Assembly (NCBI RefSeq): GCF_003569765.1
Contig: NZ_QXMG01000001.1
Coordinates: 186,001 to 250,000 of the forward strand
Length of the DNA stretch: 64,000 nucleotides
Direction of reading: 5' to 3'
From: Caldimonas tepidiphila
GTDB taxonomy: Bacteria; Pseudomonadota; Gammaproteobacteria; Burkholderiales; Burkholderiaceae_C
Of this stretch, positions 1 through 64,000 are shown one piece after another. Below the pieces are notes generated by a model, which did no database searches, had not been told where the DNA came from, and was given only the letters and a program-made list of their open reading frames with translations. A program made the position numbers and the translations under genes. Numbering within the stretch: the stretch's first letter is position 1; each line of letters begins with the position of its first letter.

Positions 1-145
1 GCGTCGGCACCTGCGCGAGCGCGCCGTGGATCGCGGCGACGAGCAGGTCGTCGGGCCGCATGTTGCGGAAGGCACCGCGGCCGGACTTGCCGATCGGGGT
101 GCGGGTGGCGGCGACGACGTAGGCGTCCTGGATCTGCTTGCTCAT
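1..145 (-). CDS. Acetyl-CoA C-acyltransferase (thiolase), N-terminal fragment
   Basis: The gene is cut by the window edge, leaving only the first 48 residues. They begin MSKQIQDAYVVAATRTPIGK, the usual opening of degradative thiolases (FadA/PcaF type), with the substrate-loop element TRTPIGKSGRGAFR. The catalytic cysteine and the two C-terminal active-site motifs lie outside. The likely role is thiolytic cleavage of 3-ketoacyl-CoA, the last step of beta-oxidation. It follows the 3-hydroxyacyl-CoA dehydrogenase gene by 20 bp in the same direction and carries a GGAG about nine bases before its ATG, so it is the next gene of the same operon. Confidence 0.9.
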   Translation of the reverse strand, partial: MSKQIQDAYVVAATRTPIGKSGRGAFRNMRPDDLLVAAIHGALAQVPT

Positions 146-165
146 CTGTGTGTCTCCGTCGCTGA

Positions 166-2580
166 TCAGTTGCGCACCGGCTTGCCGGTCTGCAGGAAGC
201 CCATCACGCGCTCCTGGGTCTTGGGGTGCTCGAGCAGCGCGCAGAAGTGCCTGCGCTCGAGCGCCATCAGGTAGTCCTCGGTGACCATCGAACCCGGCTC
301 GACCTCGCCGCCGCAGACCACGTCGGCGATGCAGCTCGCGATGTGGTAGTCGTGGGCGCTGATGAAGCCGCCGTCGCGCATGTTGACGAGCTGCCCCATG
401 ATCGTCGCCTTGCCCGAGCGGCCAGCGACCGGGAAGGGGCGGCGGTGCGGCGCGCGCCAGCCGCTGGCGAACAGCGCCTTGGCCTGCGCGATCGCGACGA
501 ACAGCAGCTCGTCCTTGTTCGGCACGATCACGTCGTCCTCGAGCAGGTAGCCGATCTTGCGCGCCTCGACGGCGCTGGTCGCGACGCGCGCGGTGGCCGC
601 GCTCGTGAAGCCGTCCTTCACGAAGGTCAGGAGGTCCGCCGCGGCGTTGCCGGCCGAGGCCATCTCGGCCGCGCGCCGCGCGATGTAGGTCAGGCCGCCG
701 CCGCCCGGGATCAGGCCGATGCCGACCTCGACCAGGCCGACGTAGCTCTCCATCGCCGCGACGCGGCGGCTGCAGTGCACCGCCATCTCGCAGCCGCCGC
801 CGAGTGCCATGCCGCGCAGCGCCGCGACGGTGGGCACGTTGGCGTAGCGCAGCCGCAGCACCAGGTCCTGCAGCTTCTTCTCCTCGGGCTCGATCGCCTT
901 GGCGCCGCCGGCCATGAAGGCGGGCAGCATCGACTGCAGGTCCGCGCCGGCCGAGAAGGGTTCGTTGGGCGACCAGATCACGACGCCCTGGAATCGCTCC
1001 TCGGCGAGGTCGATCGCGCGGTTCAGGCCCGCGACCACGCCCGGGCCGATCACGTGCATCTTGGTCTTGATCGTGGCGATCACGACCTCGTCGTCGAGCG
1101 TCCACAGGCGGATCGACTCGTCCTCGTGCAGCGTGGTGCCGGCGGTGGCCGCATCGGCGCCCTCCGAGCCGATGACGGTCTCGGGGAAATGCTGGCGGCG
1201 GTAGACGGCGAGGTCGCTGCGCGGCACGTAGCGTCCCTGCGCCGGGCTCCACGAACCTTCCGCCGTATGCACACCGCTGCGCCCGTCGAAGACCCAGTCG
1301 GGCAGCGGCGCGGTCGACAGCGCCTTGCCGGCCTCGATGTCCTCCCGCACCCACTGCGCGACCTGCTGCCAGCCGGCCTGCTGCCACAGCTCGAAGGGGC
1401 CCTGCTTCCAGCCGAAGCCCCAGCGGATCGCGAAGTCGACGTCGCGCGCCGAGTCGGCGATGGCCTCGAGGTGCACGGCGACGTAGTGGAAGGCGTCGCG
1501 CAGGATGGCCCAGACGAACTGGGCCTGCGGGTTGCTCGACTCGCGCAGCAGCTTCAGGCGCTCGGCGGGCGGCTTCTTCAGGATGCGCTCGACGATCGGG
1601 TCGGCCTTGGCGCCGGCGGGCACGTAGTCGGCCTTCGCGGGGTCGAGCCGCAGGATGTCCTTGCCGACCTTCTTGTAGAAGCCCGCGCCGCTCTTCTGGC
1701 CGAGCGCGCCCTTGTCGATCAGCGCGGCGAGCACCGGCGGCGTCGCGTAGCTCGCGTAGAAGGGGTCGTCCTGCAGGTTGTCCTGCAGCGTGCGGATCAC
1801 GTGCGCCATCGTGTCGAGGCCCACCACGTCCGCGGTGCGGAAGGTGCCGGAGCTCGCGCGCCCCATCTTCTTGCCGGTGATGTCGTCGACCACGTCGTAG
1901 CCCAGGCCGAACTTCTGCGCCTCGTGGATGGTCGCGAGCATGCCGGCGATGCCGACGCGGTTGGCGATGAAGTTGGGCGTGTCCTTCGCGCGCACCACGC
2001 CCTTGCCGACGCTGGTGGTGACGAAGCTCTCGAGCTGATCCAGGATCTCCGGGCGCGTCGCCGGCGTCGGGATCAGCTCGACGAGGTACATGTAGCGCGG
2101 CGGGTTGAAGAAGTGGATGCCGCAGAAGCGCGGGCGGATCGCCTCGGGCAGCGCCTCGGCCAGCTTCGTGATCGACAGGCCCGAGGTGTTGGACGCGACG
2201 ATGGCGTGCGGCGCGACGAAGGGCGCGATCTTCGTGTAGAGGTCGAGCTTCCAGTCCATGCGCTCGGCGATCGCCTCGATCACCAGGTCGCAGCCGGCGA
2301 GCAAATCGAGGTGCTCCTCGTAGTTGGCGGGCTGGATCAGCATCGCGTCCTCGGGGATGCCGAGCGGCGCGGGCTTGAGCTTCTTCAGGCCGTCGATGGC
2401 CTTCATCGCGATGGCGCTCTTCGCGGACGGAGAAGACGGGGCCCCTCCCCCGTCTTTGTCCTTGGCCGGAAGATCGAACAGCACCACCGGCACGCGCACG
2501 TTGACGAGATGGGCGGCGATCTGCGCGCCCATCACTCCGGCGCCGAGCACCGCGACTTTTCTCACCTGGAATCGGTTCAT
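166..2580 (-). CDS. 3-hydroxyacyl-CoA dehydrogenase / enoyl-CoA hydratase, FadN/FadB-like
   Basis: This 804-residue bifunctional beta-oxidation enzyme hydrates enoyl-CoA and oxidises the product to 3-ketoacyl-CoA. The dehydrogenase half comes first, with the NAD-binding GAGVMGAQIAAHL near residue 10 and the catalytic-region motif HFFNPPRYMYLVELI; the second 3HCDH domain follows at about 220-440. The crotonase half lies at about 470-710, with FSAGADL and the oxyanion-hole motif GMALGGGCEMA near residue 588. This order is the reverse of E. coli FadB and matches the FadN type. The ATG at 2580 was chosen because GAGGAG sits just upstream and the NAD fold starts at once; a longer in-frame opening would add 31 low-complexity residues. 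It lies between the acyl-CoA dehydrogenase and thiolase genes. Confidence 0.94.
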   Translation of the reverse strand: MNRFQVRKVAVLGAGVMGAQIAAHLVNVRVPVVLFDLPAKDKDGGGAPSSPSAKSAIAMKAIDGLKKLKPAPLGIPEDAMLIQPANYEEHLDLLAGCDLVIEAIAERMDWKLDLYTKIAPFVAPHAIVASNTSGLSITKLAEALPEAIRPRFCGIHFFNPPRYMYLVELIPTPATRPEILDQLESFVTTSVGKGVVRAKDTPNFIANRVGIAGMLATIHEAQKFGLGYDVVDDITGKKMGRASSGTFRTADVVGLDTMAHVIRTLQDNLQDDPFYASYATPPVLAALIDKGALGQKSGAGFYKKVGKDILRLDPAKADYVPAGAKADPIVERILKKPPAERLKLLRESSNPQAQFVWAILRDAFHYVAVHLEAIADSARDVDFAIRWGFGWKQGPFELWQQAGWQQVAQWVREDIEAGKALSTAPLPDWVFDGRSGVHTAEGSWSPAQGRYVPRSDLAVYRRQHFPETVIGSEGADAATAGTTLHEDESIRLWTLDDEVVIATIKTKMHVIGPGVVAGLNRAIDLAEERFQGVVIWSPNEPFSAGADLQSMLPAFMAGGAKAIEPEEKKLQDLVLRLRYANVPTVAALRGMALGGGCEMAVHCSRRVAAMESYVGLVEVGIGLIPGGGGLTYIARRAAEMASAGNAAADLLTFVKDGFTSAATARVATSAVEARKIGYLLEDDVIVPNKDELLFVAIAQAKALFASGWRAPHRRPFPVAGRSGKATIMGQLVNMRDGGFISAHDYHIASCIADVVCGGEVEPGSMVTEDYLMALERRHFCALLEHPKTQERVMGFLQTGKPVRN

Positions 2581-2680
2581 GGCTTCTCCTCGTTGGGGAC
2601 CTGCGGCGCGCTCCCGCGGCGCCGCCGGCATCACTCGTCGGGCGGATGCGCCGGGCGGCGCGCCCGGCTTCACTTCTTGT

Positions 2681-4468
2681 TCAGAACAGCGCCTCGTCCA
2701 CCATCAGCGGCTTGACGCCGGCGCGCGCGGTGCGGATCAGCGTCGCGGTCTCGGGCAGCAACTTGGCGAAGTAGAAGCGCGCGGTGGCGAGCTTGGCGGC
2801 GTAGAACGGGTCGCCGCTGCCCTGCTTCTCGAGCGCGACCTTGGCCATGCGCGCCCAGAAGTAGGCGAACATCAGGTGGCCGCACACGCGCAGGTAGTCG
2901 ACCGCGGCGGCGCCCACCTCGTCGGCATTGCCCATCGCCTTCATGCCGATCTCCATCGTCAGCTTCGTCACCTTGTCGCCGAGGTCGGCGAGCGGGTTGA
3001 CGAACTCCTGCATCTCCTCGTTGATGCCCTCCTCCTCGACGAAGTCCTGCACCAGGCGGCCGAACTTCTTGAGCTTGGCGCCGTTGTCGGCGAGCACCTT
3101 GCGGCCGAGCAGGTCGAGCGACTGGATCGTGTTGGTGCCCTCGTAGATCATGTTGATGCGCGCGTCGCGCACGTACTGCTCCATGCCCCACTCGTGGATG
3201 TAGCCGTGGCCGCCGTAGACCTGCATGCAGGCCGAGGTCGCGATCCAGCCGTTGTCGGTCAGGAAGGCCTTCACCACCGGCGTCACCAGCGCGACGAGGT
3301 CGGCGGCTTCCTTGCGCTCGGCCTCGTCCTCGCTCGCGAGCGACTTGTCGAGCTGCAGCGCGGTCCAGGCGCACAGCGCGCGGCCGCCCTCGGCGTAGGC
3401 GCGCGCGGTGAGCAGCATCTTGCGCACGTCCGGGTGCACGATGATCGGGTCGGCCGGCTTGTCCGGCGCCTTCGGGCCGGTGAGCGAGCGCATCTGCACG
3501 CGGTCCTTCGCGTAGGCGACCGCGTTCTGGTAGGCGACCTCGGTGAGGCCGAGCGACTGCATGCCCACGCCCAGGCGCGCCGCGTTCATCATCACGAACA
3601 TCGCCGCGAGCCCCTTGTGCGGCTCGCCGACCAACTCGCCCACCGCGCCGTCGAGCACGATCTGCGCGGTCGCGTTGCCGTGGATGCCCATCTTGTGCTC
3701 GAGGCCGGCGCAGAAGATGCCGTTGCGCTCGCCGAGCGAGCCGTCCGCGTTGACGCGGAACTTCGGCACGACGAACAGCGAGATGCCTTTCGACCCGGCC
3801 GGTGCGTCGGGCAGCCGCGCGAGCACCAGGTGCACGATGTTCTCGGCCATGTCGTGTTCGCCGGCGGAGATGAAGATCTTCTGGCCGGTGATGCGATAGC
3901 TGCCGTCGCCCTGCGGCTCGGCCTTGGTGCGCAGCAGGCCCAGGTCAGTGCCGCAGTGCGGCTCGGTCAGGCACATCGTGCCGGTCCACACGCCGCTGGT
4001 GAGCTTCGGGAGATAGGTCTGCTTCTGCTGCGACGTGCCGTGCGCGTGCAGCGCCTCGTAGGCGCCGTGCGACAGGCCGGGGTACATCGTCCAGGCCTGG
4101 TTGGCGCTGTTGAGCATCTCGTAGAAGCTCTGGTTCACGAGGTGCGGCAGGCCCTGGCCGCCGTACTCCGGATCGCAGGACAGCGCGGGCCAGCCGCCCT
4201 CGACGTAGGTCGCGTAGGCCTCCCTGAAGCCCTTGGGCGTCGTGACCGCGTGCGTGGCCTTGTCCAGCGTGCAGCCCTCGGCGTCGCCGCTGAGGTTGAG
4301 CGGGAACACCACCTGCGAGGCGAACTTGCCGCCCTCCTCGAGCACGGCGTTGATCGTCTCGGCGTCGATCTCGGCGTGGGGCGGCAGCGCCTTGAGCTCG
4401 TCGACCACGTGGAGCACTTCGTGCATCACGAACTGCATGTCGCGCAGCGGCGGGGTGTACTGGGGCAT
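2681..4468 (-). CDS. Acyl-CoA dehydrogenase, long C-terminally extended (DmdC/FadE-like) type
   Basis: The 595-residue protein is a flavin acyl-CoA dehydrogenase that introduces the 2,3 double bond, the first step of beta-oxidation, passing electrons to ETF. Visible family motifs are TGTMCLTEPHCGTDLG in the flavin-binding middle domain, YGGHGYIHEWGMEQYVRDAR and INMIYEGTNTIQ. The length near 600 and the opening PQYTPPLRDMQFVMHEVL place it with the larger acyl-CoA dehydrogenases annotated as FadE-like or 3-methylmercaptopropionyl-CoA dehydrogenase-like. Which chain length it prefers cannot be read from the sequence. AAGGAG lies eight bases before the ATG. It is downstream of the TetR gene by 30 bp and probably co-transcribed with it. 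Confidence 0.93.
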   Translation of the reverse strand: MPQYTPPLRDMQFVMHEVLHVVDELKALPPHAEIDAETINAVLEEGGKFASQVVFPLNLSGDAEGCTLDKATHAVTTPKGFREAYATYVEGGWPALSCDPEYGGQGLPHLVNQSFYEMLNSANQAWTMYPGLSHGAYEALHAHGTSQQKQTYLPKLTSGVWTGTMCLTEPHCGTDLGLLRTKAEPQGDGSYRITGQKIFISAGEHDMAENIVHLVLARLPDAPAGSKGISLFVVPKFRVNADGSLGERNGIFCAGLEHKMGIHGNATAQIVLDGAVGELVGEPHKGLAAMFVMMNAARLGVGMQSLGLTEVAYQNAVAYAKDRVQMRSLTGPKAPDKPADPIIVHPDVRKMLLTARAYAEGGRALCAWTALQLDKSLASEDEAERKEAADLVALVTPVVKAFLTDNGWIATSACMQVYGGHGYIHEWGMEQYVRDARINMIYEGTNTIQSLDLLGRKVLADNGAKLKKFGRLVQDFVEEEGINEEMQEFVNPLADLGDKVTKLTMEIGMKAMGNADEVGAAAVDYLRVCGHLMFAYFWARMAKVALEKQGSGDPFYAAKLATARFYFAKLLPETATLIRTARAGVKPLMVDEALF

Positions 4469-4498
4469 TTGCGTGTCTCCTTGGGAATCGGACGGGGT

Positions 4499-5233
4499 TC
4501 AGGCGGTGCTGCGCTTGGACTTGCGCGGACGGGGCGCGCCGGCGGCCGGGGCCTGCACCGGCAGCACGGCGACAGGGTCGGCGGGGTTCAGGTAGTGGGA
4601 CACCAGGCGCTCGAAGCCGCTGCGCGCGCGCTCGAGGGCGCCGGGCGAGCGCAGGAAGCGCGCATCGTGGTGCAGCGCGAGGATCAGGCCGTGGATCTCG
4701 AAGGCCATCTGCTGCGGCTCGGTGTCGGCGCGCAGGTGCCCCTCCTCGGTGGCGATGCGCACCGCGCGCTGCAGCGCCTGGTGCCAGGCGCGCACCATGC
4801 CGGCGAGCGCGTCGCGCACGGGGCCCGGGCGGTCGTCGAACTCGACCGCGCCGCTGATGTAGATGCAGCCCGAGTCGATCTCGACCGCGACGCGCTGCAC
4901 CCAGCGGTCGAACAGCGCGCGCAGCCGCGGCAGCCCGCGCGGCTCGCGGATCGCCGGATGGAAGACCTCGTCCTCGAACTTGTTGTGGTACTCGCGGATC
5001 ACCGAGATCTGCAGTTCCTCGCGCGAGCCGAAGTGCGCGAACACGCCCGACTTGCTCATCTGCATCAGCTCGGCAAGCACGCCGATCGACAGCCCTTCGA
5101 GCCCGACCTGCGAGGCGAGGCTCAGCGCCGCCTCGAGGATCGCGGCCCGCGTCTGCTGGCCCTTCTGCGCGCCGCGCCCTTCGCGGGCGGCTTCGCGCGG
5201 GGGCTTGGCAGAGGAGGAAGACGAAACAGCCAC
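4499..5233 (-). CDS. TetR/AcrR-family regulator of the beta-oxidation operon
   Basis: The protein has a low-complexity N-terminus (about 25 residues) and then a TetR DNA-binding domain: QQTRAAILEAALSLASQVG, followed by the recognition helix region MSKSGVFAHFGSREEL. The remaining 170 residues form the ligand-binding part, ending in a Pro/Arg/Lys-rich tail. Acyl-CoA is the likely effector by context, since it is the first gene of a leftward operon with acyl-CoA dehydrogenase, FadN-type enzyme and thiolase. The start is a GTG with GGAGG five bases upstream. A perfect 12-bp palindrome 20 bp before the start suggests autoregulation of the whole operon. Confidence 0.9.
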   Translation of the reverse strand: MAVSSSSSAKPPREAAREGRGAQKGQQTRAAILEAALSLASQVGLEGLSIGVLAELMQMSKSGVFAHFGSREELQISVIREYHNKFEDEVFHPAIREPRGLPRLRALFDRWVQRVAVEIDSGCIYISGAVEFDDRPGPVRDALAGMVRAWHQALQRAVRIATEEGHLRADTEPQQMAFEIHGLILALHHDARFLRSPGALERARSGFERLVSHYLNPADPVAVLPVQAPAAGAPRPRKSKRSTA

Positions 5234-5548
5234 GAGGCCTCCGGAATAAAACGAACGATCGTTCTATTTTGCAGAAAAGTCGGGCCGTCGGGGAGATCGG
5301 ACACAGAAATTTCTCGGCCTTGACCTCCGTCCCCGGGGAGGACGGGCAAGAACCAAGGGAAAACCCCGAGCCGGATTCGCGTCGCGCGGGCTGCGCCAAG
5401 CCAGTTTGTGGCCGCCGCGGCAGGGGCGCAAGTCCCCGCCCGCCGGCCTTCACCGCCCCCCCGGCACCTCGCGCTGCGGCAATCGCTAGCATCTGCGGCA
5501 GGCGCCGGGGGGCGCGTGTCGGGAGGCCGACGGAAAGGACGAGCGGAG
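5234..5548. other. Divergent intergenic region between tetR and ketopantoate reductase genes
   Basis: This 315-bp stretch holds no credible gene. It contains the TetR palindrome at 5253-5264 in an AT-richer patch, which probably overlaps the leftward promoter. Farther right there is a GC-rich partial inverted repeat around 5325-5350 whose role is unclear. Rightward promoter elements could not be identified with confidence. Confidence 0.5.
5253..5264. promoter_or_regulatory. TetR operator, perfect palindrome GAACGATCGTTC
   Basis: The 12 bases are exactly self-complementary and are flanked by AAAAC on one side and TATTTT on the other, so the symmetry partly continues outward. This is the usual form of TetR-family operators in Burkholderiales. 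It lies 20-31 bp upstream of the GTG start of the tetR gene, where a repressor would block the promoter. Autoregulation is inferred from position. Confidence 0.7.
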
Positions 5549-6559
5549 ATGAGGATTGCGATCGTGGGGCTGGGCGCCGTCGGCGGCCTGATGGCGGCGC
5601 GGCTGGCGGCGGCGGGCCGGCCGGTGAGCGCGCTGGCGCGCGGCGAGACGCTGCGCGTGGTGCGGGAGCAGGGGCTGCGGCTCGTCGAGGCGGGCGGCGA
5701 GGAGAGCCTGCAGCGCATCGAGGTGGCGGGGAACCCGGCCGAGCTCGGCGTGCAGGACCTCGTCGTCGTGGCCCTCAAGGCGCCGGCGCTGCCCGCGCTC
5801 GCGCCCGGGCTCGCGCCGCTGATCGGGCCGGACACCATCGTGCTGACCGCTATGAACGGCGTGCCGTGGTGGTTCCTGCAGACGCCGCGGGGCACGGGCG
5901 GCCTGCCTCCCGAGGCGCGCCGGCTCGCCTCGGTGGACCCGCAGGGCCGCACCGAGGCGGCGCTGCCGCTCGCGCGGGTGCTGGCCGGGGTGGTGCACTG
6001 GACCAGTAGCACGCCGCGGCCCGGCGTCGTGCGTCACGGCTTCGGCCGGCGCCTGATCGTCGGCGAGCCGGCCGGCGGCGTCAGCGAGCGCGTGCGGCGG
6101 GTCGCAGCCGTGCTCGGCGAATCGGGGCTGCAGGTCGAGCCGGGCGAGGACATCCGGCAGGACCTGTGGTTCAAGCTCTGGGGCAACATGACGATGAACC
6201 CCGTGTCGGCGCTGACGCTCGCAAGCTGCGACCGCATCCACGACGACCCGCTGGTGGCGGCTTTCGTGCTGCGCGCGATGGCCGAGGCGGCCGAGGTGGG
6301 CGCGCGCATCGGCTGCCCGATCCACCAGAGCGGCGAGGAGCGCATGGCCATCACGCGCCAGCTCGGCGCCTTCAAGACCTCGATGCTGCAGGACGTCGAG
6401 GCGGGCCGGCCGCTGGAGCTCGATGCGCTGGTCGGCGCGGTGCACGAGATCGGGCGCAAGCTGGGCCTCGCGACGCCGAACATCGATGCGCTGCTCGGCC
6501 TGACGCGGCTGATGGCGGCCTCGCGCGGCCTCGGTAATGCGGAGCCGGCGGGGCGCTGA
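5549..6559 (+). CDS. 2-dehydropantoate 2-reductase-like protein (ApbA/PanE family)
   Basis: The 336-residue protein begins MRIAIVGLGAVGGLMAARLA, the NADP-binding Rossmann motif (GxGxxG) of ApbA/PanE proteins. The C-terminal helical domain contains FKLWGNMTMNPVSALT, matching the KxxxN region that binds ketopantoate in this family, and FKTSMLQDVEAGRPLELDAL. The family reduces 2-dehydropantoate to pantoate in coenzyme A synthesis, but many paralogues act on other 2-oxo acids, so the substrate is not certain. The start ATG follows GAGCGGAG. It stands alone, divergent from the TetR gene. Confidence 0.88.
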   Translation: MRIAIVGLGAVGGLMAARLAAAGRPVSALARGETLRVVREQGLRLVEAGGEESLQRIEVAGNPAELGVQDLVVVALKAPALPALAPGLAPLIGPDTIVLTAMNGVPWWFLQTPRGTGGLPPEARRLASVDPQGRTEAALPLARVLAGVVHWTSSTPRPGVVRHGFGRRLIVGEPAGGVSERVRRVAAVLGESGLQVEPGEDIRQDLWFKLWGNMTMNPVSALTLASCDRIHDDPLVAAFVLRAMAEAAEVGARIGCPIHQSGEERMAITRQLGAFKTSMLQDVEAGRPLELDALVGAVHEIGRKLGLATPNIDALLGLTRLMAASRGLGNAEPAGR

Positions 6560-6616
6560 AGGGGTACGCCGGCGCGGTCAGGCGTGGCGCCTCGGAAGCA
6601 AGATTGGCGCCATGAC

Positions 6617-6646
6617 TTGAAGGGCGAACGGAAATTGCTCTATCCT
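6617..6646 (+). promoter_or_regulatory. Candidate sigma70 promoter for the HNH gene
   Basis: TTGAAG at 6617-6622 and TATCCT at 6641-6646 are separated by 18 bases, a reasonable sigma70 arrangement, in a locally AT-richer stretch about 40 bp before the HNH protein start. It was recognised by eye only. Confidence 0.45.
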
Positions 6647-6684
6647 GCGTAAACACGATCTTTGTCGTGTGGAGCGGATTTCCC

Positions 6685-7242
6685 ATGGACGTGCTGCAGC
6701 TCGACGTGTCGGGCCGACCCCAGGCCTGGATTTCTCCCAAGGAGGCGGCGATCCTCTACGCCTGCGACGAGGTGTCGTGGACGCTCGGCGCCCCCTTCAT
6801 CGTGCTGCGCGGCGGCTGGCAGCGCTCCAGCGGCAGGCAGTCGCGCATCGAGGTGCACCCGATCGTCGCGGTGCGCGGCGTGGTCCCGAGCCGGGCCTGG
6901 CGCACGCAGCCGGCGATCACCAACCTGAAGCTGTTCGCGCGCGACCGGCACCTGTGCGCCTACTGCGGCGGCCTGTTCGCCACCGACGACCTCACGCGCG
7001 AGCACATTCAGCCCACCTCGCGCGGCGGCGAGGACGCCTGGATGAACGTCATCACCGCATGCCGTTCCTGCAACGGCCGCAAGGGCAGCCGCACGCCGGA
7101 GGAGGCGCGCATGCCGCTGCTCTACCTGCCCTACGTGCCGAGCCTGCACGAGGACATGATCCTGCGCGGGCGCCGCATCCTCGCGGACCAGATGGAATTC
7201 CTGCTCGCGAGCGTGCCGCGCTCGAGCCGGCTGCACGGCTGA
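6685..7242 (+). CDS. HNH endonuclease-family protein
   Basis: The 185-residue protein carries a C-terminal HNH domain. LFARDRHLCAYCGG supplies the first Cys pair, LTREHIQPTSRGGEDAWMN gives the EH motif and the middle Asn, and ACRSCNGRKGSRTPEEA supplies the second Cys pair, forming a zinc-stabilised beta-beta-alpha-metal nuclease fold. The first 80 residues (VSWTLGAPFIVLRGGWQR onward) have no recognised domain. The ATG was preferred over an in-frame GTG at 6667 because GGAG lies ten bases before it. Similar stand-alone proteins are common in Burkholderiales chromosomes, so a defence role should not be assumed from the neighbouring helicase alone. Confidence 0.85.
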   Translation: MDVLQLDVSGRPQAWISPKEAAILYACDEVSWTLGAPFIVLRGGWQRSSGRQSRIEVHPIVAVRGVVPSRAWRTQPAITNLKLFARDRHLCAYCGGLFATDDLTREHIQPTSRGGEDAWMNVITACRSCNGRKGSRTPEEARMPLLYLPYVPSLHEDMILRGRRILADQMEFLLASVPRSSRLHG

Positions 7243-7272
7243 GCGCGGCCCGGGGCCCGCCCGTCGCGGCGC

Positions 7273-7491
7273 TCACATCCCGAGCACCTGCGCCAGCCGC
7301 GGCACGACCTCCTGCGAGTCGATGCCGAGCACGTACATCAGCCGTTCGGCGATGCCCTGCGGGTCATGGGCGACCATCCACGCGACCAGCGCGCTTCCCC
7401 CCAGCCACAGCAGGCCGCATCGCAAGGCCACCAGCACGAAGAACACCGCGATGCCGACGAGCGGGAAGGAGAGCTGAGAGAAGTCGAACAT
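7273..7491 (-). CDS. Small hypothetical membrane protein
   Basis: This 72-residue product has one clear hydrophobic segment (about residues 8-32, FPLVGIAVFFVLVALRCGLL) followed by a soluble tail of about 40 residues ending in EVVPRLAQVLGM. No family was recognised. The ATG at 7491 was chosen because the membrane segment begins shortly after it; a longer in-frame opening to 7611 is also possible. No strong ribosome-binding site is visible. It converges with the HNH gene and lies downstream of the helicase gene on the same strand. Confidence 0.5.
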   Translation of the reverse strand: MFDFSQLSFPLVGIAVFFVLVALRCGLLWLGGSALVAWMVAHDPQGIAERLMYVLGIDSQEVVPRLAQVLGM

Positions 7492-7741
7492 GATGCCTGC
7501 CCACGCCTGGAAGACCGGCGCCTGCTCCAGCGGACGCCATCCTGTGGCCGCCGAGAAGTTGCGCCTGCTTGCGATAAGTCCGGGTCCATGGTGAACCTTT
7601 GTCAGCTCCACCGCTTCCCCGCATCTGCAGGAGTCCCCGATGGGAACCTGCTTCTGCCCGCCTATATGTTTCCCAAATCGCGCGCACTGGTCACGATCAA
7701 TTACACGACGTAACTTCTATGACCAAAATAAAACAAAAACT

Positions 7742-10700
7742 TCACATTTCCGGCAGCTCCTGTCCTGCGGCTGCGCCGCCTTCCGCCTCGACCCGCAGCG
7801 GCGCTGCCGCCGCGTCCTGAGCGCCCGCTGCCAGCGCGGCGGCAGCGGCGACGTGGCGGCGGCGCTCGTCGCGCAGCGCGTCGAGCCGCGCCAGCACCTT
7901 CTCGAGCGTTCCGTCGCGGTCCACCCACCAGTCGGTGGACCAGATCCGCACGATCTCCCAGCCCAGGCCGCGCAGCACCTGCTCGCGCAGCTTGTCGCGG
8001 TCGCGCGCGGTGGCGCTGCGGTGGTAGGTGGCGCCGTCGCACTCGATGCCGGCGAGGTAGCGGCCCGGCGCGTCCGGGTCGACCACGCCGAGGTCGATGC
8101 GGAAGGCCGACACGCCCACCTGCGGCTGCACGCGCCAGCCGTGCGCGGCGAGCGCCGCGGCCACCGCCTGCTCGAAGGGGCTGTCGAAGCCGCCGACGCT
8201 GCCGTGCACCGCCTCGCCCAGCGCGCGCGGGCCGCGCTCGGCGAACTCGAGGAAGTGCTTGAGGTCGCGCACGCCCTGCGCCTGCGTGCGCGACAGGTCC
8301 ATCTGCTCGGGCCGCAGGCTCGAGAACACGCGCAGCTCACGCCGCGCGCGCGTGATCGCGACGTTGAGCCGCCGCTCGCCGCCCTGGCGGTTGAGCGGGC
8401 CGAAGTTCATCGACAGCGCGCCGTCGCGCCCGGGCCCGTAGGTGACCGAGAAGTACATCAGGTCGCGCTCGTCGCCCTGCACGCTCTCGAGGTTCTTCAC
8501 GAACACGGGCTCGAGCGCCGCCTCGTCGAAGAAGGGCTCGAGCGCCGGGTCGCGGCGGCGCGCGTCGTCGAGCAGGTCCTCGATCAGGCCCTGCTGCTCG
8601 GCGTTGAAGGTGACGACGCCCACCGTCAGGCCCGCCTCGCGGAAGCCCGGCGAGCGCAGCCGCGCGAGCAGGTCGGCGACCAGCGCGCGCGCCTCGGCCG
8701 GGTTGGTGCGCGCCCCGCCCTTCTCGTAAACGCCGTCCTCGACGACGCGGAAGGCGACCGCGCGGTCCTCCGTCGCCGGTGACGGGAAGGTCACCAGCGC
8801 GCCGCCGTAGTAGCGGTGGTTCGAGAACGCGATCAGCGACTCGCTGCGGCTGCGGTAGTGCCAGCGCAGGTTCAGCGTCGGCAGGTTGGCGCCCAGGCAC
8901 TCGTCGAGGATGCTCTCCAGGTCGGCCTCGGGCTCCTCGTCGCCGGGCTCGGCCTCGGCGCGGTCGAAGAAGCTCGTCGGCGGCAGCTGCTTCGGGTCGC
9001 CCACCATCACCACCTGGCGGCCGCGCGCGATCGCGCCGATCGCGTCCCACACCGGGATCTGCGAGGCCTCGTCGAACACGACGAGGTCGAAGCTCGCGGC
9101 CTCGGGCGACAGGTACTGCGCGACCGACAGCGGGCTCATCAGCAGGCAGGGCGTGAGCCGCGTGAGCGCGTCGGGGATGCGCGCGAGCAGCTCGCGCAGC
9201 GGCAGGTGGCGCGCCTTCTTCTGCATCTCGTGGCGCAGCACGCCCCACTCGGAGGTGCGCGCCACGCCCTCGAGCGCCGGGCGCCCGGCGCACAGGCTGG
9301 CGTGCAGCCAGTCGCGCGTCAGCGCCGCGAAGCGCTCGTCGAGCGCGCGGAACTCCGCGATGCGCCGCTCGTGCTCGGCCGACACGAAGCCGCGCAGCAC
9401 CTCGTCGCCGTCGACGACCGCATCGAGCCACCAGCGGCAGTAGTCGGCCTCGAACAGCTCGCGCGCCGTGCCGGGCGCGACCCTTCCCTGCTCGATCGCG
9501 GCGACGAGCGGCCCGAGCCCGAGCGCGAGCGCCTCCGCGCGCGCCTTGCGCCACGCGCACCAGTCGCGCAGGCGGCCCCGCGCGGCGAGCAGCGCCTGGC
9601 CACGCGCCGCGAGCGCCGCGGGCGGCAGCTCGCCGAGCGCGCCGCGCTCCTCGGCCGGCGTCGCGAGCGCGGCGTCGAGGCGCTCCTGCGCCTGCTGCAG
9701 CACCCCATAGGCCTCGAGGTAGTCGCGGGCCGCCGCGGCGATCGCGCCGGAGGCCTGCAGCAGCTCCTTGTCCTCGCCGAGCAGGCGTTCCAGCGGCGCC
9801 TTCAGCGCGGCGAGCTCGCCCGGGGTGGCGGCGAGCTGCGCGAGCGCCGCCGACAGCGCGGCGGCGAACTTGAGCGCGCGCTCGAGCTCCTGCGGCCGGC
9901 CCGCGAGCCCGGCCCAGGTGCCGCCGGTCTGCGCGCCGAGCGGCTCGAGGGCCTCGATCTGCCGCTGCAGTCCGCGCAGCTCCCGCATGCACTGCAGGTC
10001 CGCGGCCATCGCCGCCGGGAAGCCGCCGCGCTCGAGCGGCTCGAGGCCCTCGTCGCGCCAGGGCGCGCCGGCAGTGGCCGCGGCCAGCGCCGCCTGGAAG
10101 GCCAGCGCCACGTCCAGCCGCTCGGGCGGCGTGTCCCGGCCTGCCCACAGGCCCGCGCTGCCGGACTGCAGCTGCGGCTCGAGCCGCGCGAGCTCCGCAT
10201 CGATGCCGCGCAGCTCGCGCAGGCCGGCGAGCGCCTGCGCGAGCGCCGCGCCGCAGCGTCCCTGCGCCACCGGCTCCAGCCCCGCCTCGTCCCACGGGAG
10301 CCCCTCGCACGCCGCGAGCAAGGCGCCCTGCAGCGCGAGCGCCGCGCGCAGCTCGTCGGCGCGGGTCTGCAGCCCGCGCCAAAGCTCCCCGGCCGGCGCG
10401 ACGAGCGTCCCGAGCGCGTCGAGCTGCCGGCTCGCCAGCCGCATCGACGCGAGCCGCGGCAGGTCCGCCGCGACGTCGGGCTCGCCCACGCCCTGCACCA
10501 GCGCGAGCAGCCGCGCACGGATGCGGCGCTGCCGCAGCCAGCCGAGCGGCCAGGGCGACTGCACGGCCTGCTGCCAGTCGCGCTGCAGCCGCAGCACGTC
10601 AAGTTGCGCCAGCTCGGCCGCGTAGCTCACCGAGAGCTCGCGCCCGAGCTCGCCGTGGCTGCCCAGCAGCTCGAGCCCCTTCGCGAGCGCGTCGCACACC

Positions 10701-13700
10701 TTGGCCGGCCAGGGCCGCGGCAGCCCGGCCCGTAGCGCATGGCGGCGCGCGACGAGCTGCTCGGCGCGTCGCAGCGCGTCGAGCGTCGCGGCAGGCCAGG
10801 GTGCCGGAAGGCGCGCGCGCAACTCGCCATGGCGCACGAGCAGCCCCCGCCCCGCCTCCAGCTCGGTGCAGAGCCGGCGTGCGTCGGGCCTCAGCGCGAA
10901 GCGCCAGTCGCGCCCGGCAGCATGCGGCAGCAGCTTCGCCAGCAGCGCGAGCGCATGCCGGCCGCGCCGGTGCAGCGGCGGCTGCGGCAGCGCGAGCGCG
11001 CCGCACAGCGCGTGCGCGGCCGCCTCGAGGCGCTGCGCGCCCTGCACCAGCTGCTGCGCGGCGTCGAGCAGCGCCTGCTGCCAGCTCGGCGACCAGTCGG
11101 CATGCCGGACCGCGGCGAGCGGGTGCTCGCTCGGCGCGCCGCCGAGCGCCTGCGCGTCGGCGTCGAGCCGCTCGGCGAGCGCGCGCAGCGCCTCGAGCGC
11201 CTCGGCGTCGTGCTGCTGCGGCGACGGCCAGGACAGGCCGAGCGGCGGCAGCTCGCGGCCGGCCTCGCGCCGGCCGATCGCGTCGAACGCGCTCAGCCCG
11301 TTGGCGTGGCGGTGGTGCAGGCGCTCGACATAGCGGTTGAGCCGCCCGCGCAGCGCCATCAGGCGCCGCGCCTCGGCGCGCCAGCCCTCGGCGTCGGCGC
11401 GACCGCCGGCCTCCCAGGAGCGGCGCAGCTGCGCAAGCACCTCGTTCTTGCGCGCCTTGCTCGAGTGCAGCTCGAGGCAGAAGTCGCCCAGCCCCGCATC
11501 GCGCAGCCGCCGGTGCACCACGTCGAGCGCGGCGATCTTCTCCGACACGAACAGCACCCGCCGGCCCTCGGCGAGGCACTGCGCGATCAGGTTGGCGATG
11601 GTCTGGCTCTTGCCGGTGCCGGGCGGGCCGATCAGCACGAAGTCGCGCCCGGCGCTCGCGGCCATCACCGCCGAGAGCTGCGACGAGTCGGCCGGCAGCG
11701 GGCAGAAGGTGCGCTCGGGCGGGCAGTCGGCGTCGAGCCGCCGCGCGTCGGGGAAGGCGCCGCCGCCGGGGTAGGGCTCGCGCGGCGTGTCGATCAGGTG
11801 GCGCACCACCGGGTTCTCGCGCAGCTGGGCGATGCGCTCGGTCAAGTCGTGCCACATCAGGTGCTTGGCGAAGGAGAAGGTCGACAGCACCACGTCCTCG
11901 ACCACCTCCCAGCCCTTGACGTCCTTGACCGCCGCCGACACCGCGCGCCACACGCCCGCGACGTCGAGCCCGCGCTCGTCCTTCGGCAGCGCGCCCTCGC
12001 CGACGCCGAGCTGCAGCCGGAAGTCCTGGCGCAGCATCTCCAGCAGCGTCGGGTTGAAGCGCGGCTCGTCGTCGAGCAGCTGCAGCGTGAAGCCCGAGCG
12101 CACGCTCTTGCGGTCGAGCGTCACCGGCACCAGGATCAGCGGCGCGCGGTGGCGCTTGTCGTCCCTGGCGTCGCGCGTCCAGCACAGGAAGCCGAGCGCG
12201 AGGAAGAGCGTGTTGGTGCCGCCCTCCTGCAGCGCGGTGCGCGCGCTGCGGTAGAGCTCGACCAGGCGCGCCTCGAGCTCCTCGCCCGGCAGGCCGACGA
12301 AGACCTCGCGGCGCGCCAGCGCGTCGAGCGCCAGCGCGCGGCGCGGCTCCTCCTGGGTGCGCGCCTCGTGCAGCGCGGCGCTGCGCGGGTCGCCCGCCGC
12401 GGCGTCCATCAGCGCCGGGCGCGGCAGCAGCTTCAGGGCCTGGCCCTGCGCGAGCAGGTCCTCGAGCCGCGCCGGGTCGGGCGCCTCGAGCCGCAGCGCC
12501 TTCCTGCCGTCGCGGAAGTTCAGCAGCTTGTTGCGCAGCGACAGGTCCAGCAGCTTGCGCTGCCAGCGCAGCAGGCGGTCCTCCGGCGGGGCGACGCCCT
12601 CGGCTTCCTGCGGCACGGCGGGCAGCTCGGGCGCGGGCTCGAAGGCCGGCGCGAGCGCGGCGGGATCCTGCGCCGCGTCGGGCGGCGGCGGCGCCGCGGT
12701 GCCCGCCAGCGGCCGGACGCGCTGCAGCCGCGCGCGGCGGATGTCGACCGCGAGCTCGAAGGCCGCGTCCTGCGCCTCGGCGACAAGCTGCGCGCCGCGC
12801 TCGAGCGCGCGGCTGAAGGGCGGGCAGGGCCGCTGCGTCGCGAGCTCCGGGTCGAACAGCACGAGCTCCCGCAGCCGCAGGCGCTTGCGCAGCGCCGTGA
12901 CGTCGTCGACCACCGCGGCCGCGAACTGCTCCGGCCGCAGCCACACGCCGGCCAGCGCCCGGCCCTGCGTGAAGACGAGCAGCGGGTTCAGCCCGCACTG
13001 CTCCAGTGCCGCGCAGAACAGCAGCGACAGGTCCAGGCCCGTGGCCAGCCGCGTGTCGGCGAGCTGCTGCGGCCCGCGCACCTTCTGGCCCGCATGCTCG
13101 AAGCCCGCCGGCAGCAGCATCAGGTCGATGCCCAGCGCGCCGACCGCGCTCCAGACCGCCGAGGCCAGCTCCCAGGCGCGCGCCGGGCCGCCGCGGTAGC
13201 CGTCGAGCGCCGCGTCGCGCTCGTGGCGGCGCAGCAGCCCGGCCGCCTCCTTCAGCAGCCGCTCGACCGCCGGCTCGCCGGGCTGCACGAAGGCCGCCAC
13301 CATCTCCGGCATGCCGGCGAGCCCGCCCCAGTGGTCGCGCGGCAGCAGCTCGAGCGGCAGCGCGTGACGGGCGAGCTCCTCTCCGTCCGCCGGCGCCGCG
13401 TCCGGCGTCGCAGCTCCGGCACCCGCAGCCACCGCCGTCTCGCGCGTCTCCGCCGCCCCATGCGGCGCCCTCCCCGACGCGCCGCCCTGCAGCAATCGCC
13501 AGACGAGCCGGGCCGGCTCGGCCGCGGTCAGCCGCGCGAGGAGCGCGCCGTCGATCTCGAGGTCGAGCCCCGCGAGCTCGAGGCGCTGGCCGGCGGCGAC
13601 CGTGTCGATGCGCCAGGTCCTGGGCTGCAGGAAGGCCGGCTCCGCGTCGAGGCGCAGCGCGAGCTCGCGCAGCGTGCCGGGGCTGTCGTTGACGATGCGC

Positions 13701-13822
13701 AGCGCGCGCAGCAGCGGCACGGCGTTCAGGTGATCGGCCAGGTTCAGGCGTGCGCCTGCCTCGGCCTCGATGCGCACCGCCCCCGCCTGGGGCTGCGCAT
13801 CCCGGGTGCTGATTCCGTCCAA
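7742..13822 (-). CDS. Giant DUF4011-type SF1 helicase with C-terminal DUF559/Vsr-like nuclease domain
   Basis: The protein of about 2,026 residues is a COG1112-type superfamily 1 helicase. An N-terminal region opens with VRIEAEAGARLNLADHL; a DUF4011 segment with LLRWQRKLLDLSLRNKLLNF comes next. Walker A is GPPGTGKSQTI near residue 731, Walker B is DLVVFDEASQIP near 1579, then GDPKQLPPTSFF, ESVQGDERDLMYFS near 1783 and LNVAITRARREL near 1820. About 850 mostly helical Ala/Leu/Arg-rich residues separate Walker A and B. The end holds a PD-(D/E)XK-like nuclease (FRIDLGVVDPD, then GIECDGATYH). The TTG at 13822 is favoured by AAAGGA nine bases upstream; ATGs at 13888 and 13906 lack one. The role is probably DNA or RNA processing, possibly defence; it stands alone. 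Confidence 0.88.
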   Translation of the reverse strand: MDGISTRDAQPQAGAVRIEAEAGARLNLADHLNAVPLLRALRIVNDSPGTLRELALRLDAEPAFLQPRTWRIDTVAAGQRLELAGLDLEIDGALLARLTAAEPARLVWRLLQGGASGRAPHGAAETRETAVAAGAGAATPDAAPADGEELARHALPLELLPRDHWGGLAGMPEMVAAFVQPGEPAVERLLKEAAGLLRRHERDAALDGYRGGPARAWELASAVWSAVGALGIDLMLLPAGFEHAGQKVRGPQQLADTRLATGLDLSLLFCAALEQCGLNPLLVFTQGRALAGVWLRPEQFAAAVVDDVTALRKRLRLRELVLFDPELATQRPCPPFSRALERGAQLVAEAQDAAFELAVDIRRARLQRVRPLAGTAAPPPPDAAQDPAALAPAFEPAPELPAVPQEAEGVAPPEDRLLRWQRKLLDLSLRNKLLNFRDGRKALRLEAPDPARLEDLLAQGQALKLLPRPALMDAAAGDPRSAALHEARTQEEPRRALALDALARREVFVGLPGEELEARLVELYRSARTALQEGGTNTLFLALGFLCWTRDARDDKRHRAPLILVPVTLDRKSVRSGFTLQLLDDEPRFNPTLLEMLRQDFRLQLGVGEGALPKDERGLDVAGVWRAVSAAVKDVKGWEVVEDVVLSTFSFAKHLMWHDLTERIAQLRENPVVRHLIDTPREPYPGGGAFPDARRLDADCPPERTFCPLPADSSQLSAVMAASAGRDFVLIGPPGTGKSQTIANLIAQCLAEGRRVLFVSEKIAALDVVHRRLRDAGLGDFCLELHSSKARKNEVLAQLRRSWEAGGRADAEGWRAEARRLMALRGRLNRYVERLHHRHANGLSAFDAIGRREAGRELPPLGLSWPSPQQHDAEALEALRALAERLDADAQALGGAPSEHPLAAVRHADWSPSWQQALLDAAQQLVQGAQRLEAAAHALCGALALPQPPLHRRGRHALALLAKLLPHAAGRDWRFALRPDARRLCTELEAGRGLLVRHGELRARLPAPWPAATLDALRRAEQLVARRHALRAGLPRPWPAKVCDALAKGLELLGSHGELGRELSVSYAAELAQLDVLRLQRDWQQAVQSPWPLGWLRQRRIRARLLALVQGVGEPDVAADLPRLASMRLASRQLDALGTLVAPAGELWRGLQTRADELRAALALQGALLAACEGLPWDEAGLEPVAQGRCGAALAQALAGLRELRGIDAELARLEPQLQSGSAGLWAGRDTPPERLDVALAFQAALAAATAGAPWRDEGLEPLERGGFPAAMAADLQCMRELRGLQRQIEALEPLGAQTGGTWAGLAGRPQELERALKFAAALSAALAQLAATPGELAALKAPLERLLGEDKELLQASGAIAAAARDYLEAYGVLQQAQERLDAALATPAEERGALGELPPAALAARGQALLAARGRLRDWCAWRKARAEALALGLGPLVAAIEQGRVAPGTARELFEADYCRWWLDAVVDGDEVLRGFVSAEHERRIAEFRALDERFAALTRDWLHASLCAGRPALEGVARTSEWGVLRHEMQKKARHLPLRELLARIPDALTRLTPCLLMSPLSVAQYLSPEAASFDLVVFDEASQIPVWDAIGAIARGRQVVMVGDPKQLPPTSFFDRAEAEPGDEEPEADLESILDECLGANLPTLNLRWHYRSRSESLIAFSNHRYYGGALVTFPSPATEDRAVAFRVVEDGVYEKGGARTNPAEARALVADLLARLRSPGFREAGLTVGVVTFNAEQQGLIEDLLDDARRRDPALEPFFDEAALEPVFVKNLESVQGDERDLMYFSVTYGPGRDGALSMNFGPLNRQGGERRLNVAITRARRELRVFSSLRPEQMDLSRTQAQGVRDLKHFLEFAERGPRALGEAVHGSVGGFDSPFEQAVAAALAAHGWRVQPQVGVSAFRIDLGVVDPDAPGRYLAGIECDGATYHRSATARDRDKLREQVLRGLGWEIVRIWSTDWWVDRDGTLEKVLARLDALRDERRRHVAAAAALAAGAQDAAAAPLRVEAEGGAAAGQELPEM

Positions 13823-14062
13823 AACTTCGATTCCTTTGCCTGATCTCGACTGCCGAGCGCGGGCACCCTTGCCGCACTGGTTATCCATACAGGCAAATAT
13901 TGTCATAGAGACGGCGCGCGCAGCCCCTCGGGACGGGCGGGCGGCGGCCGGCGGCGCGCGCGGCATGCCAAATCCGGCCGTTTCGCGCAGCCCTGGCGCG
14001 GGCCGCCCCGCGCCCCGCTCGGGCGCGGTGGCCGGCTTCGCAAGGGAGCCCGGCGGCGGCGC

Positions 14063-15217
14063 TCAGCCTGCGGCCGGCTCGACCGTAACGGGCTGCTGCG
14101 GGCAGTTCAGCGGCAGCCGCAGCGCGAACTCGCTGCCGTGCCCGATGCCCTCGCTGCGCACCTCGACCGTGCCGCCGTGCAGCTCGGCGAGCTCCTTGAG
14201 CAGCGCCATGCCGAGCTCCGAGTCCTCGGGCGCCTTGCCTGCGGGGTCCGGCGCGCCGGTGAACAGCTCGAAGAGGCGGGCCAGCTGCTCCGCCGCGATG
14301 CCCGCGCCCTTGTGCCTGACGCGCACCACCGCGTCGGGCCCCTCCACGCTGGCCTTGAGACAGACCTGCCCGCCGCCCGGCGTGCAGCGCGCCGCGTTGT
14401 CGAGCAGGTGCAGCATCCCCTGCCGGAAGCGGGCGCCGTCCATGCGGATGCGCACCGGTCCCACCGGCGCGAGCAGGTGCAGCGTCAGGTCGCGCGCGCC
14501 GAATTCCGCCTGCACGCTGCCGGCGAGGCCGTGCAGCGCTGCGACGAGGTCGACCTCCTCCAGGCTCGGCACCGGCCTGTCGTCAAGGCGCCGCCCCGCG
14601 CTGCCGAGCTCGTCGGCGAGGCGGCGCAGCGCCGGCAGCTGGCGCTCGATCGTCACGAGCGGCTGGCCGAGCGTCTCGGCCGCGGGATTGAGCCGCAGCA
14701 GGTAGCTGGCGTTGAACAGCGGGGTCAGCAGGTTGCGCAACTCGTGCGCGACACCGGCAAGAAAGACCGGCCGACCGGCATTCTCGTCCGCCAGCGATTT
14801 CAAGCGGTTCTCCAGCGCCGCGATGCGGGTGCGATGGTCGGTGCGGTCGCGCATCAGCTTCGCGAAGCCGAGCAGCTGCCCCTGCTCGTCGCGCAGCGCC
14901 GTCGTCGAGCCACTGGTCCAGATCGCCGCGCCGTCGCGCCGCAGGTGCCAGTGCTCGCCCTCCGAGCACCCGTCCTGCAGCGCCACCTGCAGCTCCAGCG
15001 CCGGCAGGCCCAGCGCCCGGTCCGCCTCGGTGAACAGGCAGTCCAGCGTCTGCCCGATGATCTCGTCGGCCCGATAGCCGAAGAGCGTGGGGGCGGCGCC
15101 CAGCCAGGAGCGCACCCGGCCCTCGGGGGTCAGCAGAATCACCGCGTGGTCGCGGGTCTGCCGGATCATCAGGCGCAAGAGGGCTTCCTCGGTCGGATCC
15201 GGCTCGCTCATCGGCAT
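14063..15217 (-). CDS. PAS-domain sensor histidine kinase
   Basis: The 384-residue cytoplasmic kinase has a PAS domain at about 20-135 (HAVILLTPEGRVRSWLG, FGYRADEIIGQ), a phosphoacceptor region with AHELRNLLTPLFN near residue 160, and an HATPase domain with the N box HLLDNAARCTPGG and LGMALLKELAELHGG. It has no membrane segment and no receiver domain, and no response regulator gene lies nearby, so its partner is unknown. The start at 15217 is supported by GGAG about six bases upstream. The arrangement of PAS and kinase resembles light- or redox-sensing orphan kinases, but no flavin-binding LOV signature was seen. Confidence 0.88.
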   Translation of the reverse strand: MPMSEPDPTEEALLRLMIRQTRDHAVILLTPEGRVRSWLGAAPTLFGYRADEIIGQTLDCLFTEADRALGLPALELQVALQDGCSEGEHWHLRRDGAAIWTSGSTTALRDEQGQLLGFAKLMRDRTDHRTRIAALENRLKSLADENAGRPVFLAGVAHELRNLLTPLFNASYLLRLNPAAETLGQPLVTIERQLPALRRLADELGSAGRRLDDRPVPSLEEVDLVAALHGLAGSVQAEFGARDLTLHLLAPVGPVRIRMDGARFRQGMLHLLDNAARCTPGGGQVCLKASVEGPDAVVRVRHKGAGIAAEQLARLFELFTGAPDPAGKAPEDSELGMALLKELAELHGGTVEVRSEGIGHGSEFALRLPLNCPQQPVTVEPAAG

Positions 15218-15673
15218 CGGTTCTCCATGGCGGGCGGGGCCCGGCAGGCCCCCGCCCCTGCGGAGCAAGCGGCGTGCGCATCCCCTCCTTCGCCCGGGGA
15301 GCCGGCAGCGGGGCGGCGGGCCGGCGCGAAGACCGCCCTTGACCGGAAACAAGACCTTGCGGCGAAGTTCACGGAACCGCGCGCGATATTTCCCGGCAGT
15401 GCGCTCCATTCCTGCAAGAATCCATGTCACGACCCTGGTTTCTTCTCCATCCGCTTGAGGAAGGCGCCAGAGGGGCCGATATCGCTGCAGAGGCCGGCCG
15501 GCGGCGAAAGGCAGGGCCGCCCGGCGAGCGTGAAGCAGTTCGACCGCTCACCATCGGCAGCCGGTACCCGCCCCTAGAGATGCCTGCCGTCGCGCAGGAA
15601 GCGGTGCGTCCCGCGGGCGAAGGCCTGCCGGACCGGGCCCGGCGCCACGATCCACTCGAAAGTCCCGACGGTG
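15218..15673. other. Divergent intergenic region between kinase and GGDEF-EAL genes
   Basis: This 456-bp gap is GC-rich, with a somewhat AT-richer patch around 15340-15440. Open frames crossing it on both strands show no recognisable protein features and no good ribosome-binding site, so they are taken as chance frames. No convincing promoter hexamers, repeats or RNA structures were recognised. Confidence 0.4.
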
Positions 15674-18145
15674 ATGGACCTCTCCACTGAAACAACGCGC
15701 AGCGCCGAGCAACTGGAGCGGCTCGTCCAGCATGTGCCGGGGCTGATCTACCAGCTGCTGGTGCGCACCGACGGCAGCAACGCCTTCCTGTACGTGAGCC
15801 CCTCGGTGTCGCGGCTGTTCGAGGTCCATCCGGCCGATGTCGAGCAGGATGCCGACCGGCTGTGGAGCAAGGTGCACCCGGACGAGCTCAGCGGCCTGAT
15901 GAGCTCGCTCGAGCTCGCCGGGCTGCAGCAGAGCACCTGGCGCCACGAGTTCCGCGTGCTCACGACGGCGGCCGAGCCGACCTGGATGCATGCCGAGGCC
16001 TCGCTGCAGCTGCTGCCCGACGGCAGCCGGCTGTGGCACGGCTACATGCGCGACATCACCGAGCGCAAGCAGGCCGAGCAGCGCATGTGGCAGAGCAAGC
16101 AGCTCTACCGCTCGCTCGTCGACGCGATGCCGCAGTGCGTCTACCGCATCGACCGCGAGGGCCGCATGCAGTACGCGAACCCCGCGCTGCTGGACCTGCT
16201 CGGCTGCGACCTGCAGGACGTGCTCGGCCTGTCCGCCGAGGTGCTGTTCCCGACGCCGCTGGCGGCGCGGCTGATGCAGCGCTCGCGCGAGGTGATGGCC
16301 GACGCGCGGTCGCAGACCTTCACCGAGGAGACGGTGGACCTGCGCGACGGCTCGCTGCGCACGGTGGAGGTGACGCTGCTGCCGCTGGCCGCGCCCGGGG
16401 ACGGCGGCGCCGCGGGCCTGCAGGGCGTGCTGCGCGACATCACCGAGCGGGTGCGCCACGAGGCCGAGCTGCGGCTGGCGGCCACCGTGTTCGAGGCCAG
16501 CCGGCAGGCGGTCGTCATCACCGACGCCGAGGCGCGCATCCTGCGCGTCAACCCCGCCTTCGAGGCCATCACCGGCTACTGCGGCGCGGAAGTCACCGGG
16601 CGCAACCCGAGCGTGCTGGCCTCCGGCCAGCAGGGCGAGGCCTTCTACCGGCAGATGTGGGAGGCGCTGCTGCGCGACGGCCACTGGAAGGGCGAGCTGG
16701 TCAACCGCCGCAAGAGCGGCGACATCTACATCGAGCACCTGTCGATCTCGGCGGTGCGCGACGCGGAGGGCCGGCTCAAGCACTACGTCGGCATCTTCAG
16801 CGACGTCACCGACCGCAAGCGCGCCGAGGAGCGCATCTACTACCTCGCGCACCACGACGCGCTCACCGGCCTGCCCAACCGCGTGCTGTTCCACGACCGG
16901 CTGGCGATGGCGCTGGAGGCCTGCCGGCGCCACGGCACGCACCTCGCGGTGCTCTACCTCGACCTCGACCGCTTCAAGAGCATCAACGACAGCCTCGGCC
17001 ACGGCGTCGGCGACGAGCTGCTCGCCGTGGCCGCGCAGCGGCTGAAGGCGGCGCTGCGCTCCACCGACACCGTCTGCCGCCAGGGCGGCGACGAGTTCAT
17101 CGTGCTGCTGCCGGAGATCGCGCACCCCGACGACGCGATGGTGGTCGCCGAGCACATCGTCGAGGCGCTGCGCCAGCCCTTCCTGCTCGGCACGCACCGG
17201 CTGGCGGTCTCGGGCAGCGTCGGCATCGCCGTCTATCCCGAGGACGGCAGCGACAGCGAGGCGCTGCTCAAGCATGCCGACGTCGCGATGTACGCCGCGA
17301 AGAAGCAGGGGCGCAACCTCGCGCAGTTCTTCCAGCAGAGCATGAACGAGGCGGCGGTGCGCCGCTCGCGCATCGAGACCGAGCTGCGCGCCGCGCTCGG
17401 CCGCGACGAGCTGTTCATCGTGATGCAGCCGCTGGTGGGCCTGTCGGAGCGGCGCATCTGCGGGCTCGAGGCCCTGGTGCGCTGGAACCACCCGGAGCGC
17501 GGGCTGGTGCCACCCGGCCACTTCATCGAGGTCGCCGAGGACAGCGGGCTGATCGTGCCGCTCGAGCGCGAGGTGCTGCGGCTGGCCTGCCTCGCGCGCA
17601 CGCGGCTGCCCGGGCTGCCGGCCGACGCGCGCGTCGCGGTCAACATCTCGACGCTGCAGTTCGGCCAGCCCGACTTCTGCAGCCACGTGGAGCAGGTGCT
17701 CGCCGAGACCGGGCTCGCGCCCGCGCTGCTGGAGCTCGAGGTGACCGAGCGCATGCTGATGAACGACACCGAGCGCGTGATGGCGACGATGCACCGCCTC
17801 GAGGCGATGGGCGTGCGCATCGCGATCGACGACTTCGGCACCGGCTACTCCTCGATGAGCTACCTGCACCAGCTGCCGGTGAGCAAGCTGAAGATCGACA
17901 TGTCCTTCGTGCGCCCGCTGGACCAGCGCCACAGCAGCCGCGCGATCTGCCAGGCGATCATCAGCATGGCGCACAGCCTCGGGATGAGGACGGTGGCCGA
18001 GGGCGTCGAGACCGAGGAGCAGCAGCGCATCCTCGCCGAGCTCGGCTGCGACGAGGTGCAGGGCTACCTGCACGCGAAGCCGATGACGCCCGAAGCGCTC
18101 GGCCCCTTCGTCGCCGAGTTCAACCGGCGCGGCCGTCCAGCGTGA
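15674..18145 (+). CDS. Triple-PAS GGDEF-EAL protein (c-di-GMP synthesis/hydrolysis)
   Basis: The 823-residue protein contains three PAS domains (about 15-125, 135-255 and 265-385), each followed by a PAC-type tail such as YMRDITERKQAEQ. A GGDEF domain comes next, with intact GGDEF near residue 471 and an RxxD inhibitory site (RSTD) five residues before it. An EAL domain ends the protein, with GLEALVRWNHP near 598, ELEVTERML, IAIDDFGTGYSS and EGVETEEQ. Both catalytic centres look intact, so the protein may make and degrade c-di-GMP under control of the PAS sensors. No membrane segment is seen, implying a cytoplasmic signal. The ATG was preferred over an adjacent GTG. Confidence 0.94.
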   Translation: MDLSTETTRSAEQLERLVQHVPGLIYQLLVRTDGSNAFLYVSPSVSRLFEVHPADVEQDADRLWSKVHPDELSGLMSSLELAGLQQSTWRHEFRVLTTAAEPTWMHAEASLQLLPDGSRLWHGYMRDITERKQAEQRMWQSKQLYRSLVDAMPQCVYRIDREGRMQYANPALLDLLGCDLQDVLGLSAEVLFPTPLAARLMQRSREVMADARSQTFTEETVDLRDGSLRTVEVTLLPLAAPGDGGAAGLQGVLRDITERVRHEAELRLAATVFEASRQAVVITDAEARILRVNPAFEAITGYCGAEVTGRNPSVLASGQQGEAFYRQMWEALLRDGHWKGELVNRRKSGDIYIEHLSISAVRDAEGRLKHYVGIFSDVTDRKRAEERIYYLAHHDALTGLPNRVLFHDRLAMALEACRRHGTHLAVLYLDLDRFKSINDSLGHGVGDELLAVAAQRLKAALRSTDTVCRQGGDEFIVLLPEIAHPDDAMVVAEHIVEALRQPFLLGTHRLAVSGSVGIAVYPEDGSDSEALLKHADVAMYAAKKQGRNLAQFFQQSMNEAAVRRSRIETELRAALGRDELFIVMQPLVGLSERRICGLEALVRWNHPERGLVPPGHFIEVAEDSGLIVPLEREVLRLACLARTRLPGLPADARVAVNISTLQFGQPDFCSHVEQVLAETGLAPALLELEVTERMLMNDTERVMATMHRLEAMGVRIAIDDFGTGYSSMSYLHQLPVSKLKIDMSFVRPLDQRHSSRAICQAIISMAHSLGMRTVAEGVETEEQQRILAELGCDEVQGYLHAKPMTPEALGPFVAEFNRRGRPA

Positions 18146-18968
18146 AGGCCGCGCCCTCGTCCTGCCCGAGCGCCTGCACCAGCCAGGGCATCGCCGGGCG
18201 CAGCGCCGCGGCGAGCGTGTAGGGCGGGTTGTAGACGAACATGCCGCTGCCGTGCAGGCCCAGGCCGTCGGCCGCGGGCCGCCGCACCGAGAGCGTGGCG
18301 TGCAGCCAGCTCTCGCCGGCCAGGCGCTGCAGCTGGCGCGGCAGCTCGCGGCTCTCGGGGCGCACCACCTGCGGGTACCACACCGCGACGGTGCCGCTCG
18401 GGAAGCGCTGCTGCGCCTCGCGCACCGCGGCGACCACCTTGCGGTAGTCGTTCTTGTCCTCGTAGGGCGGGTCCATCAGCACGAGGCCGCGCCGCGGCGG
18501 CGGCGGCAGCACCGCGCGCAGGCCGGCGAAGCCGTCGGCAGCCTCGATGCTGACGCCGCGCTTGACCTCGGCGAAGTGCTGCTGCAGCAGCCGGCTCTCG
18601 GTGGGGTGCAGCTCGTACAGGCGCAGGTGGTCCTGCGCGCGCAGCATCTGCGCCGCGATCTGCGGCGAGCCCGGGTACCAGCGCAGCGCGCCCTCGGGGT
18701 TGAGCGTGCGCACCTGCGCGAGGTAGTCGGCCACCGGCAGCGGCGCGTCGTCGCTGCGCCCCCACAGCGGCGCGATGCCGGTCTCGAACTCGGCCTTCTT
18801 CGTCGCGTAGCCCTGCGTCAGGTCGTACAGGCCGCCGCCGGCATGCGTGTCGACGACCCAGAAGGGCTTGTCCTTCTGCAGCATGTACTTGAGCAGCTGC
18901 ACCAGCACCATGTGCTTGAGGACATCGGCATGGTTGCCGGCATGGAAGCCGTGGCGGTAACTGAACAT
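18120..18968 (-). CDS. rlmJ: 23S rRNA (adenine(2030)-N6)-methyltransferase RlmJ
   Basis: The 282-residue protein has the full RlmJ signature: the start MFSYRHGFHAGNHADVLKH, the SAM-binding DTHAGGGLYDL near residue 40 and the catalytic motif LMDPPYEDKNDY near residue 165. It methylates N6 of A2030 in 23S rRNA using S-adenosylmethionine. Length and motif order are normal for the family. The gene runs toward the GGDEF-EAL gene and the two 3' ends overlap by 26 bp, so their transcripts are complementary there. Confidence 0.95.
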   Translation of the reverse strand: MFSYRHGFHAGNHADVLKHMVLVQLLKYMLQKDKPFWVVDTHAGGGLYDLTQGYATKKAEFETGIAPLWGRSDDAPLPVADYLAQVRTLNPEGALRWYPGSPQIAAQMLRAQDHLRLYELHPTESRLLQQHFAEVKRGVSIEAADGFAGLRAVLPPPPRRGLVLMDPPYEDKNDYRKVVAAVREAQQRFPSGTVAVWYPQVVRPESRELPRQLQRLAGESWLHATLSVRRPAADGLGLHGSGMFVYNPPYTLAAALRPAMPWLVQALGQDEGAAFTLDGRAG

Positions 18969-19125
18969 GGGGCGCGCTCCGGCGGACGGGAAAGGGGACG
19001 GGCCGCCGGCAGGCGGCCCGGGGAATCGGCGAAGGCGCGACTATACGGGTCGCGCGGCGGCGGGCTGCGATGAGGGCTTGTCCGCCGCCGGCGCGGCGGC
19101 ATCGCCGGCACACGCCCGCCCCGGC

Positions 19126-20421
19126 TCACGGCCGCCCCTCGCCCTGGCGGTGCCGCAGCACGTCGAGCGGCGACAGCGGCGCGGCCTCGTTGCCCCAGGA
19201 CTGGCGCAGGTAGGTGAGCAGCGCGGCGAGCTGCACGTCGTCGAACACCGGCGCGAAGGGCGGCATGCCGTAGGGGCGCGGGTTGCCGGCGGTGGCGGGC
19301 GGAAAGCCGCCGGCGAGCACGGCGCGCAGCAGGTTGGCGGGCGGGTCCATCGTCACCGCGCGGTTGCCGGCCAGCGCCGGATACGCACCCGGCGCGCCCT
19401 GCCCCGCCTCGCCGTGGCAGCCGGCGCAGTGCTGCCCGTAGAGCCGTGCGCCGAGCGCGAGCTGCTCCGCGTCGGCGCGCTGCACCGGCGCCCGCGGCGC
19501 GGCGGGGGCCTGCGGCAGCTCCTTCAGGAACACCGCGATCGCGCGCAGGTCGGCCTCGTCCAGGTACTGCGTGCTGCGGAACACCACCTCGGCCATCGGC
19601 CCGAGCGCCGAGCCCTGCGGCGCGACGCCGGTCTTCAGCAGCGCGACCACGTCGCGCAGTTCCCAATGCGCGACGCCCGCCTCGCGCGGCGAGTTCAGCG
19701 CCGGCGCGTACCAGTTCTGCATCGGGATCAGCCCGCCGCCGAACTCGAGCGACTCGCGCGTCGCGCCGAAGGCGTTGCGCGGCCCGTGGCAGGCGTTGCA
19801 GTGGCCGAGGCCGCGCACCAGGTAGGCGCCCCGGTTCCACTCGGCGCTGCGCTGCGGGTCGGGCTCGAAGCGGCCGGGGCGGAAGAACAGCAGCCGCCAG
19901 CCGGCCAGCGCCCACTGCGTGCTGAACGGGAAGCGCAGCTCGTGCGGGCGGTTGGGCTGGCGCACCGGCGGCAGGCTGCGCAGGTAGGCGTGGATCGCGT
20001 CGGCGTCCTCGCGCGTCACCTGCGTGTAGTTCGGGTACGGGAAGGCCGGATAGAGCAGCCGCCCGTCGGCGGAGCGGCCGAAATGCATCGCGCGCCAGAA
20101 GTCGTCGGCGCTCCAGCGCCCGAGCCCGGTCTCGTCGTCGGGCGTCAGGTTGGACGCGTAGACGGTGCCGAAGGGCGTCTCGATGGCGAGCCCGCCGGCC
20201 CACGGCGCGCCGCCGCGCGCGGTGTGGCAGGCCATGCAGTTGCCGGCGCGCGCGAGGTACTCGCCGCGGCGCAGCAACTCGCTGCCGCGCTCCTGGCGCT
20301 GCGGATAGGGCGCGTTGCTGCCGGGCACGTCGTCCTCGCCCGACAGGTCGAGCGCGAACACCGCGACGAGCGCGAGCACGATCAGCACCAGCAGCGCGAG
20401 CAGCAGCCGCTTCGGGTTCAT
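19126..20421 (-). CDS. Membrane-anchored triheme cytochrome c
   Basis: The 431-residue protein has an N-terminal hydrophobic anchor (about residues 5-25, LLLALLVLIVLALVAVFAL) and three c-type haem sites: CMACH near 62, CNACH near 207 and CAGCH near 330. Three-haem architecture with FGTVYASNLTPDDETGLG resembles the cytochrome subunits of gluconate and alcohol dehydrogenases, which pass electrons from a periplasmic dehydrogenase to quinone or oxidase. No flavin or PQQ dehydrogenase subunit is adjacent, so its donor is unknown. Its ATG overlaps the TGA of the diheme cytochrome gene (ATGA) and GGAGG precedes it, suggesting translational coupling. Confidence 0.9.
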   Translation of the reverse strand: MNPKRLLLALLVLIVLALVAVFALDLSGEDDVPGSNAPYPQRQERGSELLRRGEYLARAGNCMACHTARGGAPWAGGLAIETPFGTVYASNLTPDDETGLGRWSADDFWRAMHFGRSADGRLLYPAFPYPNYTQVTREDADAIHAYLRSLPPVRQPNRPHELRFPFSTQWALAGWRLLFFRPGRFEPDPQRSAEWNRGAYLVRGLGHCNACHGPRNAFGATRESLEFGGGLIPMQNWYAPALNSPREAGVAHWELRDVVALLKTGVAPQGSALGPMAEVVFRSTQYLDEADLRAIAVFLKELPQAPAAPRAPVQRADAEQLALGARLYGQHCAGCHGEAGQGAPGAYPALAGNRAVTMDPPANLLRAVLAGGFPPATAGNPRPYGMPPFAPVFDDVQLAALLTYLRQSWGNEAAPLSPLDVLRHRQGEGRP

Positions 20422-21164
20422 CGCGCCGCCTCCGCCACGCCGCCGCAGCGCAGCGGCATCGGTGCCTGCAGCGCCGCCGCCGGCTTCGCGTCGGCCGGCA
20501 GCGGCTGCGAGGACAGCCAGGTGGAGATCGCGCCGATGTCCTGCGGGGACAGCTGTCGCGCGACCTGCGCCATGCAGTCGGGCGCATGCGCGCGGCGCTG
20601 GCCGGTCTGCCAGGCGCCGAGTTGGCCGTTGAGATAGTCGCGCGGCAGCCCCAGCAGCCCGGGGATGGCCGGCTGCACGCCGGTCAGCGCCGCGCCGTGG
20701 CACTGCGCGCAGGCCGGGATGCGGCGCGACGCGTCGCCCTGCCGCACCAGCGCCTCGCCGCGCGCCAGCAGCGCCGCCGGCGCGTCGCGGGTCTGCGGCG
20801 GCGGATAGGGCAGGTCCAGCGCGGCGAAATGCCGCGCCATCTCCATCAGGTAGTCGTCGCTCAGGTGCTGCACCAGGTAGCTCATCAGTCCGTGGTGGCG
20901 CCGCCCGTCGCGGAAGTTCACCAGCTGGTTGAACAGGTAGTCCGCGGGCTTGCCCGCGATGCGCGGGAAGTAGCCCTGGTTGCTCGCGCGCCCCTCCTTG
21001 CCGTGGCAGGCGGTGCAGGCGAGCACGCGCTGCGCGATCGTGTCGGGAACGGCGACCGGCGCAGGGAGCTGGGCCTGCACGGAGCCGGCCAGCGCCAGCA
21101 GCAGGGCCGGGGCCCGGCCGCGGAACCGGGGGCGCCGGCGGGAAGACGGTGCAGCAGCGTTCAT
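20418..21164 (-). CDS. Periplasmic diheme cytochrome c (c4-like)
   Basis: The 248-residue precursor has a signal peptide (basic residues then APALLLALAGSVQA) and two haem-binding motifs, CTACHGKEGRASNQGYFPRI and CAQCHG, in tandem cytochrome domains. The first domain includes LFNQLVNFRDGRRHHGLMS, typical of cytochrome c4-type proteins that shuttle electrons to terminal oxidases. The start at 21164 was chosen because it places the signal peptide correctly; its ribosome-binding site is weak. It is the first gene of a two-gene operon with the triheme cytochrome. Confidence 0.88.
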   Translation of the reverse strand: MNAAAPSSRRRPRFRGRAPALLLALAGSVQAQLPAPVAVPDTIAQRVLACTACHGKEGRASNQGYFPRIAGKPADYLFNQLVNFRDGRRHHGLMSYLVQHLSDDYLMEMARHFAALDLPYPPPQTRDAPAALLARGEALVRQGDASRRIPACAQCHGAALTGVQPAIPGLLGLPRDYLNGQLGAWQTGQRRAHAPDCMAQVARQLSPQDIGAISTWLSSQPLPADAKPAAALQAPMPLRCGGVAEAAR

Positions 21165-21288
21165 CACGGACGATTGTCGGCGCAGTCCAGCGGGCCTGCC
21201 GTGCCGGCGCCTCCGCGTGGCAGCAAGCGGCATGCCCCGTGACCCGCGAATGCGCGTTCCGGGACAGAGCAGCGTCGCAGCAACACTT

Positions 21289-21317
21289 TTGTCACATTTC
21301 GACACCTCGCGCATACC
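21289..21317 (+). promoter_or_regulatory. Candidate promoter for the 149-residue hypothetical gene
   Basis: TTGTCA at 21289-21294 and CATACC at 21312-21317 are separated by 17 bases in the divergent region before the gene at 21437. The -10 match is poor. A short exact inverted repeat (GTTAC, one base, GTAAC) at 21356-21366 lies downstream and could be a regulator site. Confidence 0.3.
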
Positions 21318-21436
21318 CCGGTGGACGCCCCGCATGGGCAAAGCCGGTCCGCCGTGTTACCGTAACAATATGTTATGAGGTTGCCGGGCCGGATCGCCGC
21401 GCACCGGACCGCCCCTTTCAGGACGTTTGCAGCACC

Positions 21437-21886
21437 ATGCGGGAAGACAGGAAGAAGCCTTACCAGGTCTTGCTGGACAAGATGAAGTCGGCCTACGCGG
21501 CGGAGCACTACCACGAGGTCACCTGGCTTGCCTACCGCGTGCTGGAGGACCGGCTCGGCTCGGTGCTGCGCCAGTCCGGCGGCGCCACCTTCGGCAATCA
21601 CCGCCCGATCCAGACGCTCGGCCCGCAGATCGGCGAGCTCAGCAGCCGGCGCGAGCGCGACCCGCTGCTCGGCGAGGCCTTCAGCGCCGAGCTGATGAGG
21701 CAGCTGCACGACTGGAAGGAGCAGCGCGACACCTTCGCGCAGGCGGTGGCAGCGGGCGCGCCGCCCTTCGAGCAGATCGGGCAGGACGCCTTCCAGCTCG
21801 CGCAGCGCGGCCTCGCGCTCGCCAACCTGGCCTGCGCAGCCACCCGCCAGTTCAAGCGGCAGCGCGCGCTGCGGGCCGCGGCCTGA
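21437..21886 (+). CDS. Hypothetical protein, helical, possibly HEPN-like
   Basis: This 149-residue protein begins MREDRKKPYQVLLDKMKSAY and appears entirely alpha-helical and soluble. The stretch YHEVTWLAYRVLEDRLGSVL followed by a long helical bundle resembles small HEPN-type or DUF proteins, but the RxxxxH signature of active HEPN RNases is not evident, and the assignment is only a guess. The ATG was chosen because the conserved-looking helices begin directly after it; an in-frame extension upstream has no coding character. It is divergent from the cytochrome pair and convergent with the methyltransferase gene. Confidence 0.65.
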   Translation: MREDRKKPYQVLLDKMKSAYAAEHYHEVTWLAYRVLEDRLGSVLRQSGGATFGNHRPIQTLGPQIGELSSRRERDPLLGEAFSAELMRQLHDWKEQRDTFAQAVAAGAPPFEQIGQDAFQLAQRGLALANLACAATRQFKRQRALRAAA

Positions 21887-21899
21887 GCGGCGGCGGCGG

Positions 21900-21918
21900 C
21901 GGCCGCGCTCCGCGGCCG
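21900..21918. terminator. GC-rich hairpin between convergent genes
   Basis: CGGCCGCG at 21900-21907 and CGCGGCCG at 21911-21918 form an 8-bp perfect stem with a three-base loop. It sits in the 39-bp gap between two convergent stop codons. There is no T-run, so it is at best a weak bidirectional terminator. Confidence 0.35.
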
Positions 21919-21925
21919 GTGCGGC

Positions 21926-22537
21926 TCAGCGCCGCGTCAGCACCACCGCCAGCTCCGCGATGCCCATCGGGTGCGGCACGCGGGCATAGGGCGGACGCGG
22001 CCAGTCCCAGGAGGTGGACGGGAACAGCGCGCGCATCGCGTGGATGTCGCAGTGGTAGGGCGGCCCCTCGATGAAGCCCTCGGCGGCGCCGGGTCGCAGC
22101 GTCTGCATGAACAGCGCGAGCAGTCGCCCGCCCGGGCGCAGCCAGCGGTGCAGCTGCGCGGCATAGGTGGTCCACTCGTCCGGGTGCAACGCGCACAGGC
22201 AGGTCTGCTCGTACACCGCGTCGACCGGATCGGCCGGCTCCCAGTCCAGCACGTCGGCGAGGCGCACCGGCACCGCGAGCCCCTCGGCGGCGAGGCGCTC
22301 GCGCGCGATCTCGACCGCCGCCGCCGCGTAGTCCAGGCCGGTGACGCGCAGCCCGGCGCGGGCCAGCGCGAGCACGTCCCAGCCGCTGCCGCAGCCGGGC
22401 ACCAGCACGTTCTGCCCCGGCTGCAGCGTGCCGTCGGCGAGCCAGGCGGCGATCTGCGGTCCGGGCGCGCTGCGGTCCCAGGGGGTCTGCCGGGACTCGA
22501 ATCGCTGCTGCCAGAACTCGGGGGTGGGTCCGCTCAT
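21926..22537 (-). CDS. TPMT-family SAM-dependent methyltransferase
   Basis: The 203-residue protein belongs to the thiopurine S-methyltransferase family. WQQRFESRQTPWDRSAPGP near the N-terminus and the SAM motif VLVPGCGSGWDVLALAR near residue 45 are characteristic, as is YEQTCLCALHPDEW in the middle. Bacterial members methylate small sulfur, selenium or tellurium compounds or unknown thiols; the substrate cannot be decided here. GAGG lies seven bases before the start. The gene is separated from the HDOD gene by about 70 bp on the same strand. Confidence 0.87.
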   Translation of the reverse strand: MSGPTPEFWQQRFESRQTPWDRSAPGPQIAAWLADGTLQPGQNVLVPGCGSGWDVLALARAGLRVTGLDYAAAAVEIARERLAAEGLAVPVRLADVLDWEPADPVDAVYEQTCLCALHPDEWTTYAAQLHRWLRPGGRLLALFMQTLRPGAAEGFIEGPPYHCDIHAMRALFPSTSWDWPRPPYARVPHPMGIAELAVVLTRR

Positions 22538-22611
22538 CGCTGCCTCGCGCAAGGGGGAAGTCGGAAGGGGCCCGTCGATGATACGCAGCGGCGGCGGCGG
22601 CGGCGGCGTGC

Positions 22612-23445
22612 CTAGTCGTCGAGCTCGCGCACCAGGCGCAGCGCGGCCGGCGGCGAGAGGTGCAGCAGCGCCGCGATCTCCTGCAGCTCGGCATGCAGCG
22701 CGCCCTCCTGCCCTTCGGGCGGCCAGCCGCGCTCGGTGCGGCGCGCGAGGCGCACCGCGAGCGCGACGCAGCGCACCGGCGACGGCGCGCCGGGATGGTC
22801 GTCGCTGATGTGCAGCATCAGCGCGGGCAGCCGCCAGGCCCGCATCAGCGCGAGCTGCAGCGCATCGAGCCGCATGTTCAGCAGCCGCTGCTGCGCCTCG
22901 CCCGGCTCGAGCGCGGGCTCGGCGTCGAGGCGGCGCCGCAGCTCGAGCGCGAGCGCCGGCGCATGGCACCACAGCAGCATCTCGCCGAACTCGTGCAGCA
23001 GCGCGGTCTGGTGGATCACCGCCGCGTCGTCGTCCATGCGATGCACCGCGAAGCCGAGCGCGAAGGTCGCGGCGCGCCGGCTGCGCCGCAGCAGCGCGGC
23101 GACCGCGGTGCGCGCCTCGGGCGCGTCGTGCAGCAGCTGCTCGACCGTGAGCGGCTCGCCGAAGGCGCGGAAGAAGGGCGGGATGCCGAGCATCACCAGC
23201 GCCTCGGTGACGGTCTCGGCGTCGCTGGTGCGGCGCGGATGGCGCAGCGCGGCGACATGCGACAGCAGCTTCAGCACCATCAGCGGGTCGCCGCCGACCT
23301 CCTGCGCGAGCAGGTGGGCGTCGACCGCGTCCTCGCATCCGCGCAGCGTCCCGATCGTGGCGGCGGTGGAGGCGAACACCGGCAGGTCCATGCGCAGGAA
23401 ATGCGCGATCCAGGCATCGAGGTCGGGCAGGGGGCGGGCGGACAT
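22612..23445 (-). CDS. HDOD-domain signalling protein
   Basis: The 277-residue protein is a single HDOD domain protein. Matching features are [20 protein letters not shown] in the first helices, [19 protein letters not shown], and [20 protein letters not shown], where a true HD phosphohydrolase would carry a metal-binding His-Asp; here it is replaced (LLHEFGE), as expected for non-catalytic HDOD proteins. HDOD proteins act in signalling networks, often with c-di-GMP systems, but no partner domain is fused to it. No strong ribosome-binding site is visible at the chosen ATG. Confidence 0.87.
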
Positions 23446-23574
23446 GGCGGCGCGGTGCAGGGGTGTGGCCCCTTTATCGGCGCACGCGCAGCGGGGTTGA
23501 ATCGGGATTCACCCGCAGCAGCGACTCGCTACGATGCGCGGCTGATCCATTGCCCCACCGAAGGAGACCCCGCC

Positions 23575-24804
23575 ATGCCCGCTCCCGCCCTGCCCTGCCT
23601 CGGCACCCCGCTGTCCCCCACCGCCACCCGCGTGATGCTGCTCGGCTCGGGCGAGCTCGGCAAGGAGGTGCTGATCGCGCTGCAGCGCCTGGGCGTCGAG
23701 ACGATCGCGGTGGACCGCTACGAGAACGCGCCCGGCCAGCAGGTGGCGCACCACGCGCGCACCATCGCGATGAGCGACCCCGAGGCGCTGCGCGCGCTGA
23801 TCGAGGCCGAGCGGCCGCAGCTCGTCGTGCCCGAGATCGAGGCGATCGCCACGCCCATGCTCGAGCAGCTCGAGGCGCAGGGCGTGGTGCGCGTGATCCC
23901 GACCGCGCGCGCCGCGCGGCTGACGATGGACCGCGAGGGCATCCGCCGGCTCGCGGCCGAGACGCTGCAGCTGCCGACCAGCCCCTACCGCTTCTGCGAC
24001 TCGCTGGAAGAACTGCAGGCGGCGATCGACGGCACGGACGGCCCCGCGATCGGCTATCCGTGCATCGTGAAGCCCGTGATGAGCAGCTCGGGCAAGGGCC
24101 AGAGCCGGATCGACGGCCCGGCCGACGTGCGCAAGGCCTGGGACTACGCGATGGCGGGCGGGCGCGTCAGCCACGGCCGCGTGATCGTCGAGGGCTTCAT
24201 CGACTTCGACTACGAGATCACGCTGCTGACGGTGCGCGCGCGCGGCGCCGACGGCAGCGTGGAGACCCGGTTCTGCGCGCCGATCGGCCACGTGCAGGTC
24301 GCGGGCGACTACGTCGAGAGCTGGCAGCCGCACCCGATGCACCCGGCGGCGCTCGAGAAGGCGCAGCAGATCGCCAGGGCCGTCACCGACGACCTCGGCG
24401 GCCAGGGCCTGTTCGGCGTCGAGCTGTTCGTCAAGGGCGAGCAGGTCTGGTTCAGCGAGGTCAGCCCCCGCCCGCACGACACCGGCATGGTGACGATGGC
24501 CACGCAGTGGCAGAACGAGTTCGAGCTGCACGCGCGCGCGATCCTCGGGCTGCCGGTGGACACCTCGCTGCGCAGCCCCGGCGCGAGCGCCGTGATCTAC
24601 GGCGGCGTCGAGGCCGCCGGCATCGTCTTCGACGGCGTCGACGAGGCGCTGCGCGTGCCGCAGACCGAGCTGCGCCTGTTCGGCAAGCCCGAGAGCTTCG
24701 CCCGGCGCCGCATGGGCGTCGCGCTCGCGCACGACGCCGACGTCGAGCAGGCGCGGCGGCTCGCGAAGGAGGCCGCCGCGAAGGTGAAGCCGCGCGCGGC
24801 CTGA
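23575..24804 (+). CDS. purT: Formate-dependent phosphoribosylglycinamide formyltransferase PurT
   Basis: The 409-residue ATP-grasp enzyme uses formate and ATP to formylate GAR in purine synthesis, independently of folate. Diagnostic stretches are [20 protein letters not shown] at the start of the pre-ATP-grasp domain, [17 protein letters not shown], the ATP-grasp loop [12 protein letters not shown] near residue 165, and [17 protein letters not shown] near 300. Length and motifs match PurT rather than the PurK paralogue. AAGGAG sits about nine bases before the ATG. It is a single gene between the divergent HDOD gene and the fusion gene 170 bp downstream. Confidence 0.96.
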
Positions 24805-24974
24805 CCCTCGCCCCGCGCTTCGGGGGACACCCGGGCCCGGACCCGTGCGCCGGCCGGCATCCCCCGCCGCGTCCAGCCCCTTGCGGTACAAGCACGGCAC
24901 GAGCGGCCGCGAGCCGGCCGGCAGTCCCGCCGCGGCCGGCGGATCGTTGCGCCGCGCCAAGGGAGAACCGATCC

Positions 24975-26501
24975 GTGTCGAGCCGCGCGAGGGTGCTGCT
25001 GGTGCTCGGGCATCCGCGCCCGGGCAGCTTCTGCGAGGCGCTGGCCGCCGCCTACTGCGACGGCGCGATGGATGCCGGCGCGCAGGTGCGCGTGCTGCGG
25101 CTGGCGCAGGCCGAGTTCGATCCGGACGTGCACGCAGCCTCGCCCGAGCAGCAGCCGCTGGAGCCGGTGCTCGCGCAGGCGCAGCAGGACATCGTGTGGG
25201 CGCAGCATCTCGTGTTCGTCCACCCGGTGTGGTGGGGCAGCTTCCCGGCGCGCCTCAAGGGCTTCCTCGACCGCTGCCTGACGCCGGGCTTCGCCTTCGC
25301 GCACCGCGAGGACGGTGCCTGGGAGAAGCTGCTGGCGGGCCGCACCGCCGAGCTGATCACGACGCTGGACACGCCGCGCGGCATCTACCGCCTCGTGCAG
25401 CTCGCGCCGGGCCACCGGGCGCTGGCGGTCGCGACGCTCGGCTACTGCGGCGTGCGCACGGTGCGCCAGACCGAGTTCGGCCCGGTCGTCACCTCGGCTC
25501 CCGAGGAGCGGCGGGAGTGGCTGCGCCAGGCGCATGCGCTCGGGCTGCGCTTGCGCGACGGCGTGCTGAGCCCGGGGCAGCGGGCGTGGCAGCCGGTGGC
25601 CGCCTGGCTGCGCGCGCTGCGCCTGCAGTTCCACCCGATGGCCTGGCTGGCCTACACGATGGCGGCGCTGGCGGCGGCGGGCGGCCGCCCGCTCGACCTC
25701 GCCGCCTGGGCGCTGGGCCTGCTCGCGCTCTTCCTGCTCGAGGCCGCCACCGTCTTCTGCAACGACTGGTTCGACCGCGGCAGCGACGCGATCAACCGCA
25801 ACGCCGGCCCCTTCACCGGCGGCTCGCGGGTGCTGGTGGACGGCAGCATCGCGCCCGGGTCGATGGGCGCGGGCATCGCGCTCGCGCTGGCCGGCTTCGT
25901 CTTCGTGCTGGCGCTGCTGGTCGAGGTCTCGGCCGCGCCTGCCGCGCCGCTGCTGGCGTCCTTCGCGGTGCTGGCGGTGCTGGCGCTCGGCTACACGGTG
26001 CCGCCGCTCAAGCTCAGCCACCGGGGCCTGGGCGAGCTCGCCGTGGCGCTCACGCACAGCGCCGGCGTGATGCTGCCCGGCTGGCTGCTGCAGGGGGGCG
26101 ATGCGGCCTCGCCGCTGCCCTGGCTGCTCGGCGTGCCGCTCGCCGTCGCGGTGTTCCCGGCCATCGTGCTGTCGGGCGTGCCGGACCACGATGCCGACCG
26201 CGCCGCGGCCAAGCGCACGCTGGTGGTGAAGCTCGGCATCCCGGCGAGCCTCGCGCTCGCCGCCGCCTCGGCGCTGCTCGCCGCGGCACTCGGGCTCGCC
26301 TGGTGGGCCTTCGGCGTGGCCGGCGGCGCCTACAGCGCGCTCATCGTGCCCGCGGCGGCGCACGCGCTGTGGCTCGCCGCGGGCCTGCGGGCGCTGCGGC
26401 AGCGCCGCTCGCCGCCCGGGCGCATCGACGCGCTGATGGCGCGTGCGCTCGGCTTCACGGCCTGGTTCGCGATCGTGCCGCTGGCCTCGCTGCTGGGCTG
26501 A
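24975..26501 (+). CDS. Flavodoxin-fold NAD(P)H:quinone oxidoreductase fused to UbiA prenyltransferase
   Basis: This 508-residue protein joins two enzymes. Residues 1-205 are a flavodoxin_2 domain (VLLVLGHPRPGSFCEAL, HPVWWGSFPARLKGFLDR), the FMN/FAD-dependent quinone reductase fold of MdaB and KefF. Residues 215-508 form about eight membrane segments of a UbiA-type prenyltransferase with both Asp motifs: NDWFDRGSD starting at residue 263 and DHDAD starting at 404. UbiA enzymes attach a polyprenyl chain to aromatic acids. There is no stop codon or frameshift between the halves. The GTG start follows AGGGAGA by eight bases. Fusion implies that prenylation and quinone reduction are linked; this is inference. 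It need not be the ubiquinone UbiA, since no chorismate lyase gene is directly adjacent. Confidence 0.88.
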   Translation: MSSRARVLLVLGHPRPGSFCEALAAAYCDGAMDAGAQVRVLRLAQAEFDPDVHAASPEQQPLEPVLAQAQQDIVWAQHLVFVHPVWWGSFPARLKGFLDRCLTPGFAFAHREDGAWEKLLAGRTAELITTLDTPRGIYRLVQLAPGHRALAVATLGYCGVRTVRQTEFGPVVTSAPEERREWLRQAHALGLRLRDGVLSPGQRAWQPVAAWLRALRLQFHPMAWLAYTMAALAAAGGRPLDLAAWALGLLALFLLEAATVFCNDWFDRGSDAINRNAGPFTGGSRVLVDGSIAPGSMGAGIALALAGFVFVLALLVEVSAAPAAPLLASFAVLAVLALGYTVPPLKLSHRGLGELAVALTHSAGVMLPGWLLQGGDAASPLPWLLGVPLAVAVFPAIVLSGVPDHDADRAAAKRTLVVKLGIPASLALAAASALLAAALGLAWWAFGVAGGAYSALIVPAAAHALWLAAGLRALRQRRSPPGRIDALMARALGFTAWFAIVPLASLLG

Positions 26502-26521
26502 GCCGGCCCTCCTCGCCCGCC

Positions 26522-27067
26522 TCAGGGCCGCGCCGCGGCGTACAGACGCACGTCGCGCGGCTCGTCGGACACGTTGGGGTGCACGATGTAGCGCCGCAGC
26601 ACGCCCTCGTACTGCATGCCGATCTTCTCGAGCACGCGCGCCGAGGCACCGTTGTCGACGTCGCAGACCGCGTCGACGCGGAACACGTCCGGCTGCGCCA
26701 TCGCCTCGCGCAGCACCGCGCCGGCGGCCTCGCTCATCAGGCCGCGCCCCCAGTGCGCCGCGCCGAGCAGGTAGCCCATGCGCGCGCGGTGCGGCTGCCC
26801 GGACAGCGGCACCAGCTCGACGAGGCCCGCCAGCTCCTCGGTGTCGCGCCTGAGCACCATCCAGGTCCACCCGCTGCCCTTGAGCCAGCGGAACAGGTCG
26901 TAGGAGATCTGCCGCCGCGTGTCCGCCACGCTCGCGTGCGGGCGCCAGCCGAGGTAGCGCGTCACGCGCGGGTCGCCGGCATAGCCGGCGAAGGCGGCGA
27001 CCGCGTCGCCCGGCTGCGGCTTGCGCAGCAGGCAGCGCGGCGTCTCGAGGATGTCGGGCATTCGCAT
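26522..27067 (-). CDS. GNAT-family N-acetyltransferase (RimJ/RimL type)
   Basis: The 181-residue protein shows the RimJ/RimL-like GNAT pattern: it opens ILETPRCLLRKPQPGDA, has a strand with RMGYLLGAAHWGRGLMSEA (the acetyl-CoA pyrophosphate loop), and ends with NGASARVLEKIGMQYEGVLR. Such enzymes acetylate N-terminal or side-chain amines of proteins or small molecules; the substrate is unknown. GGGAG lies seven bases before the ATG. It converges with the fusion gene, with only 20 bp between them, and sits downstream of the AMP nucleosidase gene on the same strand. Confidence 0.9.
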   Translation of the reverse strand: MRMPDILETPRCLLRKPQPGDAVAAFAGYAGDPRVTRYLGWRPHASVADTRRQISYDLFRWLKGSGWTWMVLRRDTEELAGLVELVPLSGQPHRARMGYLLGAAHWGRGLMSEAAGAVLREAMAQPDVFRVDAVCDVDNGASARVLEKIGMQYEGVLRRYIVHPNVSDEPRDVRLYAAARP

Positions 27068-27109
27068 GCCGGGCTCCCAAGCAAGCGACGTGCGAAGGCG
27101 GAGGGGCCC

Positions 27110-28609
27110 TTACTGGAATGCGACCTCGGCGAAGCTGCGCAGCTTGCGGCTGTGCAGCTGGCCGGCGCTGGCGCGGCGCAGGATCTCGACCGCGCGCATG
27201 CCGATCCTCAGGTGCTGGTCGACGCGCTCGCGGTAGAAGTGGTTGGCCATGCCCGGCAGCTTGATCTCGCCGTGCAGCGGCTTGTCGCTCACGCACAGGA
27301 GCGTCCCGTAGGGCACCCGGAACCTGAAGCCGTTGGCGGCGATCGTCGCGCTCTCCATGTCGAGCGCGATCGCGCGGCTCTGGCTGAAGCGGCGCTCGGG
27401 CGTGCGGTGCGGCAGCAGCTCCCAGTTGCGGTTGTCGGTGGAGGCGACGGTGCCGGTGCGCATGATGCGCTTGAGCTCGTAGCCCTGCAGCCGCGTGATG
27501 TCGGCCACCGCCTGCTCGAGCGCGAGCTGGATCTCGGCCAGCGGCGGGATCGGCACCCACAGCGGCAGGTCCTCGTCGAGCACATGGTCCTCGCGCACGT
27601 AGCCGTGCGCGAGCACGTAGTCGCCGAGCTGCTGCGTGTTGCGCAGGCCGGCACAGTGACCGAGCATGATCCAGGCGTGCGGGCGCAGCACCGCGATGTG
27701 GTCGGTGATGGTCTTGGCGTTGGCCGGGCCGACGCCGATGTTGACCATGGTGATGCCGCCGCGGTCCGGGCGCACGAGGTGGTAGGCCGGCATCTGCGGC
27801 AGCCGCGGCGGCACGCTGCCGAGCTCGTCGCCGGGCTCCGGCGCGCGGCCGGCGCGGCGCGTGACGACGTTGCCCGGCTCGACGAAGGCGACCGTCTCGT
27901 CGTCGTCCGAGGGGTGGTCGGGGTCGGGGCGGCGCAGCATCAGCTCGCGCCCCATGCGCACGAACTCGTCGATGTAGAACTGGTAGTTCGTGAACAGGAC
28001 GAAGTTCTGGAAATGCTCCGGCGCGGTGCCGGTGTAGTGGCGCAGCCGGTGCAGCGAGTAGTCCACGCGCGGCGCGGTGAAGAGCGCCAGCGGGTGCGGC
28101 TCGCCGGCCGCCGTCTCGCAGGTGCCGTTGGCGATGCCGTCGTCCATCACCGCGAGGTTGGGCAGGTCGAAGAGGTCGCGCATCAGCAGCCGGCGCTCCG
28201 GCGGCAGGCTGCCCTCGAGGTGGTCGCCCTCGGCGAGCGAGAAGTGCACGGGAATCGGCTGCTGGCTCACGCCGACGTCGAGCGCGACGCGGTGGTTGCG
28301 CAGCAGCAGCCGGAACTGCTCGAGGTAGTAGCGGCCGTAGAGGTCGGGGCGGGTGAGCGTGGTCTCGTAGGTGCCGGGGCCGGCGACGAAGCCGTAGCTC
28401 AGCCGCGAGTCGGCGCGCGCCACGGTGTCGGTGTGCACGCGCACGAACGGATAGCAGGCCCGCACGTGGCCGGGCAGGTCCTCCCCGGCGACGAAGCGCT
28501 GCAGGGACTCCCGCAGCAGGCCGATCTGCTGGTCGTAGATCGCGCGCACGCGCTCGAGTGCGGCTTCGGCGTTCTCGAAGCGCTCGGTGGCGAAGCTCTG
28601 TGACGTCAT
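27110..28609 (-). CDS. amn: AMP nucleosidase
   Basis: The 499-residue protein matches AMP nucleosidase, which cleaves AMP to adenine and ribose 5-phosphate and regulates adenylate pools. The N-terminal half (YPFVRVHTDTVARADSRLSY, GPGTYETTLTRPDLYG) is the Amn-specific domain; the C-terminal half is a nucleoside-phosphorylase fold (ITMVNIGVGPANAKTITDHI, IALDMESATIAANGFRFRVP, where the DMES motif binds ribose). Of two closely spaced ATGs, the one at 28609 was chosen because GGAGG lies about seven bases before it, while the ATG at 28615 directly abuts the same GGAGG. Length is normal. Confidence 0.95.
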   Translation of the reverse strand: MTSQSFATERFENAEAALERVRAIYDQQIGLLRESLQRFVAGEDLPGHVRACYPFVRVHTDTVARADSRLSYGFVAGPGTYETTLTRPDLYGRYYLEQFRLLLRNHRVALDVGVSQQPIPVHFSLAEGDHLEGSLPPERRLLMRDLFDLPNLAVMDDGIANGTCETAAGEPHPLALFTAPRVDYSLHRLRHYTGTAPEHFQNFVLFTNYQFYIDEFVRMGRELMLRRPDPDHPSDDDETVAFVEPGNVVTRRAGRAPEPGDELGSVPPRLPQMPAYHLVRPDRGGITMVNIGVGPANAKTITDHIAVLRPHAWIMLGHCAGLRNTQQLGDYVLAHGYVREDHVLDEDLPLWVPIPPLAEIQLALEQAVADITRLQGYELKRIMRTGTVASTDNRNWELLPHRTPERRFSQSRAIALDMESATIAANGFRFRVPYGTLLCVSDKPLHGEIKLPGMANHFYRERVDQHLRIGMRAVEILRRASAGQLHSRKLRSFAEVAFQ

Positions 28610-28792
28610 GGGCATCCCTCCGTGGATCGTCCCATTGTGACGTCGCCGCCGCCGCCGCGCGGCGCGAGGCCCGGCGTGCCCCCGCCGCACGAGGGGCACG
28701 CCCTTGCGGGCCGGCTCCCGCGCGGGCAGGCTGCCGGCTGCCCCCCACGGCGGGAACGTCCCGCCCTGCCCCGGACGCGGCCGGGCTGCGCC

Positions 28793-29641
28793 TCAGTAGG
28801 TGTAGACGCCGCGCCCGGTCTTGCGGCCGAGCCGGCCGGCGGCGACCATCTCCTTGAGCAGCGGGCAGGGCCGGTACTTCGAGTCGGCGAACTCGGTGAA
28901 GTACACGTTCATCACCGCCAGGCACACGTCCAGGCCCACCAGGTCCGCGAGCGCCAGCGGCCCGATCGGGTGGTTGCAGCCGAGCTTCATGCCCGCATCG
29001 ATGTCCTCGGGCGTCGCCAGCCCCTCGGCGAGCACGAAGAAGGCCTCGTTGATCATCGGCACCAGGATGCGGTTGACGACGAAGCCCGGCGCGTTCTTCA
29101 CCGTGATCGGCGTCTTGCCGAGCCGCTCGGCCAGCGCCTTGACCGCGTCGTGCGTCGCGTCGCCGGTCTGCAGCCCGCGGATGATCTCGACCAGCGCCAT
29201 CATCGGCACCGGGTTGAAGAAGTGCATGCCGATGAAGCGCTCGGCGCGGTTCGTCACCGCGGCGAGCTGCGTGATCGAGATCGACGAGGTGTTGCTCGCG
29301 ACGATCACCTCGGGCGCGAGCAGCGCGTCGAGCTGCCTGAGGATGCGGATCTTGAGCTCCAGGTTCTCGGTCGCGGCCTCGATGACGAGCTGTGCGCCCT
29401 GCAGGTCCCCGTAGTCGGTCGAGCCCTTGATGCGCGCGAGCGCCGCGTCCTTCTCGGCCGCCGTCATCTTCTCCTTCTTGATCAGGCGGTCGAGGCTGCC
29501 GGCCACGGTGGCCAGGCCCTTCTGCACAGCGGCTTCGGCCACGTCCACCATCACGACGTCGATGCCGCTGACCGCGCAGGCCTGCGCGATGCCATTGCCC
29601 ATGGTGCCGGCGCCGATGATGCCGACGGTCTGGATGCTCAT
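28793..29641 (-). CDS. 3-hydroxybutyryl-CoA dehydrogenase
   Basis: The 282-residue monofunctional dehydrogenase begins MSIQTVGIIGAGTMGNGIAQ (NAD-binding GxGxxG). The catalytic His is in FIGMHFFNPVPMMALVEII, with SNTSSISITQLA before it and GCNHPIGPLALADLVGLDV in the C-terminal dimer domain. It interconverts 3-hydroxybutyryl-CoA and acetoacetyl-CoA, serving fatty-acid, butanoate or polyhydroxybutyrate-related metabolism. GGAGGAG sits eight bases before the ATG. It follows the chorismate lyase gene on the same strand by 45 bp. Confidence 0.95.
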   Translation of the reverse strand: MSIQTVGIIGAGTMGNGIAQACAVSGIDVVMVDVAEAAVQKGLATVAGSLDRLIKKEKMTAAEKDAALARIKGSTDYGDLQGAQLVIEAATENLELKIRILRQLDALLAPEVIVASNTSSISITQLAAVTNRAERFIGMHFFNPVPMMALVEIIRGLQTGDATHDAVKALAERLGKTPITVKNAPGFVVNRILVPMINEAFFVLAEGLATPEDIDAGMKLGCNHPIGPLALADLVGLDVCLAVMNVYFTEFADSKYRPCPLLKEMVAAGRLGRKTGRGVYTY

Positions 29642-29686
29642 TGAAATGCTCCTCCTGCGGGACGAAAGAAGAAGACGCGGCCGGCC

Positions 29687-30280
29687 TCAGTCCCGTCGTG
29701 CCGGACGCCTGCGGACCGGGGGCCGCGTCGGCGGCGCCCCGGCATCGGGGTCGAGCCGGCCCAGCGCCGGCAGGAAGCATTCGGTCAGCAAGAGCGGCGC
29801 GCCGCGGCGCCGGAACACCGAGCGCCGGGCCCAGGCGCGGCGCACGTCCCCGCGCAGCCGCTCGGGCCAGGCGCGGCGCAGCCGGCGCAGGCAGGGCATG
29901 CCGCGGTGCAGCCGCGCGAACTCCAGCGGCGCGCGGGGCACCGGCCGGCGGCCGAACAGCAGCTCGGCCAGCGGCCGCTCGCCCAGGCCGCGCACCGCGC
30001 GCCAGACGCCGCGCGCGTGGCGCGCGCACAGCACGCTGCGCGCGGCGACGAGCAGCTGATCGTCGCGCCACAGCTGCACCTCGCGCACGTGCGCGCGGAA
30101 GCGCCGCCGCAGCCCGAGCGCGACGAGCTCGTCCGCGGTCGGCCAGGACGTGCCCTCGAAGCTGCGCCGCACCTCCAGCCGCTCGGCGCCCGCGCGCAGC
30201 CGCGCGGTGAGCGAGCCCTCGCCGCGCAGCCAGTCGCGCAGCGGACGCGGGAGTGCGGGACGGGACGACCAGGGCTTCAC
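29687..30280 (-). CDS. ubiC: Chorismate--pyruvate lyase (UbiC family)
   Basis: The 197-residue Arg-rich protein resembles UbiC, which converts chorismate to 4-hydroxybenzoate and pyruvate at the start of ubiquinone synthesis. Supporting stretches are AHVREVQLWRDDQLLVAARS, RGLGERPLAELLFG (including the LGxxPLG-like loop) and RRSVFRRRGAPLLLTECFLP near the C-terminus, whose Glu is a family-conserved active-site residue. The start is a GTG with a weak ribosome-binding site. UbiA is usually its neighbour; here the only UbiA-like gene in the window is the fusion 3 kb away on the other strand. Confidence 0.85.
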   Translation of the reverse strand: MKPWSSRPALPRPLRDWLRGEGSLTARLRAGAERLEVRRSFEGTSWPTADELVALGLRRRFRAHVREVQLWRDDQLLVAARSVLCARHARGVWRAVRGLGERPLAELLFGRRPVPRAPLEFARLHRGMPCLRRLRRAWPERLRGDVRRAWARRSVFRRRGAPLLLTECFLPALGRLDPDAGAPPTRPPVRRRPARRD

Positions 30281-30439
30281 TCGGTGCTCGCGGAAGGGAC
30301 GGAACGCCGATGGTAACCGCCGCTCCTCGCCTGTCCTATGTCACGGCGCAGCCGTGCCCGAGGCCCGGGCGCGCCGCCCGGGCCCGCGCTGGCGCTATGC
30401 TGCGCACCCGTCCCCACCCCGCACCGAGTACCGTCCCGC

Positions 30440-31744
30440 ATGAAAAGCGCCCTGTTCGTCGACTTCGACAACGTCTACTCCGGCCTGCGCAAGCTCGACC
30501 CGCTCGTGGCCGACCGCTTCGCGCGCCAGCCGCAGCAGTGGGTGGAGTGGCTCGTCCGTTCTCTGCCGCTGCCCGAGGACGCCCCCGCCGGCGCCACCCG
30601 GCGGCGGCTGCTGGTGCGGCGCTGCTACCTGAACCCGCAGGTCTTCCAGCGCTTCCGGCCCTCGTTCAACCGCGCCGGCTTCGAGATCACCGACTGCCCG
30701 GCGATGACGAGCGAGGGCAAGACCAGCACCGACATCCACATGGTGCTCGACATCGTCGAGCTGCTGCAGCACGAGACGCGCTACGACGAGTTCATCCTCT
30801 TCTCCGCCGACGCCGACTTCACGCCGGTGCTGCGCAAGCTGCGCCGCTTCGACCGCCGCACCACTGTGCTCGCGGTGGGCTTCCCGTCGGCGGCCTACCA
30901 GGCCTCGGCCGACCTGCTGATCGACGCCGACGACTTCGTGCGCGAGGCGCTCGGCTTCGAGGAGGACGACGAGGCGCTGCCCGCGCCCGGCGGCGTCGAG
31001 GCGCCGGAGCCGCCTGCCCCCCTCGTCCTCGCGGTGCCGCAGCCGGCGGCGCTGCCGCTGCCGCGCCCCCAGGACGCCGAGGAGGCCGCGGAGGTGACGC
31101 GCTTCATCGTCGACACCGTCGCCGCGGCGGTCCGGCCGGTGCCCTGCGCACGGCTGGCGGTGATGATCTCCGGACAGCACCGCGAGCTCGCGCGTGACTG
31201 GGGCGGCCACGGCTCCTTCCGCCGCTTCGTCGAGACGCTGGACCTGGGCGAGCTGGCGGTGATGTGGAACGCCTCGGGCGGCTGCATCTACGACCCGCTG
31301 CGCCACGGCACGCCGACCCAGACCAACGGCAGCGACACGGCGAGCGCCTGGGGCGAGGACGCCGAGCTGTTCGCGCTCGCGCGCCAGGTGAACGAGGCCA
31401 CCGGCACGCCGCTGCTGACGCCCGCGGAGTACCGCGCGCTGATCGAGGCCGTGGCCGAGGACCTCGCGCAGCGGCCCTTCCAGCTCACCGAGACCGGCAA
31501 GCGAGCGCGCGACCGCTGCCGCGACGCGGGCCTGTCGGTGAGCCGCGCCGACGTCAACTTCCTGCTGCGCGGGCTGCTGCTCGGCGGACACGTGTTCGGC
31601 GAGGGCCGCGACGACGCTCCGACGCTGGCGCGCCGGCTCGCCGCGAACGTGCTGATGCTGTGCCGGCGCGAGCAGGTGCCGCTCGACGACGCGGCCGTCA
31701 CCGCGATCGAACGCTGGGTCGGCAGTGCGGGCTTGGCGAGCTGA
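30440..31744 (+). CDS. NYN-domain (LabA/DUF88) protein with OST-HTH-like regions
   Basis: The 434-residue protein has a NYN (PIN-like RNase) domain at 1-180 with the expected acidic residues: ALFVDFDNVYSGLR near residue 5, KTSTDIHMVLDIVELL near 98 and LFSADADFTPVLRK near 123. An acidic/Pro-rich linker (about 185-215) leads to a region with MISGQHRELARDWGGHGSFR that looks like an OST-HTH/LOTUS RNA-binding module, and a second helical region at 300-430. It is likely an RNA-directed nuclease or RNA-binding factor; the target is unknown. The upstream ribosome-binding site is weak. Confidence 0.85.
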   Translation: MKSALFVDFDNVYSGLRKLDPLVADRFARQPQQWVEWLVRSLPLPEDAPAGATRRRLLVRRCYLNPQVFQRFRPSFNRAGFEITDCPAMTSEGKTSTDIHMVLDIVELLQHETRYDEFILFSADADFTPVLRKLRRFDRRTTVLAVGFPSAAYQASADLLIDADDFVREALGFEEDDEALPAPGGVEAPEPPAPLVLAVPQPAALPLPRPQDAEEAAEVTRFIVDTVAAAVRPVPCARLAVMISGQHRELARDWGGHGSFRRFVETLDLGELAVMWNASGGCIYDPLRHGTPTQTNGSDTASAWGEDAELFALARQVNEATGTPLLTPAEYRALIEAVAEDLAQRPFQLTETGKRARDRCRDAGLSVSRADVNFLLRGLLLGGHVFGEGRDDAPTLARRLAANVLMLCRREQVPLDDAAVTAIERWVGSAGLAS

Positions 31745-31786
31745 GCCGCGGACGCCGCAAGGCAGATCACGATAATTCCCATCACC

Positions 31787-32581
31787 ATGAGCTTTCTCGC
31801 CATCGACATCGGCAACACGCGTCTGAAGTGGGCGCTCTACGACGCCCCCCGCCCGGACGCCCGCGTGATCGCGCATGGTGCGGTCCACCTCGAGACCATC
31901 GACGACCTGGCCGAGACCGAATGGCGGCACATCCCCCCGCCCTCGACAGTGCTCGGCTGCGTGGTGGCGGGCGAGGCGATCCGCCGCCGCGTCGAGGAGC
32001 AGCTCGAGCTGTGGGACGTGACGCCGCGCTGGGTGGTGTCGAGCGCCAGCGAGGGCGGCGTCACCAACGGCTACGACCACCCGGGCCGGCTCGGCACCGA
32101 CCGCTGGGTGGCGCTGATCGGCGCGCGCTCGCGCGTGCTGCGCAGCGGACGGCCGCGCCCGGCGGTGGTGGTGATGATCGGCACCGCGGTGACCGCCGAC
32201 GCGCTCGACGCCGACGGCCGCTTCCTGGGCGGCCTGATCCTGCCCGGCCACGGCATCATGCTGCGCGCGCTCGAGAGCGGCACCGCGGGCCTGCGCGTGC
32301 CCACCGGCGAGGTGGTGGGCTTCCCGACCAACACCTCCGACGCGCTCACGAGCGGCGGCACCTACGCGATCACCGGCGCGATCGAGCGCATGCACCGCCA
32401 CCTCGCCGAGCACGCCGGCGAGCCGCCGCTGCTGCTGGTCACGGGCGGCGCGGGCTGGAAGGTCACGCCCTACCTCGAGCTCGAGCACGAGCTGATCGAC
32501 TCGCTGATCTTCGAGGGGCTGCTGCACCTGGGCCAGCAGGAGCGCTTCGCGACGCCGCCGCAGCCGCTGTTCGCGGCCTGA
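31787..32581 (+). CDS. coaX: Type III pantothenate kinase
   Basis: The 264-residue protein begins [19 protein letters not shown], the ASKHA phosphate-binding motif of Coa[16 protein letters not shown] is the pantothenate-binding GTDRW signature, and [20 protein letters not shown] and [20 protein letters not shown] complete the fold. It phosphorylates pantothenate, the first committed step of coenzyme A synthesis; type III enzymes are not inhibited by CoA. In many betaproteobacteria it follows birA, but here it follows the NYN gene by 42 bp. Confidence 0.95.
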
Positions 32582-32630
32582 AGCCGGGCGCCGCGCTAGG
32601 ATCGCGGTTTTCTCCAAGGAAACCGAAGAA

Positions 32631-32939
32631 ATGATCCTCGAAGTCGCCGACATCCTGATCCAGCCCGGCCGCCAGGCCGAATTCGACGCGGCCATCCAGC
32701 GCGGGCTCGACACCGTGATCGCGAAGGCCCGGGGCTTTCGCGGCTACAAGGTCAACAAGGGGATCGAGTCGCCCGAGCGCTACGTGCTGATGATCTTCTG
32801 GGAGACGCTCGAGAACCACACGGTGGACTTCCGCGAGTCGCCGGCCTTCGGCGAGTGGCGCGCGATCGTCGGCCCCTTCTTCGCGCGCATGCCGCAGGTC
32901 GAGCACTTCGAGCTGCTGGCCAAGTCCGGCCAGGAGTGA
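32631..32939 (+). CDS. Antibiotic biosynthesis monooxygenase (ABM) domain protein
   Basis: The 102-residue protein is a small dimeric alpha-beta ABM-fold protein: MILEVADILIQPGRQAEFDA at the start, ARGFRGYKVNKGIESPERYV in the middle and WETLENHTVDFRESPAFGEW near residue 60. Members can be haem-degrading or quinol monooxygenases, but many have no known reaction. AAGGAAACC precedes the ATG. It probably shares a transcript with coaX, 49 bp upstream. Confidence 0.85.
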   Translation: MILEVADILIQPGRQAEFDAAIQRGLDTVIAKARGFRGYKVNKGIESPERYVLMIFWETLENHTVDFRESPAFGEWRAIVGPFFARMPQVEHFELLAKSGQE

Positions 32940-32994
32940 GCCCGGCCGGGGCGGGGGGCGCAGCCGCCGCCTCGCCCGCGCCCGTCGTCGCGCT

Positions 32995-34326
32995 TCAGAG
33001 GATGTAGCGCGACAGGTCCTCGTTCCTCGACAGCTCCGCGAGCCGCGCCTCGACGTAGGACGCGTCGATCGTGACGCTCTGGCCCTCGAGCTTCGCGGCG
33101 TCGAAGGACACCTCGTCGAGCAGCCGCTCCATCACCGTCGACAGCCGCCGCGCGCCGATGTTCTCGGTGCGCTCGTTGACGTCGCAGGCGATCTGCGCCA
33201 GGCGCCGGATGCCCTCGGGCGTGAATTCCAGCGTCACGCCCTCGGTGGCGAGCAGCGCCTGGTACTGCTTCACGAGGCTCGCGTGCGTCTGCGTCAGGAT
33301 CGCCTCGAAGTCGTCGACCGACAGCGAGCCGAGCTCGACGCGGATCGGGAAGCGCCCCTGCAGCTCCGGGATCAGGTCGCTCGGCTTGCTCAGATGAAAA
33401 GCGCCCGACGCGATGAAGAGGATGTGGTCGGTCTTGACCATGCCGTACTTGGTGTTGACGGTGGTGCCCTCCACCAGCGGCAGCAGGTCGCGCTGCACGC
33501 CCTGGCGCGAGACCTCGGCGCCGCCCGTCTCGCTGCGCGAGGCGACCTTGTCGATCTCGTCGATGAAGACGATGCCGTTCTGCTCGGCGTTGTGCACCGC
33601 CTGCGCGCGCACCTCGTCCTCGTTGAGCAGGCGCGCCGCCTCCTCGTCGACGAGCAGCTTCATCGCCTCGGCGATCTTGAGCTTGCGGGTCTTGCGGCGC
33701 TGGTTGCCGAGGCTGGCGAACATGCCGCGCAGCTGCTCGGTCATCTCCTCCATGCCGGGCGGGCCCATGATCTCGAGCTGCGGCTTGACGTCGGCGACGT
33801 CGATCTCGATCTCCTTGTCGTCGAGCGCGCCCTCGCGCAGGCGCTTTCGCATCACCTGGCGCGCGGTGTTGTCGCCCGCCGGCGCCGGCGAGAGGCCGAA
33901 GTCGCTGCGCGGCGGCGGCACCAGCACGTCGAGCACGCGGTCCTCGGCCGCGTCCTCGGCGCGCGAGCGCACCTTGCGCATCTCGGCCTCGCGCGTCTGC
34001 TTGACCGCCATGTCCACGAGGTCGCGCACGATCGAGTCCACGTCCTTGCCGACGTAGCCGACCTCGGTGAACTTGGTCGCCTCGACCTTGATGAAGGGCG
34101 CGTCGGCGAGCTTGGCCAGGCGCCGCGCGATCTCGGTCTTGCCCACGCCCGTGGGGCCGATCATCAGGATGTTCTTCGGCGTGATCTCCGGGCGCAGCTT
34201 CTCGTCGACCTGCTGGCGGCGCCAGCGGTTGCGCAGCGCGATCGCCACCGCGCGCTTGGCCTGGGCCTGACCGACGATGTGGCGGTCGAGTTCGGAAACG
34301 ATTTCCTGGGGGGTCATGGAGGACAT
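32995..34326 (-). CDS. hslU: ATP-dependent protease ATPase subunit HslU
   Basis: The 443-residue AAA+ unfoldase feeds substrates to the HslV peptidase. Visible are [20 protein letters not shown], Walker [19 protein letters not shown] near residue 58, [20 protein letters not shown] containing the GYVG pore loop, Walker [15 protein letters not shown], and the C-terminal LSRYIL tail that inserts into HslV. The intermediate I domain with its Arg/Glu-rich helices is present. The start [14 protein letters not shown] matches Burkholderiales orthologues, though no clear ribosome-binding site is visible. hslV lies 112 bp upstream. Confidence 0.97.
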
Positions 34327-34438
34327 GGTGCGCGCTCGCGGGTGACGGGGAACACGGGAGGGGTCGAGACGCGCGTCCCCGCGGCGGGGACGGCGCGGCG
34401 CCGGCGGCGGCGGGCGGGGCCGCGGCCGGCACGCCGGA

Positions 34439-34975
34439 TCACTCCAGCGTCTCGATCGTGTGGTTCTGGTTGGTGTAGATGCACAGCTCGCCGGCGATCT
34501 CGAGCGACTTCTTGACGATCTCGCCCGGCGCGAGCTCGGTGTGGCCGAGCAGCGCGCGCGCGGCGGCCTGCGCATAGGCGCCGCCCGAGCCGATCGCGAT
34601 CAGCCCGTGCTCGGGCTCGAGCACGTCGCCGTTGCCGGTGATGATCAGCGAGGCCTCGCGGTCGGCGACGGCGAGCATCGCCTCCAGGCGCCGCAGCACC
34701 CGGTCGGTGCGCCAGTCCTTGGTCAGCTCGATCGCGGCGCGCACGAGATGGCCCTGGTGTTTCTCGAGCTTGGCCTCGAAGCGCTCGAACAGCGTGAAGG
34801 CGTCGGCGGTGGCGCCGGCGAAGCCGGCGAGCACCTGGTCGCGGTGCAGCTTGCGCACCTTGCGGGCCGAGGCCTTGACGACGATGTGGCCGAGCGTGAC
34901 CTGGCCGTCGCCGCCGAGGGCGACCTGGCGGCCTCGGCGCACGCTGACGATGGTGGTGCCGTGGTAGGGTTCCAT
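34439..34975 (-). CDS. hslV: ATP-dependent protease peptidase subunit HslV
   Basis: The 178-residue threonine peptidase begins [15 protein letters not shown]. The catalytic threonine is Thr7, exposed after removal of a six-residue propeptide, as in other Burkholderiales. [37 protein letters not shown] and [16 protein letters not shown] are all family blocks. It forms the proteolytic chamber of the HslUV heat-shock protease with the following hslU. The longer upstream in-frame extension lacks coding character and was rejected. Confidence 0.97.
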
Positions 34976-35077
34976 AAGCGCCTCAGATGGGGGCCGCACG
35001 GCCCGCTTCAAGCCCTTGCGCGCGCGCCGGGGACCGCAAGCCCGCCGCAGCGGGCCGCCGCGGCACGGGGCACCGCG

Positions 35078-36889
35078 TCAGACGTTGCGCACCTTGACGC
35101 GGGCATGTTCGGTGATGCCCATCGCGCCGAAGAACAGCGCGAGCAGCCGGTGCGCCTCCTCGAACACGACGGTACGCCCTTCGGTGCGTCGCGCCAGCAC
35201 CCAGTTGAGCAGGTCGCCGGCCGCGATGAAGTCGACGCGGATCAGCCGCGTGCAGCAGACGTTGACGATCGCCGCGCTGCCCAGCCGCTGCTCGAGCCCG
35301 TGCAGCAGGCCGGAGATGTCGCCCACCAGCTGGCCGCAGAGCTCGACCGAGGCGAGCTCGATCAGGGACGGCTCGTGGGTGAGCTGCGACTCGACGAACA
35401 TCGTCGAGACCTCGCCGATGCGGGTGAGGGGCTGCTCCTGCGCGAAGGCGTCGTCGCCCTCCAGCTGCACCTGGCAGCGCGCCGGCTCCCAGGACGGCGG
35501 CGAGACCTCGTAGGTGACGCAGTAGTCGATCGCCACCTCGTCGAACTGGTCGGGCCGGTTGACCAGGCGCAGCGCCTCCAGGCGCAGCAGCCAGTTCGCA
35601 GGCTCGACCTCGCGCGCGCCCGTCGGCGTCGCCTCCTGCAGCACGCCGAGCAGCCGGTCCGCGCCGCGCCAGCGCATCTCGAGCGGCTCGCGGCACCAGC
35701 CGGCGAGCGTCTCGTGCAGGACGCCGACGCCCGAGGGAACAATGCGCTGCAGGTGGGACCAGTCGAGCACCCAGGGCGCCGGCAGATGGGCCGCCCGGGC
35801 CCGCAGCTCCCGGACGCCCGCCTCGTCGAGGTCCTCCGGGCAGACCCAGCCGGCTTCCTGCACCGCCTCCTCGGCCGACTCCGCCCCGGCCGCCGCCGCC
35901 GCATCGTCCGCCGGGGGAGGCGCGTCGATCTCGGCTGCCATGCGCGGCAGCGAGAACCACTGCGGCGCCGACAGGCCGAAGCCGCGCGCGAACTCCAGCG
36001 CGAGGCTCTCGAACTTCGCCTGCTGGCCGGTGGCCCGGTAGAGGTCGAACAGGGCCAGCCAGGTCTCGGGATGGCGGGCCCGTGCCCCGCCGGGCTCGAC
36101 CAGCGCGCGCAGCGTGGCCTCGCTGCCGGCGAAATCGGCGTTCGCAAAGGCGATGACGATCTCGTCGAGCTCCGGGTCGTGAACCACCTCGTTGACCTCG
36201 ACGGCGAAGGGGTCGTAGAGGGCCGCGGACGCTGGAGCCGGCGCCGGGTTTGCGGGCGGCGCGGCGGCCGGGGAAGCCGCGCTCGCGCGGGCGGCCGGGA
36301 GCGGCGCGGCGGCCGCTGCAGCGTTGGCAGGCGCCGCCGGGGACGGCGGCGCAGTGCGCGCCGGCAGCGGCGTCACCGGCTGCGGCTGAAGCGTCGGCAC
36401 CGCCTCGGGCGCCGGCACCGGGCCGGAGCGCGGCGGCACCGGGCGAGCGGGCTGCGCGGCGGCGGCGGCAGGCCGGGCCGGGGCCGTCGCTGCGGCGCCG
36501 GCAGCCGCACGTGTGCGCGGCGGGGCCATCCCCTCGCCCACCATCTGCTGCTCGATCGCGTCGATCTTGGCCTTCACGCCGACGTCCGAGCGCGTCGCGA
36601 GGTCGCTCATGCGCACCTCGGAGTCGAGGTGCAGTTGCCCCATCGCGCCGAGCACGGCCTCGTTGAGGCCCTCGCGCCGCACCTTGCGCAGCATGTCGAA
36701 CTCGCGCTTGCGCACGAAGTCGTTGCGGCGCTTGCGCTCGATCGCCGCCTTGAGCTCGGACTTGGCGTACTCGGTCTCGCGGGCACCACCGTGCGTCGAA
36801 TGGCCCAGCTCGGACCACTCGGTGGTCGGGTGGGAGACGAAGCGCACGACCTTGCGCAGGAAGCCGCCGTTGTCTTTCGTGTCCGACAT
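35078..36889 (-). CDS. STAS-domain protein with long Ala/Pro linker
   Basis: The 603-residue protein has an N-terminal basic, helical segment of about 120 residues (YAKSELKAAIERKRRNDF), a disordered Ala/Pro-rich linker at about 125-220, a central helical region (about 225-330, with LDEIVIAFANADFAGSEATL), and a C-terminal part resembling two STAS domains, the last ending with FIAAGDLLNWVLARRTEGR. STAS domains usually mediate partner-switching or regulatory contacts; the canonical phospho-Ser/Thr could not be identified. AAGGGATTC precedes the ATG. Its place between dksA and hslV is seen in related genomes, which suggests a core cytoplasmic regulatory role, but its function is unknown. Confidence 0.8.
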   Translation of the reverse strand: MSDTKDNGGFLRKVVRFVSHPTTEWSELGHSTHGGARETEYAKSELKAAIERKRRNDFVRKREFDMLRKVRREGLNEAVLGAMGQLHLDSEVRMSDLATRSDVGVKAKIDAIEQQMVGEGMAPPRTRAAAGAAATAPARPAAAAAQPARPVPPRSGPVPAPEAVPTLQPQPVTPLPARTAPPSPAAPANAAAAAAPLPAARASAASPAAAPPANPAPAPASAALYDPFAVEVNEVVHDPELDEIVIAFANADFAGSEATLRALVEPGGARARHPETWLALFDLYRATGQQAKFESLALEFARGFGLSAPQWFSLPRMAAEIDAPPPADDAAAAAGAESAEEAVQEAGWVCPEDLDEAGVRELRARAAHLPAPWVLDWSHLQRIVPSGVGVLHETLAGWCREPLEMRWRGADRLLGVLQEATPTGAREVEPANWLLRLEALRLVNRPDQFDEVAIDYCVTYEVSPPSWEPARCQVQLEGDDAFAQEQPLTRIGEVSTMFVESQLTHEPSLIELASVELCGQLVGDISGLLHGLEQRLGSAAIVNVCCTRLIRVDFIAAGDLLNWVLARRTEGRTVVFEEAHRLLALFFGAMGITEHARVKVRNV

Positions 36890-37005
36890 GGAATCCCTTG
36901 TACAGCAGCGAAGCCGGCTCAGTTGCGAACGGCTGTGCGGCGCCGCCCCGCCAAGGGGCGGCCGCACGGTGAGGGGGAGACCCGGGGCGTCACGGCCGCG
37001 CGGCC

Positions 37006-37515
37006 TCAGTCCCCGAACATCTTCTGCTTGAGTTCGCGGCGCTGCTGCGCCTCGAGCGACAGCGTGGCGGTGGGCCGCGCGATCAGGCGGCCGAGCCCGA
37101 TCGGCTCGCCGGTCTCGTCGCAGTAGCCGTAGTCGCCGGCGTCGATGCGGGCGAGCGCCTGGGAGATCTTCTTGAGCAGCTTGCGCTCGCGGTCGCGCGT
37201 GCGCAGCTCGAGCGCATGCTCCTCCTCGATCGTGGCGCGGTCGGCCGGATCGGGCACGATGCTCGTGTCCTCGCGCAGGTGCTCGGTGGTCTCGCCGGCG
37301 TTGCTCAGCAGGTCTTCCTTCAGGCGCTTGAGCTTGTTGCGGAAGAAATCGAGCTGCAGATCGCTCATGTACTCGGAGTCGGGCATCGCGAGCACTTCGG
37401 CATCGGTCAGTTCGGCCGCCGTCTTCGTCTTCCAGGCATTCGCCAGCTGGGGATCCGCGGAAGCCGCGGCGGCCTTGGGGCTGTCGAACACAGCCGATGC
37501 TTGGGTCTTGTTCAT
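37006..37515 (-). CDS. dksA: RNA polymerase-binding transcription factor DksA (single-cysteine type)
   Basis: The 169-residue protein is DksA, which binds the RNA polymerase secondary channel and acts with ppGpp on stringent control. MPDSEYMSDLQLDFFRNKL, the coiled-coil tip motif DPADRATIEEE near residue 89 and the C-terminal GRLIARPTATLSLEAQQ are family features. The zinc finger is degenerate: YCDETGEPIG keeps only Cys132, with Thr where the second ligand would be, and the second Cys pair is replaced (ATLSLEAQ). It should therefore fold without zinc. It has an extended N-terminus of about 30 residues. It lies downstream of the CobW gene and upstream of the STAS gene. Confidence 0.94.
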   Translation of the reverse strand: MNKTQASAVFDSPKAAAASADPQLANAWKTKTAAELTDAEVLAMPDSEYMSDLQLDFFRNKLKRLKEDLLSNAGETTEHLREDTSIVPDPADRATIEEEHALELRTRDRERKLLKKISQALARIDAGDYGYCDETGEPIGLGRLIARPTATLSLEAQQRRELKQKMFGD

Positions 37516-37842
37516 TGTTCCTGTCGGGGATGCGCGGGCTGCAGCGCCCGCATTGGAGGACGGAAGGCCGAGGGGGCCGTCAGCACTCGCCGGCCCGGCC
37601 GCGCCCGGACTTCACGCGGAGACCGCAGGGGAACCGCCCGGGAACGGGCGCAGCCGCCGGACGCAGGGGTCGCCCGCGGGGCGGCGCGTCCTGGGGCCGG
37701 GGTCTTGCTCACGTTCCGTCTCCTCGCAGTTCCATGGGATCGATCCACCTTGTCTTGCGGACCGGGTCTGAAGGGCGCCGCGATTGTAGCGAGGGCGCGG
37801 AAGCACCCGGGAGGGGAATCCCCGCACCCGGGTGCCGCCCGT
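37516..37842. other. Intergenic region between cobW and dksA
   Basis: This 327-bp gap separates two leftward genes. It holds the hairpin at 37803-37835 just after the cobW stop and presumably the dksA promoter in its left part, but no clear promoter hexamers were found. Frames crossing it on the plus strand look like chance reading of GC-rich DNA. Confidence 0.45.
37803..37835 (-). terminator. Nested hairpin after cobW, probable terminator
   Basis: GCACCCGGG at 37803-37811 pairs with CCCGGGTGC at 37827-37835, and inside it GGGG at 37813-37816 pairs with CCCC at 37820-37823 around a three-base loop. The structure starts seven bases beyond the cobW stop on the minus strand. Only two T residues follow, so termination may be weak or Rho-assisted. 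Confidence 0.5.
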
Positions 37843-38883
<1,041 letters not shown>

Positions 38884-39035
38884 ATTGAGACCTTTTTGAA
38901 TGTGGAAAGCAGCCGCAGGGCCCTGGGCAGATTTTTCAAGTTTACGGAGCCTGTCAAGCATGCGGCCGGTGTGCCTTTTATGCCTTGCCGGCATTCGGGT
39001 ATCCTAAGCCTCTTTCATCACTCTTCGCGCAAGCG

Positions 39036-39911
39036 ATGTCTGACCCTTATCCTGGTCGAATGTCCCGGCCCGCGGACAAGCGCACCCTGCTGTCTCGCGT
39101 GGTCGAATTCCTCTCCCCCGGTCCGGACTCCAAGGACGAACTGATCGAAACCCTCGCGGACGCCGAGGAGCGCGACCTGATCGCGCCCGAGTCGCGCGCC
39201 ATGCTCGAGGGCGTGCTGCGCATGGCGGACCTCACCGCCGGCGACGTGATGGTCGCGGCGCCGCGCATGGACCTGCTCGACATCGACGCCCCCTACGAGG
39301 AGCTGCTGCCGGCGGTGATCGACGCCGGGCACTCGCGCTTCCCCGTCTACCAGGGCAAGCGCGAGAACATCATCGGCATCCTGATGGCCAAGGACCTGCT
39401 GAAGCTGCAGCGCGCGCCGGAGCTGAAGCTGCGCACGCTGCTGCGCCCGGCGGTGTTCGTGCCCGAGTCCAAGGGCCTCAACGAGCTGCTGCGCGACTTC
39501 CGCTCCAACCGCAACCACCTCGCGATCGTGATCGACGAGTTCGGCCGCACCGCCGGGCTGATCACGATCGAGGACGTGCTCGAGGAGATCGTCGGCGAGA
39601 TCGAGGACGAGTTCGACGACAAGGACGGCGAGACCGGTCTCTACACGCTCGCCGACGGCAGCCTGCGCGTGGCCGGCGACGCCGACATCGATGCCGTCAA
39701 CCGCAGCTTCGGCGTGGCGCTGCCGGTCGAGGACTTCGACACCATCGGCGGGCTGGTCGCGCACGAGCTCGGCCACGTGCCGCGCCGCGGCGAGACGGTC
39801 GAGGTCGGCGGGCTGCGCTTCTCGGTGATGCTCACGCGCGCCGGCGCGGTGCGCTGGTTCAAGGTCACGCGGGCCGAGCAGGCCGCGCCCGAGACGACGG
39901 CCCGCAGCTGA
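39036..39911 (+). CDS. corC: HlyC/CorC-family CBS-domain protein (CorC-like)
   Basis: The 291-residue soluble protein starts MSDPYPGRMSRPADKRTLL and has an N-terminal acidic segment, two CBS domains at about 75-195 (MVAAPRMDLLDIDAPYEELL, IVIDEFGRTAGLITIEDVLE) and a C-terminal CorC_HlyC domain at about 205-280 (DFDTIGGLVAHELGHVPRRG). It lacks membrane segments, like E. coli CorC (YbeX), linked to magnesium/cobalt efflux and ribosome maturation. The ATG at 39036 matches relatives better than a longer in-frame opening. Its TGA overlaps the ATG of lnt. Confidence 0.93.
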   Translation: MSDPYPGRMSRPADKRTLLSRVVEFLSPGPDSKDELIETLADAEERDLIAPESRAMLEGVLRMADLTAGDVMVAAPRMDLLDIDAPYEELLPAVIDAGHSRFPVYQGKRENIIGILMAKDLLKLQRAPELKLRTLLRPAVFVPESKGLNELLRDFRSNRNHLAIVIDEFGRTAGLITIEDVLEEIVGEIEDEFDDKDGETGLYTLADGSLRVAGDADIDAVNRSFGVALPVEDFDTIGGLVAHELGHVPRRGETVEVGGLRFSVMLTRAGAVRWFKVTRAEQAAPETTARS

Positions 39912-41431
39912 TGCGGCGCGGGCTCGAACGCGCCTTCGCCGCCGCGGCGGGCCTGCTGCACGCCCAGTCCTTCTCGCATCCGGCGCTGCATGCGCTGCAG
40001 CCGGCGGCGCTCGCGCTGCTGGCCTGGCGCGTCGCTCTGGCGCCGCACGCGGCCTCGGCCGCCTGGCTCGGCGGCCTGTTCGGCTTCGGCTGGCTCGCCG
40101 GCGGCGTGTGGTGGCTGTTCGTCAGCATGCACCGCTACGGCGGCATGCCGGCGTGGCTCGCGGCGCTCGCCGTCGCCGCGCTGTGCGCCGCGCTGTCGCT
40201 GTATCTCGCGGCCGCGATGGCCGCCCATGTCGCGCTGGTGAAGCGCAGCCGGCTGTGGCCGCCGCTGGTGTTCGCCGCCGCCTGGCTGCTGGCCGAGCTT
40301 GCGCGGGCGACGATCTTCACCGGCTTTCCCTGGCTCGCCTCCGGCTACGCGCATGCCGACGGCCCGCTCGGGCGGCTGGCGCCCTGGATCGGCGTCTACG
40401 GCATCGGCTTCGTCTCGGCGCTGCTCGCGGCGACGCTCGGCCACCTGTGGGCCCGCCGAGGCTGGCGCAGCGCGGCGATCGCCGCCGCGCTGCTCGTGCT
40501 GCTCGGCAGCCTCGCCGGCCTGCTGCCGAACACCCGCTTCACCGAACCCTCGCAGACCCTCTCGATCTCGCTGCTGCAGGGCAACGTGCCGCAGGACGAG
40601 AAGTTCTCGGCCGAGCACCTGCCGCAGACGCTGGACTGGTACGTGAACGCGCTGCTCGACGCCGAGGGCGAATTCGTGATCACCCCCGAGACCGCGGTCC
40701 CGCTGCTGCCGCAGCAGCTGCCCGAGGGCTGGTGGCAGGACCTGGAGCGGCAGCTGGCCCGCCACGGCAAGAGCGCGCTCGTGGGCGTGCCCCTCGGCAG
40801 CTTCGAGGAGGGCTACACCAACTCGGCGCTCGGCCTCGTCGACGGCCGCACCGTCTACCGCTACGACAAGCACCACCTGGTGCCCTTCGGCGAATTCATC
40901 CCGCCGGGCTTCCGCTGGTTCGTCGACCTGATGCGCATGCCGCTGGGCGACTTCTCGCGCGGGCCGCTGAACGCGCCGTCGCTGGAGGTGCGCGGCGAGC
41001 GCATCGCCCCGAACATCTGCTACGAGGACCTGTTCGGCGAGGAGCTGGCCGCGCGCTTCGCCGACCCGGCGCGCGCGCCGACGATCTTCGCCAACATCAG
41101 CAACATCGCCTGGTTCGGCGAGACGGTGGCGGTGCCGCAGCACCTGCAGATCTCGCGGCTGCGCGCGCTCGAGTTCGAGCGGCCGATGGTGCGCGCCACC
41201 AACACCGGCGCGACCGTCGTCATCAACCACCACGGCCAGGTGACGCACGCACTCGAGCCGCACACGCGCGGCACGCTCACCGCCCCGGTGCAGGGCCGCA
41301 CCGGCCTGACGCCCTACGCGCGCTGGATGTCTGCCTGGGGCCTGTGGCCGCTCGTCGCCGGCGCGCTCGCCGTGCTGGGATTGGCAGGGCTGTGGCGCCG
41401 CCGCGCCGACACGGAGCGCCCTGCCTCATAG
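39911..41431 (+). CDS. lnt: Apolipoprotein N-acyltransferase
   Basis: The 506-residue inner-membrane enzyme adds the third acyl chain to lipoproteins. Several N-terminal membrane segments (residues 25-205) precede a periplasmic nitrilase-type domain. The catalytic triad is visible: Glu260 in TPETAVP, Lys320 in RYDKHHLVPFGEF and Cys370 in APNICYEDLFGEE. A final membrane helix is near 480. The start ATG overlaps the corC stop, indicating translational coupling, as in the ybeX-lnt pair of other proteobacteria. Confidence 0.96.
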   Translation: MRRGLERAFAAAAGLLHAQSFSHPALHALQPAALALLAWRVALAPHAASAAWLGGLFGFGWLAGGVWWLFVSMHRYGGMPAWLAALAVAALCAALSLYLAAAMAAHVALVKRSRLWPPLVFAAAWLLAELARATIFTGFPWLASGYAHADGPLGRLAPWIGVYGIGFVSALLAATLGHLWARRGWRSAAIAAALLVLLGSLAGLLPNTRFTEPSQTLSISLLQGNVPQDEKFSAEHLPQTLDWYVNALLDAEGEFVITPETAVPLLPQQLPEGWWQDLERQLARHGKSALVGVPLGSFEEGYTNSALGLVDGRTVYRYDKHHLVPFGEFIPPGFRWFVDLMRMPLGDFSRGPLNAPSLEVRGERIAPNICYEDLFGEELAARFADPARAPTIFANISNIAWFGETVAVPQHLQISRLRALEFERPMVRATNTGATVVINHHGQVTHALEPHTRGTLTAPVQGRTGLTPYARWMSAWGLWPLVAGALAVLGLAGLWRRRADTERPAS

Positions 41432-41503
41432 AATCCCGGATTCCGCCCGGCGCCGGCGCGCAAACCGCACGCGGCTCGCCCTTCAAGACCAGAGACCATC
41501 ACG

Positions 41504-42448
41504 ATGCTGACCTTCCAGCAAATCATCCTGCGCCTGCAGGAGTACTGGGACGCCCAGGGCTGCGCCCTGCTGCAGCCCTACGACATGGAAGTGGGTGCCG
41601 GCACCAGCCACACCGCCACCTTCCTGCGCGCGATCGGCCCCGAGCCCTGGCGCGCCGCCTACGTGCAGCCGAGCCGCCGCCCCAAGGACGGCCGCTACGG
41701 CGAGAACCCGAACCGGCTGCAGCACTACTACCAGTACCAGGTGGTGCTCAAGCCCGCGCCGGCGAACATCCTCGAGCTGTATCTCGGCTCGCTGCAGGCG
41801 CTCGGCTTCGACCTGAGGAAGAACGACATCCGCTTCGTCGAGGACGACTGGGAGAACCCGACGCTCGGTGCCTGGGGCCTGGGCTGGGAGGTCTGGCTCA
41901 ACGGCATGGAGGTGACGCAGTTCACCTACTTCCAGCAGGTCGGCGGCATCGACTGCAAGCCGATCACCGGCGAGATCACCTACGGGCTGGAGCGCCTGGC
42001 GATGTACCTGCAGGGCGTGGAGAACGTCTACGACCTCGTCTACGCCAAGGGCAAGGACGGCGCGCCGGACCTGAAGTACGGCGACGTCTTCCACCAGAAC
42101 GAGGTGGAGCAGAGCACCTACAACTTCGAGCACAGCGACGTGGACTTCCTGCTGCACGCCTTCGGGGCGCACGAGAAGCAGGCCAGGCACCTGATGGAGC
42201 AGAAGCTCGCGCTGCCGGCCTACGAGCAGGTGCTCAAGGCCGCGCACACCTTCAACCTGCTCGACGCGCGCGGCGCGATCAGCGTGACCGAGCGCGCCGC
42301 CTACATCGGCCGCATCCGAAACCTCGCGCGCAGCGTCGCGGCGAGCTACCTCGACAGCCGCGCGCGCCTCGGATTCCCGATGGCGCCGAAGGACTGGGCG
42401 GCCGAAGTGACGGCGCAGATCGAGAAGAACGAGAAGAAGGCGGCCTGA
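41504..42448 (+). CDS. glyQ: Glycine--tRNA ligase alpha subunit
   Basis: The 314-residue class II synthetase subunit has [20 protein letters not shown], the motif region [39 protein letters not shown] and the catalytic-core stretch [14 protein letters not shown]. Together with GlyS it charges tRNA-Gly in the bacterial alpha2-beta2 form. The downstream glyS gene begins two bases after this stop codon. No T-box or other leader was recognised upstream. Confidence 0.97.
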
Positions 42449-42450
42449 AC

Positions 42451-44595
42451 ATGACGACGAAGAACCTGCTGGTCGAGCTGTTCGTCGAGGAACTGCCGCC
42501 CAAGGCCCTGAAGAAGCTCGGCGAATCGTTCGCCGGCACCCTCGCCGCGAGCCTGCAGGCGCAGGGCCTCGCCGCGGCGGACGCGGTCGCGACGCCCTAC
42601 GCGTCGCCGCGCCGCCTCGCGGTGCACCTCACCGGCGTCGCCTCCAGGGCCGCCGACCGCGCGGTGCAGCAGAAGCTGATGCCGGTCGCGGTGGCGCTCG
42701 ACGCCGAGGGCCGCCCGACGCCGGCGCTGCTCAAGAAGCTCGCCGCGCTCGGCGCGGACGCCTCCGCGGTGCCCGAGCTCAAGCGCCAGACGGACGGCAA
42801 GGCCGAGGCGCTGTTCCTCGACAAGCTGATGCCCGGCGCGACGCTGGCCGAGGGGCTGCAGAAGGCACTCGACGAGGCGATCGCGAAGCTGCCGATCCCG
42901 AAGGTGATGAGCTACCAGCTCGAGAGCGGCGAGGGGCCGGACTTCCGGCCGGGCTGGACCACCGTGCACTTCGTGCGCCCGGCGCACGGCCTGGTCGCGC
43001 TGCACGGCGCCGACGTGGTGCCGGTCGCGGCCCTGGGCCTGCAGTCCGGCCGCGAGACGCACGGCCACCGCTTCGAGGCCGCCGCCGACCCGGTGGTGCT
43101 GCAGGACGCCGACGCCTACGCCGGGCAGCTCGAGCGCGAGGGCGCCGTGATCGCCGCCTTCGAAGCGCGCCGCGCCGAGATCGCGCGCCAGCTCGCCGCG
43201 GCGGCCGCGCAGGCCGGCTCCGAGCTGCAGCCGGTGCGCGACGAGGCGCTGCTCGACGAGGTGACGGCGCTGGTCGAGCGCCCGAACGTGCTCGTCGGCC
43301 GGTTCGAGGAAGCCTTCCTCGAGGTGCCGCAGGAGTGCCTGATCCTGACGATGAAGGCCAACCAGAAGTACTTCCCGCTGCTCGACCGCGCCGGCAAGCT
43401 CACCAACAAGTTCCTGATCGTCAGCAACATCCGCCCCGAGGACCCGTCGGCGGTGATCGGCGGCAACGAGCGCGTCGTGCGCCCGCGCCTCGCGGACGCC
43501 AAGTTCTTCTTCGACCAGGACCGCAAGAAGACGCTCGAGTCGCGCGTGCCCGGCCTCGCCAAGGTGGTCTACCACGGCAAGCTCGGCACCCAGGGCGAGC
43601 GCATGGAGCGCGTGCGCGCGATCGCCGCGGCGCTCGTCGCCGAGGTCGGCAAGGAGCTCGGCTGCGAGCGGCTGCCCGTGGAGGTGGACACCGCCGCGCG
43701 GCTGGCGAAGACCGACCTGCTGACCGACATGGTCGGCGAGTTCCCCGAGCTGCAGGGCATCATGGGCGGCTACTACGCGCGCCACGACGGCCTCGGCGAG
43801 AAGGTCGCGCAGGCGATCGAGGACCACTACAAGCCGCGCTTCGCCGGCGACGAGCTGCCGCGCCACCTCGGCGGCGCGATCGTCGCGCTCGCCGACAAGC
43901 TCGAGACGCTCGTCGGCCTGTTCGGCATCGGGCAGCTGCCGAGCGGCGACAAGGACCCCTTCGCGCTGCGCCGCCACGCGCTCGGCGTGATCCGCATCCT
44001 GACCGAGCAGCGCCTGTCGCTCGAGCTCGAGCCGACGCTGCGCGCCGCCGCGCAGGTCTTCGGCGAGAGGATCACCGACCCGACGCCGGCGCTGTCGGAC
44101 TTCATCTACGAGCGCCTCGCCGGCAGCCTGCGCGAGCAGGGCTACAGCGCGCAGGAGGTCGACGCGGTGCTCGCGCTGCGCCCGCAGCGGCTGCGCGAGG
44201 TCGGCGAGCGGCTTGCCGCGGTGCGCGCCTTCGCCGCGCTGCCCGAGGCCGCGGCGCTCGCCGCCGCGAACAAGCGCGTCGGCAACATCCTCAAGAAAGC
44301 CGAGGGCGCGGTCGAGCCGCGCGTGGATGCGGCGCTGCTCAAGGAGCCGGCCGAGGCCGCGCTTGCCGAGGCGCTGGCGCGCGTGAAGCCGCGCGCCGAC
44401 GCGGCCTTCGAGGGCGGCGAGTACACCGAGTCGCTCAGGGCCCTGGCGGCGCTGCGCGAGCCGGTCGACGCCTTCTTCGACGGCGTGATGGTCAACGCCG
44501 AGGACGCGGCGCTGCGCGCCAACCGCCTCGGGCTGCTCGCGACGCTGCACGCGGCGATGAACCGCGTCGCCGACCTCGCGCGGCTGGCCGCCTGA
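42451..44595 (+). CDS. glyS: Glycine--tRNA ligase beta subunit
   Basis: The 714-residue subunit begins MTTKNLLVELFVEELPPKAL, typical of GlyS. Further family blocks are PNVLVGRFEEAFLEVPQECL, ANQKYFPLLDRAGKLTNKF, DRKKTLESRVPGLAKVVYHG and FGIGQLPSGDKDPFALRRHA, the HD-like domain. The C-terminal anticodon-binding region has RVGNILKKAEG. It recognises tRNA-Gly and supports the catalytic alpha subunit. It is followed by the HAD gene at nine bases' distance. Confidence 0.97.
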   Translation: MTTKNLLVELFVEELPPKALKKLGESFAGTLAASLQAQGLAAADAVATPYASPRRLAVHLTGVASRAADRAVQQKLMPVAVALDAEGRPTPALLKKLAALGADASAVPELKRQTDGKAEALFLDKLMPGATLAEGLQKALDEAIAKLPIPKVMSYQLESGEGPDFRPGWTTVHFVRPAHGLVALHGADVVPVAALGLQSGRETHGHRFEAAADPVVLQDADAYAGQLEREGAVIAAFEARRAEIARQLAAAAAQAGSELQPVRDEALLDEVTALVERPNVLVGRFEEAFLEVPQECLILTMKANQKYFPLLDRAGKLTNKFLIVSNIRPEDPSAVIGGNERVVRPRLADAKFFFDQDRKKTLESRVPGLAKVVYHGKLGTQGERMERVRAIAAALVAEVGKELGCERLPVEVDTAARLAKTDLLTDMVGEFPELQGIMGGYYARHDGLGEKVAQAIEDHYKPRFAGDELPRHLGGAIVALADKLETLVGLFGIGQLPSGDKDPFALRRHALGVIRILTEQRLSLELEPTLRAAAQVFGERITDPTPALSDFIYERLAGSLREQGYSAQEVDAVLALRPQRLREVGERLAAVRAFAALPEAAALAAANKRVGNILKKAEGAVEPRVDAALLKEPAEAALAEALARVKPRADAAFEGGEYTESLRALAALREPVDAFFDGVMVNAEDAALRANRLGLLATLHAAMNRVADLARLAA

Positions 44596-44604
44596 GGACG
44601 CGCC

Positions 44605-45225
44605 ATGCCGAACATCGACCGTGCGCTGAAGCTGGTGATCCTCGGGCGCGACGGCGTCATCAACCGCTTCCGCGAGCAGCATGTGGCCTCGCCGGACGAG
44701 TGGGAGCCGCTGCCCGGGGCGCTGGAGGCGATCGCACGGCTCAACCATGCCGGCTGGCACGTGGTGCTCGCCACCAACCAGCCGGGCCTGGGCACCGGGC
44801 TGCTCGACATGGCCGGGCTCAACGCGGTGCACCTGCGCATGAACGAGCTGCTCGCGCAGCACGGCGGCCGCATCGACGCGGTCTTCATCTGCCCGCACAC
44901 CGCGGAGGACGGCTGCGACTGCCGCAAGCCGGCGCCGGGCCTGCTGAAGAAGATCGGCGAGCGCTTCGGCGTGCCGCTCGCCGGCGTGCCGGTGGTCGGC
45001 GACACGCTGCGCGACCTGCAGGCCGCGCAGGCGGCCGGCTGCGAGCCGCATCTGGTGCGCACCGAGCGGGCCTCCGAGCTCGACGACGCGGAGCTCGGCG
45101 CGCTCGCGGCGCAGGTGCCCGGCACCCGCGTGCACACCGACCTCGCCGCCTTCGTGCAGTTCCTGATCGAGCGCGACGCCGCCTCGCGCGGCGTGCCGCT
45201 GCAGGCCGGGCTCGACAACGACTGA
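44605..45225 (+). CDS. GmhB-like HAD phosphatase paralogue lacking the catalytic nucleophile
   Basis: The 206-residue protein is a close relative of D-glycero-D-manno-heptose 1,7-bisphosphate phosphatase. The zinc site is kept (CPHTAEDGCDCRKPAPG) and so are ATNQPGLGTGLLD and VPVVGDTLRDLQAAQ. Motif I reads ILGRDGVIN instead of the usual LDRDGT: Gly14 replaces the Asp that forms the phospho-enzyme, while the second Asp (Asp16) remains. The codon is GGG, read directly from the sequence. It is probably inactive or changed in chemistry. A second, intact copy lies directly downstream, with a 49-bp perfect repeat shared between them (44975-45023 and 45612-45660). Confidence 0.88.
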   Translation: MPNIDRALKLVILGRDGVINRFREQHVASPDEWEPLPGALEAIARLNHAGWHVVLATNQPGLGTGLLDMAGLNAVHLRMNELLAQHGGRIDAVFICPHTAEDGCDCRKPAPGLLKKIGERFGVPLAGVPVVGDTLRDLQAAQAAGCEPHLVRTERASELDDAELGALAAQVPGTRVHTDLAAFVQFLIERDAASRGVPLQAGLDND

Positions 45226-45259
45226 TGCCCCGCTCCCCTGCCCTTCCCCGCCCCGCCGC

Positions 45260-45844
45260 ATGAAGCTCATCGTCCTGGACCGCGACGGCACGCTCAACGA
45301 GGACCGCGACGACTTCGTGAAGTCCCCCGACGAGTGGCTGCCGCTCCCCGGCGCGCTGGAGGCCGTCGCGCGGCTCAACCGCGCCGGCTTCACCGTCGCC
45401 GTCGCCACCAACCAGTCGGGCCTGGCGCGCGGGCTGTTCGACCTCGCGACGCTCGACGCGATGCACGGGAAGATGCAGTCGCTGCTGGCCGCGCACGGCG
45501 GCCGCGTCGACCGCATCGCCTGGTGCCCGCACGGGCCCGAGGACGGCTGCCGCTGCCGCAAGCCCCGCCCGGGGCTGTTTGAGCAGCTCGCCGCGCACTA
45601 CGGCCTCGCGACGCTCGCCGGCGTGCCGGTGGTCGGCGACACGCTGCGCGACCTGCAGGCGGGCACGGCCGCCGGCGGCGAGCCGCACCTGGTGCGCACC
45701 GGCAAGGCGGCGCAGATGGGCGAGGCGCGGCTGGCGCAGCTCTGCGCGCAGGTGCCCGGCACCCGCGTGCATGCCGACCTCGCCGCCTTCGCGGACTGGA
45801 TCATTGCGTCGCAGGGAGCCGGCTCCCGCGGCGCGCAAGGATGA
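45260..45844 (+). CDS. gmhB: D-glycero-beta-D-manno-heptose 1,7-bisphosphate 7-phosphatase
   Basis: The 194-residue HAD hydrolase removes the 7-phosphate in ADP-heptose synthesis for lipopolysaccharide inner core. Motif I is intact (MKLIVLDRDGTLNEDRD, nucleophile Asp7, acid Asp9), motif II is ATNQSG, the structural zinc site is CPHGPEDGCRCRKP near residue 92, and motif IV is VVGDTLRDLQAG. It follows its inactive-looking paralogue by 34 bp and precedes plsC by four bases, so all three are likely co-transcribed with glyQS. Confidence 0.93.
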   Translation: MKLIVLDRDGTLNEDRDDFVKSPDEWLPLPGALEAVARLNRAGFTVAVATNQSGLARGLFDLATLDAMHGKMQSLLAAHGGRVDRIAWCPHGPEDGCRCRKPRPGLFEQLAAHYGLATLAGVPVVGDTLRDLQAGTAAGGEPHLVRTGKAAQMGEARLAQLCAQVPGTRVHADLAAFADWIIASQGAGSRGAQG

Positions 45845-45848
45845 AGCT

Positions 45849-46616
45849 ATGAATTTCCTGCGTTCGGTGCTGTACGCGCTGTGGCTGGCCGTCACGGTGG
45901 TGCCGGTGGCCGTCGTCGCGATCGTGATGTCGATCTTCGTGCGCGGCGAGCGGCTCTACTGGGTCTGCGCCTTCTGGCTGCGCCTGGCGGTGTGGGGCGC
46001 CAAGGTCATCTGCGGCGTGCGCTACCGGGTGCGCGGCATGGAGCACCTCGCCGGCTTCGACCGCCGCGACGGCGTGGTGCTGCTGCCCAAGCACCAGTCG
46101 GCCTGGGAGACCTTCGCCTTCCCGGTGCTGATGCCGCACCCGCTCGCCTACGTCTTCAAGCGCGAGCTGCTCTACATCCCCTTCTTCGGCTGGGCGATGG
46201 CGCGCCTGGACATGATCCACATCGACCGCGGCCGCCGCGCCGAGGCCTGGCGCAAGGTCGCCGAGCAGGGCAAGAAGTTCATGGCCCAGGGCAACTGGGT
46301 GATCATGTTCCCCGAAGGCACGCGCACGCCGCGCGGCAGCCAGGGCGAGTACAAGACCGGCGGCACGCGGCTGGCGATCACCGCCGGCGTGCCGGTGGTG
46401 CCGATCGCGGTGACCTCGGCGCGCTGCTGGCCCAAGAACGCCTTCGTGAAGAAGCCGGGCCTGATCGAGGTCTCGATCGGCGCGCCGATCCCTTCCGCGG
46501 GGCGCCGCCCGGACGAGCTGATGCGCGAGGTCGAGGCCTGGATCGAGGCCGAGATGCGCCGCCTCGACCCCGAGGCCTACGGCGACCTGCCCGAGGCGGC
46601 AGTGCGCGCGGCCTGA
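45849..46616 (+). CDS. plsC: 1-acyl-sn-glycerol-3-phosphate acyltransferase
   Basis: The 255-residue membrane-associated acyltransferase has an N-terminal hydrophobic segment (residues 8-30), the active-site block LPKHQSAWETFAFPVL (His-x4-Glu form common in this order), FKRELLYIPFFGWAMARLD, MFPEGTRTPRG and AGVPVVPIAVTS. It acylates lysophosphatidic acid to phosphatidic acid. AAGGA lies about eight bases before the ATG. It comes between gmhB and the YgjP-type gene, a conserved order in related genomes. Confidence 0.94.
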   Translation: MNFLRSVLYALWLAVTVVPVAVVAIVMSIFVRGERLYWVCAFWLRLAVWGAKVICGVRYRVRGMEHLAGFDRRDGVVLLPKHQSAWETFAFPVLMPHPLAYVFKRELLYIPFFGWAMARLDMIHIDRGRRAEAWRKVAEQGKKFMAQGNWVIMFPEGTRTPRGSQGEYKTGGTRLAITAGVPVVPIAVTSARCWPKNAFVKKPGLIEVSIGAPIPSAGRRPDELMREVEAWIEAEMRRLDPEAYGDLPEAAVRAA

Positions 46617-46630
46617 GAGGCGCGCCCCCC

Positions 46631-47479
46631 TTGTCCGCTGGCGAACGCGAGGCCGCGCATGCGCGGCAGTCCGGCCTGTTCGGCGACGCGCCGGGCGGCA
46701 GCCCGGGCGAGGCGCTGCCGCAGGCGCCGCAGCACCCGCGTGCCAACCGCGAGCTCGCGCTCGGCACGCTGCGCCTGCGCTACGAGCTGCGCCGTGCGCA
46801 GCGCCGCAGCATCGGCTTCACGGTCGGTGCCGAGGGCCTGAGCGTCAGCGCGCCGCGCTGGGTCACGCAGGCGGAGATCGAGGCGGCGCTGCACGCCAAG
46901 GGCGCCTGGATCCTGCGCAAGCTCGCCGAGCAGGCCGAGCGCCGGCAGCAGCAGGCGCGCATCGAGTGGCGCGACGGCGCGGCGCTGCCCTTCCTCGGCG
47001 CCCCGCTGGTGCTGCGGCTCGTGCCCGAGCGCGGCCTGCGGCTCGACGGCCCGGCACCCGCCGGCGCCGCGGACGGGACACCCGCCGTGCTGCGCGTCGG
47101 CCTGCCTGCGGATGCGGAGCCGGCGCGCATCGCCGTCGCGGTGCTGCGCTGGCTGCAGCGCGAGGCGCGCACGCTGTTCGAGGCGCGGCTGGCGCACTTC
47201 GCGCCCCGGCTCGGCGTGCGCTGCACGCGGCTGGCGCTGTCGTCGGCGCGCACGCGCTGGGGCAGCGCGTCGGCCGACGGCTCGATCCGGCTGAACTGGC
47301 GCCTGGTGCATTTCCCGCTCGAGCTCGTCGACTACGTGGTCGTGCACGAGCTCGCGCACCTGCACGAGATGAACCACGGCCCGCGCTTCTGGGCCCATGT
47401 GGCGGCGGTGATGCCGGACTACCTGCGGCGCCGCGCGGCGCTGAAGGCGAGCCAGGCACCGCTGCTGCCGGCCGGCTGA
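46631..47479 (+). CDS. YgjP/SprT-like M48-type metallopeptidase (DUF45)
   Basis: The 282-residue protein has a DUF45 domain from about residue 55, containing RRSIGFTVGAEGLSVSAPRW, SSARTRWGSASADGSIRLNW and the zinc motif YVVVHELAHLHEMNHGPRFW with HELAH near residue 240. Such proteins are predicted zinc peptidases of unknown substrate. The start is uncertain: no ATG fits, and the TTG at 46631 was chosen with GAGAGG ten bases upstream. The first 50 residues are low-complexity and may not all be translated. It converges with the MBL gene with a six-base gap. Confidence 0.85.
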   Translation: MSAGEREAAHARQSGLFGDAPGGSPGEALPQAPQHPRANRELALGTLRLRYELRRAQRRSIGFTVGAEGLSVSAPRWVTQAEIEAALHAKGAWILRKLAEQAERRQQQARIEWRDGAALPFLGAPLVLRLVPERGLRLDGPAPAGAADGTPAVLRVGLPADAEPARIAVAVLRWLQREARTLFEARLAHFAPRLGVRCTRLALSSARTRWGSASADGSIRLNWRLVHFPLELVDYVVVHELAHLHEMNHGPRFWAHVAAVMPDYLRRRAALKASQAPLLPAG

Positions 47480-47485
47480 GCGCGC

Positions 47486-48556
47486 TCAGGCCGGCGCGAA
47501 GCGCCACACGCCCTGCGCGTCGCGGCGGCGCGCGAGGCGCCCCTCGTGCCACAGCGCATGCAGGTGCGCGATCGCCTCGCCCATCGCGAAGGTGGTCTGG
47601 TGCAGGTCGAGCTCGCGCCGGAACAGCACCGGCAGGATGTCGGCGGCGCTGCAGGGCTTCTCCCCGCAGGCGGCCATCACGTCGGCGAGCCGCTCCTCGT
47701 GGTGCGCGAGCAGCTGCGCGATGCGCCGGTGCAGCCCGGCGAAGGGCCGGCCGTGCGAGGGCAGCACGAGCGTGTCGTCGGACAGCGCGCGCATGCGCTC
47801 GAGCGACGCGGTGAAGAGCGCGAGCGGGTTCGCCTCGGGCTCGATGTCGATCACGCTGACGTTGGTCGAGATGCGCGGCAGCACCATGTCGCCGGAGATC
47901 AGCACGCCGAGCGCCTCGCAGTGCAGCGAGATGTGCTCGGGCGAGTGGCCGTGGCCGACGATGCAGCGCCAGCCGCGCCCGCCGATCCCGACCGAGGCGC
48001 CGTCGAGCAGGCGACGGAAGCTCGCCGGCACCTTCGGCACCATCGAGCCGTAGTAGTTGCCGCGCGCGCGCACCTTCTCCAGCGAATCCGCATCGAGCAG
48101 GCCGTGGCTGCGGAAGTGCGCGGCCGCCGCCTCGCCGCCGAAGCCGGTGGTGCGCGCGCTCGCGACGCAGGCGGCGTTGTAGTCGGTCGCGCTGATCCAG
48201 AGGCGACAGGGGTGCTCCGGCGTGCTCCAGCGCTCGCACAGCCAGTGCGCGAGGCCGATGTGGTCCGGGTGCATGTGCGTGACGATCACGCGCAGCACCG
48301 GCAGGCCCTCGAGCCGCGTCGCGAACACCTGCTCCCACGCCTCGCGCGTCGGCGCGGTGTCGATGCCGCAGTCCACCACCGTCCAGCCCTCGCGGCCGTC
48401 GATCGCGTCGCGCAGCAGCCACAGGTTGATGTGGTCGAGCGCGAAGGGCAGGCCCATGCGCAGCCAGCGCACGCCGGGCGCGACCTCCAGCGTCTCGCCG
48501 GCGCCCGGCAGGCGTTCGCCGAGCGGGTAGTGCAGTTCCTGTTCGAGGGAATTCAT
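47486..48556 (-). CDS. Metallo-beta-lactamase-fold hydrolase
   Basis: The 356-residue protein has a MBL domain at about 20-255 with the zinc motif VIVTHMHPDHIGLAHW near residue 90, GHGHSPEHISLHCEALGVL, SGDMVLPRISTN and LPSHGRPFAGL. The C-terminal helical region (about 265-340) resembles the MBL-associated winged-helix tail (FAMGEAIAHLHALWHEGRLA). Its substrate is unknown; glyoxalase II-like thioester hydrolysis is plausible given the acyl-CoA context. It is divergent from the liuR-like gene, with an operator between them, so it may belong to that regulon. Confidence 0.88.
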   Translation of the reverse strand: MNSLEQELHYPLGERLPGAGETLEVAPGVRWLRMGLPFALDHINLWLLRDAIDGREGWTVVDCGIDTAPTREAWEQVFATRLEGLPVLRVIVTHMHPDHIGLAHWLCERWSTPEHPCRLWISATDYNAACVASARTTGFGGEAAAAHFRSHGLLDADSLEKVRARGNYYGSMVPKVPASFRRLLDGASVGIGGRGWRCIVGHGHSPEHISLHCEALGVLISGDMVLPRISTNVSVIDIEPEANPLALFTASLERMRALSDDTLVLPSHGRPFAGLHRRIAQLLAHHEERLADVMAACGEKPCSAADILPVLFRRELDLHQTTFAMGEAIAHLHALWHEGRLARRRDAQGVWRFAPA

Positions 48557-48614
48557 GCGGTGGGGCCTTCGCGGTGCTGCCGCGCTGCACGCGGCACGTT
48601 TCCTTGATTTACCA

Positions 48615-48628
48615 TGACGTAAACGTCA
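48615..48628. promoter_or_regulatory. LiuR-type operator upstream of the MerR gene
   Basis: TGACGTAAACGTCA has half-sites TGACGT and ACGTCA around an AA spacer. It lies 23 bp before the MerR-family gene and 59 bp from the divergent MBL gene start. The same 14 bases recur before the thioesterase gene. LiuR-type MerR regulators are known to bind similar GTAAACG palindromes. TATAGG at 48640-48645 could be the -10 element. Confidence 0.65.
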
Positions 48629-48650
48629 ATCCGCCCGAGTATAGGAAGTC

Positions 48651-49082
48651 ATGCCGCCGTCTGCTGTCCCCTCCGCCTCCGCGGGCATGCAGCCCACCTA
48701 CACGATCGGCGAACTGGCCCGCGAGTTCGACCTGACGACGCGCGCGATCCGCTTCTACGAGGACTGCGGGCTGCTCGCCCCCCAGCGCAGCGGCCCGAGC
48801 GGCCGCAACCGCGTCTACACCGCACGCGACCGCACGCGCCTGAAACTCACGCTGCGCGGCAAGCGCCTCGGCCTGAGCCTCGCGGAGGTCAAGGAGCTCG
48901 TCGACATGTACGAGTCGCCGCGCGACACGATGCCGCAGCTCAAGAAGTTCCTCGTCGTGCTCGCCGCGCACCGCGAGCAGCTCGAGCAGCAGCTCGCCGA
49001 CCTGCAGATCACGCTCGAGGAGGTGCGCGCGCACGAGAAGGAGGCGCGCCGGCTGCTGGCCGAGGGCGAGCGGCGGCGCTGA
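48651..49082 (+). CDS. MerR-family regulator, LiuR-like
   Basis: The 143-residue protein has an N-terminal MerR HTH domain (TYTIGELAREFDLTTRAIRF, then YEDCGLLAPQRSG and RNRVYTARDRTRLKL) and a C-terminal coiled coil (about 85-140) for dimerisation, without metal-binding cysteines. The sequence RGKRLGLSLAEVKELVDMYE is typical of LiuR, the repressor of leucine/isovalerate degradation genes. Effector identity is inferred only by similarity. The first ATG has a close GGAAG; a second in-frame ATG at 48687 cannot be excluded. It probably binds the operators at 48615 and 49163. Confidence 0.88.
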   Translation: MPPSAVPSASAGMQPTYTIGELAREFDLTTRAIRFYEDCGLLAPQRSGPSGRNRVYTARDRTRLKLTLRGKRLGLSLAEVKELVDMYESPRDTMPQLKKFLVVLAAHREQLEQQLADLQITLEEVRAHEKEARRLLAEGERRR

Positions 49083-49155
49083 AGGCGCGGCGCCCGGGCG
49101 ACCCGGCCGGATTCTGGTTTGTGCCCATGCCCGCCGCCCGTTCCGCGCCCTAACA

Positions 49156-49176
49156 TTGACGTTGACGTAAACGTCA
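49156..49176. promoter_or_regulatory. LiuR-type operator upstream of the thioesterase gene
   Basis: The exact 14-base site TGACGTAAACGTCA occupies 49163-49176 and is preceded by an additional TTGACG at 49156-49161, giving a partial direct repeat. It lies 34 bp before the thioesterase ATG. Identity with the site before the MerR gene makes co-regulation likely. Confidence 0.65.
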
Positions 49177-49210
49177 ATCCAAGCCCACCGTTCCACGGAA
49201 CCCGTCGCCG

Positions 49211-49684
49211 ATGAAGCCTCACGCCCTGCCGCCCTCCCCGTCCGCCGACGCGCCGCTGAGCGAGGAGCGCCGGCAGGCGGTGCACGCGAGCTTCGCGCGC
49301 CAGGGGCTGATGCGCCAGCTCGGCGCCGAGCTGCTGAGCGTGGAGGCCGGGTGCGTGGAGCTGCGCCTGCCCTGGTCGGAGCGCGTGACGCAGCAGCAGG
49401 GCGGCTTCCACGGCGGCGCGATGGGCGCGCTCGCCGACATCGCGGGCGGCTACGCGGCGATGACGCTCGTCCCCGAGGGCAGCGAGGTCACCACCGCCGA
49501 GTACAAGATCAACTTCCTCGCCGCGCATGCCGGCGGCGAGCTGCGCGCGCGCGGCACGGTGGTGCGTGCGGGCCGGCGGCTGATCGTCACGCAGGCCGAG
49601 GTGGTGCATCTCGACGAGGGCGGGCGCGAGTCGCCCTGCGCGCTGATGCAGCAGACCATCGTGCCGGTGGCGCGGCAGTACTGA
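49211..49684 (+). CDS. PaaI-type hot-dog thioesterase
   Basis: The 157-residue protein has a single hot-dog fold: the segment [20 protein letters not shown] contains the HGG active-site region, followed by [20 protein letters not shown] and [17 protein letters not shown]. PaaI-family enzymes hydrolyse acyl-CoA or aryl-CoA thioesters. It starts 34 bp after a LiuR-type operator, so it may act in branched-chain or aromatic acyl-CoA metabolism. The ribosome-binding site is weak. Confidence 0.88.
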
Positions 49685-49776
49685 GCCGAGGGCGGGCGGA
49701 GAGCGCCGGCCGCGTCAAGCCGGACGTCAAGCAGGCTCAATACACTCGGAAGCCCCCCTACGCCGCAGACCCGATC

Positions 49777-50460
49777 ATGACCCAGCCCCTCCAGCCACTC
49801 TTCGACAGCAACCGCCGCTGGGCGGCCGAGACCGAGGCCCGCTCGCCCGGCTTCTTCACGCGGCTGATGCAGCAGCAGCGGCCGCAGTACCTGTGGATCG
49901 GCTGCGCCGACAGCCGCGTGCCGGCCAACCAGATCGTCGGCCTGCTGCCGGGGGAGCTGTTCGTGCACCGCAACGTCGCCAACGTCGTCGTGCACTCCGA
50001 CCTGAACTGCCTGTCGGTGGTCGAGTTCGCCACCGGCGTGCTCGGCGTCGAGCACGTGATGGTGGTCGGCCACTATGGCTGCAGCGGCGTGAAGGCGGCG
50101 ATGACCAACACCCGCATGGGCCTCGCCGACAACTGGCTGCGCCACGTGCAGGACGTGCACGAGAAGCACCTGGACTGGCTTTCGTGCATCGGCGACGGGA
50201 CGATCCGCCACCAGGCGCTGTGCGAGCTCAACGTGCTGGAGCAGGTCCTCAACCTGGGGCGCACCACGGTGATCCAGGACGCCTGGGCGCGCGGCCAGCA
50301 GCTGATGCTGCACGGCTGGGTCTACGGCCTGCACAACGGCCTGGTGAACGACCTGCAGATGAGCGTGGCCGACCCCGAGACGATGGCGCAGACGCACCGC
50401 GCGGCGGTCGAGGCGCTCAAGCGGCGCTATGCCGAGGCCGTCGTGCCGGAGGCCGCGTGA
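49777..50460 (+). CDS. can: Beta-class carbonic anhydrase
   Basis: The 227-residue zinc enzyme interconverts CO2 and bicarbonate. The zinc ligands and the Asp-Arg dyad are visible in [15 protein letters not shown] near residue 40 and [13 protein letters not shown] near 100; [10 protein letters not shown] lies between. Length is typical. Bicarbonate supply would suit biotin-dependent carboxylases, which are often encoded nearby in liu loci but not in this window. The TGA overlaps the ATG of aceK by one base. Confidence 0.95.
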
Positions 50461-52265
50461 TGTTCCCGCAGGAGCTGACCGATCCGCGCGCCTTCGCGAT
50501 CGCGAGCACGATGCTCGAGGGCTTCAACCGCCACTACCGGCTGTTCCGCGAGTCGAGCGCGGCGGCCAAGCAGCGCTTCGAGGCCGCCGACTGGCACGGT
50601 CAGCAGCGCGCGCAGCGCGAGCGCATCGAGTTCTACGACATGCGCGTGGACGAGGCGGTCGAGCGGCTGCGCCGGGAGCACCACGCGCACGAGGTGCCGA
50701 TGGACGTGTGGCAGCAGGCCAAGCTGCACTACATCGGCCTCTTGACCAACCACCACCAGCCCGAGCTCGCCGAGACCTTCTTCAACTCGGTGACGACGAA
50801 GATCCTGCACCGCAGCTACTTCCACAACAACTTCATCTTCGTGCGCCCGGCGGTCTCGACCGAGTACATCGAGAACGACGAGCCCGCGTCGCTGCCGACC
50901 TACCGCGCCTACTACCCGACGCGCGAGACGCTGCGCGAGACGCTGCTGCGCATGGTGACGAACTTCCAGCTGCAGCGCGAGTTCGAGGACCTGGAGCGCG
51001 ACATCGACGACGTGCTCGAAGCGCTGCTGGCCGAGCTGGGCGACTTCCGCATCCGCGCGAACTTCCAGATCCAGGTGCTGAGTTCGCTCTTCTACCGCAA
51101 CAAGGGCGCGTACCTGGTGGGCAAGGTGATCAACGGCTTCCGCGAGACGCCGCTGGCGCTGCCGATCCTGCACAACGCGCAGGGCCGGCTCTACATCGAC
51201 GCGGCGCTCTTCGGCGAGAACGACCTGCAGATGCTGTTCAGCTTCGCGCGCGCCTACTTCATGGTCGACATGGAGGTGCCCTCGGCCTACGTGCAGTTCC
51301 TGAGGTCCCTCATGCCGCGCAAGCCGCGCAGCGAGATCTACAGCGCGCTCGGCCTGCACAAGCAGGGCAAGAACCTCTTCTACCGCGACTTCCTCTCGCA
51401 CCTGCGCCACTCGAGCGACAAGTTCCGCATCGCACCCGGCATCAAGGGCATGGTGATGCTCGTCTTCGACCTGCCGTCCTTCCCCTTCGTCTTCAAGGTC
51501 ATCAAGGACTACTACCCGCCGCAGAAGGACACCACGCGCGAACTGATCAAGAGCAAGTACCTGCTCGTCAAGCAGCACGACCGCGTCGGGCGCATGGCCG
51601 ACACGCTGGAGTACAGCAACGTCGCCTTCCCGCGCGCGCGCTTCGAGGACGAGCTGATCGCGGAGATCGAGAAGTTCGCGCCGAGCCAGATCGAGATCTC
51701 CGACCGCGACGGCGACGGGCACACCGAGCTGATCCTCAGGCACGTCTACATCGAGCGGCGCATGATCCCGCTGAACATCTACCTGCAGGAGGCCACGCCC
51801 GAGCAGGTCGGGCACGCGGTGGTCGAGTACGGCAACGCGATCAAGGACCTGGTGGCGGCCAACATCTTCCCCGGCGACATGCTGTGGAAGAACTTCGGCG
51901 TCACGCGCAACGGCAAGGTCGTCTTCTACGACTACGACGAGATCGAGTACCTGACCGACTGCAACTTCCGCCAGGTGCCCGCCGCGCGCTGCGAGGAGGA
52001 CGAGATGTCGGGCGAGGTCTGGTACGCGGTCGGCCCGCGCGACGTCTTCCCCGAGACCTTCGGCCCCTTCCTGCTCGGCAACCCGGCAGTGCGCGAGGTG
52101 TTCATGAAGCACCACGCCGACCTGCTCGACCCCGCGTTCTGGCAGACGCACCAGCAGCGCATCCGCGCCGGCCACGTGCACGACGTCTTTCCCTACGAGC
52201 CCGAGAAGCGCTTCGCGTGGCGGCGCACGCACGCCAGGCGCGAGACGCCGGAGTGCGTCGCATGA
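50460..52265 (+). CDS. aceK: Isocitrate dehydrogenase kinase/phosphatase
   Basis: The 601-residue bifunctional enzyme phosphorylates and dephosphorylates isocitrate dehydrogenase, switching carbon into the glyoxylate bypass during growth on acetate or fatty acids. The N-terminal regulatory half ([20 protein letters not shown]) precedes the kinase half with [20 protein letters not shown] (ATP-binding lysine), [20 protein letters not shown] (catalytic loop and metal-binding Asp) and PEKRFAW. The start overlaps the carbonic anhydrase stop (TGATG), so translation is probably coupled. Its presence fits the acyl-CoA-rich surroundings. Confidence 0.96.
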
Positions 52266-52335
52266 GGCCGCCCGCCCGCGGCGGCGCCTGAGCCGCCCCC
52301 CGTCCCGACATCCCACCCACCGCAAGGAGACTCCC

Positions 52336-53514
52336 ATGATCGATCCCGTCGTCATCGTTTCTGCCGCCCGCACGCCGATCGGCGGCCTGCTCGGCGACTT
52401 CGCCGGCCTCAGCGCCTCGCAGCTCGGCGCGGTCGCGGTACGCGCCGCGGTGGAGCGCGCTGGCGTCGCCGGCGACCAGGTCGACGAGGTGCTGCTCGGC
52501 TGCTGCCTGATGGCCGGCCAGGGCCAGGCGCCGGCGCGCCAGGCGGCGCTCGCCGCCGGCCTGCCGCAGTCCGCGGGCGCCGTGACGCTGTCGAAGATGT
52601 GCGGCTCGGGCATGCGCGCGATGATGTTCGCGCACGACATGCTCGCCGCAGGCTCCGCTCGGGTGCTGGTCGCCGGCGGCATGGAGAGCATGACCAACGC
52701 GCCGCACCTGATGTTCGCGAGGAAGGGCGTGAAGTACGGCGCCGCGGCGATGTTCGACCACATGGCGCTCGACGGGCTGGAGGACGCCTACCAGCGCGGC
52801 CGCGCGATGGGCGAGTTCGCCGAGAACTGCGTCGCCCACTACTGCTTCAGCCGCGAGGAGCAGGACGCCTTCGCGGTCGCGTCCACGCAGCGCGCGATCG
52901 CCGCCAACAACGACGGCAGCTTCGACTGGGAGATCGCGCCGGTGACGCTCGCGGGCAAGGGCGGCGACACCGTCGTGAAGCGCGACGAGCAGCCCTTCAA
53001 GGCCAAGCTCGACAAGATCCCCGGGCTCAAGCCCGCGTTCAAGAAGGACGGCACGATCACCGCCGCGAACGCGTCGAGCATCTCCGACGGCGCCGCCGCG
53101 CTCGCGATGATGCGCGCCTCCACCGCCGAGGCGCTCGGCTGCCGCCCGATCGCGCGCATCGTCGCGCACTCGGTGCATGCGCAGGCGCCGGAATGGTTCA
53201 CCACGGCGCCGATCGGTGCGATCGACAAGGTGCTGGCCAAGGCGGGCTGGAGCACTGCCGAGGTCGACCTCTGGGAGATCAACGAGGCCTTCGCCGCGGT
53301 GACGATGGCGGCGATGCGGGAGCAGAAATTGCCCCATGAGCGTGTCAACATCCACGGCGGCGCCTGCGCGCTCGGTCACCCGATCGGGGCGAGCGGCGCC
53401 CGCATCGTCGTGACGCTGCTCGGTGCGCTGCGCAAGCAGGGCCTGCGCCGGGGCGTGGCGGCGCTGTGCATCGGCGGCGGCGAGGCCACCGCGCTGGCCG
53501 TGGAGATGCTCTGA
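52336..53514 (+). CDS. Acetyl-CoA C-acetyltransferase (thiolase)
   Basis: The 392-residue thiolase opens IDPVVIVSAARTPIGGLLG and keeps all active-site elements: Cys89 in SKMCGSGMRAM, the His of NIHGGACALGHPIGASGARI near residue 348, and CIGGGEATALAVEML with the HxCGGG-type region in modified form (LCIGGGEA). The pattern is that of biosynthetic or acetoacetyl-CoA thiolases that interconvert two acetyl-CoA and acetoacetyl-CoA. AAGGAG precedes the ATG. It heads a four-gene run with the MaoC-like, SDR and acyl-CoA dehydrogenase genes. Confidence 0.95.
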   Translation: MIDPVVIVSAARTPIGGLLGDFAGLSASQLGAVAVRAAVERAGVAGDQVDEVLLGCCLMAGQGQAPARQAALAAGLPQSAGAVTLSKMCGSGMRAMMFAHDMLAAGSARVLVAGGMESMTNAPHLMFARKGVKYGAAAMFDHMALDGLEDAYQRGRAMGEFAENCVAHYCFSREEQDAFAVASTQRAIAANNDGSFDWEIAPVTLAGKGGDTVVKRDEQPFKAKLDKIPGLKPAFKKDGTITAANASSISDGAAALAMMRASTAEALGCRPIARIVAHSVHAQAPEWFTTAPIGAIDKVLAKAGWSTAEVDLWEINEAFAAVTMAAMREQKLPHERVNIHGGACALGHPIGASGARIVVTLLGALRKQGLRRGVAALCIGGGEATALAVEML

Positions 53515-53525
53515 GGAGGACAGTC

Positions 53526-54002
53526 TTGGGCACTCTGGCGCTCAGCTCCGACGCCGGCGACGGCGGGCCGCGCAAGGAACTCGTGCAGGTGGGCGAAACC
53601 TTCGGCAGGACCGTGCGCTACGGCGCCGACGAGATCGCCGCCTTCGCGGCGTCCTGCCACGACGGCAGCCCGCTGCAATCGGCGACCGGCGCCGAAGGCA
53701 GCGACGGCACGACCGCGAGCTGCGCCCACACCAGCTCGATGCTGATCGGGCTGGCGGCCTCGCACCTGTCGCGCCGCAACGACGGGCTGGCGCGCCGGAT
53801 GACCGGACTGAACTTCAACTTCGCCTTCAAGGCGCCGATCCATGCCGACGAGGACATCCACCTGCAGTGGAAGGTGGCCTCGGTGCAGTGGAGCGCGCGC
53901 CTCGGCGGCTACCTGGTGCAGCTCGACGGCAATGCCGCGACGCTGCGCTCCGGCGTCGCGCTGGTCGCGCGCGGCACCGTGCTCGTGAAGGAGGCGCCAT
54001 GA
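53526..54002 (+). CDS. MaoC-like hot-dog protein with altered catalytic dyad
   Basis: The 158-residue protein resembles MaoC/FAS1-type dehydratases (QVGETFGRTVRYGADEIAAF, then LTGLNFNFAFKAPIHADED in altered form). Where (R)-enoyl-CoA hydratases have D-x-N-P-x-H, it has CHDGSPLQ: the Asp is kept, but Asn and His are Ser and Gln. Hydratase activity is therefore doubtful. The start is a TTG with GAGGAGGA at 53513-53520, six bases upstream, because no ATG fits without overlapping the thiolase gene. The stop overlaps the SDR start (ATGA). Confidence 0.75.
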   Translation: MGTLALSSDAGDGGPRKELVQVGETFGRTVRYGADEIAAFAASCHDGSPLQSATGAEGSDGTTASCAHTSSMLIGLAASHLSRRNDGLARRMTGLNFNFAFKAPIHADEDIHLQWKVASVQWSARLGGYLVQLDGNAATLRSGVALVARGTVLVKEAP

Positions 54003-54667
54003 ACGTGCTGGTGATCGGCGCGTCGCGCGGCATCGGGCTCGAGTTCGCGCGCCAGTACCGCGCCGACGGCGAGCGCGTCGTCGCCACCGCGCGCGACGAG
54101 GCGGGGCTGGCGCGGCTGCGCGCGCTCGGCTGCGAGAGCCTCGCGCTCGACGTCAGCGACGGCGCGAGCGTCGCCGCGCTGGCGTGGCGCCTCGACGGCG
54201 AGCGCTTCGAGCTCGCGATCGTCAACGCCGGCGTCTACGGCCCCGATACCCAGGGGCTGGAGCCGCCCGCGCAGGCCGACTTCGACGCAGTCATGCACAC
54301 CAACGTGCTCGGGCCGATGCGCGTGATCCCGGCGCTCGCCCCGACGCTCGGCGCCGGCTCGCGGCTGGCGGTGCTGTCCTCGGCGATGGGCTCGATCGGC
54401 CAGCGGAGCGGCAGCGCCGGCTGGCTCTACCGCGCGTCGAAGGCGGCGCTGAACTCGGTGCTCAAGGACGCGTCGCTGACGCTCGCGCCGCGCGGCGTGG
54501 TCTGCGTCGCGCTGCACCCCGGCTGGGTGCAGACCGACATGGGCGGCGCGCAGGCGACGCTGACGCCCGAGCGCAGCGTCGCCGACCTGCGCCGGCTGCT
54601 CGCGGACCTCGAGCCCGGCGACAACGGCCGCTACCTCGCGCACGACGGCAGCCCGATCGCGTGGTGA
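53999..54667 (+). CDS. Short-chain dehydrogenase/reductase
   Basis: The 222-residue SDR has the NAD(P)-binding motif VIGASRGIGLEFARQY at the N-terminus, VNAGVYGP (NAG motif), and the active-site pair in SAMGSIGQRSGSAGWLYRASK, where Tyr and Lys are spaced as YxxxK. It reduces or oxidises an unidentified carbonyl or alcohol; genes around it suggest an acyl-CoA or small-ketone substrate. AAGGAGG lies five bases before the ATG, inside the MaoC-like gene with which it overlaps by four bases. Confidence 0.92.
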   Translation: MNVLVIGASRGIGLEFARQYRADGERVVATARDEAGLARLRALGCESLALDVSDGASVAALAWRLDGERFELAIVNAGVYGPDTQGLEPPAQADFDAVMHTNVLGPMRVIPALAPTLGAGSRLAVLSSAMGSIGQRSGSAGWLYRASKAALNSVLKDASLTLAPRGVVCVALHPGWVQTDMGGAQATLTPERSVADLRRLLADLEPGDNGRYLAHDGSPIAW

Positions 54668-54717
54668 ACGCGACGACAAGGACAACGAAGAACTTCAACG
54701 ACCGAGAGGAGACCCCC

Positions 54718-55854
54718 ATGCTGCTGAGCCCGGAACAGGAAATGGTGCGCGACGCGGTGCGCGCCTACGTCGAGGAGCGCATCCGGCCCGAGGCCGCGCG
54801 CTGGGACCGCGAGCATGTCTTCCCGAAGGACGTGCACCGCGGCCTCGCCGAACTCGGCACCTACGGCGTCTGCGTGCCGACCGAGTACGGCGGCGCCGGA
54901 CTCGATTACCTGACCCTGGCACTCGTTCTGGAAGAAATTGCCGCCGGCGACGGCGGCACCAGCACCGCGGTGAGCGTCAACAACTGCCCGGTCTGCGCGA
55001 TCCTGATGCGTTACGGCAGCGAGGCGCAGAAGCGCCGCTGGCTGACGCCGCTCGCGCAGGGCGAGCTGCTCGGCGCCTTCTGCCTGACCGAGCCGCATGT
55101 CGGCTCCGACGCGTCGGCGCTGCGCACCACCGCGCGGCGCGAGGGCGACGAGTACGTGATCGACGGCGTCAAGCAGTTCATCACCAGCGGCCAGAACGGC
55201 CAGCTCGCGATCGTGATCGCCGTGACCGACAAGGCCGCCGGCAAGAAGGGCATCAGCGCCTTCATCGTGCCGACCGCCACGCCCGGCTACCAGGTGGCGC
55301 GACTGGAAGAGAAACTCGGCCAGCACTCCAGCGACACCGCGCAGATCCTGTTCGAAGGCTGCCGCATCCCGGCCGAGAACCTGATCGGCGCCGAGGGCGA
55401 GGGCTACCGCATCGCGCTGTCGGCGCTCGAGGGCGGGCGCATCGGCATCGCCGCGCAGAGCATCGGCATGGCGCGCGCGGCCTTCGACGCAGCGCTCGCC
55501 TACGCGAGGCAGCGCGAGAGCTTCGGCAAGCCCATCTTCGAGCACCAGGCGGTGGGATTCCGGCTGGCCGAGATGGCCACGCGCATCGAGGCGGCGCGGC
55601 AGCTCACCTGGCACGCGGCCTCGCTGCGCGACGCGGGCCGCCCCTGCCTGAAGGAGGCGGCGATGGCCAAGCTCGTGGCCAGCGAGATGGCCGAGCGCGT
55701 CTGCTCCGACGCGATCCAGATCCACGGCGGCTACGGCTACGTCAGCGACTTCCCCGTCGAGCGCATCTACCGCGATGTGCGCGTCTGCCAGATCTACGAG
55801 GGCACGAGCGACGTGCAGAAGATCCTGATCCAGCGCGCGCTCGTGGCCGGCTGA
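54718..55854 (+). CDS. Acyl-CoA dehydrogenase, short/medium-chain type
   Basis: The 378-residue flavoenzyme shows LGAFCLTEPHVGSDASALRT, IDGVKQFITSGQNGQ, YARQRESFGKPIFEHQ, QIHGGYGYVSDFPVERIYRD and the catalytic Glu in QIYEGTSDVQKILIQRAL. It resembles butyryl-CoA or branched short-chain dehydrogenases that deliver electrons to ETF. Whether it serves isovaleryl-CoA cannot be told by eye. GAGGAGA lies before the ATG. It ends the run beginning with the thiolase. Confidence 0.94.
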   Translation: MLLSPEQEMVRDAVRAYVEERIRPEAARWDREHVFPKDVHRGLAELGTYGVCVPTEYGGAGLDYLTLALVLEEIAAGDGGTSTAVSVNNCPVCAILMRYGSEAQKRRWLTPLAQGELLGAFCLTEPHVGSDASALRTTARREGDEYVIDGVKQFITSGQNGQLAIVIAVTDKAAGKKGISAFIVPTATPGYQVARLEEKLGQHSSDTAQILFEGCRIPAENLIGAEGEGYRIALSALEGGRIGIAAQSIGMARAAFDAALAYARQRESFGKPIFEHQAVGFRLAEMATRIEAARQLTWHAASLRDAGRPCLKEAAMAKLVASEMAERVCSDAIQIHGGYGYVSDFPVERIYRDVRVCQIYEGTSDVQKILIQRALVAG

Positions 55855-55880
55855 GGCCGGCATGGCGCGCCGCCGCGCGC

Positions 55881-56528
55881 TCAGCGCTTGCGGCGGTCGT
55901 CGGGCAGGTAGAGCCGGTCCGAGTAGGTCAGCAGCCAGTCGGGGCGGAAGGCGACGAAGACCGCGGTCAGCATGCCGGTGGCCACCGCCTCGCCCCAGGC
56001 CATCAGCCAGTGGCCGATGACCATGTCGCCGAAGCTCAGCGTCTCGGGCCCGCCCTGCCACAGCAGCCCCGCGATGCTCGCCGCGCTCAGCGCCACCGCG
56101 GTGCCGAGGAAGCTGCGCGCGAGGATGTAGACGAACAGGTGCTGCGGCAGCCAGCGTCGCGTGGCCCAGCCCACGCCGAGCGCCAGCGTCGCCGGCACGA
56201 TGCCGTTCCAGGTCAGCAACCCGAGGCTCAGCCCCGCGTCCAGCCCGCCGAGCCAGGCGCCCAGCGCCGCGATCGGCGGCAGGCTGACCACCGCCAGCGG
56301 CCAGCCGAACATCAGCACCAGCAGGCAGGCGCCCGACATCTGCAAGAGCGTGCCGCCCGGCATCGCCGCGTGCAGGCTCCACACCCAGGGCAGCACCACC
56401 ATCGCCGCGAGCCAGGGATGCTGCAGGTGCGTCGCACGCAGCACCCGCCAGGGCCGCAGCCACAGCGCGACCAGCACGGCCGGCAGGACCAGGGCGGATT
56501 CGAGCAGGAGTTGAACGGGCGCGTCCAT
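55881..56528 (-). CDS. CbiM-like ECF transporter permease (energy-coupling factor family)
   Basis: The 215-residue integral membrane protein has about six hydrophobic segments and resembles the CbiM/PF01891 permeases: WNGIVPATLALGVGWATRRW, LFVYILARSFLGTAVAL and FGDMVIGHWLMAWGEAVATG. The chosen start MDAPVQLLLESA is supported by GGAGG six bases upstream, but it lacks the MHIPDG-type N-terminus with which CbiM and NikM bind cobalt or nickel. No ATPase or second component gene is nearby. The transported substrate is unknown. Confidence 0.75.
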   Translation of the reverse strand: MDAPVQLLLESALVLPAVLVALWLRPWRVLRATHLQHPWLAAMVVLPWVWSLHAAMPGGTLLQMSGACLLVLMFGWPLAVVSLPPIAALGAWLGGLDAGLSLGLLTWNGIVPATLALGVGWATRRWLPQHLFVYILARSFLGTAVALSAASIAGLLWQGGPETLSFGDMVIGHWLMAWGEAVATGMLTAVFVAFRPDWLLTYSDRLYLPDDRRKR

Positions 56529-56655
56529 CGGAACCTCCATCGTAACGACCGCCGCGGCACGGGCGATCGGAGGGTGCGCTCCGTCCTCATGCAAGCCGGG
56601 TGCCTGCGGGTTGCCCTGGGTGCCGACCCGGGGGGTGATGGGTTAGCCTAGTCCC

Positions 56656-57264
56656 ATGAATGCAGCCCGCCCGATCGAATTCTTCTTCGATTTCTCCTCG
56701 CCCTATTCCTACATCGCGTCGGAGTGGATCGACGCGCTGGCGGCGCGGCACGGACGCACCGTGCGCTGGAACGCGATCCTGCTCGGCGTGACCTTCCAGG
56801 CCGCGCAGCTCAAGAGCCCGGTGTCCTACCCGCTCAAGCGCGAGTACTCGCTGCGCGACTTCACCCGCTCGGCGCGCTTCGAGGGCCTGCCCTACTGCCT
56901 GCCCGAGCGCTTCCCGATCCCCTCGCACAACGCGGCGCGGGTGTTCTGGTGGCTCGACGAGAGCGACCCGCAGCGCGCCGTCGGCTGGGCCCACGCCTGC
57001 TTCCGCGCCTTCTTCGCGCAGGGCCGGGACCTGTCGGACACGGACACGCTGGCCGCGCTCGCGACGGAGTTCGGGCTCGACGCGGCCGAGGCGCAGGCAG
57101 TGTGGAGCGACCCGGTCTGGAAGGACCGCCTCAAGCAGGCCAACGAGGCGGCGGTAGCCGCCGGCGTGTTCGGCGCGCCCTTCTTCCTGGTCGACGGCGA
57201 GCCCTTCTGGGGCAACGACCGCAAGCCGCAGATCGAGCGCTGGCTCGCGCAGGGGCCGTACTGA
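56656..57264 (+). CDS. 2-hydroxychromene-2-carboxylate isomerase (DsbA-like fold)
   Basis: The 202-residue protein is a thioredoxin-fold HCCA isomerase: FFFDFSSPYSYIASEWID near the start has the Ser pair that replaces the Cys motif of DsbA, and IPSHNAARVFWWLDE, FRAFFAQGRDLSDT and GVFGAPFFLVDGEPFWGNDR follow. The family uses glutathione in aromatic (naphthalene) degradation, but many members have unknown isomerase activity. The rhodanese gene starts 21 bases downstream. Confidence 0.9.
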   Translation: MNAARPIEFFFDFSSPYSYIASEWIDALAARHGRTVRWNAILLGVTFQAAQLKSPVSYPLKREYSLRDFTRSARFEGLPYCLPERFPIPSHNAARVFWWLDESDPQRAVGWAHACFRAFFAQGRDLSDTDTLAALATEFGLDAAEAQAVWSDPVWKDRLKQANEAAVAAGVFGAPFFLVDGEPFWGNDRKPQIERWLAQGPY

Positions 57265-57284
57265 AACCACCCCGGGAGGCAGGA

Positions 57285-57689
57285 ATGGCACTGAGGAAGG
57301 GATACCGCGCGCTGGTGGACGAGGCGATGGCCGAGATCCGCACCTACACCGTCGAGGAGGCGCGCGAGCGCCTCGGCCAGCCGGACGTGCAGTTCGTCGA
57401 CGTGCGCGACGTGCGCGAACTCGAGCGCGAGGGCGTCGTGCCCGGCGCAGTCCATGCGCCACGCGGCATGCTCGAGTTCTGGGTCGATCCCGAGTCGCCC
57501 TACCACCGCCCGGTGTTCGCGCAGGACAAGGAGTTCATCCTGTTCTGCGCTGCCGGCTGGCGCTCGGCGCTGGCGACCAAGACGCTGCAGGACATGGGGC
57601 TCGAACGCGTCGCGCACGTCGAGGGCGGCTTCGGTGCCTGGAAGCAGGCCGGCGCCCCGGTGGCCGCGCGGCAGGACAAGGGCGCCTGA
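57285..57689 (+). CDS. Rhodanese-like sulfurtransferase
   Basis: The 134-residue single-domain protein has FVDVRDVRELEREGVVPGAV and the active-site loop ILFCAAGWRSALATKTLQDM with the persulfide Cys at residue 88. It probably carries sulfane sulfur; a specific acceptor is unknown. GGGAGG lies five bases before the ATG. It shares a transcript with the HCCA isomerase gene. Confidence 0.92.
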   Translation: MALRKGYRALVDEAMAEIRTYTVEEARERLGQPDVQFVDVRDVRELEREGVVPGAVHAPRGMLEFWVDPESPYHRPVFAQDKEFILFCAAGWRSALATKTLQDMGLERVAHVEGGFGAWKQAGAPVAARQDKGA

Positions 57690-57770
57690 GCTCCGGCGGC
57701 CCGCGGCCCGCCTCCCAGCCCCGCCGCCACAAGGGCAGGACGCCGGCATCCCGCTTGCAGATCCCGGCCG

Positions 57771-58385
57771 ATGGACCTCGACACCTCCCAGCTCCTCGCG
57801 CTGGCCGCCGCGCTCGGCTGGGCCAGCGGGCTGCGGCTGTACGCGGTGGTCTTCCTCACCGGGCTGGCGGGCTCGACCGGCTGGGTGGAGCTGCCCGAGG
57901 GGCTGAAGCCGCTCGGCCATTCGCTGGTGCTGGGCGCAAGCGGCACGATGCTGGTGGTCGAGTTCCTCGCCGACAAGATCCCCGGCGTCGACTCGCTGTG
58001 GGACGTGCTGCACACGCTGATCCGCATCCCGGCCGGCGCCGCGCTGGCGGCCTCGGTGTTCGGCACGGACGAGGCCACCTGGTCGCTGGTCGCCGCGCTG
58101 CTCGGCGGCAGCCTCGCCGCGACCAGCCACCTCTCCAAGGCCACCACCCGCGCCGCGATCAACACCTCGCCCGAGCCCTTCAGCAACGTGGGCGCCTCGC
58201 TGCTGGAGGACACGCTCGCGCCCGCGGCCCTCTGGCTCGCGATCGGCTCGCCCACGCTGTTCCTCGCGCTGCTGGTGCCGGCGGTGCTCGGGATGCTGTG
58301 GCTGATGTGGGTGCTGGCCGGCTACCTCAGGGGCCTGCTCGCCCGCCTGCGCGGGCTGCGGCGCAGCGGGGCGCCGCCGCGTTGA
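57771..58385 (+). CDS. DUF4126 membrane protein
   Basis: The 204-residue protein has several hydrophobic segments and the DUF4126 pattern LALAAALGWASGLRLYAVVF, VVEFLADKIPGVDSLWDVLH, then ATSHLSKATTRAAINTSPEP and LLEDTLAPAALWLAIGSPTL. The family is of unknown function in the inner membrane. The ribosome-binding site is weak. It follows the rhodanese gene by 81 bp. Confidence 0.87.
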   Translation: MDLDTSQLLALAAALGWASGLRLYAVVFLTGLAGSTGWVELPEGLKPLGHSLVLGASGTMLVVEFLADKIPGVDSLWDVLHTLIRIPAGAALAASVFGTDEATWSLVAALLGGSLAATSHLSKATTRAAINTSPEPFSNVGASLLEDTLAPAALWLAIGSPTLFLALLVPAVLGMLWLMWVLAGYLRGLLARLRGLRRSGAPPR

Positions 58386-58445
58386 CGTCCCCGGCTGCCG
58401 AAGGCGCCGCCCGGAGCCGGTGCGCGTGGAAACAAGCCCGTCCTG

Positions 58446-58733
58446 CTACACGCTGCCGCGGCGGCTGAAGACGTCGAGCGGATCGAGCCAGGAGCGGTTG
58501 CGCTGGGCGGCCGGCGCCCCGCTGGGGGACGAGGCGACCCTCGCCGGCGCCTCGACGAAGCGGTCGGCGAGCGACCTGAGCTCCTCGACGCCGCTGACGC
58601 GGCACTGCTGCAGGATGTCGTGCGCATAATCCTCGCGCTTGAGCATCGCCTCGACGTCGATGCCGCGTCCGCGATAACGCCTGAGCGCGTCGGAGATTTC
58701 ATGAACCAGTTCGATCCTCTCGCGCATCGGCAT
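58446..58733 (-). CDS. Small hypothetical protein
   Basis: This 95-residue soluble protein begins MPMRERIELVHEISDALRRY; the middle RGRGIDVEAMLKREDYAHDI looks helical, and the tail is Ser/Pro/Arg-rich. No family was recognised. The start at 58733 has GGAGG about six bases upstream (GGGAGGAAGCG); an extension to 58784 lacks support. It converges with the DUF4126 gene and is divergent from the DUF1289 gene. Confidence 0.7.
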   Translation of the reverse strand: MPMRERIELVHEISDALRRYRGRGIDVEAMLKREDYAHDILQQCRVSGVEELRSLADRFVEAPARVASSPSGAPAAQRNRSWLDPLDVFSRRGSV

Positions 58734-58850
58734 CGCTTCCTCCCGAAATCCGCAACATCTGTGCGGGATGCACGCAGCGTTCATCCTGCCGGCATCCCTC
58801 GAGCAAGTGACAGGACGTGAGTTTCAGCCGGCGGCCCCTCGTTTTCCCCG

Positions 58851-59153
58851 ATGTGCCAGCCTTTCCGACAGGCATTTGAGAAAGTTGTCATCTTGAAGAG
58901 CGCCGCATCCGAAGGAGAAGTCCCCAGCCCCTGCACAGGCGTGTGCCGCATGGACGAGCGCACCGGCTGGTGCCTGGGCTGCCACCGCACGATCGACGAG
59001 ATCGCCGCCTGGACGCGACTGTCGAGCGAGGACAAGCGCGCCGTCCGGGCGCAGCTGGCGCACAGGCGGGAGCGCGCGGAAGCCGGTACCCCGGCGGCCG
59101 CGCCCGCTCCGTCGCGAATGCCGCCTGGCAAGGGCAGCGACGAGCTTGAGTGA
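58851..59153 (+). CDS. DUF1289 zinc-ribbon-like protein
   Basis: The 100-residue protein has a DUF1289 motif: SPCTGVCRMDERTGWCLGCH followed by TIDEIAAWTRLSSEDKRAV. The four cysteines should bind a metal. The tail is Ala/Pro-rich. The ATG at 58851 has no good ribosome-binding site; a TTG at 58893 preceded by GAGAAAG would start closer to the domain and may be the real start. Function is unknown; the domain is common in proteobacteria. Confidence 0.85.
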   Translation: MCQPFRQAFEKVVILKSAASEGEVPSPCTGVCRMDERTGWCLGCHRTIDEIAAWTRLSSEDKRAVRAQLAHRRERAEAGTPAAAPAPSRMPPGKGSDELE

Positions 59154-59221
59154 GGACAATGAGCGGCCCGGGCACGATCTGGCACGATGAGGCACCGTGC
59201 CTGCAGGGTACGGCCGAACCT

Positions 59222-59228
59222 GGAGGAG
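59222..59228 (+). promoter_or_regulatory. Ribosome-binding site deciding a TTG start
   Basis: GGAGGAG lies seven bases before the TTG at 59236 and is the only good site near the beginning of the DUF294 gene. It favours this start over a GTG at 59197, which would place the site inside the coding region. Confidence 0.6.
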
Positions 59229-59235
59229 ACCCGCC

Positions 59236-61188
59236 TTGCTCCCGAAAAACCGCAAGCCCGCGAATGCGCAGACACCGGCCCCCCCCGCTCATCCGGCGAC
59301 CGCGAGCCCGGCGTCCAGCCTGATCGACAACCTGCGCCAGCTGCTCGGCCGCTACGTGCCGTTCTCGCAGATGCAGCCCGAGCACGTGGACTTCTTCATC
59401 ACGCATGCGCGCGAGGCCTATTTCGCCCCCGAGGAGCAGGTGCTCAGCCCGCAAGACGGGCCGGTGCGGCAGCTCTACTTCATCCGGCAGGGCGCCGTGA
59501 CCGGCGTGCGGGGCGTGACCGAGCTCTACGAAGGCAGCTTCCAGTACGAGTCCGGCGACATGTTCCCGGTCGCGGCGCTGATGGGCCGACGCGCGGTGAC
59601 GGCCACCTACACCTCGATGGAGGACACCTTCTGCTTGCTGCTGCCGCAGGAGGCGGTCAGCGAGCTGATGTCCCTCAGCGCCCCCTTCGCCGACCTGCTG
59701 AACCGGCGCATGCTGCAGTTCATCGACGCGGCCCGGCGCTCGCTGCAGTCGGCCTACTCGTCGCAGACGCTGGCGGAGCAATCGCTGGAGAAGCGCCTCG
59801 GCGAGGTCTGCAGCGCCAAGCCCAAGAGCTGCCGCCCCGACACGCCGATCGTCGAGGCGCTGCGGACCATGCACCAGCACCGCATCGGCTCGATGCTGGT
59901 GACCGACGACGAGGAAAGGCCGGCGGGCATCCTGACCCGCTACGACATCCTCGGGCGCATCACGCTGCCGCAACTGCCGCTGTCGGCGCCGATCTCGGCG
60001 GTGATGACGCAGCCGGTGCAATCGCTCACGGTCGACCACACCGCGCAGGACGCCGCGCTGCTGATGTCGCGCCACGGTGTGCGCCACGTGCCGGTGACGG
60101 CGGGCGGCAGGCTCGTCGGCATCGTCTCCGAGCGCGATCTGTTCGTGATGCAGCGCCTGTCGCTCAAGCAGCTCAGCACCACGATCCGCGCCGCCGAGGA
60201 TGTCGACACGATGCAAGTGGTCGCCGCCGACCTGCGCCAGTTCGTGCGCAACCTGCTCGGCCAGGGCGTGCAGGCCAAGCAGCTCACCGAGCTGATCAGC
60301 CACCTCAACGACGTGCTGTGCCAGCGCCTGGTGCAGATCATCGCCGCCCGGCACCCCGTCGACCTCGACGACGCCTGCTGGCTGGCCTTCGGCTCCGAGG
60401 GCCGCTCCGAGCAGACCATTGCCACCGACCAGGACAACGGCCTGATCTTCAGGAGCGAGGATCCTGAGGCCGACCGCCCGCGCTGGCTCGCGCTGGCACG
60501 CGAGGTCAACGAGGCGCTCGACGCCTGCGGCTACCCCCTGTGCAAGGGCAACGTGATGGCGAGCAACCCGGAATGCTGCCTCACGCTCGAGGAGTGGTGC
60601 GCGCGCTTCGAGCGCTGGATCGAGCAGGGCTCGCCCGAGGACCTGCTGAAGGCCAGCACCTACTTCGACTTCCGCCCGGTCGCCGGCAATCTCGCGCTGG
60701 CCGAGCCGCTGCGCGAGTTCGTCAGCCAGCGCGCCCGCTCGCCGCGTTTCTGCCGGCTGCTGGCGGAGGACCTGCTGCGCACCAGGGCGCCGCTGAACTG
60801 GATGGGCAACATCGACACGGTCGTCGTCGACGGCGTCGAGACGATCGACCTGAAGATGCGCGGCACCGCGATCTTCGTCGATGTCGCCCGCCTGCACGCG
60901 CTGCGGCTCGGCGTGCCGGAGGTCAACACGCGCCGCCGCTTCGAGGCGCTCGCTCACGCGGTGAGCGCCGAGGAGCATCACAGCGAGGCCTGGATCAGTG
61001 CCTTCGAGTACCTGCAGATGCTGCGGCTGCGCGCCCAGCTCGAAGGCCCGCCGTCGCCGCCCTCCACCGGCAATCCGAACATCCTCCGGGTCGACTCGCT
61101 CAACGACATCGACCGCCGCATCCTGAAGGAGTCGTTCCGGGTCGCGCGCCGACTGCAGCAGCGCATCGAGCTCGACTTCATGCGCTGA
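59236..61188 (+). CDS. cNMP-binding/CBS/DUF294 nucleotidyltransferase-like protein
   Basis: The 650-residue protein combines a cyclic-nucleotide-binding-like domain (about 50-165, LYFIRQGAVTGVRGVTELYE), two CBS domains (about 185-315, EALRTMHQHRIGSMLVTDDE and AALLMSRHGVRHVPVTAGGR), a DUF294 nucleotidyltransferase domain with WLAFGSEGRSEQTIATDQDN near residue 380 and a DUF294 C-terminal helical domain. It resembles GlnD-type regulators and is thought to control linked transporters. The TTG start is supported by GGAGGAG. The exonuclease gene follows after 21 bases, and the symporter gene lies beyond it, a conserved trio. Confidence 0.92.
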   Translation: MLPKNRKPANAQTPAPPAHPATASPASSLIDNLRQLLGRYVPFSQMQPEHVDFFITHAREAYFAPEEQVLSPQDGPVRQLYFIRQGAVTGVRGVTELYEGSFQYESGDMFPVAALMGRRAVTATYTSMEDTFCLLLPQEAVSELMSLSAPFADLLNRRMLQFIDAARRSLQSAYSSQTLAEQSLEKRLGEVCSAKPKSCRPDTPIVEALRTMHQHRIGSMLVTDDEERPAGILTRYDILGRITLPQLPLSAPISAVMTQPVQSLTVDHTAQDAALLMSRHGVRHVPVTAGGRLVGIVSERDLFVMQRLSLKQLSTTIRAAEDVDTMQVVAADLRQFVRNLLGQGVQAKQLTELISHLNDVLCQRLVQIIAARHPVDLDDACWLAFGSEGRSEQTIATDQDNGLIFRSEDPEADRPRWLALAREVNEALDACGYPLCKGNVMASNPECCLTLEEWCARFERWIEQGSPEDLLKASTYFDFRPVAGNLALAEPLREFVSQRARSPRFCRLLAEDLLRTRAPLNWMGNIDTVVVDGVETIDLKMRGTAIFVDVARLHALRLGVPEVNTRRRFEALAHAVSAEEHHSEAWISAFEYLQMLRLRAQLEGPPSPPSTGNPNILRVDSLNDIDRRILKESFRVARRLQQRIELDFMR

Positions 61189-61209
61189 CAGGCGCCGAGA
61201 CCCGAAGAC

Positions 61210-61908
61210 ATGCTGCAGTTCCTGCACAGCCTCCTCGGCCGGGAGCCGGCCGCCGGCCCGGCACTCGACGACAGCCGCTGGATCGTCGCCGATGTCGAGA
61301 GCAGCGGGCTCGACACGCGGCGCGACCGGCTGATCGCGATCGCCGCGGTGGCGCTGCACTTCCCGCCGCCCCCCGAGGAGGGCCAGTCACCCCGGCCGCG
61401 CCACCCCGGCATCGCGCTCGGCGACAGCTTCGAGGTGATACTGCGCCAGCCCGAGCAGACGGGGCTCGCGATGGACAAGCGCAACATCCTGCTGCACGGC
61501 ATCGGAGTCGGCGCCCAGAGCCGGGGCATGCCGCCGCCGGAGGCCCTCGGCGCCTGGGAGTGCTTCGTGGGGCGTTCTCCGCTGGTCGGCTTCCACAGCG
61601 CCTTCGACCGCGCGATGATCGACCGCGCGATGCAGGGCACGCTCGGCCGGACCCTGCCCAATCCCTGGGTCGACCTCGAGCACCTCCTCGCGGTGCTGCA
61701 CCGCGACCACATGCGGCGCAGTCTCGATCACTGGATGCAGCGCTACGGCATCGAGTGCGCGCAGCGCCACCAGGCCGCCGCCGACACGCTCGCCACGGCG
61801 CAGCTGCTGCTCAAGCTGTGGCCGCGGGTGCTCGCGCGCTGCAGCGGCGGCTTCGAGGAGGTCAGCGCGCTGGCACGCCAGCAGCGCTACTTGCCCGGGC
61901 GGGACTGA
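61210..61908 (+). CDS. DnaQ-like 3'-5' exonuclease
   Basis: The 232-residue protein is a DEDDh exonuclease: ExoI WIVADVESSGLDTRRDRLIA (the D-V-E pair), ExoII VGFHSAFDRAMIDRAM and ExoIII RHQAAADTLATAQLL with His and Asp. It is like the polymerase III epsilon family but stands alone, without a polymerase neighbour. It directly follows the DUF294 gene in the VC_2705-type symporter cluster, so it may act in signalling or nucleotide turnover rather than replication; this is inferred from context. Its 3' end overlaps the convergent small membrane gene by 22 bp. Confidence 0.92.
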   Translation: MLQFLHSLLGREPAAGPALDDSRWIVADVESSGLDTRRDRLIAIAAVALHFPPPPEEGQSPRPRHPGIALGDSFEVILRQPEQTGLAMDKRNILLHGIGVGAQSRGMPPPEALGAWECFVGRSPLVGFHSAFDRAMIDRAMQGTLGRTLPNPWVDLEHLLAVLHRDHMRRSLDHWMQRYGIECAQRHQAAADTLATAQLLLKLWPRVLARCSGGFEEVSALARQQRYLPGRD

Positions 61909-62255
61909 AGGTCCCGCTTGCCCTGCACGTGCGCGCGCCGTGCCAGCAGGTGCAGCGCGAACAGGTAGATCCACAACGTCAGCCCCACCGTGCTCGACCA
62001 GGTCGAGAACGGTGCCAGGCCCAGCAATGCCGCCAACACCGAGGCCAGCACGACCGCGCCCGCCACCAGGTGGATGACGGCCGCATAGGGGGCCCATCGC
62101 GCGGGATCGGCCGGCGCCTGGCCTTGCCGCACCGCCACTTCGGCAAAGTTGCGTCTCACGAGGATGGTCCAGGCGCGGCGGAAGCACAGCGCGGCGAGTG
62201 CAAGGGCCAGCAGCAGCAGAAGCCAGGCGAAGACGACGGAAGCAGGAAGTTGCAT
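61887..62255 (-). CDS. Small membrane protein of unknown function
   Basis: The 122-residue protein has three hydrophobic segments, at about 6-28 (FAWLLLLLALALAALCF), 60-82 and 88-108. No family was recognised. An ATG at 62255 begins right before the first segment; an in-frame ATG at 62291 is possible. Neither has a strong ribosome-binding site. It reads in the same direction as the symporter, after a terminator. Confidence 0.65.
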   Translation of the reverse strand: MQLPASVVFAWLLLLLALALAALCFRRAWTILVRRNFAEVAVRQGQAPADPARWAPYAAVIHLVAGAVVLASVLAALLGLAPFSTWSSTVGLTLWIYLFALHLLARRAHVQGKRDLQSRPGK

Positions 62256-62310
62256 GGTGTGAATGTCCGAGGGAAAGAGAGTGTGCCCCATGCCGGGCCC
62301 ACAAAGAGAA

Positions 62311-62334
62311 AAGCTCCCGCCGCGGCGGGAGCTT
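62311..62334 (-). terminator. Rho-independent terminator of the symporter gene
   Basis: A 24-bp perfect palindrome has its halves at 62311-62322 and 62323-62334. On the minus strand it follows the symporter stop codon by about 20 bases and is followed by a T-rich stretch (TTTTCTCTTTG), the classical intrinsic terminator layout. Confidence 0.85.
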
Positions 62335-62355
62335 CCTTCAGGTCAGGCGACCCGA

Positions 62356-64000
62356 TCAGTGGGCCTGGGCCGTGCCCGCGCCGCGCGGGGTGCGCATGTC
62401 GTCCACCAGGTGCTGGATGTGCGCCGGCGGAGCGGCGGTCACCGCGCTCAGGCCGAAGGCCACCGCGAAGTTGACCAGCGCGCCGACGGTGCCGAAGGCC
62501 TCCGGCGTGATGCCGAAGAAGCCGTTGGCGCCGCCCACCAGGCTCAGGTACTCCGTACCCTTGACGAAGAAGATGCCCTTGTGAGCGAACACGTAGAACA
62601 GCGTGACGAACAGGCCGGCGAGCATGCCGACGATGGCGCCCTGGCTGTTCACGCGCTTGCTGAAGATGCCCATCATGATCGCGGGGAACAGCGTCGAGGC
62701 TGCGATGCCGAAGGCCAGCGCCACGGTACCTGCGGCGAAGCCCGGGGGGTTCAGGCCCAGCCAGCCGGCCAGCACGATCGCGCCCGCCATCGAGATCTTG
62801 CCCGCGAGCAGCTCGTTCTTCTCGCTGATCTTCGGGTTGAACACGCCCTTGATCAGGTCATGCGAGATCGCCGACGAAATCGCCATCAGCAGACCGGCAG
62901 CGGTGGACAGCGCGGCAGCCAGACCACCCGCGGCGACCAGCGCGATCACCCAGTTGGGCAGCTGCGCGATCTCGGGGTTGGCCAGCACCATGATGTCGGG
63001 GTTGACGGTCAGCTCGTTACCCTTCCAGCCGGCGGCATCGACCTTGGCCTTCACCTCGGCACTGGTGGTCTTGTCGTTGTAGTACTGGATGCGGCCGTCG
63101 CCGTTCTTGTCCTCGAACTTCAGCAGGCCGGTCTTCTCCCAGCGCTTCATCCAGTCCGGACGGGCTTCGTACTGCAGGCTCGCGTTGGTGGCGTACAGGT
63201 CGCCGCCGCTCTTGACGGCCTCGTTGACGGTGCCCATCAGGTTGAAGCGGGCCATCGCGCCCACGGCCGGAGCGGTCGTGTACAGCAGCGCAATGAAGAC
63301 CAGCGCCCAGCCGGCGGACGAGCGGGCGTCCTTGACCTTCGGCACGGTGAAGAAGCGCACGATCACGTGGGGCAGGCCGGCGGTGCCGATCATCAGCGAG
63401 ATCGTGTAGAAGACCGTGTTGAGCGGGCTGCCAGCGTAGGCGGTCGTGTACTGGTTGAAGCCGAGGTCCGTCACGACCTGGTCCAGGCGGGCCAGGATCG
63501 GGGTGTCGGAGCCGGTCAGGTTGGAGCCCAGGCCTAGCTGCGGCAGGGGGTTGCCCGTCAGGTTCAGCGAGATGAAGATCGCCGGCACCGTGTAGGCGAA
63601 GATCAGCACCACGTACTGCGCGATCTGCGTGTAGGTGATGCCCTTCATGCCGCCGAACACCGCGTAGGCGAACACGATCGCCATGCCGATGTAGATGCCC
63701 ATGTCGGCCGTCACGCCGAGGAAGCGCGAGAACGCAACGCCCACGCCGGTCATCTGGCCGATCACGTAGGTGATCGAGGCGACCAGCAGGCAGATCACCG
63801 CCACGGTGCTGGCGGTCTGGCTGTAGAAGCGGTCACCGATGAACTGCGGCACGGTGAACTTGCCGAACTTGCGCAGGTACGGTGCCAGCAGCATCGCCAG
63901 CAGCACGTAGCCGCCGGTCCAGCCCATCAGGAAGACCGAGCCGCCGTAGCCCATGTTGGCGATCAGGCCGGCCATCGAGATGAAGGACGCGGCCGACATC
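62356..64000 (-). CDS. Sodium:solute symporter, VC_2705/ActP-like, 5' end missing
   Basis: At least 547 residues are present; the gene continues past the right edge, so the N-terminus is missing. The many hydrophobic segments and blocks such as YGGSVFLMGWTGGYVLLAML, FGGMKGITYTQIAQYVVLI, YTISLMIGTAGLPHVIVRFF and AAALSTAAGLLMAISSAISH are those of the solute:sodium symporter family, in the VC_2705 acetate-type subgroup. A soluble insertion carries DKNGDGRIQYYN, an EF-hand-like loop. Its partner small DUF4212 subunit would lie outside the window. It likely takes up acetate or a related organic acid with sodium. Confidence 0.93.
   Translation of the reverse strand, partial: MSAASFISMAGLIANMGYGGSVFLMGWTGGYVLLAMLLAPYLRKFGKFTVPQFIGDRFYSQTASTVAVICLLVASITYVIGQMTGVGVAFSRFLGVTADMGIYIGMAIVFAYAVFGGMKGITYTQIAQYVVLIFAYTVPAIFISLNLTGNPLPQLGLGSNLTGSDTPILARLDQVVTDLGFNQYTTAYAGSPLNTVFYTISLMIGTAGLPHVIVRFFTVPKVKDARSSAGWALVFIALLYTTAPAVGAMARFNLMGTVNEAVKSGGDLYATNASLQYEARPDWMKRWEKTGLLKFEDKNGDGRIQYYNDKTTSAEVKAKVDAAGWKGNELTVNPDIMVLANPEIAQLPNWVIALVAAGGLAAALSTAAGLLMAISSAISHDLIKGVFNPKISEKNELLAGKISMAGAIVLAGWLGLNPPGFAAGTVALAFGIAASTLFPAIMMGIFSKRVNSQGAIVGMLAGLFVTLFYVFAHKGIFFVKGTEYLSLVGGANGFFGITPEAFGTVGALVNFAVAFGLSAVTAAPPAHIQHLVDDMRTPRGAGTAQAH

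Follow-up and report, generated by a model that had tools for sequence, protein, structure and literature searches.

The fusion gene lies on the plus strand at 24975..26501 of the window, by which we mean the whole 64,000-nucleotide stretch of DNA that was analysed. It forms one open frame of 508 codons plus stop with a GTG start, and its translation of 508 residues runs open up to that stop. A ribosome-binding-like sequence, AAGGGAG (24959..24965, +), was read from the sequence 9 bases 5' of the GTG start. The N-terminal half matched Flavodoxin_2, the NQO-type quinone reductase domain, over residues 6-185 (24990..25529, +; PF02525, 7.5e-33) with 114.4 bits against a Pfam gathering score of 27, and the C-terminal half matched the UbiA prenyltransferase domain over residues 226-479 (25650..26411, +; PF01040, 2e-22) with 80.1 bits against 34.2. 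The original prediction had placed the flavodoxin domain at residues 1-205, an extent that was slightly too wide for a domain that is indeed there. Neither a stop nor a frame change was detected between the two halves in the window sequence. Third-position GC of the gene was 0.97 (0.94 to 0.98 for four other genes of the window), and its overall GC was 0.76 versus 0.72 for the window. The one-frame fusion that had been claimed is also found outside the window, as 27 fusion proteins, our own included, align end to end. Since other genomes carry the same end-to-end fusion, chance and sequencing error are disfavoured, and the sequencing error or missed stop between the halves that had been sought as a refutation is ruled out by the full-length homologues. 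The Flavodoxin_2-UbiA fusion is true and not an artefact.

Conservation was followed in the 27-row alignment (three further full-length matches, G1356, G1399 and G1403, were left out) at 29 hand-picked positions, mostly taken from columns invariant in a 12-row alignment, A4; 26 of the 29 were identical in every row. The 13 invariant positions of the reductase half are H13, P14, R15 and S18, the residues P84, W86, W87, P91, K95 and D99 of a PxWWxxxPAxLKxxxD segment (residues 84-99; 25224..25271, +), and T130, D132 and P134 of a T-x-D-x-P...Y segment (residues 130-138; 25362..25388, +) that aligns with the TTGG...Y of NQO2. Position 138, which closes the latter segment, is Y in 24 rows, H in two and Q in one, and Y138 aligns with a tyrosine of NQO2 that we take to be residue 155. 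The linker and lead-in to the first membrane helix (residues 197-225; 25563..25649, +) carries W211, R216, Q218, F219, P221 and M222 in 12/12 rows of A4. Both Asp-rich motifs of the UbiA superfamily, NDxxDxxxD and DxxxD, were found as predicted: NDWFDRGSD at residues 263-271 (25761..25787, +), with N263, D267 and D271 invariant, and DHDAD at 404-408, with D404, D408 and the nearby K413 invariant (residues 404-413; 26184..26213, +). Also invariant in this half are G282 and G283 and, within the YTVPPLKLSHRGLGE loop (residues 340-354; 25992..26036, +), Y340, P344, R350, G353 and E354. Position 264 is D in seven rows, the window among them, and E in 20; position 285 is R in 19 and Q in eight. Huang et al. 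describe mutation of motif residues of E. coli MenA, with loss on mutating a conserved tyrosine, and by our own reading of the alignment Y340 is probably this same tyrosine. The earlier impression that both halves look active agrees with the conserved residues kept in each of them.

The full-length predicted model had a mean pLDDT of 86.0 and a pTM of 0.75. In structure alignment its top match was UBIAD1 (8djk_B; Z 24.6, rmsd 2.8, 269 aligned residues, in residues 204-508), with AfUbiA at Z 22.4 and DGGGP synthase at Z 22.2. When modelled alone (pLDDT 92.7), the UbiA half gave Z scores of 20.3-24.5 against UBIAD1 and archaeal UbiA structures, UBIAD1 being highest at 24.5 over 267 residues and the next at 22.8; UBIAD1 leads the remaining UbiA structures by about 2 Z units. 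The N-terminal half aligned with Smu.1420 (Z 23.4), NQO2 (Z 22.9) and NQO1 (Z 22.8), and a Foldseek search with the model returned flavodoxin-type structures throughout among the 50 matches listed. The predicted model thus has both the UbiA membrane fold and the NQO2/Smu.1420 fold. The model has nine helices, and both Asp motifs are located where helices 2 and 6 end; provided that every helix crosses the membrane, the motifs would lie on the same side as the N-terminal domain.

A scan of genome contigs gave eight relatives, consisting of seven full-length fusions and one interrupted copy. The full-length fusions belong to three alphaproteobacterial MAGs (one of them Reyranella), a Burkholderiaceae MAG, Salinisphaera halophila, Pseudosulfitobacter koreensis and the haloarchaeon Natronolimnohabitans innermongolicus. 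The Salinisphaera orenii copy (L013:952-2459) has a frame change within the reductase half, and that of S. halophila (L011) is open throughout. A further copy is located on a Roseinatronobacter plasmid, where the public record annotates only an NAD(P)H-dependent oxidoreductase; this name hides the prenyltransferase half and is a warning about annotation. In samples that overlap in part, full-length fusions were found in 1/9 genomes of our genus, 3/300 of our order and 2/398 of our phylum (own genome included in each), and, with the centre genome included, in 15/243 of the order of the haloarchaeon, 2/385 of the class of Reyranella and 4/85 of the order of Salinisphaera, the last with one partial copy in addition. 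Except in the genus sample, a part of the candidates of a genome was scored where these were many (3 to 18). No fusion was found in the eight other congeners sampled. Few genomes of the proteobacterial samples carry the fusion; in the haloarchaeal order it is less rare. Searches of the open-access literature, by titles and abstract starts, gave no paper describing it. The architecture, joining two well-known families, is real and rare.

Each half was then placed in a tree with its other relatives. The 12 fusions fell on one side of a branch both in the UbiA-half tree of 44 rows (100/99) and in the flavodoxin-half tree with 36 stand-alone relatives (98/94), the latter leaving out L005, L030, L032 and L060 (short or with a stop), L042 (same region as L015) and the interrupted L013. 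Since the fusions group as one clade in either tree, a single fusion event is likely. In a tree of the 27 full-length proteins, built without an outgroup so that the direction of spread is not readable from it, the 15 haloarchaeal rows were on one side of a branch (100/100). This tree, together with the lack of a match in the eight congeners, suggests horizontal spread, also across domains; loss in many lineages may be an alternative. Stand-alone relatives of the flavodoxin half exist, with up to about 50% identity. A split version of the reductase and UbiA pair was rejected for these stand-alone loci, as no match to the UbiA half of the window was detected in the fetched flanks, about 1.5 kb either side in most. 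One such relative, on a Pseudomonas aeruginosa plasmid (L144:6807-7430), overlaps the end of a class II fumarase gene on the same strand.

The neighbours of the fusion in the window include PurT, a GNAT acetyltransferase, AMP nucleosidase, 3-hydroxyacyl-CoA dehydrogenase and UbiC, and as a set they suggest no pathway. The purT-like gene (23575..24804, +; PurT_C and ATP-grasp) is upstream, and ubiC, encoding chorismate lyase (PF04345, Chor_lyase), is at 29687..30280 on the minus strand, 3.2 kb from the fusion. The position of ubiC, about 3 kb away on the other strand, was correct in the original prediction; its use as a hint carries little weight, because distant hosts have no neighbour in a constant position beside the fusion. 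This was judged from clustering of the neighbours of 25 of the 26 loci (window row left out), with flanks of about 6 kb in most and clusters of at least three loci: no neighbour in a fixed place was detected beyond close relatives, neighbours being not all annotated and a single-host cluster being of a kind that could be missed. Nor did any neighbour among the 25 loci compared point to a source of quinone. Among haloarchaea, synteny was observed, with a cupin gene directly upstream in six loci (the Cupin_2 gene L007:5482-5844 and its relatives in the same place in five others) and, as identified by eye, a carbonic anhydrase and a cold-shock-like protein. Synteny was also found among three alphaproteobacteria, and members of broad families such as ABC ATPases and SDR oxidoreductases recur near fusions at varying places.

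Several single loci may be recorded here. The Roseinatronobacter plasmid copy (L033:1-31236) has surroundings that resemble a stress island, the genes around it carrying the annotations catalase, superoxide dismutase, ferritin-like, PRC-barrel, sigma factor and cytochrome P450, and a CsbD gene is near the copy in genome G190; with two loci, this stress context is anecdotal. In G190, a GTP cyclohydrolase I gene (L062:3861-4502) ends 61 bases before the fusion on the same strand, and an operon is possible. Within the window, minus-strand frames at 19126-21341 contain several CxxCH motifs by eye and are multi-heme cytochrome c-like, and the AMP nucleosidase gene is two genes from the fusion. In genomes of the same family, one stand-alone MenA-like UbiA gene (L099:7214-9837) stands directly before an AMP nucleosidase-like gene and another (L097:5435-9517) beside squalene synthase- and amine oxidase-type hopanoid-like genes, all as judged by eye.

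The relation of the fusion to the UbiA-type enzymes of ubiquinone, heme O and menaquinone synthesis was next examined. Our genome gave three matches to PF01040, the fusion being one. Its heme O synthase CyoE scored 308.5 bits with TIGR01473 and its 4-hydroxybenzoate octaprenyltransferase UbiA (L002) scored 318.5 bits with TIGR01474, both over cut-off; in the tree, this CyoE pairs with that of a Burkholderiaceae MAG (87/64), and this UbiA is in an open fork shared with the same MAG and G126. Neither half of the fusion passed any NCBIfam cut-off, and the fusion was not among the TIGR01474 matches at E 0.1 (cut-off 275.45). A role as the ubiquinone or heme O enzyme is rejected in view of the separate over-cut-off UbiA and CyoE, and the fusion is, as judged from these profile matches, additional to the ubiquinone enzyme. 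The doubt originally raised, that this might not be the ubiquinone enzyme, was well placed: the search for a separate UbiA elsewhere in the genome was successful, and the opposite outcome, a genome with no other UbiA and a fusion common in ubiquinone loci, was not observed.

The UbiA half belonged instead to a group of 21 rows (99/98) that also includes MenA of E. coli and of haloarchaea as well as stand-alone MenA-like proteins, and in the same tree, which has no UBIAD1 among its rows, the fusions were beside and not inside an eight-row clade of MenA and MenA-like proteins of modest support (85/76). With the menA equivalogs, the best score of the fusion was 43.5 bits versus 346 (PRK06080.1-2), and TIGR00751 was not among the matches at E 0.1. 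The first motif of MenA has the spacing DxxDxxxxxD according to one source (PMC9235831); that of the fusion reads DxxDxxxD and so differs from the MenA spacing. MenD was over cut-off in 4/14 fusion genomes, all four from the haloarchaeal order, and in 0/10 bacterial hosts, all 10 of which have sub-cut-off matches, with only 7/14 controls passing. PF02621, for the futalosine route, was over cut-off in 0/14 fusion genomes, with weak matches in two and with 4/14 controls passing. As this survey of menaquinone markers includes several drafts or MAGs, absence is not proof. Since MenD is present in the four haloarchaeal hosts tested and a true MenA in the one of them examined, the fusion enzyme would not be needed for menaquinone there. 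The bacterial hosts, as far as these markers tell, seem to be without a source of the MenA substrate.

From these observations we propose, at about an even chance of being right, that the fusion combines an NQO-type reductase with a UBIAD1/MenA-like prenyltransferase, and that it reduces a quinone and then prenylates the hydroquinone. With flavin and NAD(P)H, the N-terminal flavodoxin domain on the cytoplasmic side would convert an unprenylated quinone into its hydroquinone, and the UbiA domain would prenylate this electron-rich hydroquinone at the same membrane face, yielding a membrane-bound prenylquinol. Prenyl transfer to a ring in the UbiA superfamily needs an electron-rich acceptor, and the fused reductase would supply, on the spot, the acceptor reduction that a UBIAD1-type enzyme needs. 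We infer the use of flavin and NAD(P)H, the order of steps, their coupling and their sidedness. As neither menaquinone marker reached its cut-off in the tested bacterial hosts, the acceptor is more likely a salvaged naphtho- or benzoquinone than 1,4-dihydroxy-2-naphthoate. The original suggestion that a prenylated compound is reduced as it is made was sound with respect to the fusion itself, and its order of events has been changed: reduction before prenylation is better supported, because the UbiA half falls in the MenA/UBIAD1 branch and UBIAD1 is reported to need a reduced acceptor (PMC4398444).

The reverse order, in which prenylation of the ring comes first and the flavodoxin half, in an antioxidant role, maintains the prenylated product or the ubiquinone of the cell in the quinol state, appears unlikely. 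It would agree with the NQO-type fold predicted for the flavodoxin half and with the two copies near stress-type genes, on the Roseinatronobacter plasmid and in G190; however, two loci make up that stress context, no neighbour is fixed in distant hosts, and a long-chain prenylquinone would be located in the core of the membrane, at a distance from the soluble flavodoxin domain. The patchy distribution of the fusion would agree with an enzyme of special metabolism, meroterpenoid-like, whose UbiA half would prenylate some ring, phenolic or other, and whose reductase would have a different intermediate as its substrate. There are UbiA-type enzymes that serve purposes other than quinone synthesis, such as Ubi-297, which farnesylates 8-HQA (PMC9235831), but the 25 loci compared, with flanks of about 6 kb in most, share no gene set beyond close relatives, and we regard a function of this kind as quite improbable.

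There is also a small chance that the fusion merely serves to anchor a general quinone or flavin reductase at the membrane, with no chemical coupling between its two activities. The stand-alone flavodoxin relatives indicate that the reductase works alone elsewhere, but tethering does not require the residues of the UbiA Asp motifs, and these are kept in 27/27 proteins. An unusual enzyme of ubiquinone or menaquinone biosynthesis, for which the nearby ubiC and the MenA-like branch of the UbiA half might speak, is hardly to be expected: besides the separate UbiA and CyoE of our genome, a UbiA-clade protein is present in 9/9 bacterial fusion genomes examined, and neither MenD nor PF02621 was over cut-off in any of the 10 bacterial hosts.

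Reduction followed by prenylation therefore stays the reading that we prefer. In its widest form, which we put forward tentatively and consider rather doubtful as a whole, the fusion would be a one-chain counterpart of a reductase plus UBIAD1, in which a quinone not made de novo is reduced with NAD(P)H and prenylated to an undescribed lipid quinol in ubiquinone-making bacteria and in haloarchaea, the gene having arisen once and moved between bacteria and archaea. The fusion may then reveal a route of quinone salvage in organisms without menaquinone genes.

Among known systems, Smu.1420 is closest in sequence to the reductase half (2e-31), followed by human NQO2 (6e-19) and human NQO1 (4e-14); the depositors' names for Smu.1420 are putative oxidoreductase and NADPH quinone oxidoreductase. 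The solved structures of these three are of proteins that have 188 to 294 residues and no prenyltransferase part. The TTGG of NQO1 and NQO2 is replaced by T-x-D-x-P in 27/27 fusions, the corresponding segment of Smu.1420 being TTHNTP, and because the TTGG segment is absent the fusion is filed as Flavodoxin_2 only and not as an NQO1/NQO2 orthologue. On the prenyltransferase side, the 4-hydroxybenzoate octaprenyltransferase UbiA shares the superfamily and both Asp motifs with the fusion but belongs to a different part of the tree. The 1,4-dihydroxy-2-naphthoate prenyltransferase MenA of E. coli is 21% identical to the UbiA half and shares with it the DxxxD motif and the GLGD/E loop, which reads GLGD in E. 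coli and haloarchaeal MenA. UBIAD1, the menaquinone-4 synthase and best structural match of the UbiA half at an identity of 13-14%, has to our knowledge no fused reductase domain. UBIAD1 was inactive without DTT, which its authors assume to reduce menadione, and they call this reduction required (Hirota et al. 2015, PMC4398444). Since NQO1 is considered unlikely to contribute significantly to the vitamin K cycle (PMC11119062), the parallel with a reductase-UBIAD1 pair would be a chemical one and not a known pairing. In UBIAD1 and related enzymes the acceptor has to be reduced by another agent; the fusion carries a reductase on the same chain, and a bacterial fusion gene could show whether reduction and prenylation couple on one protein.
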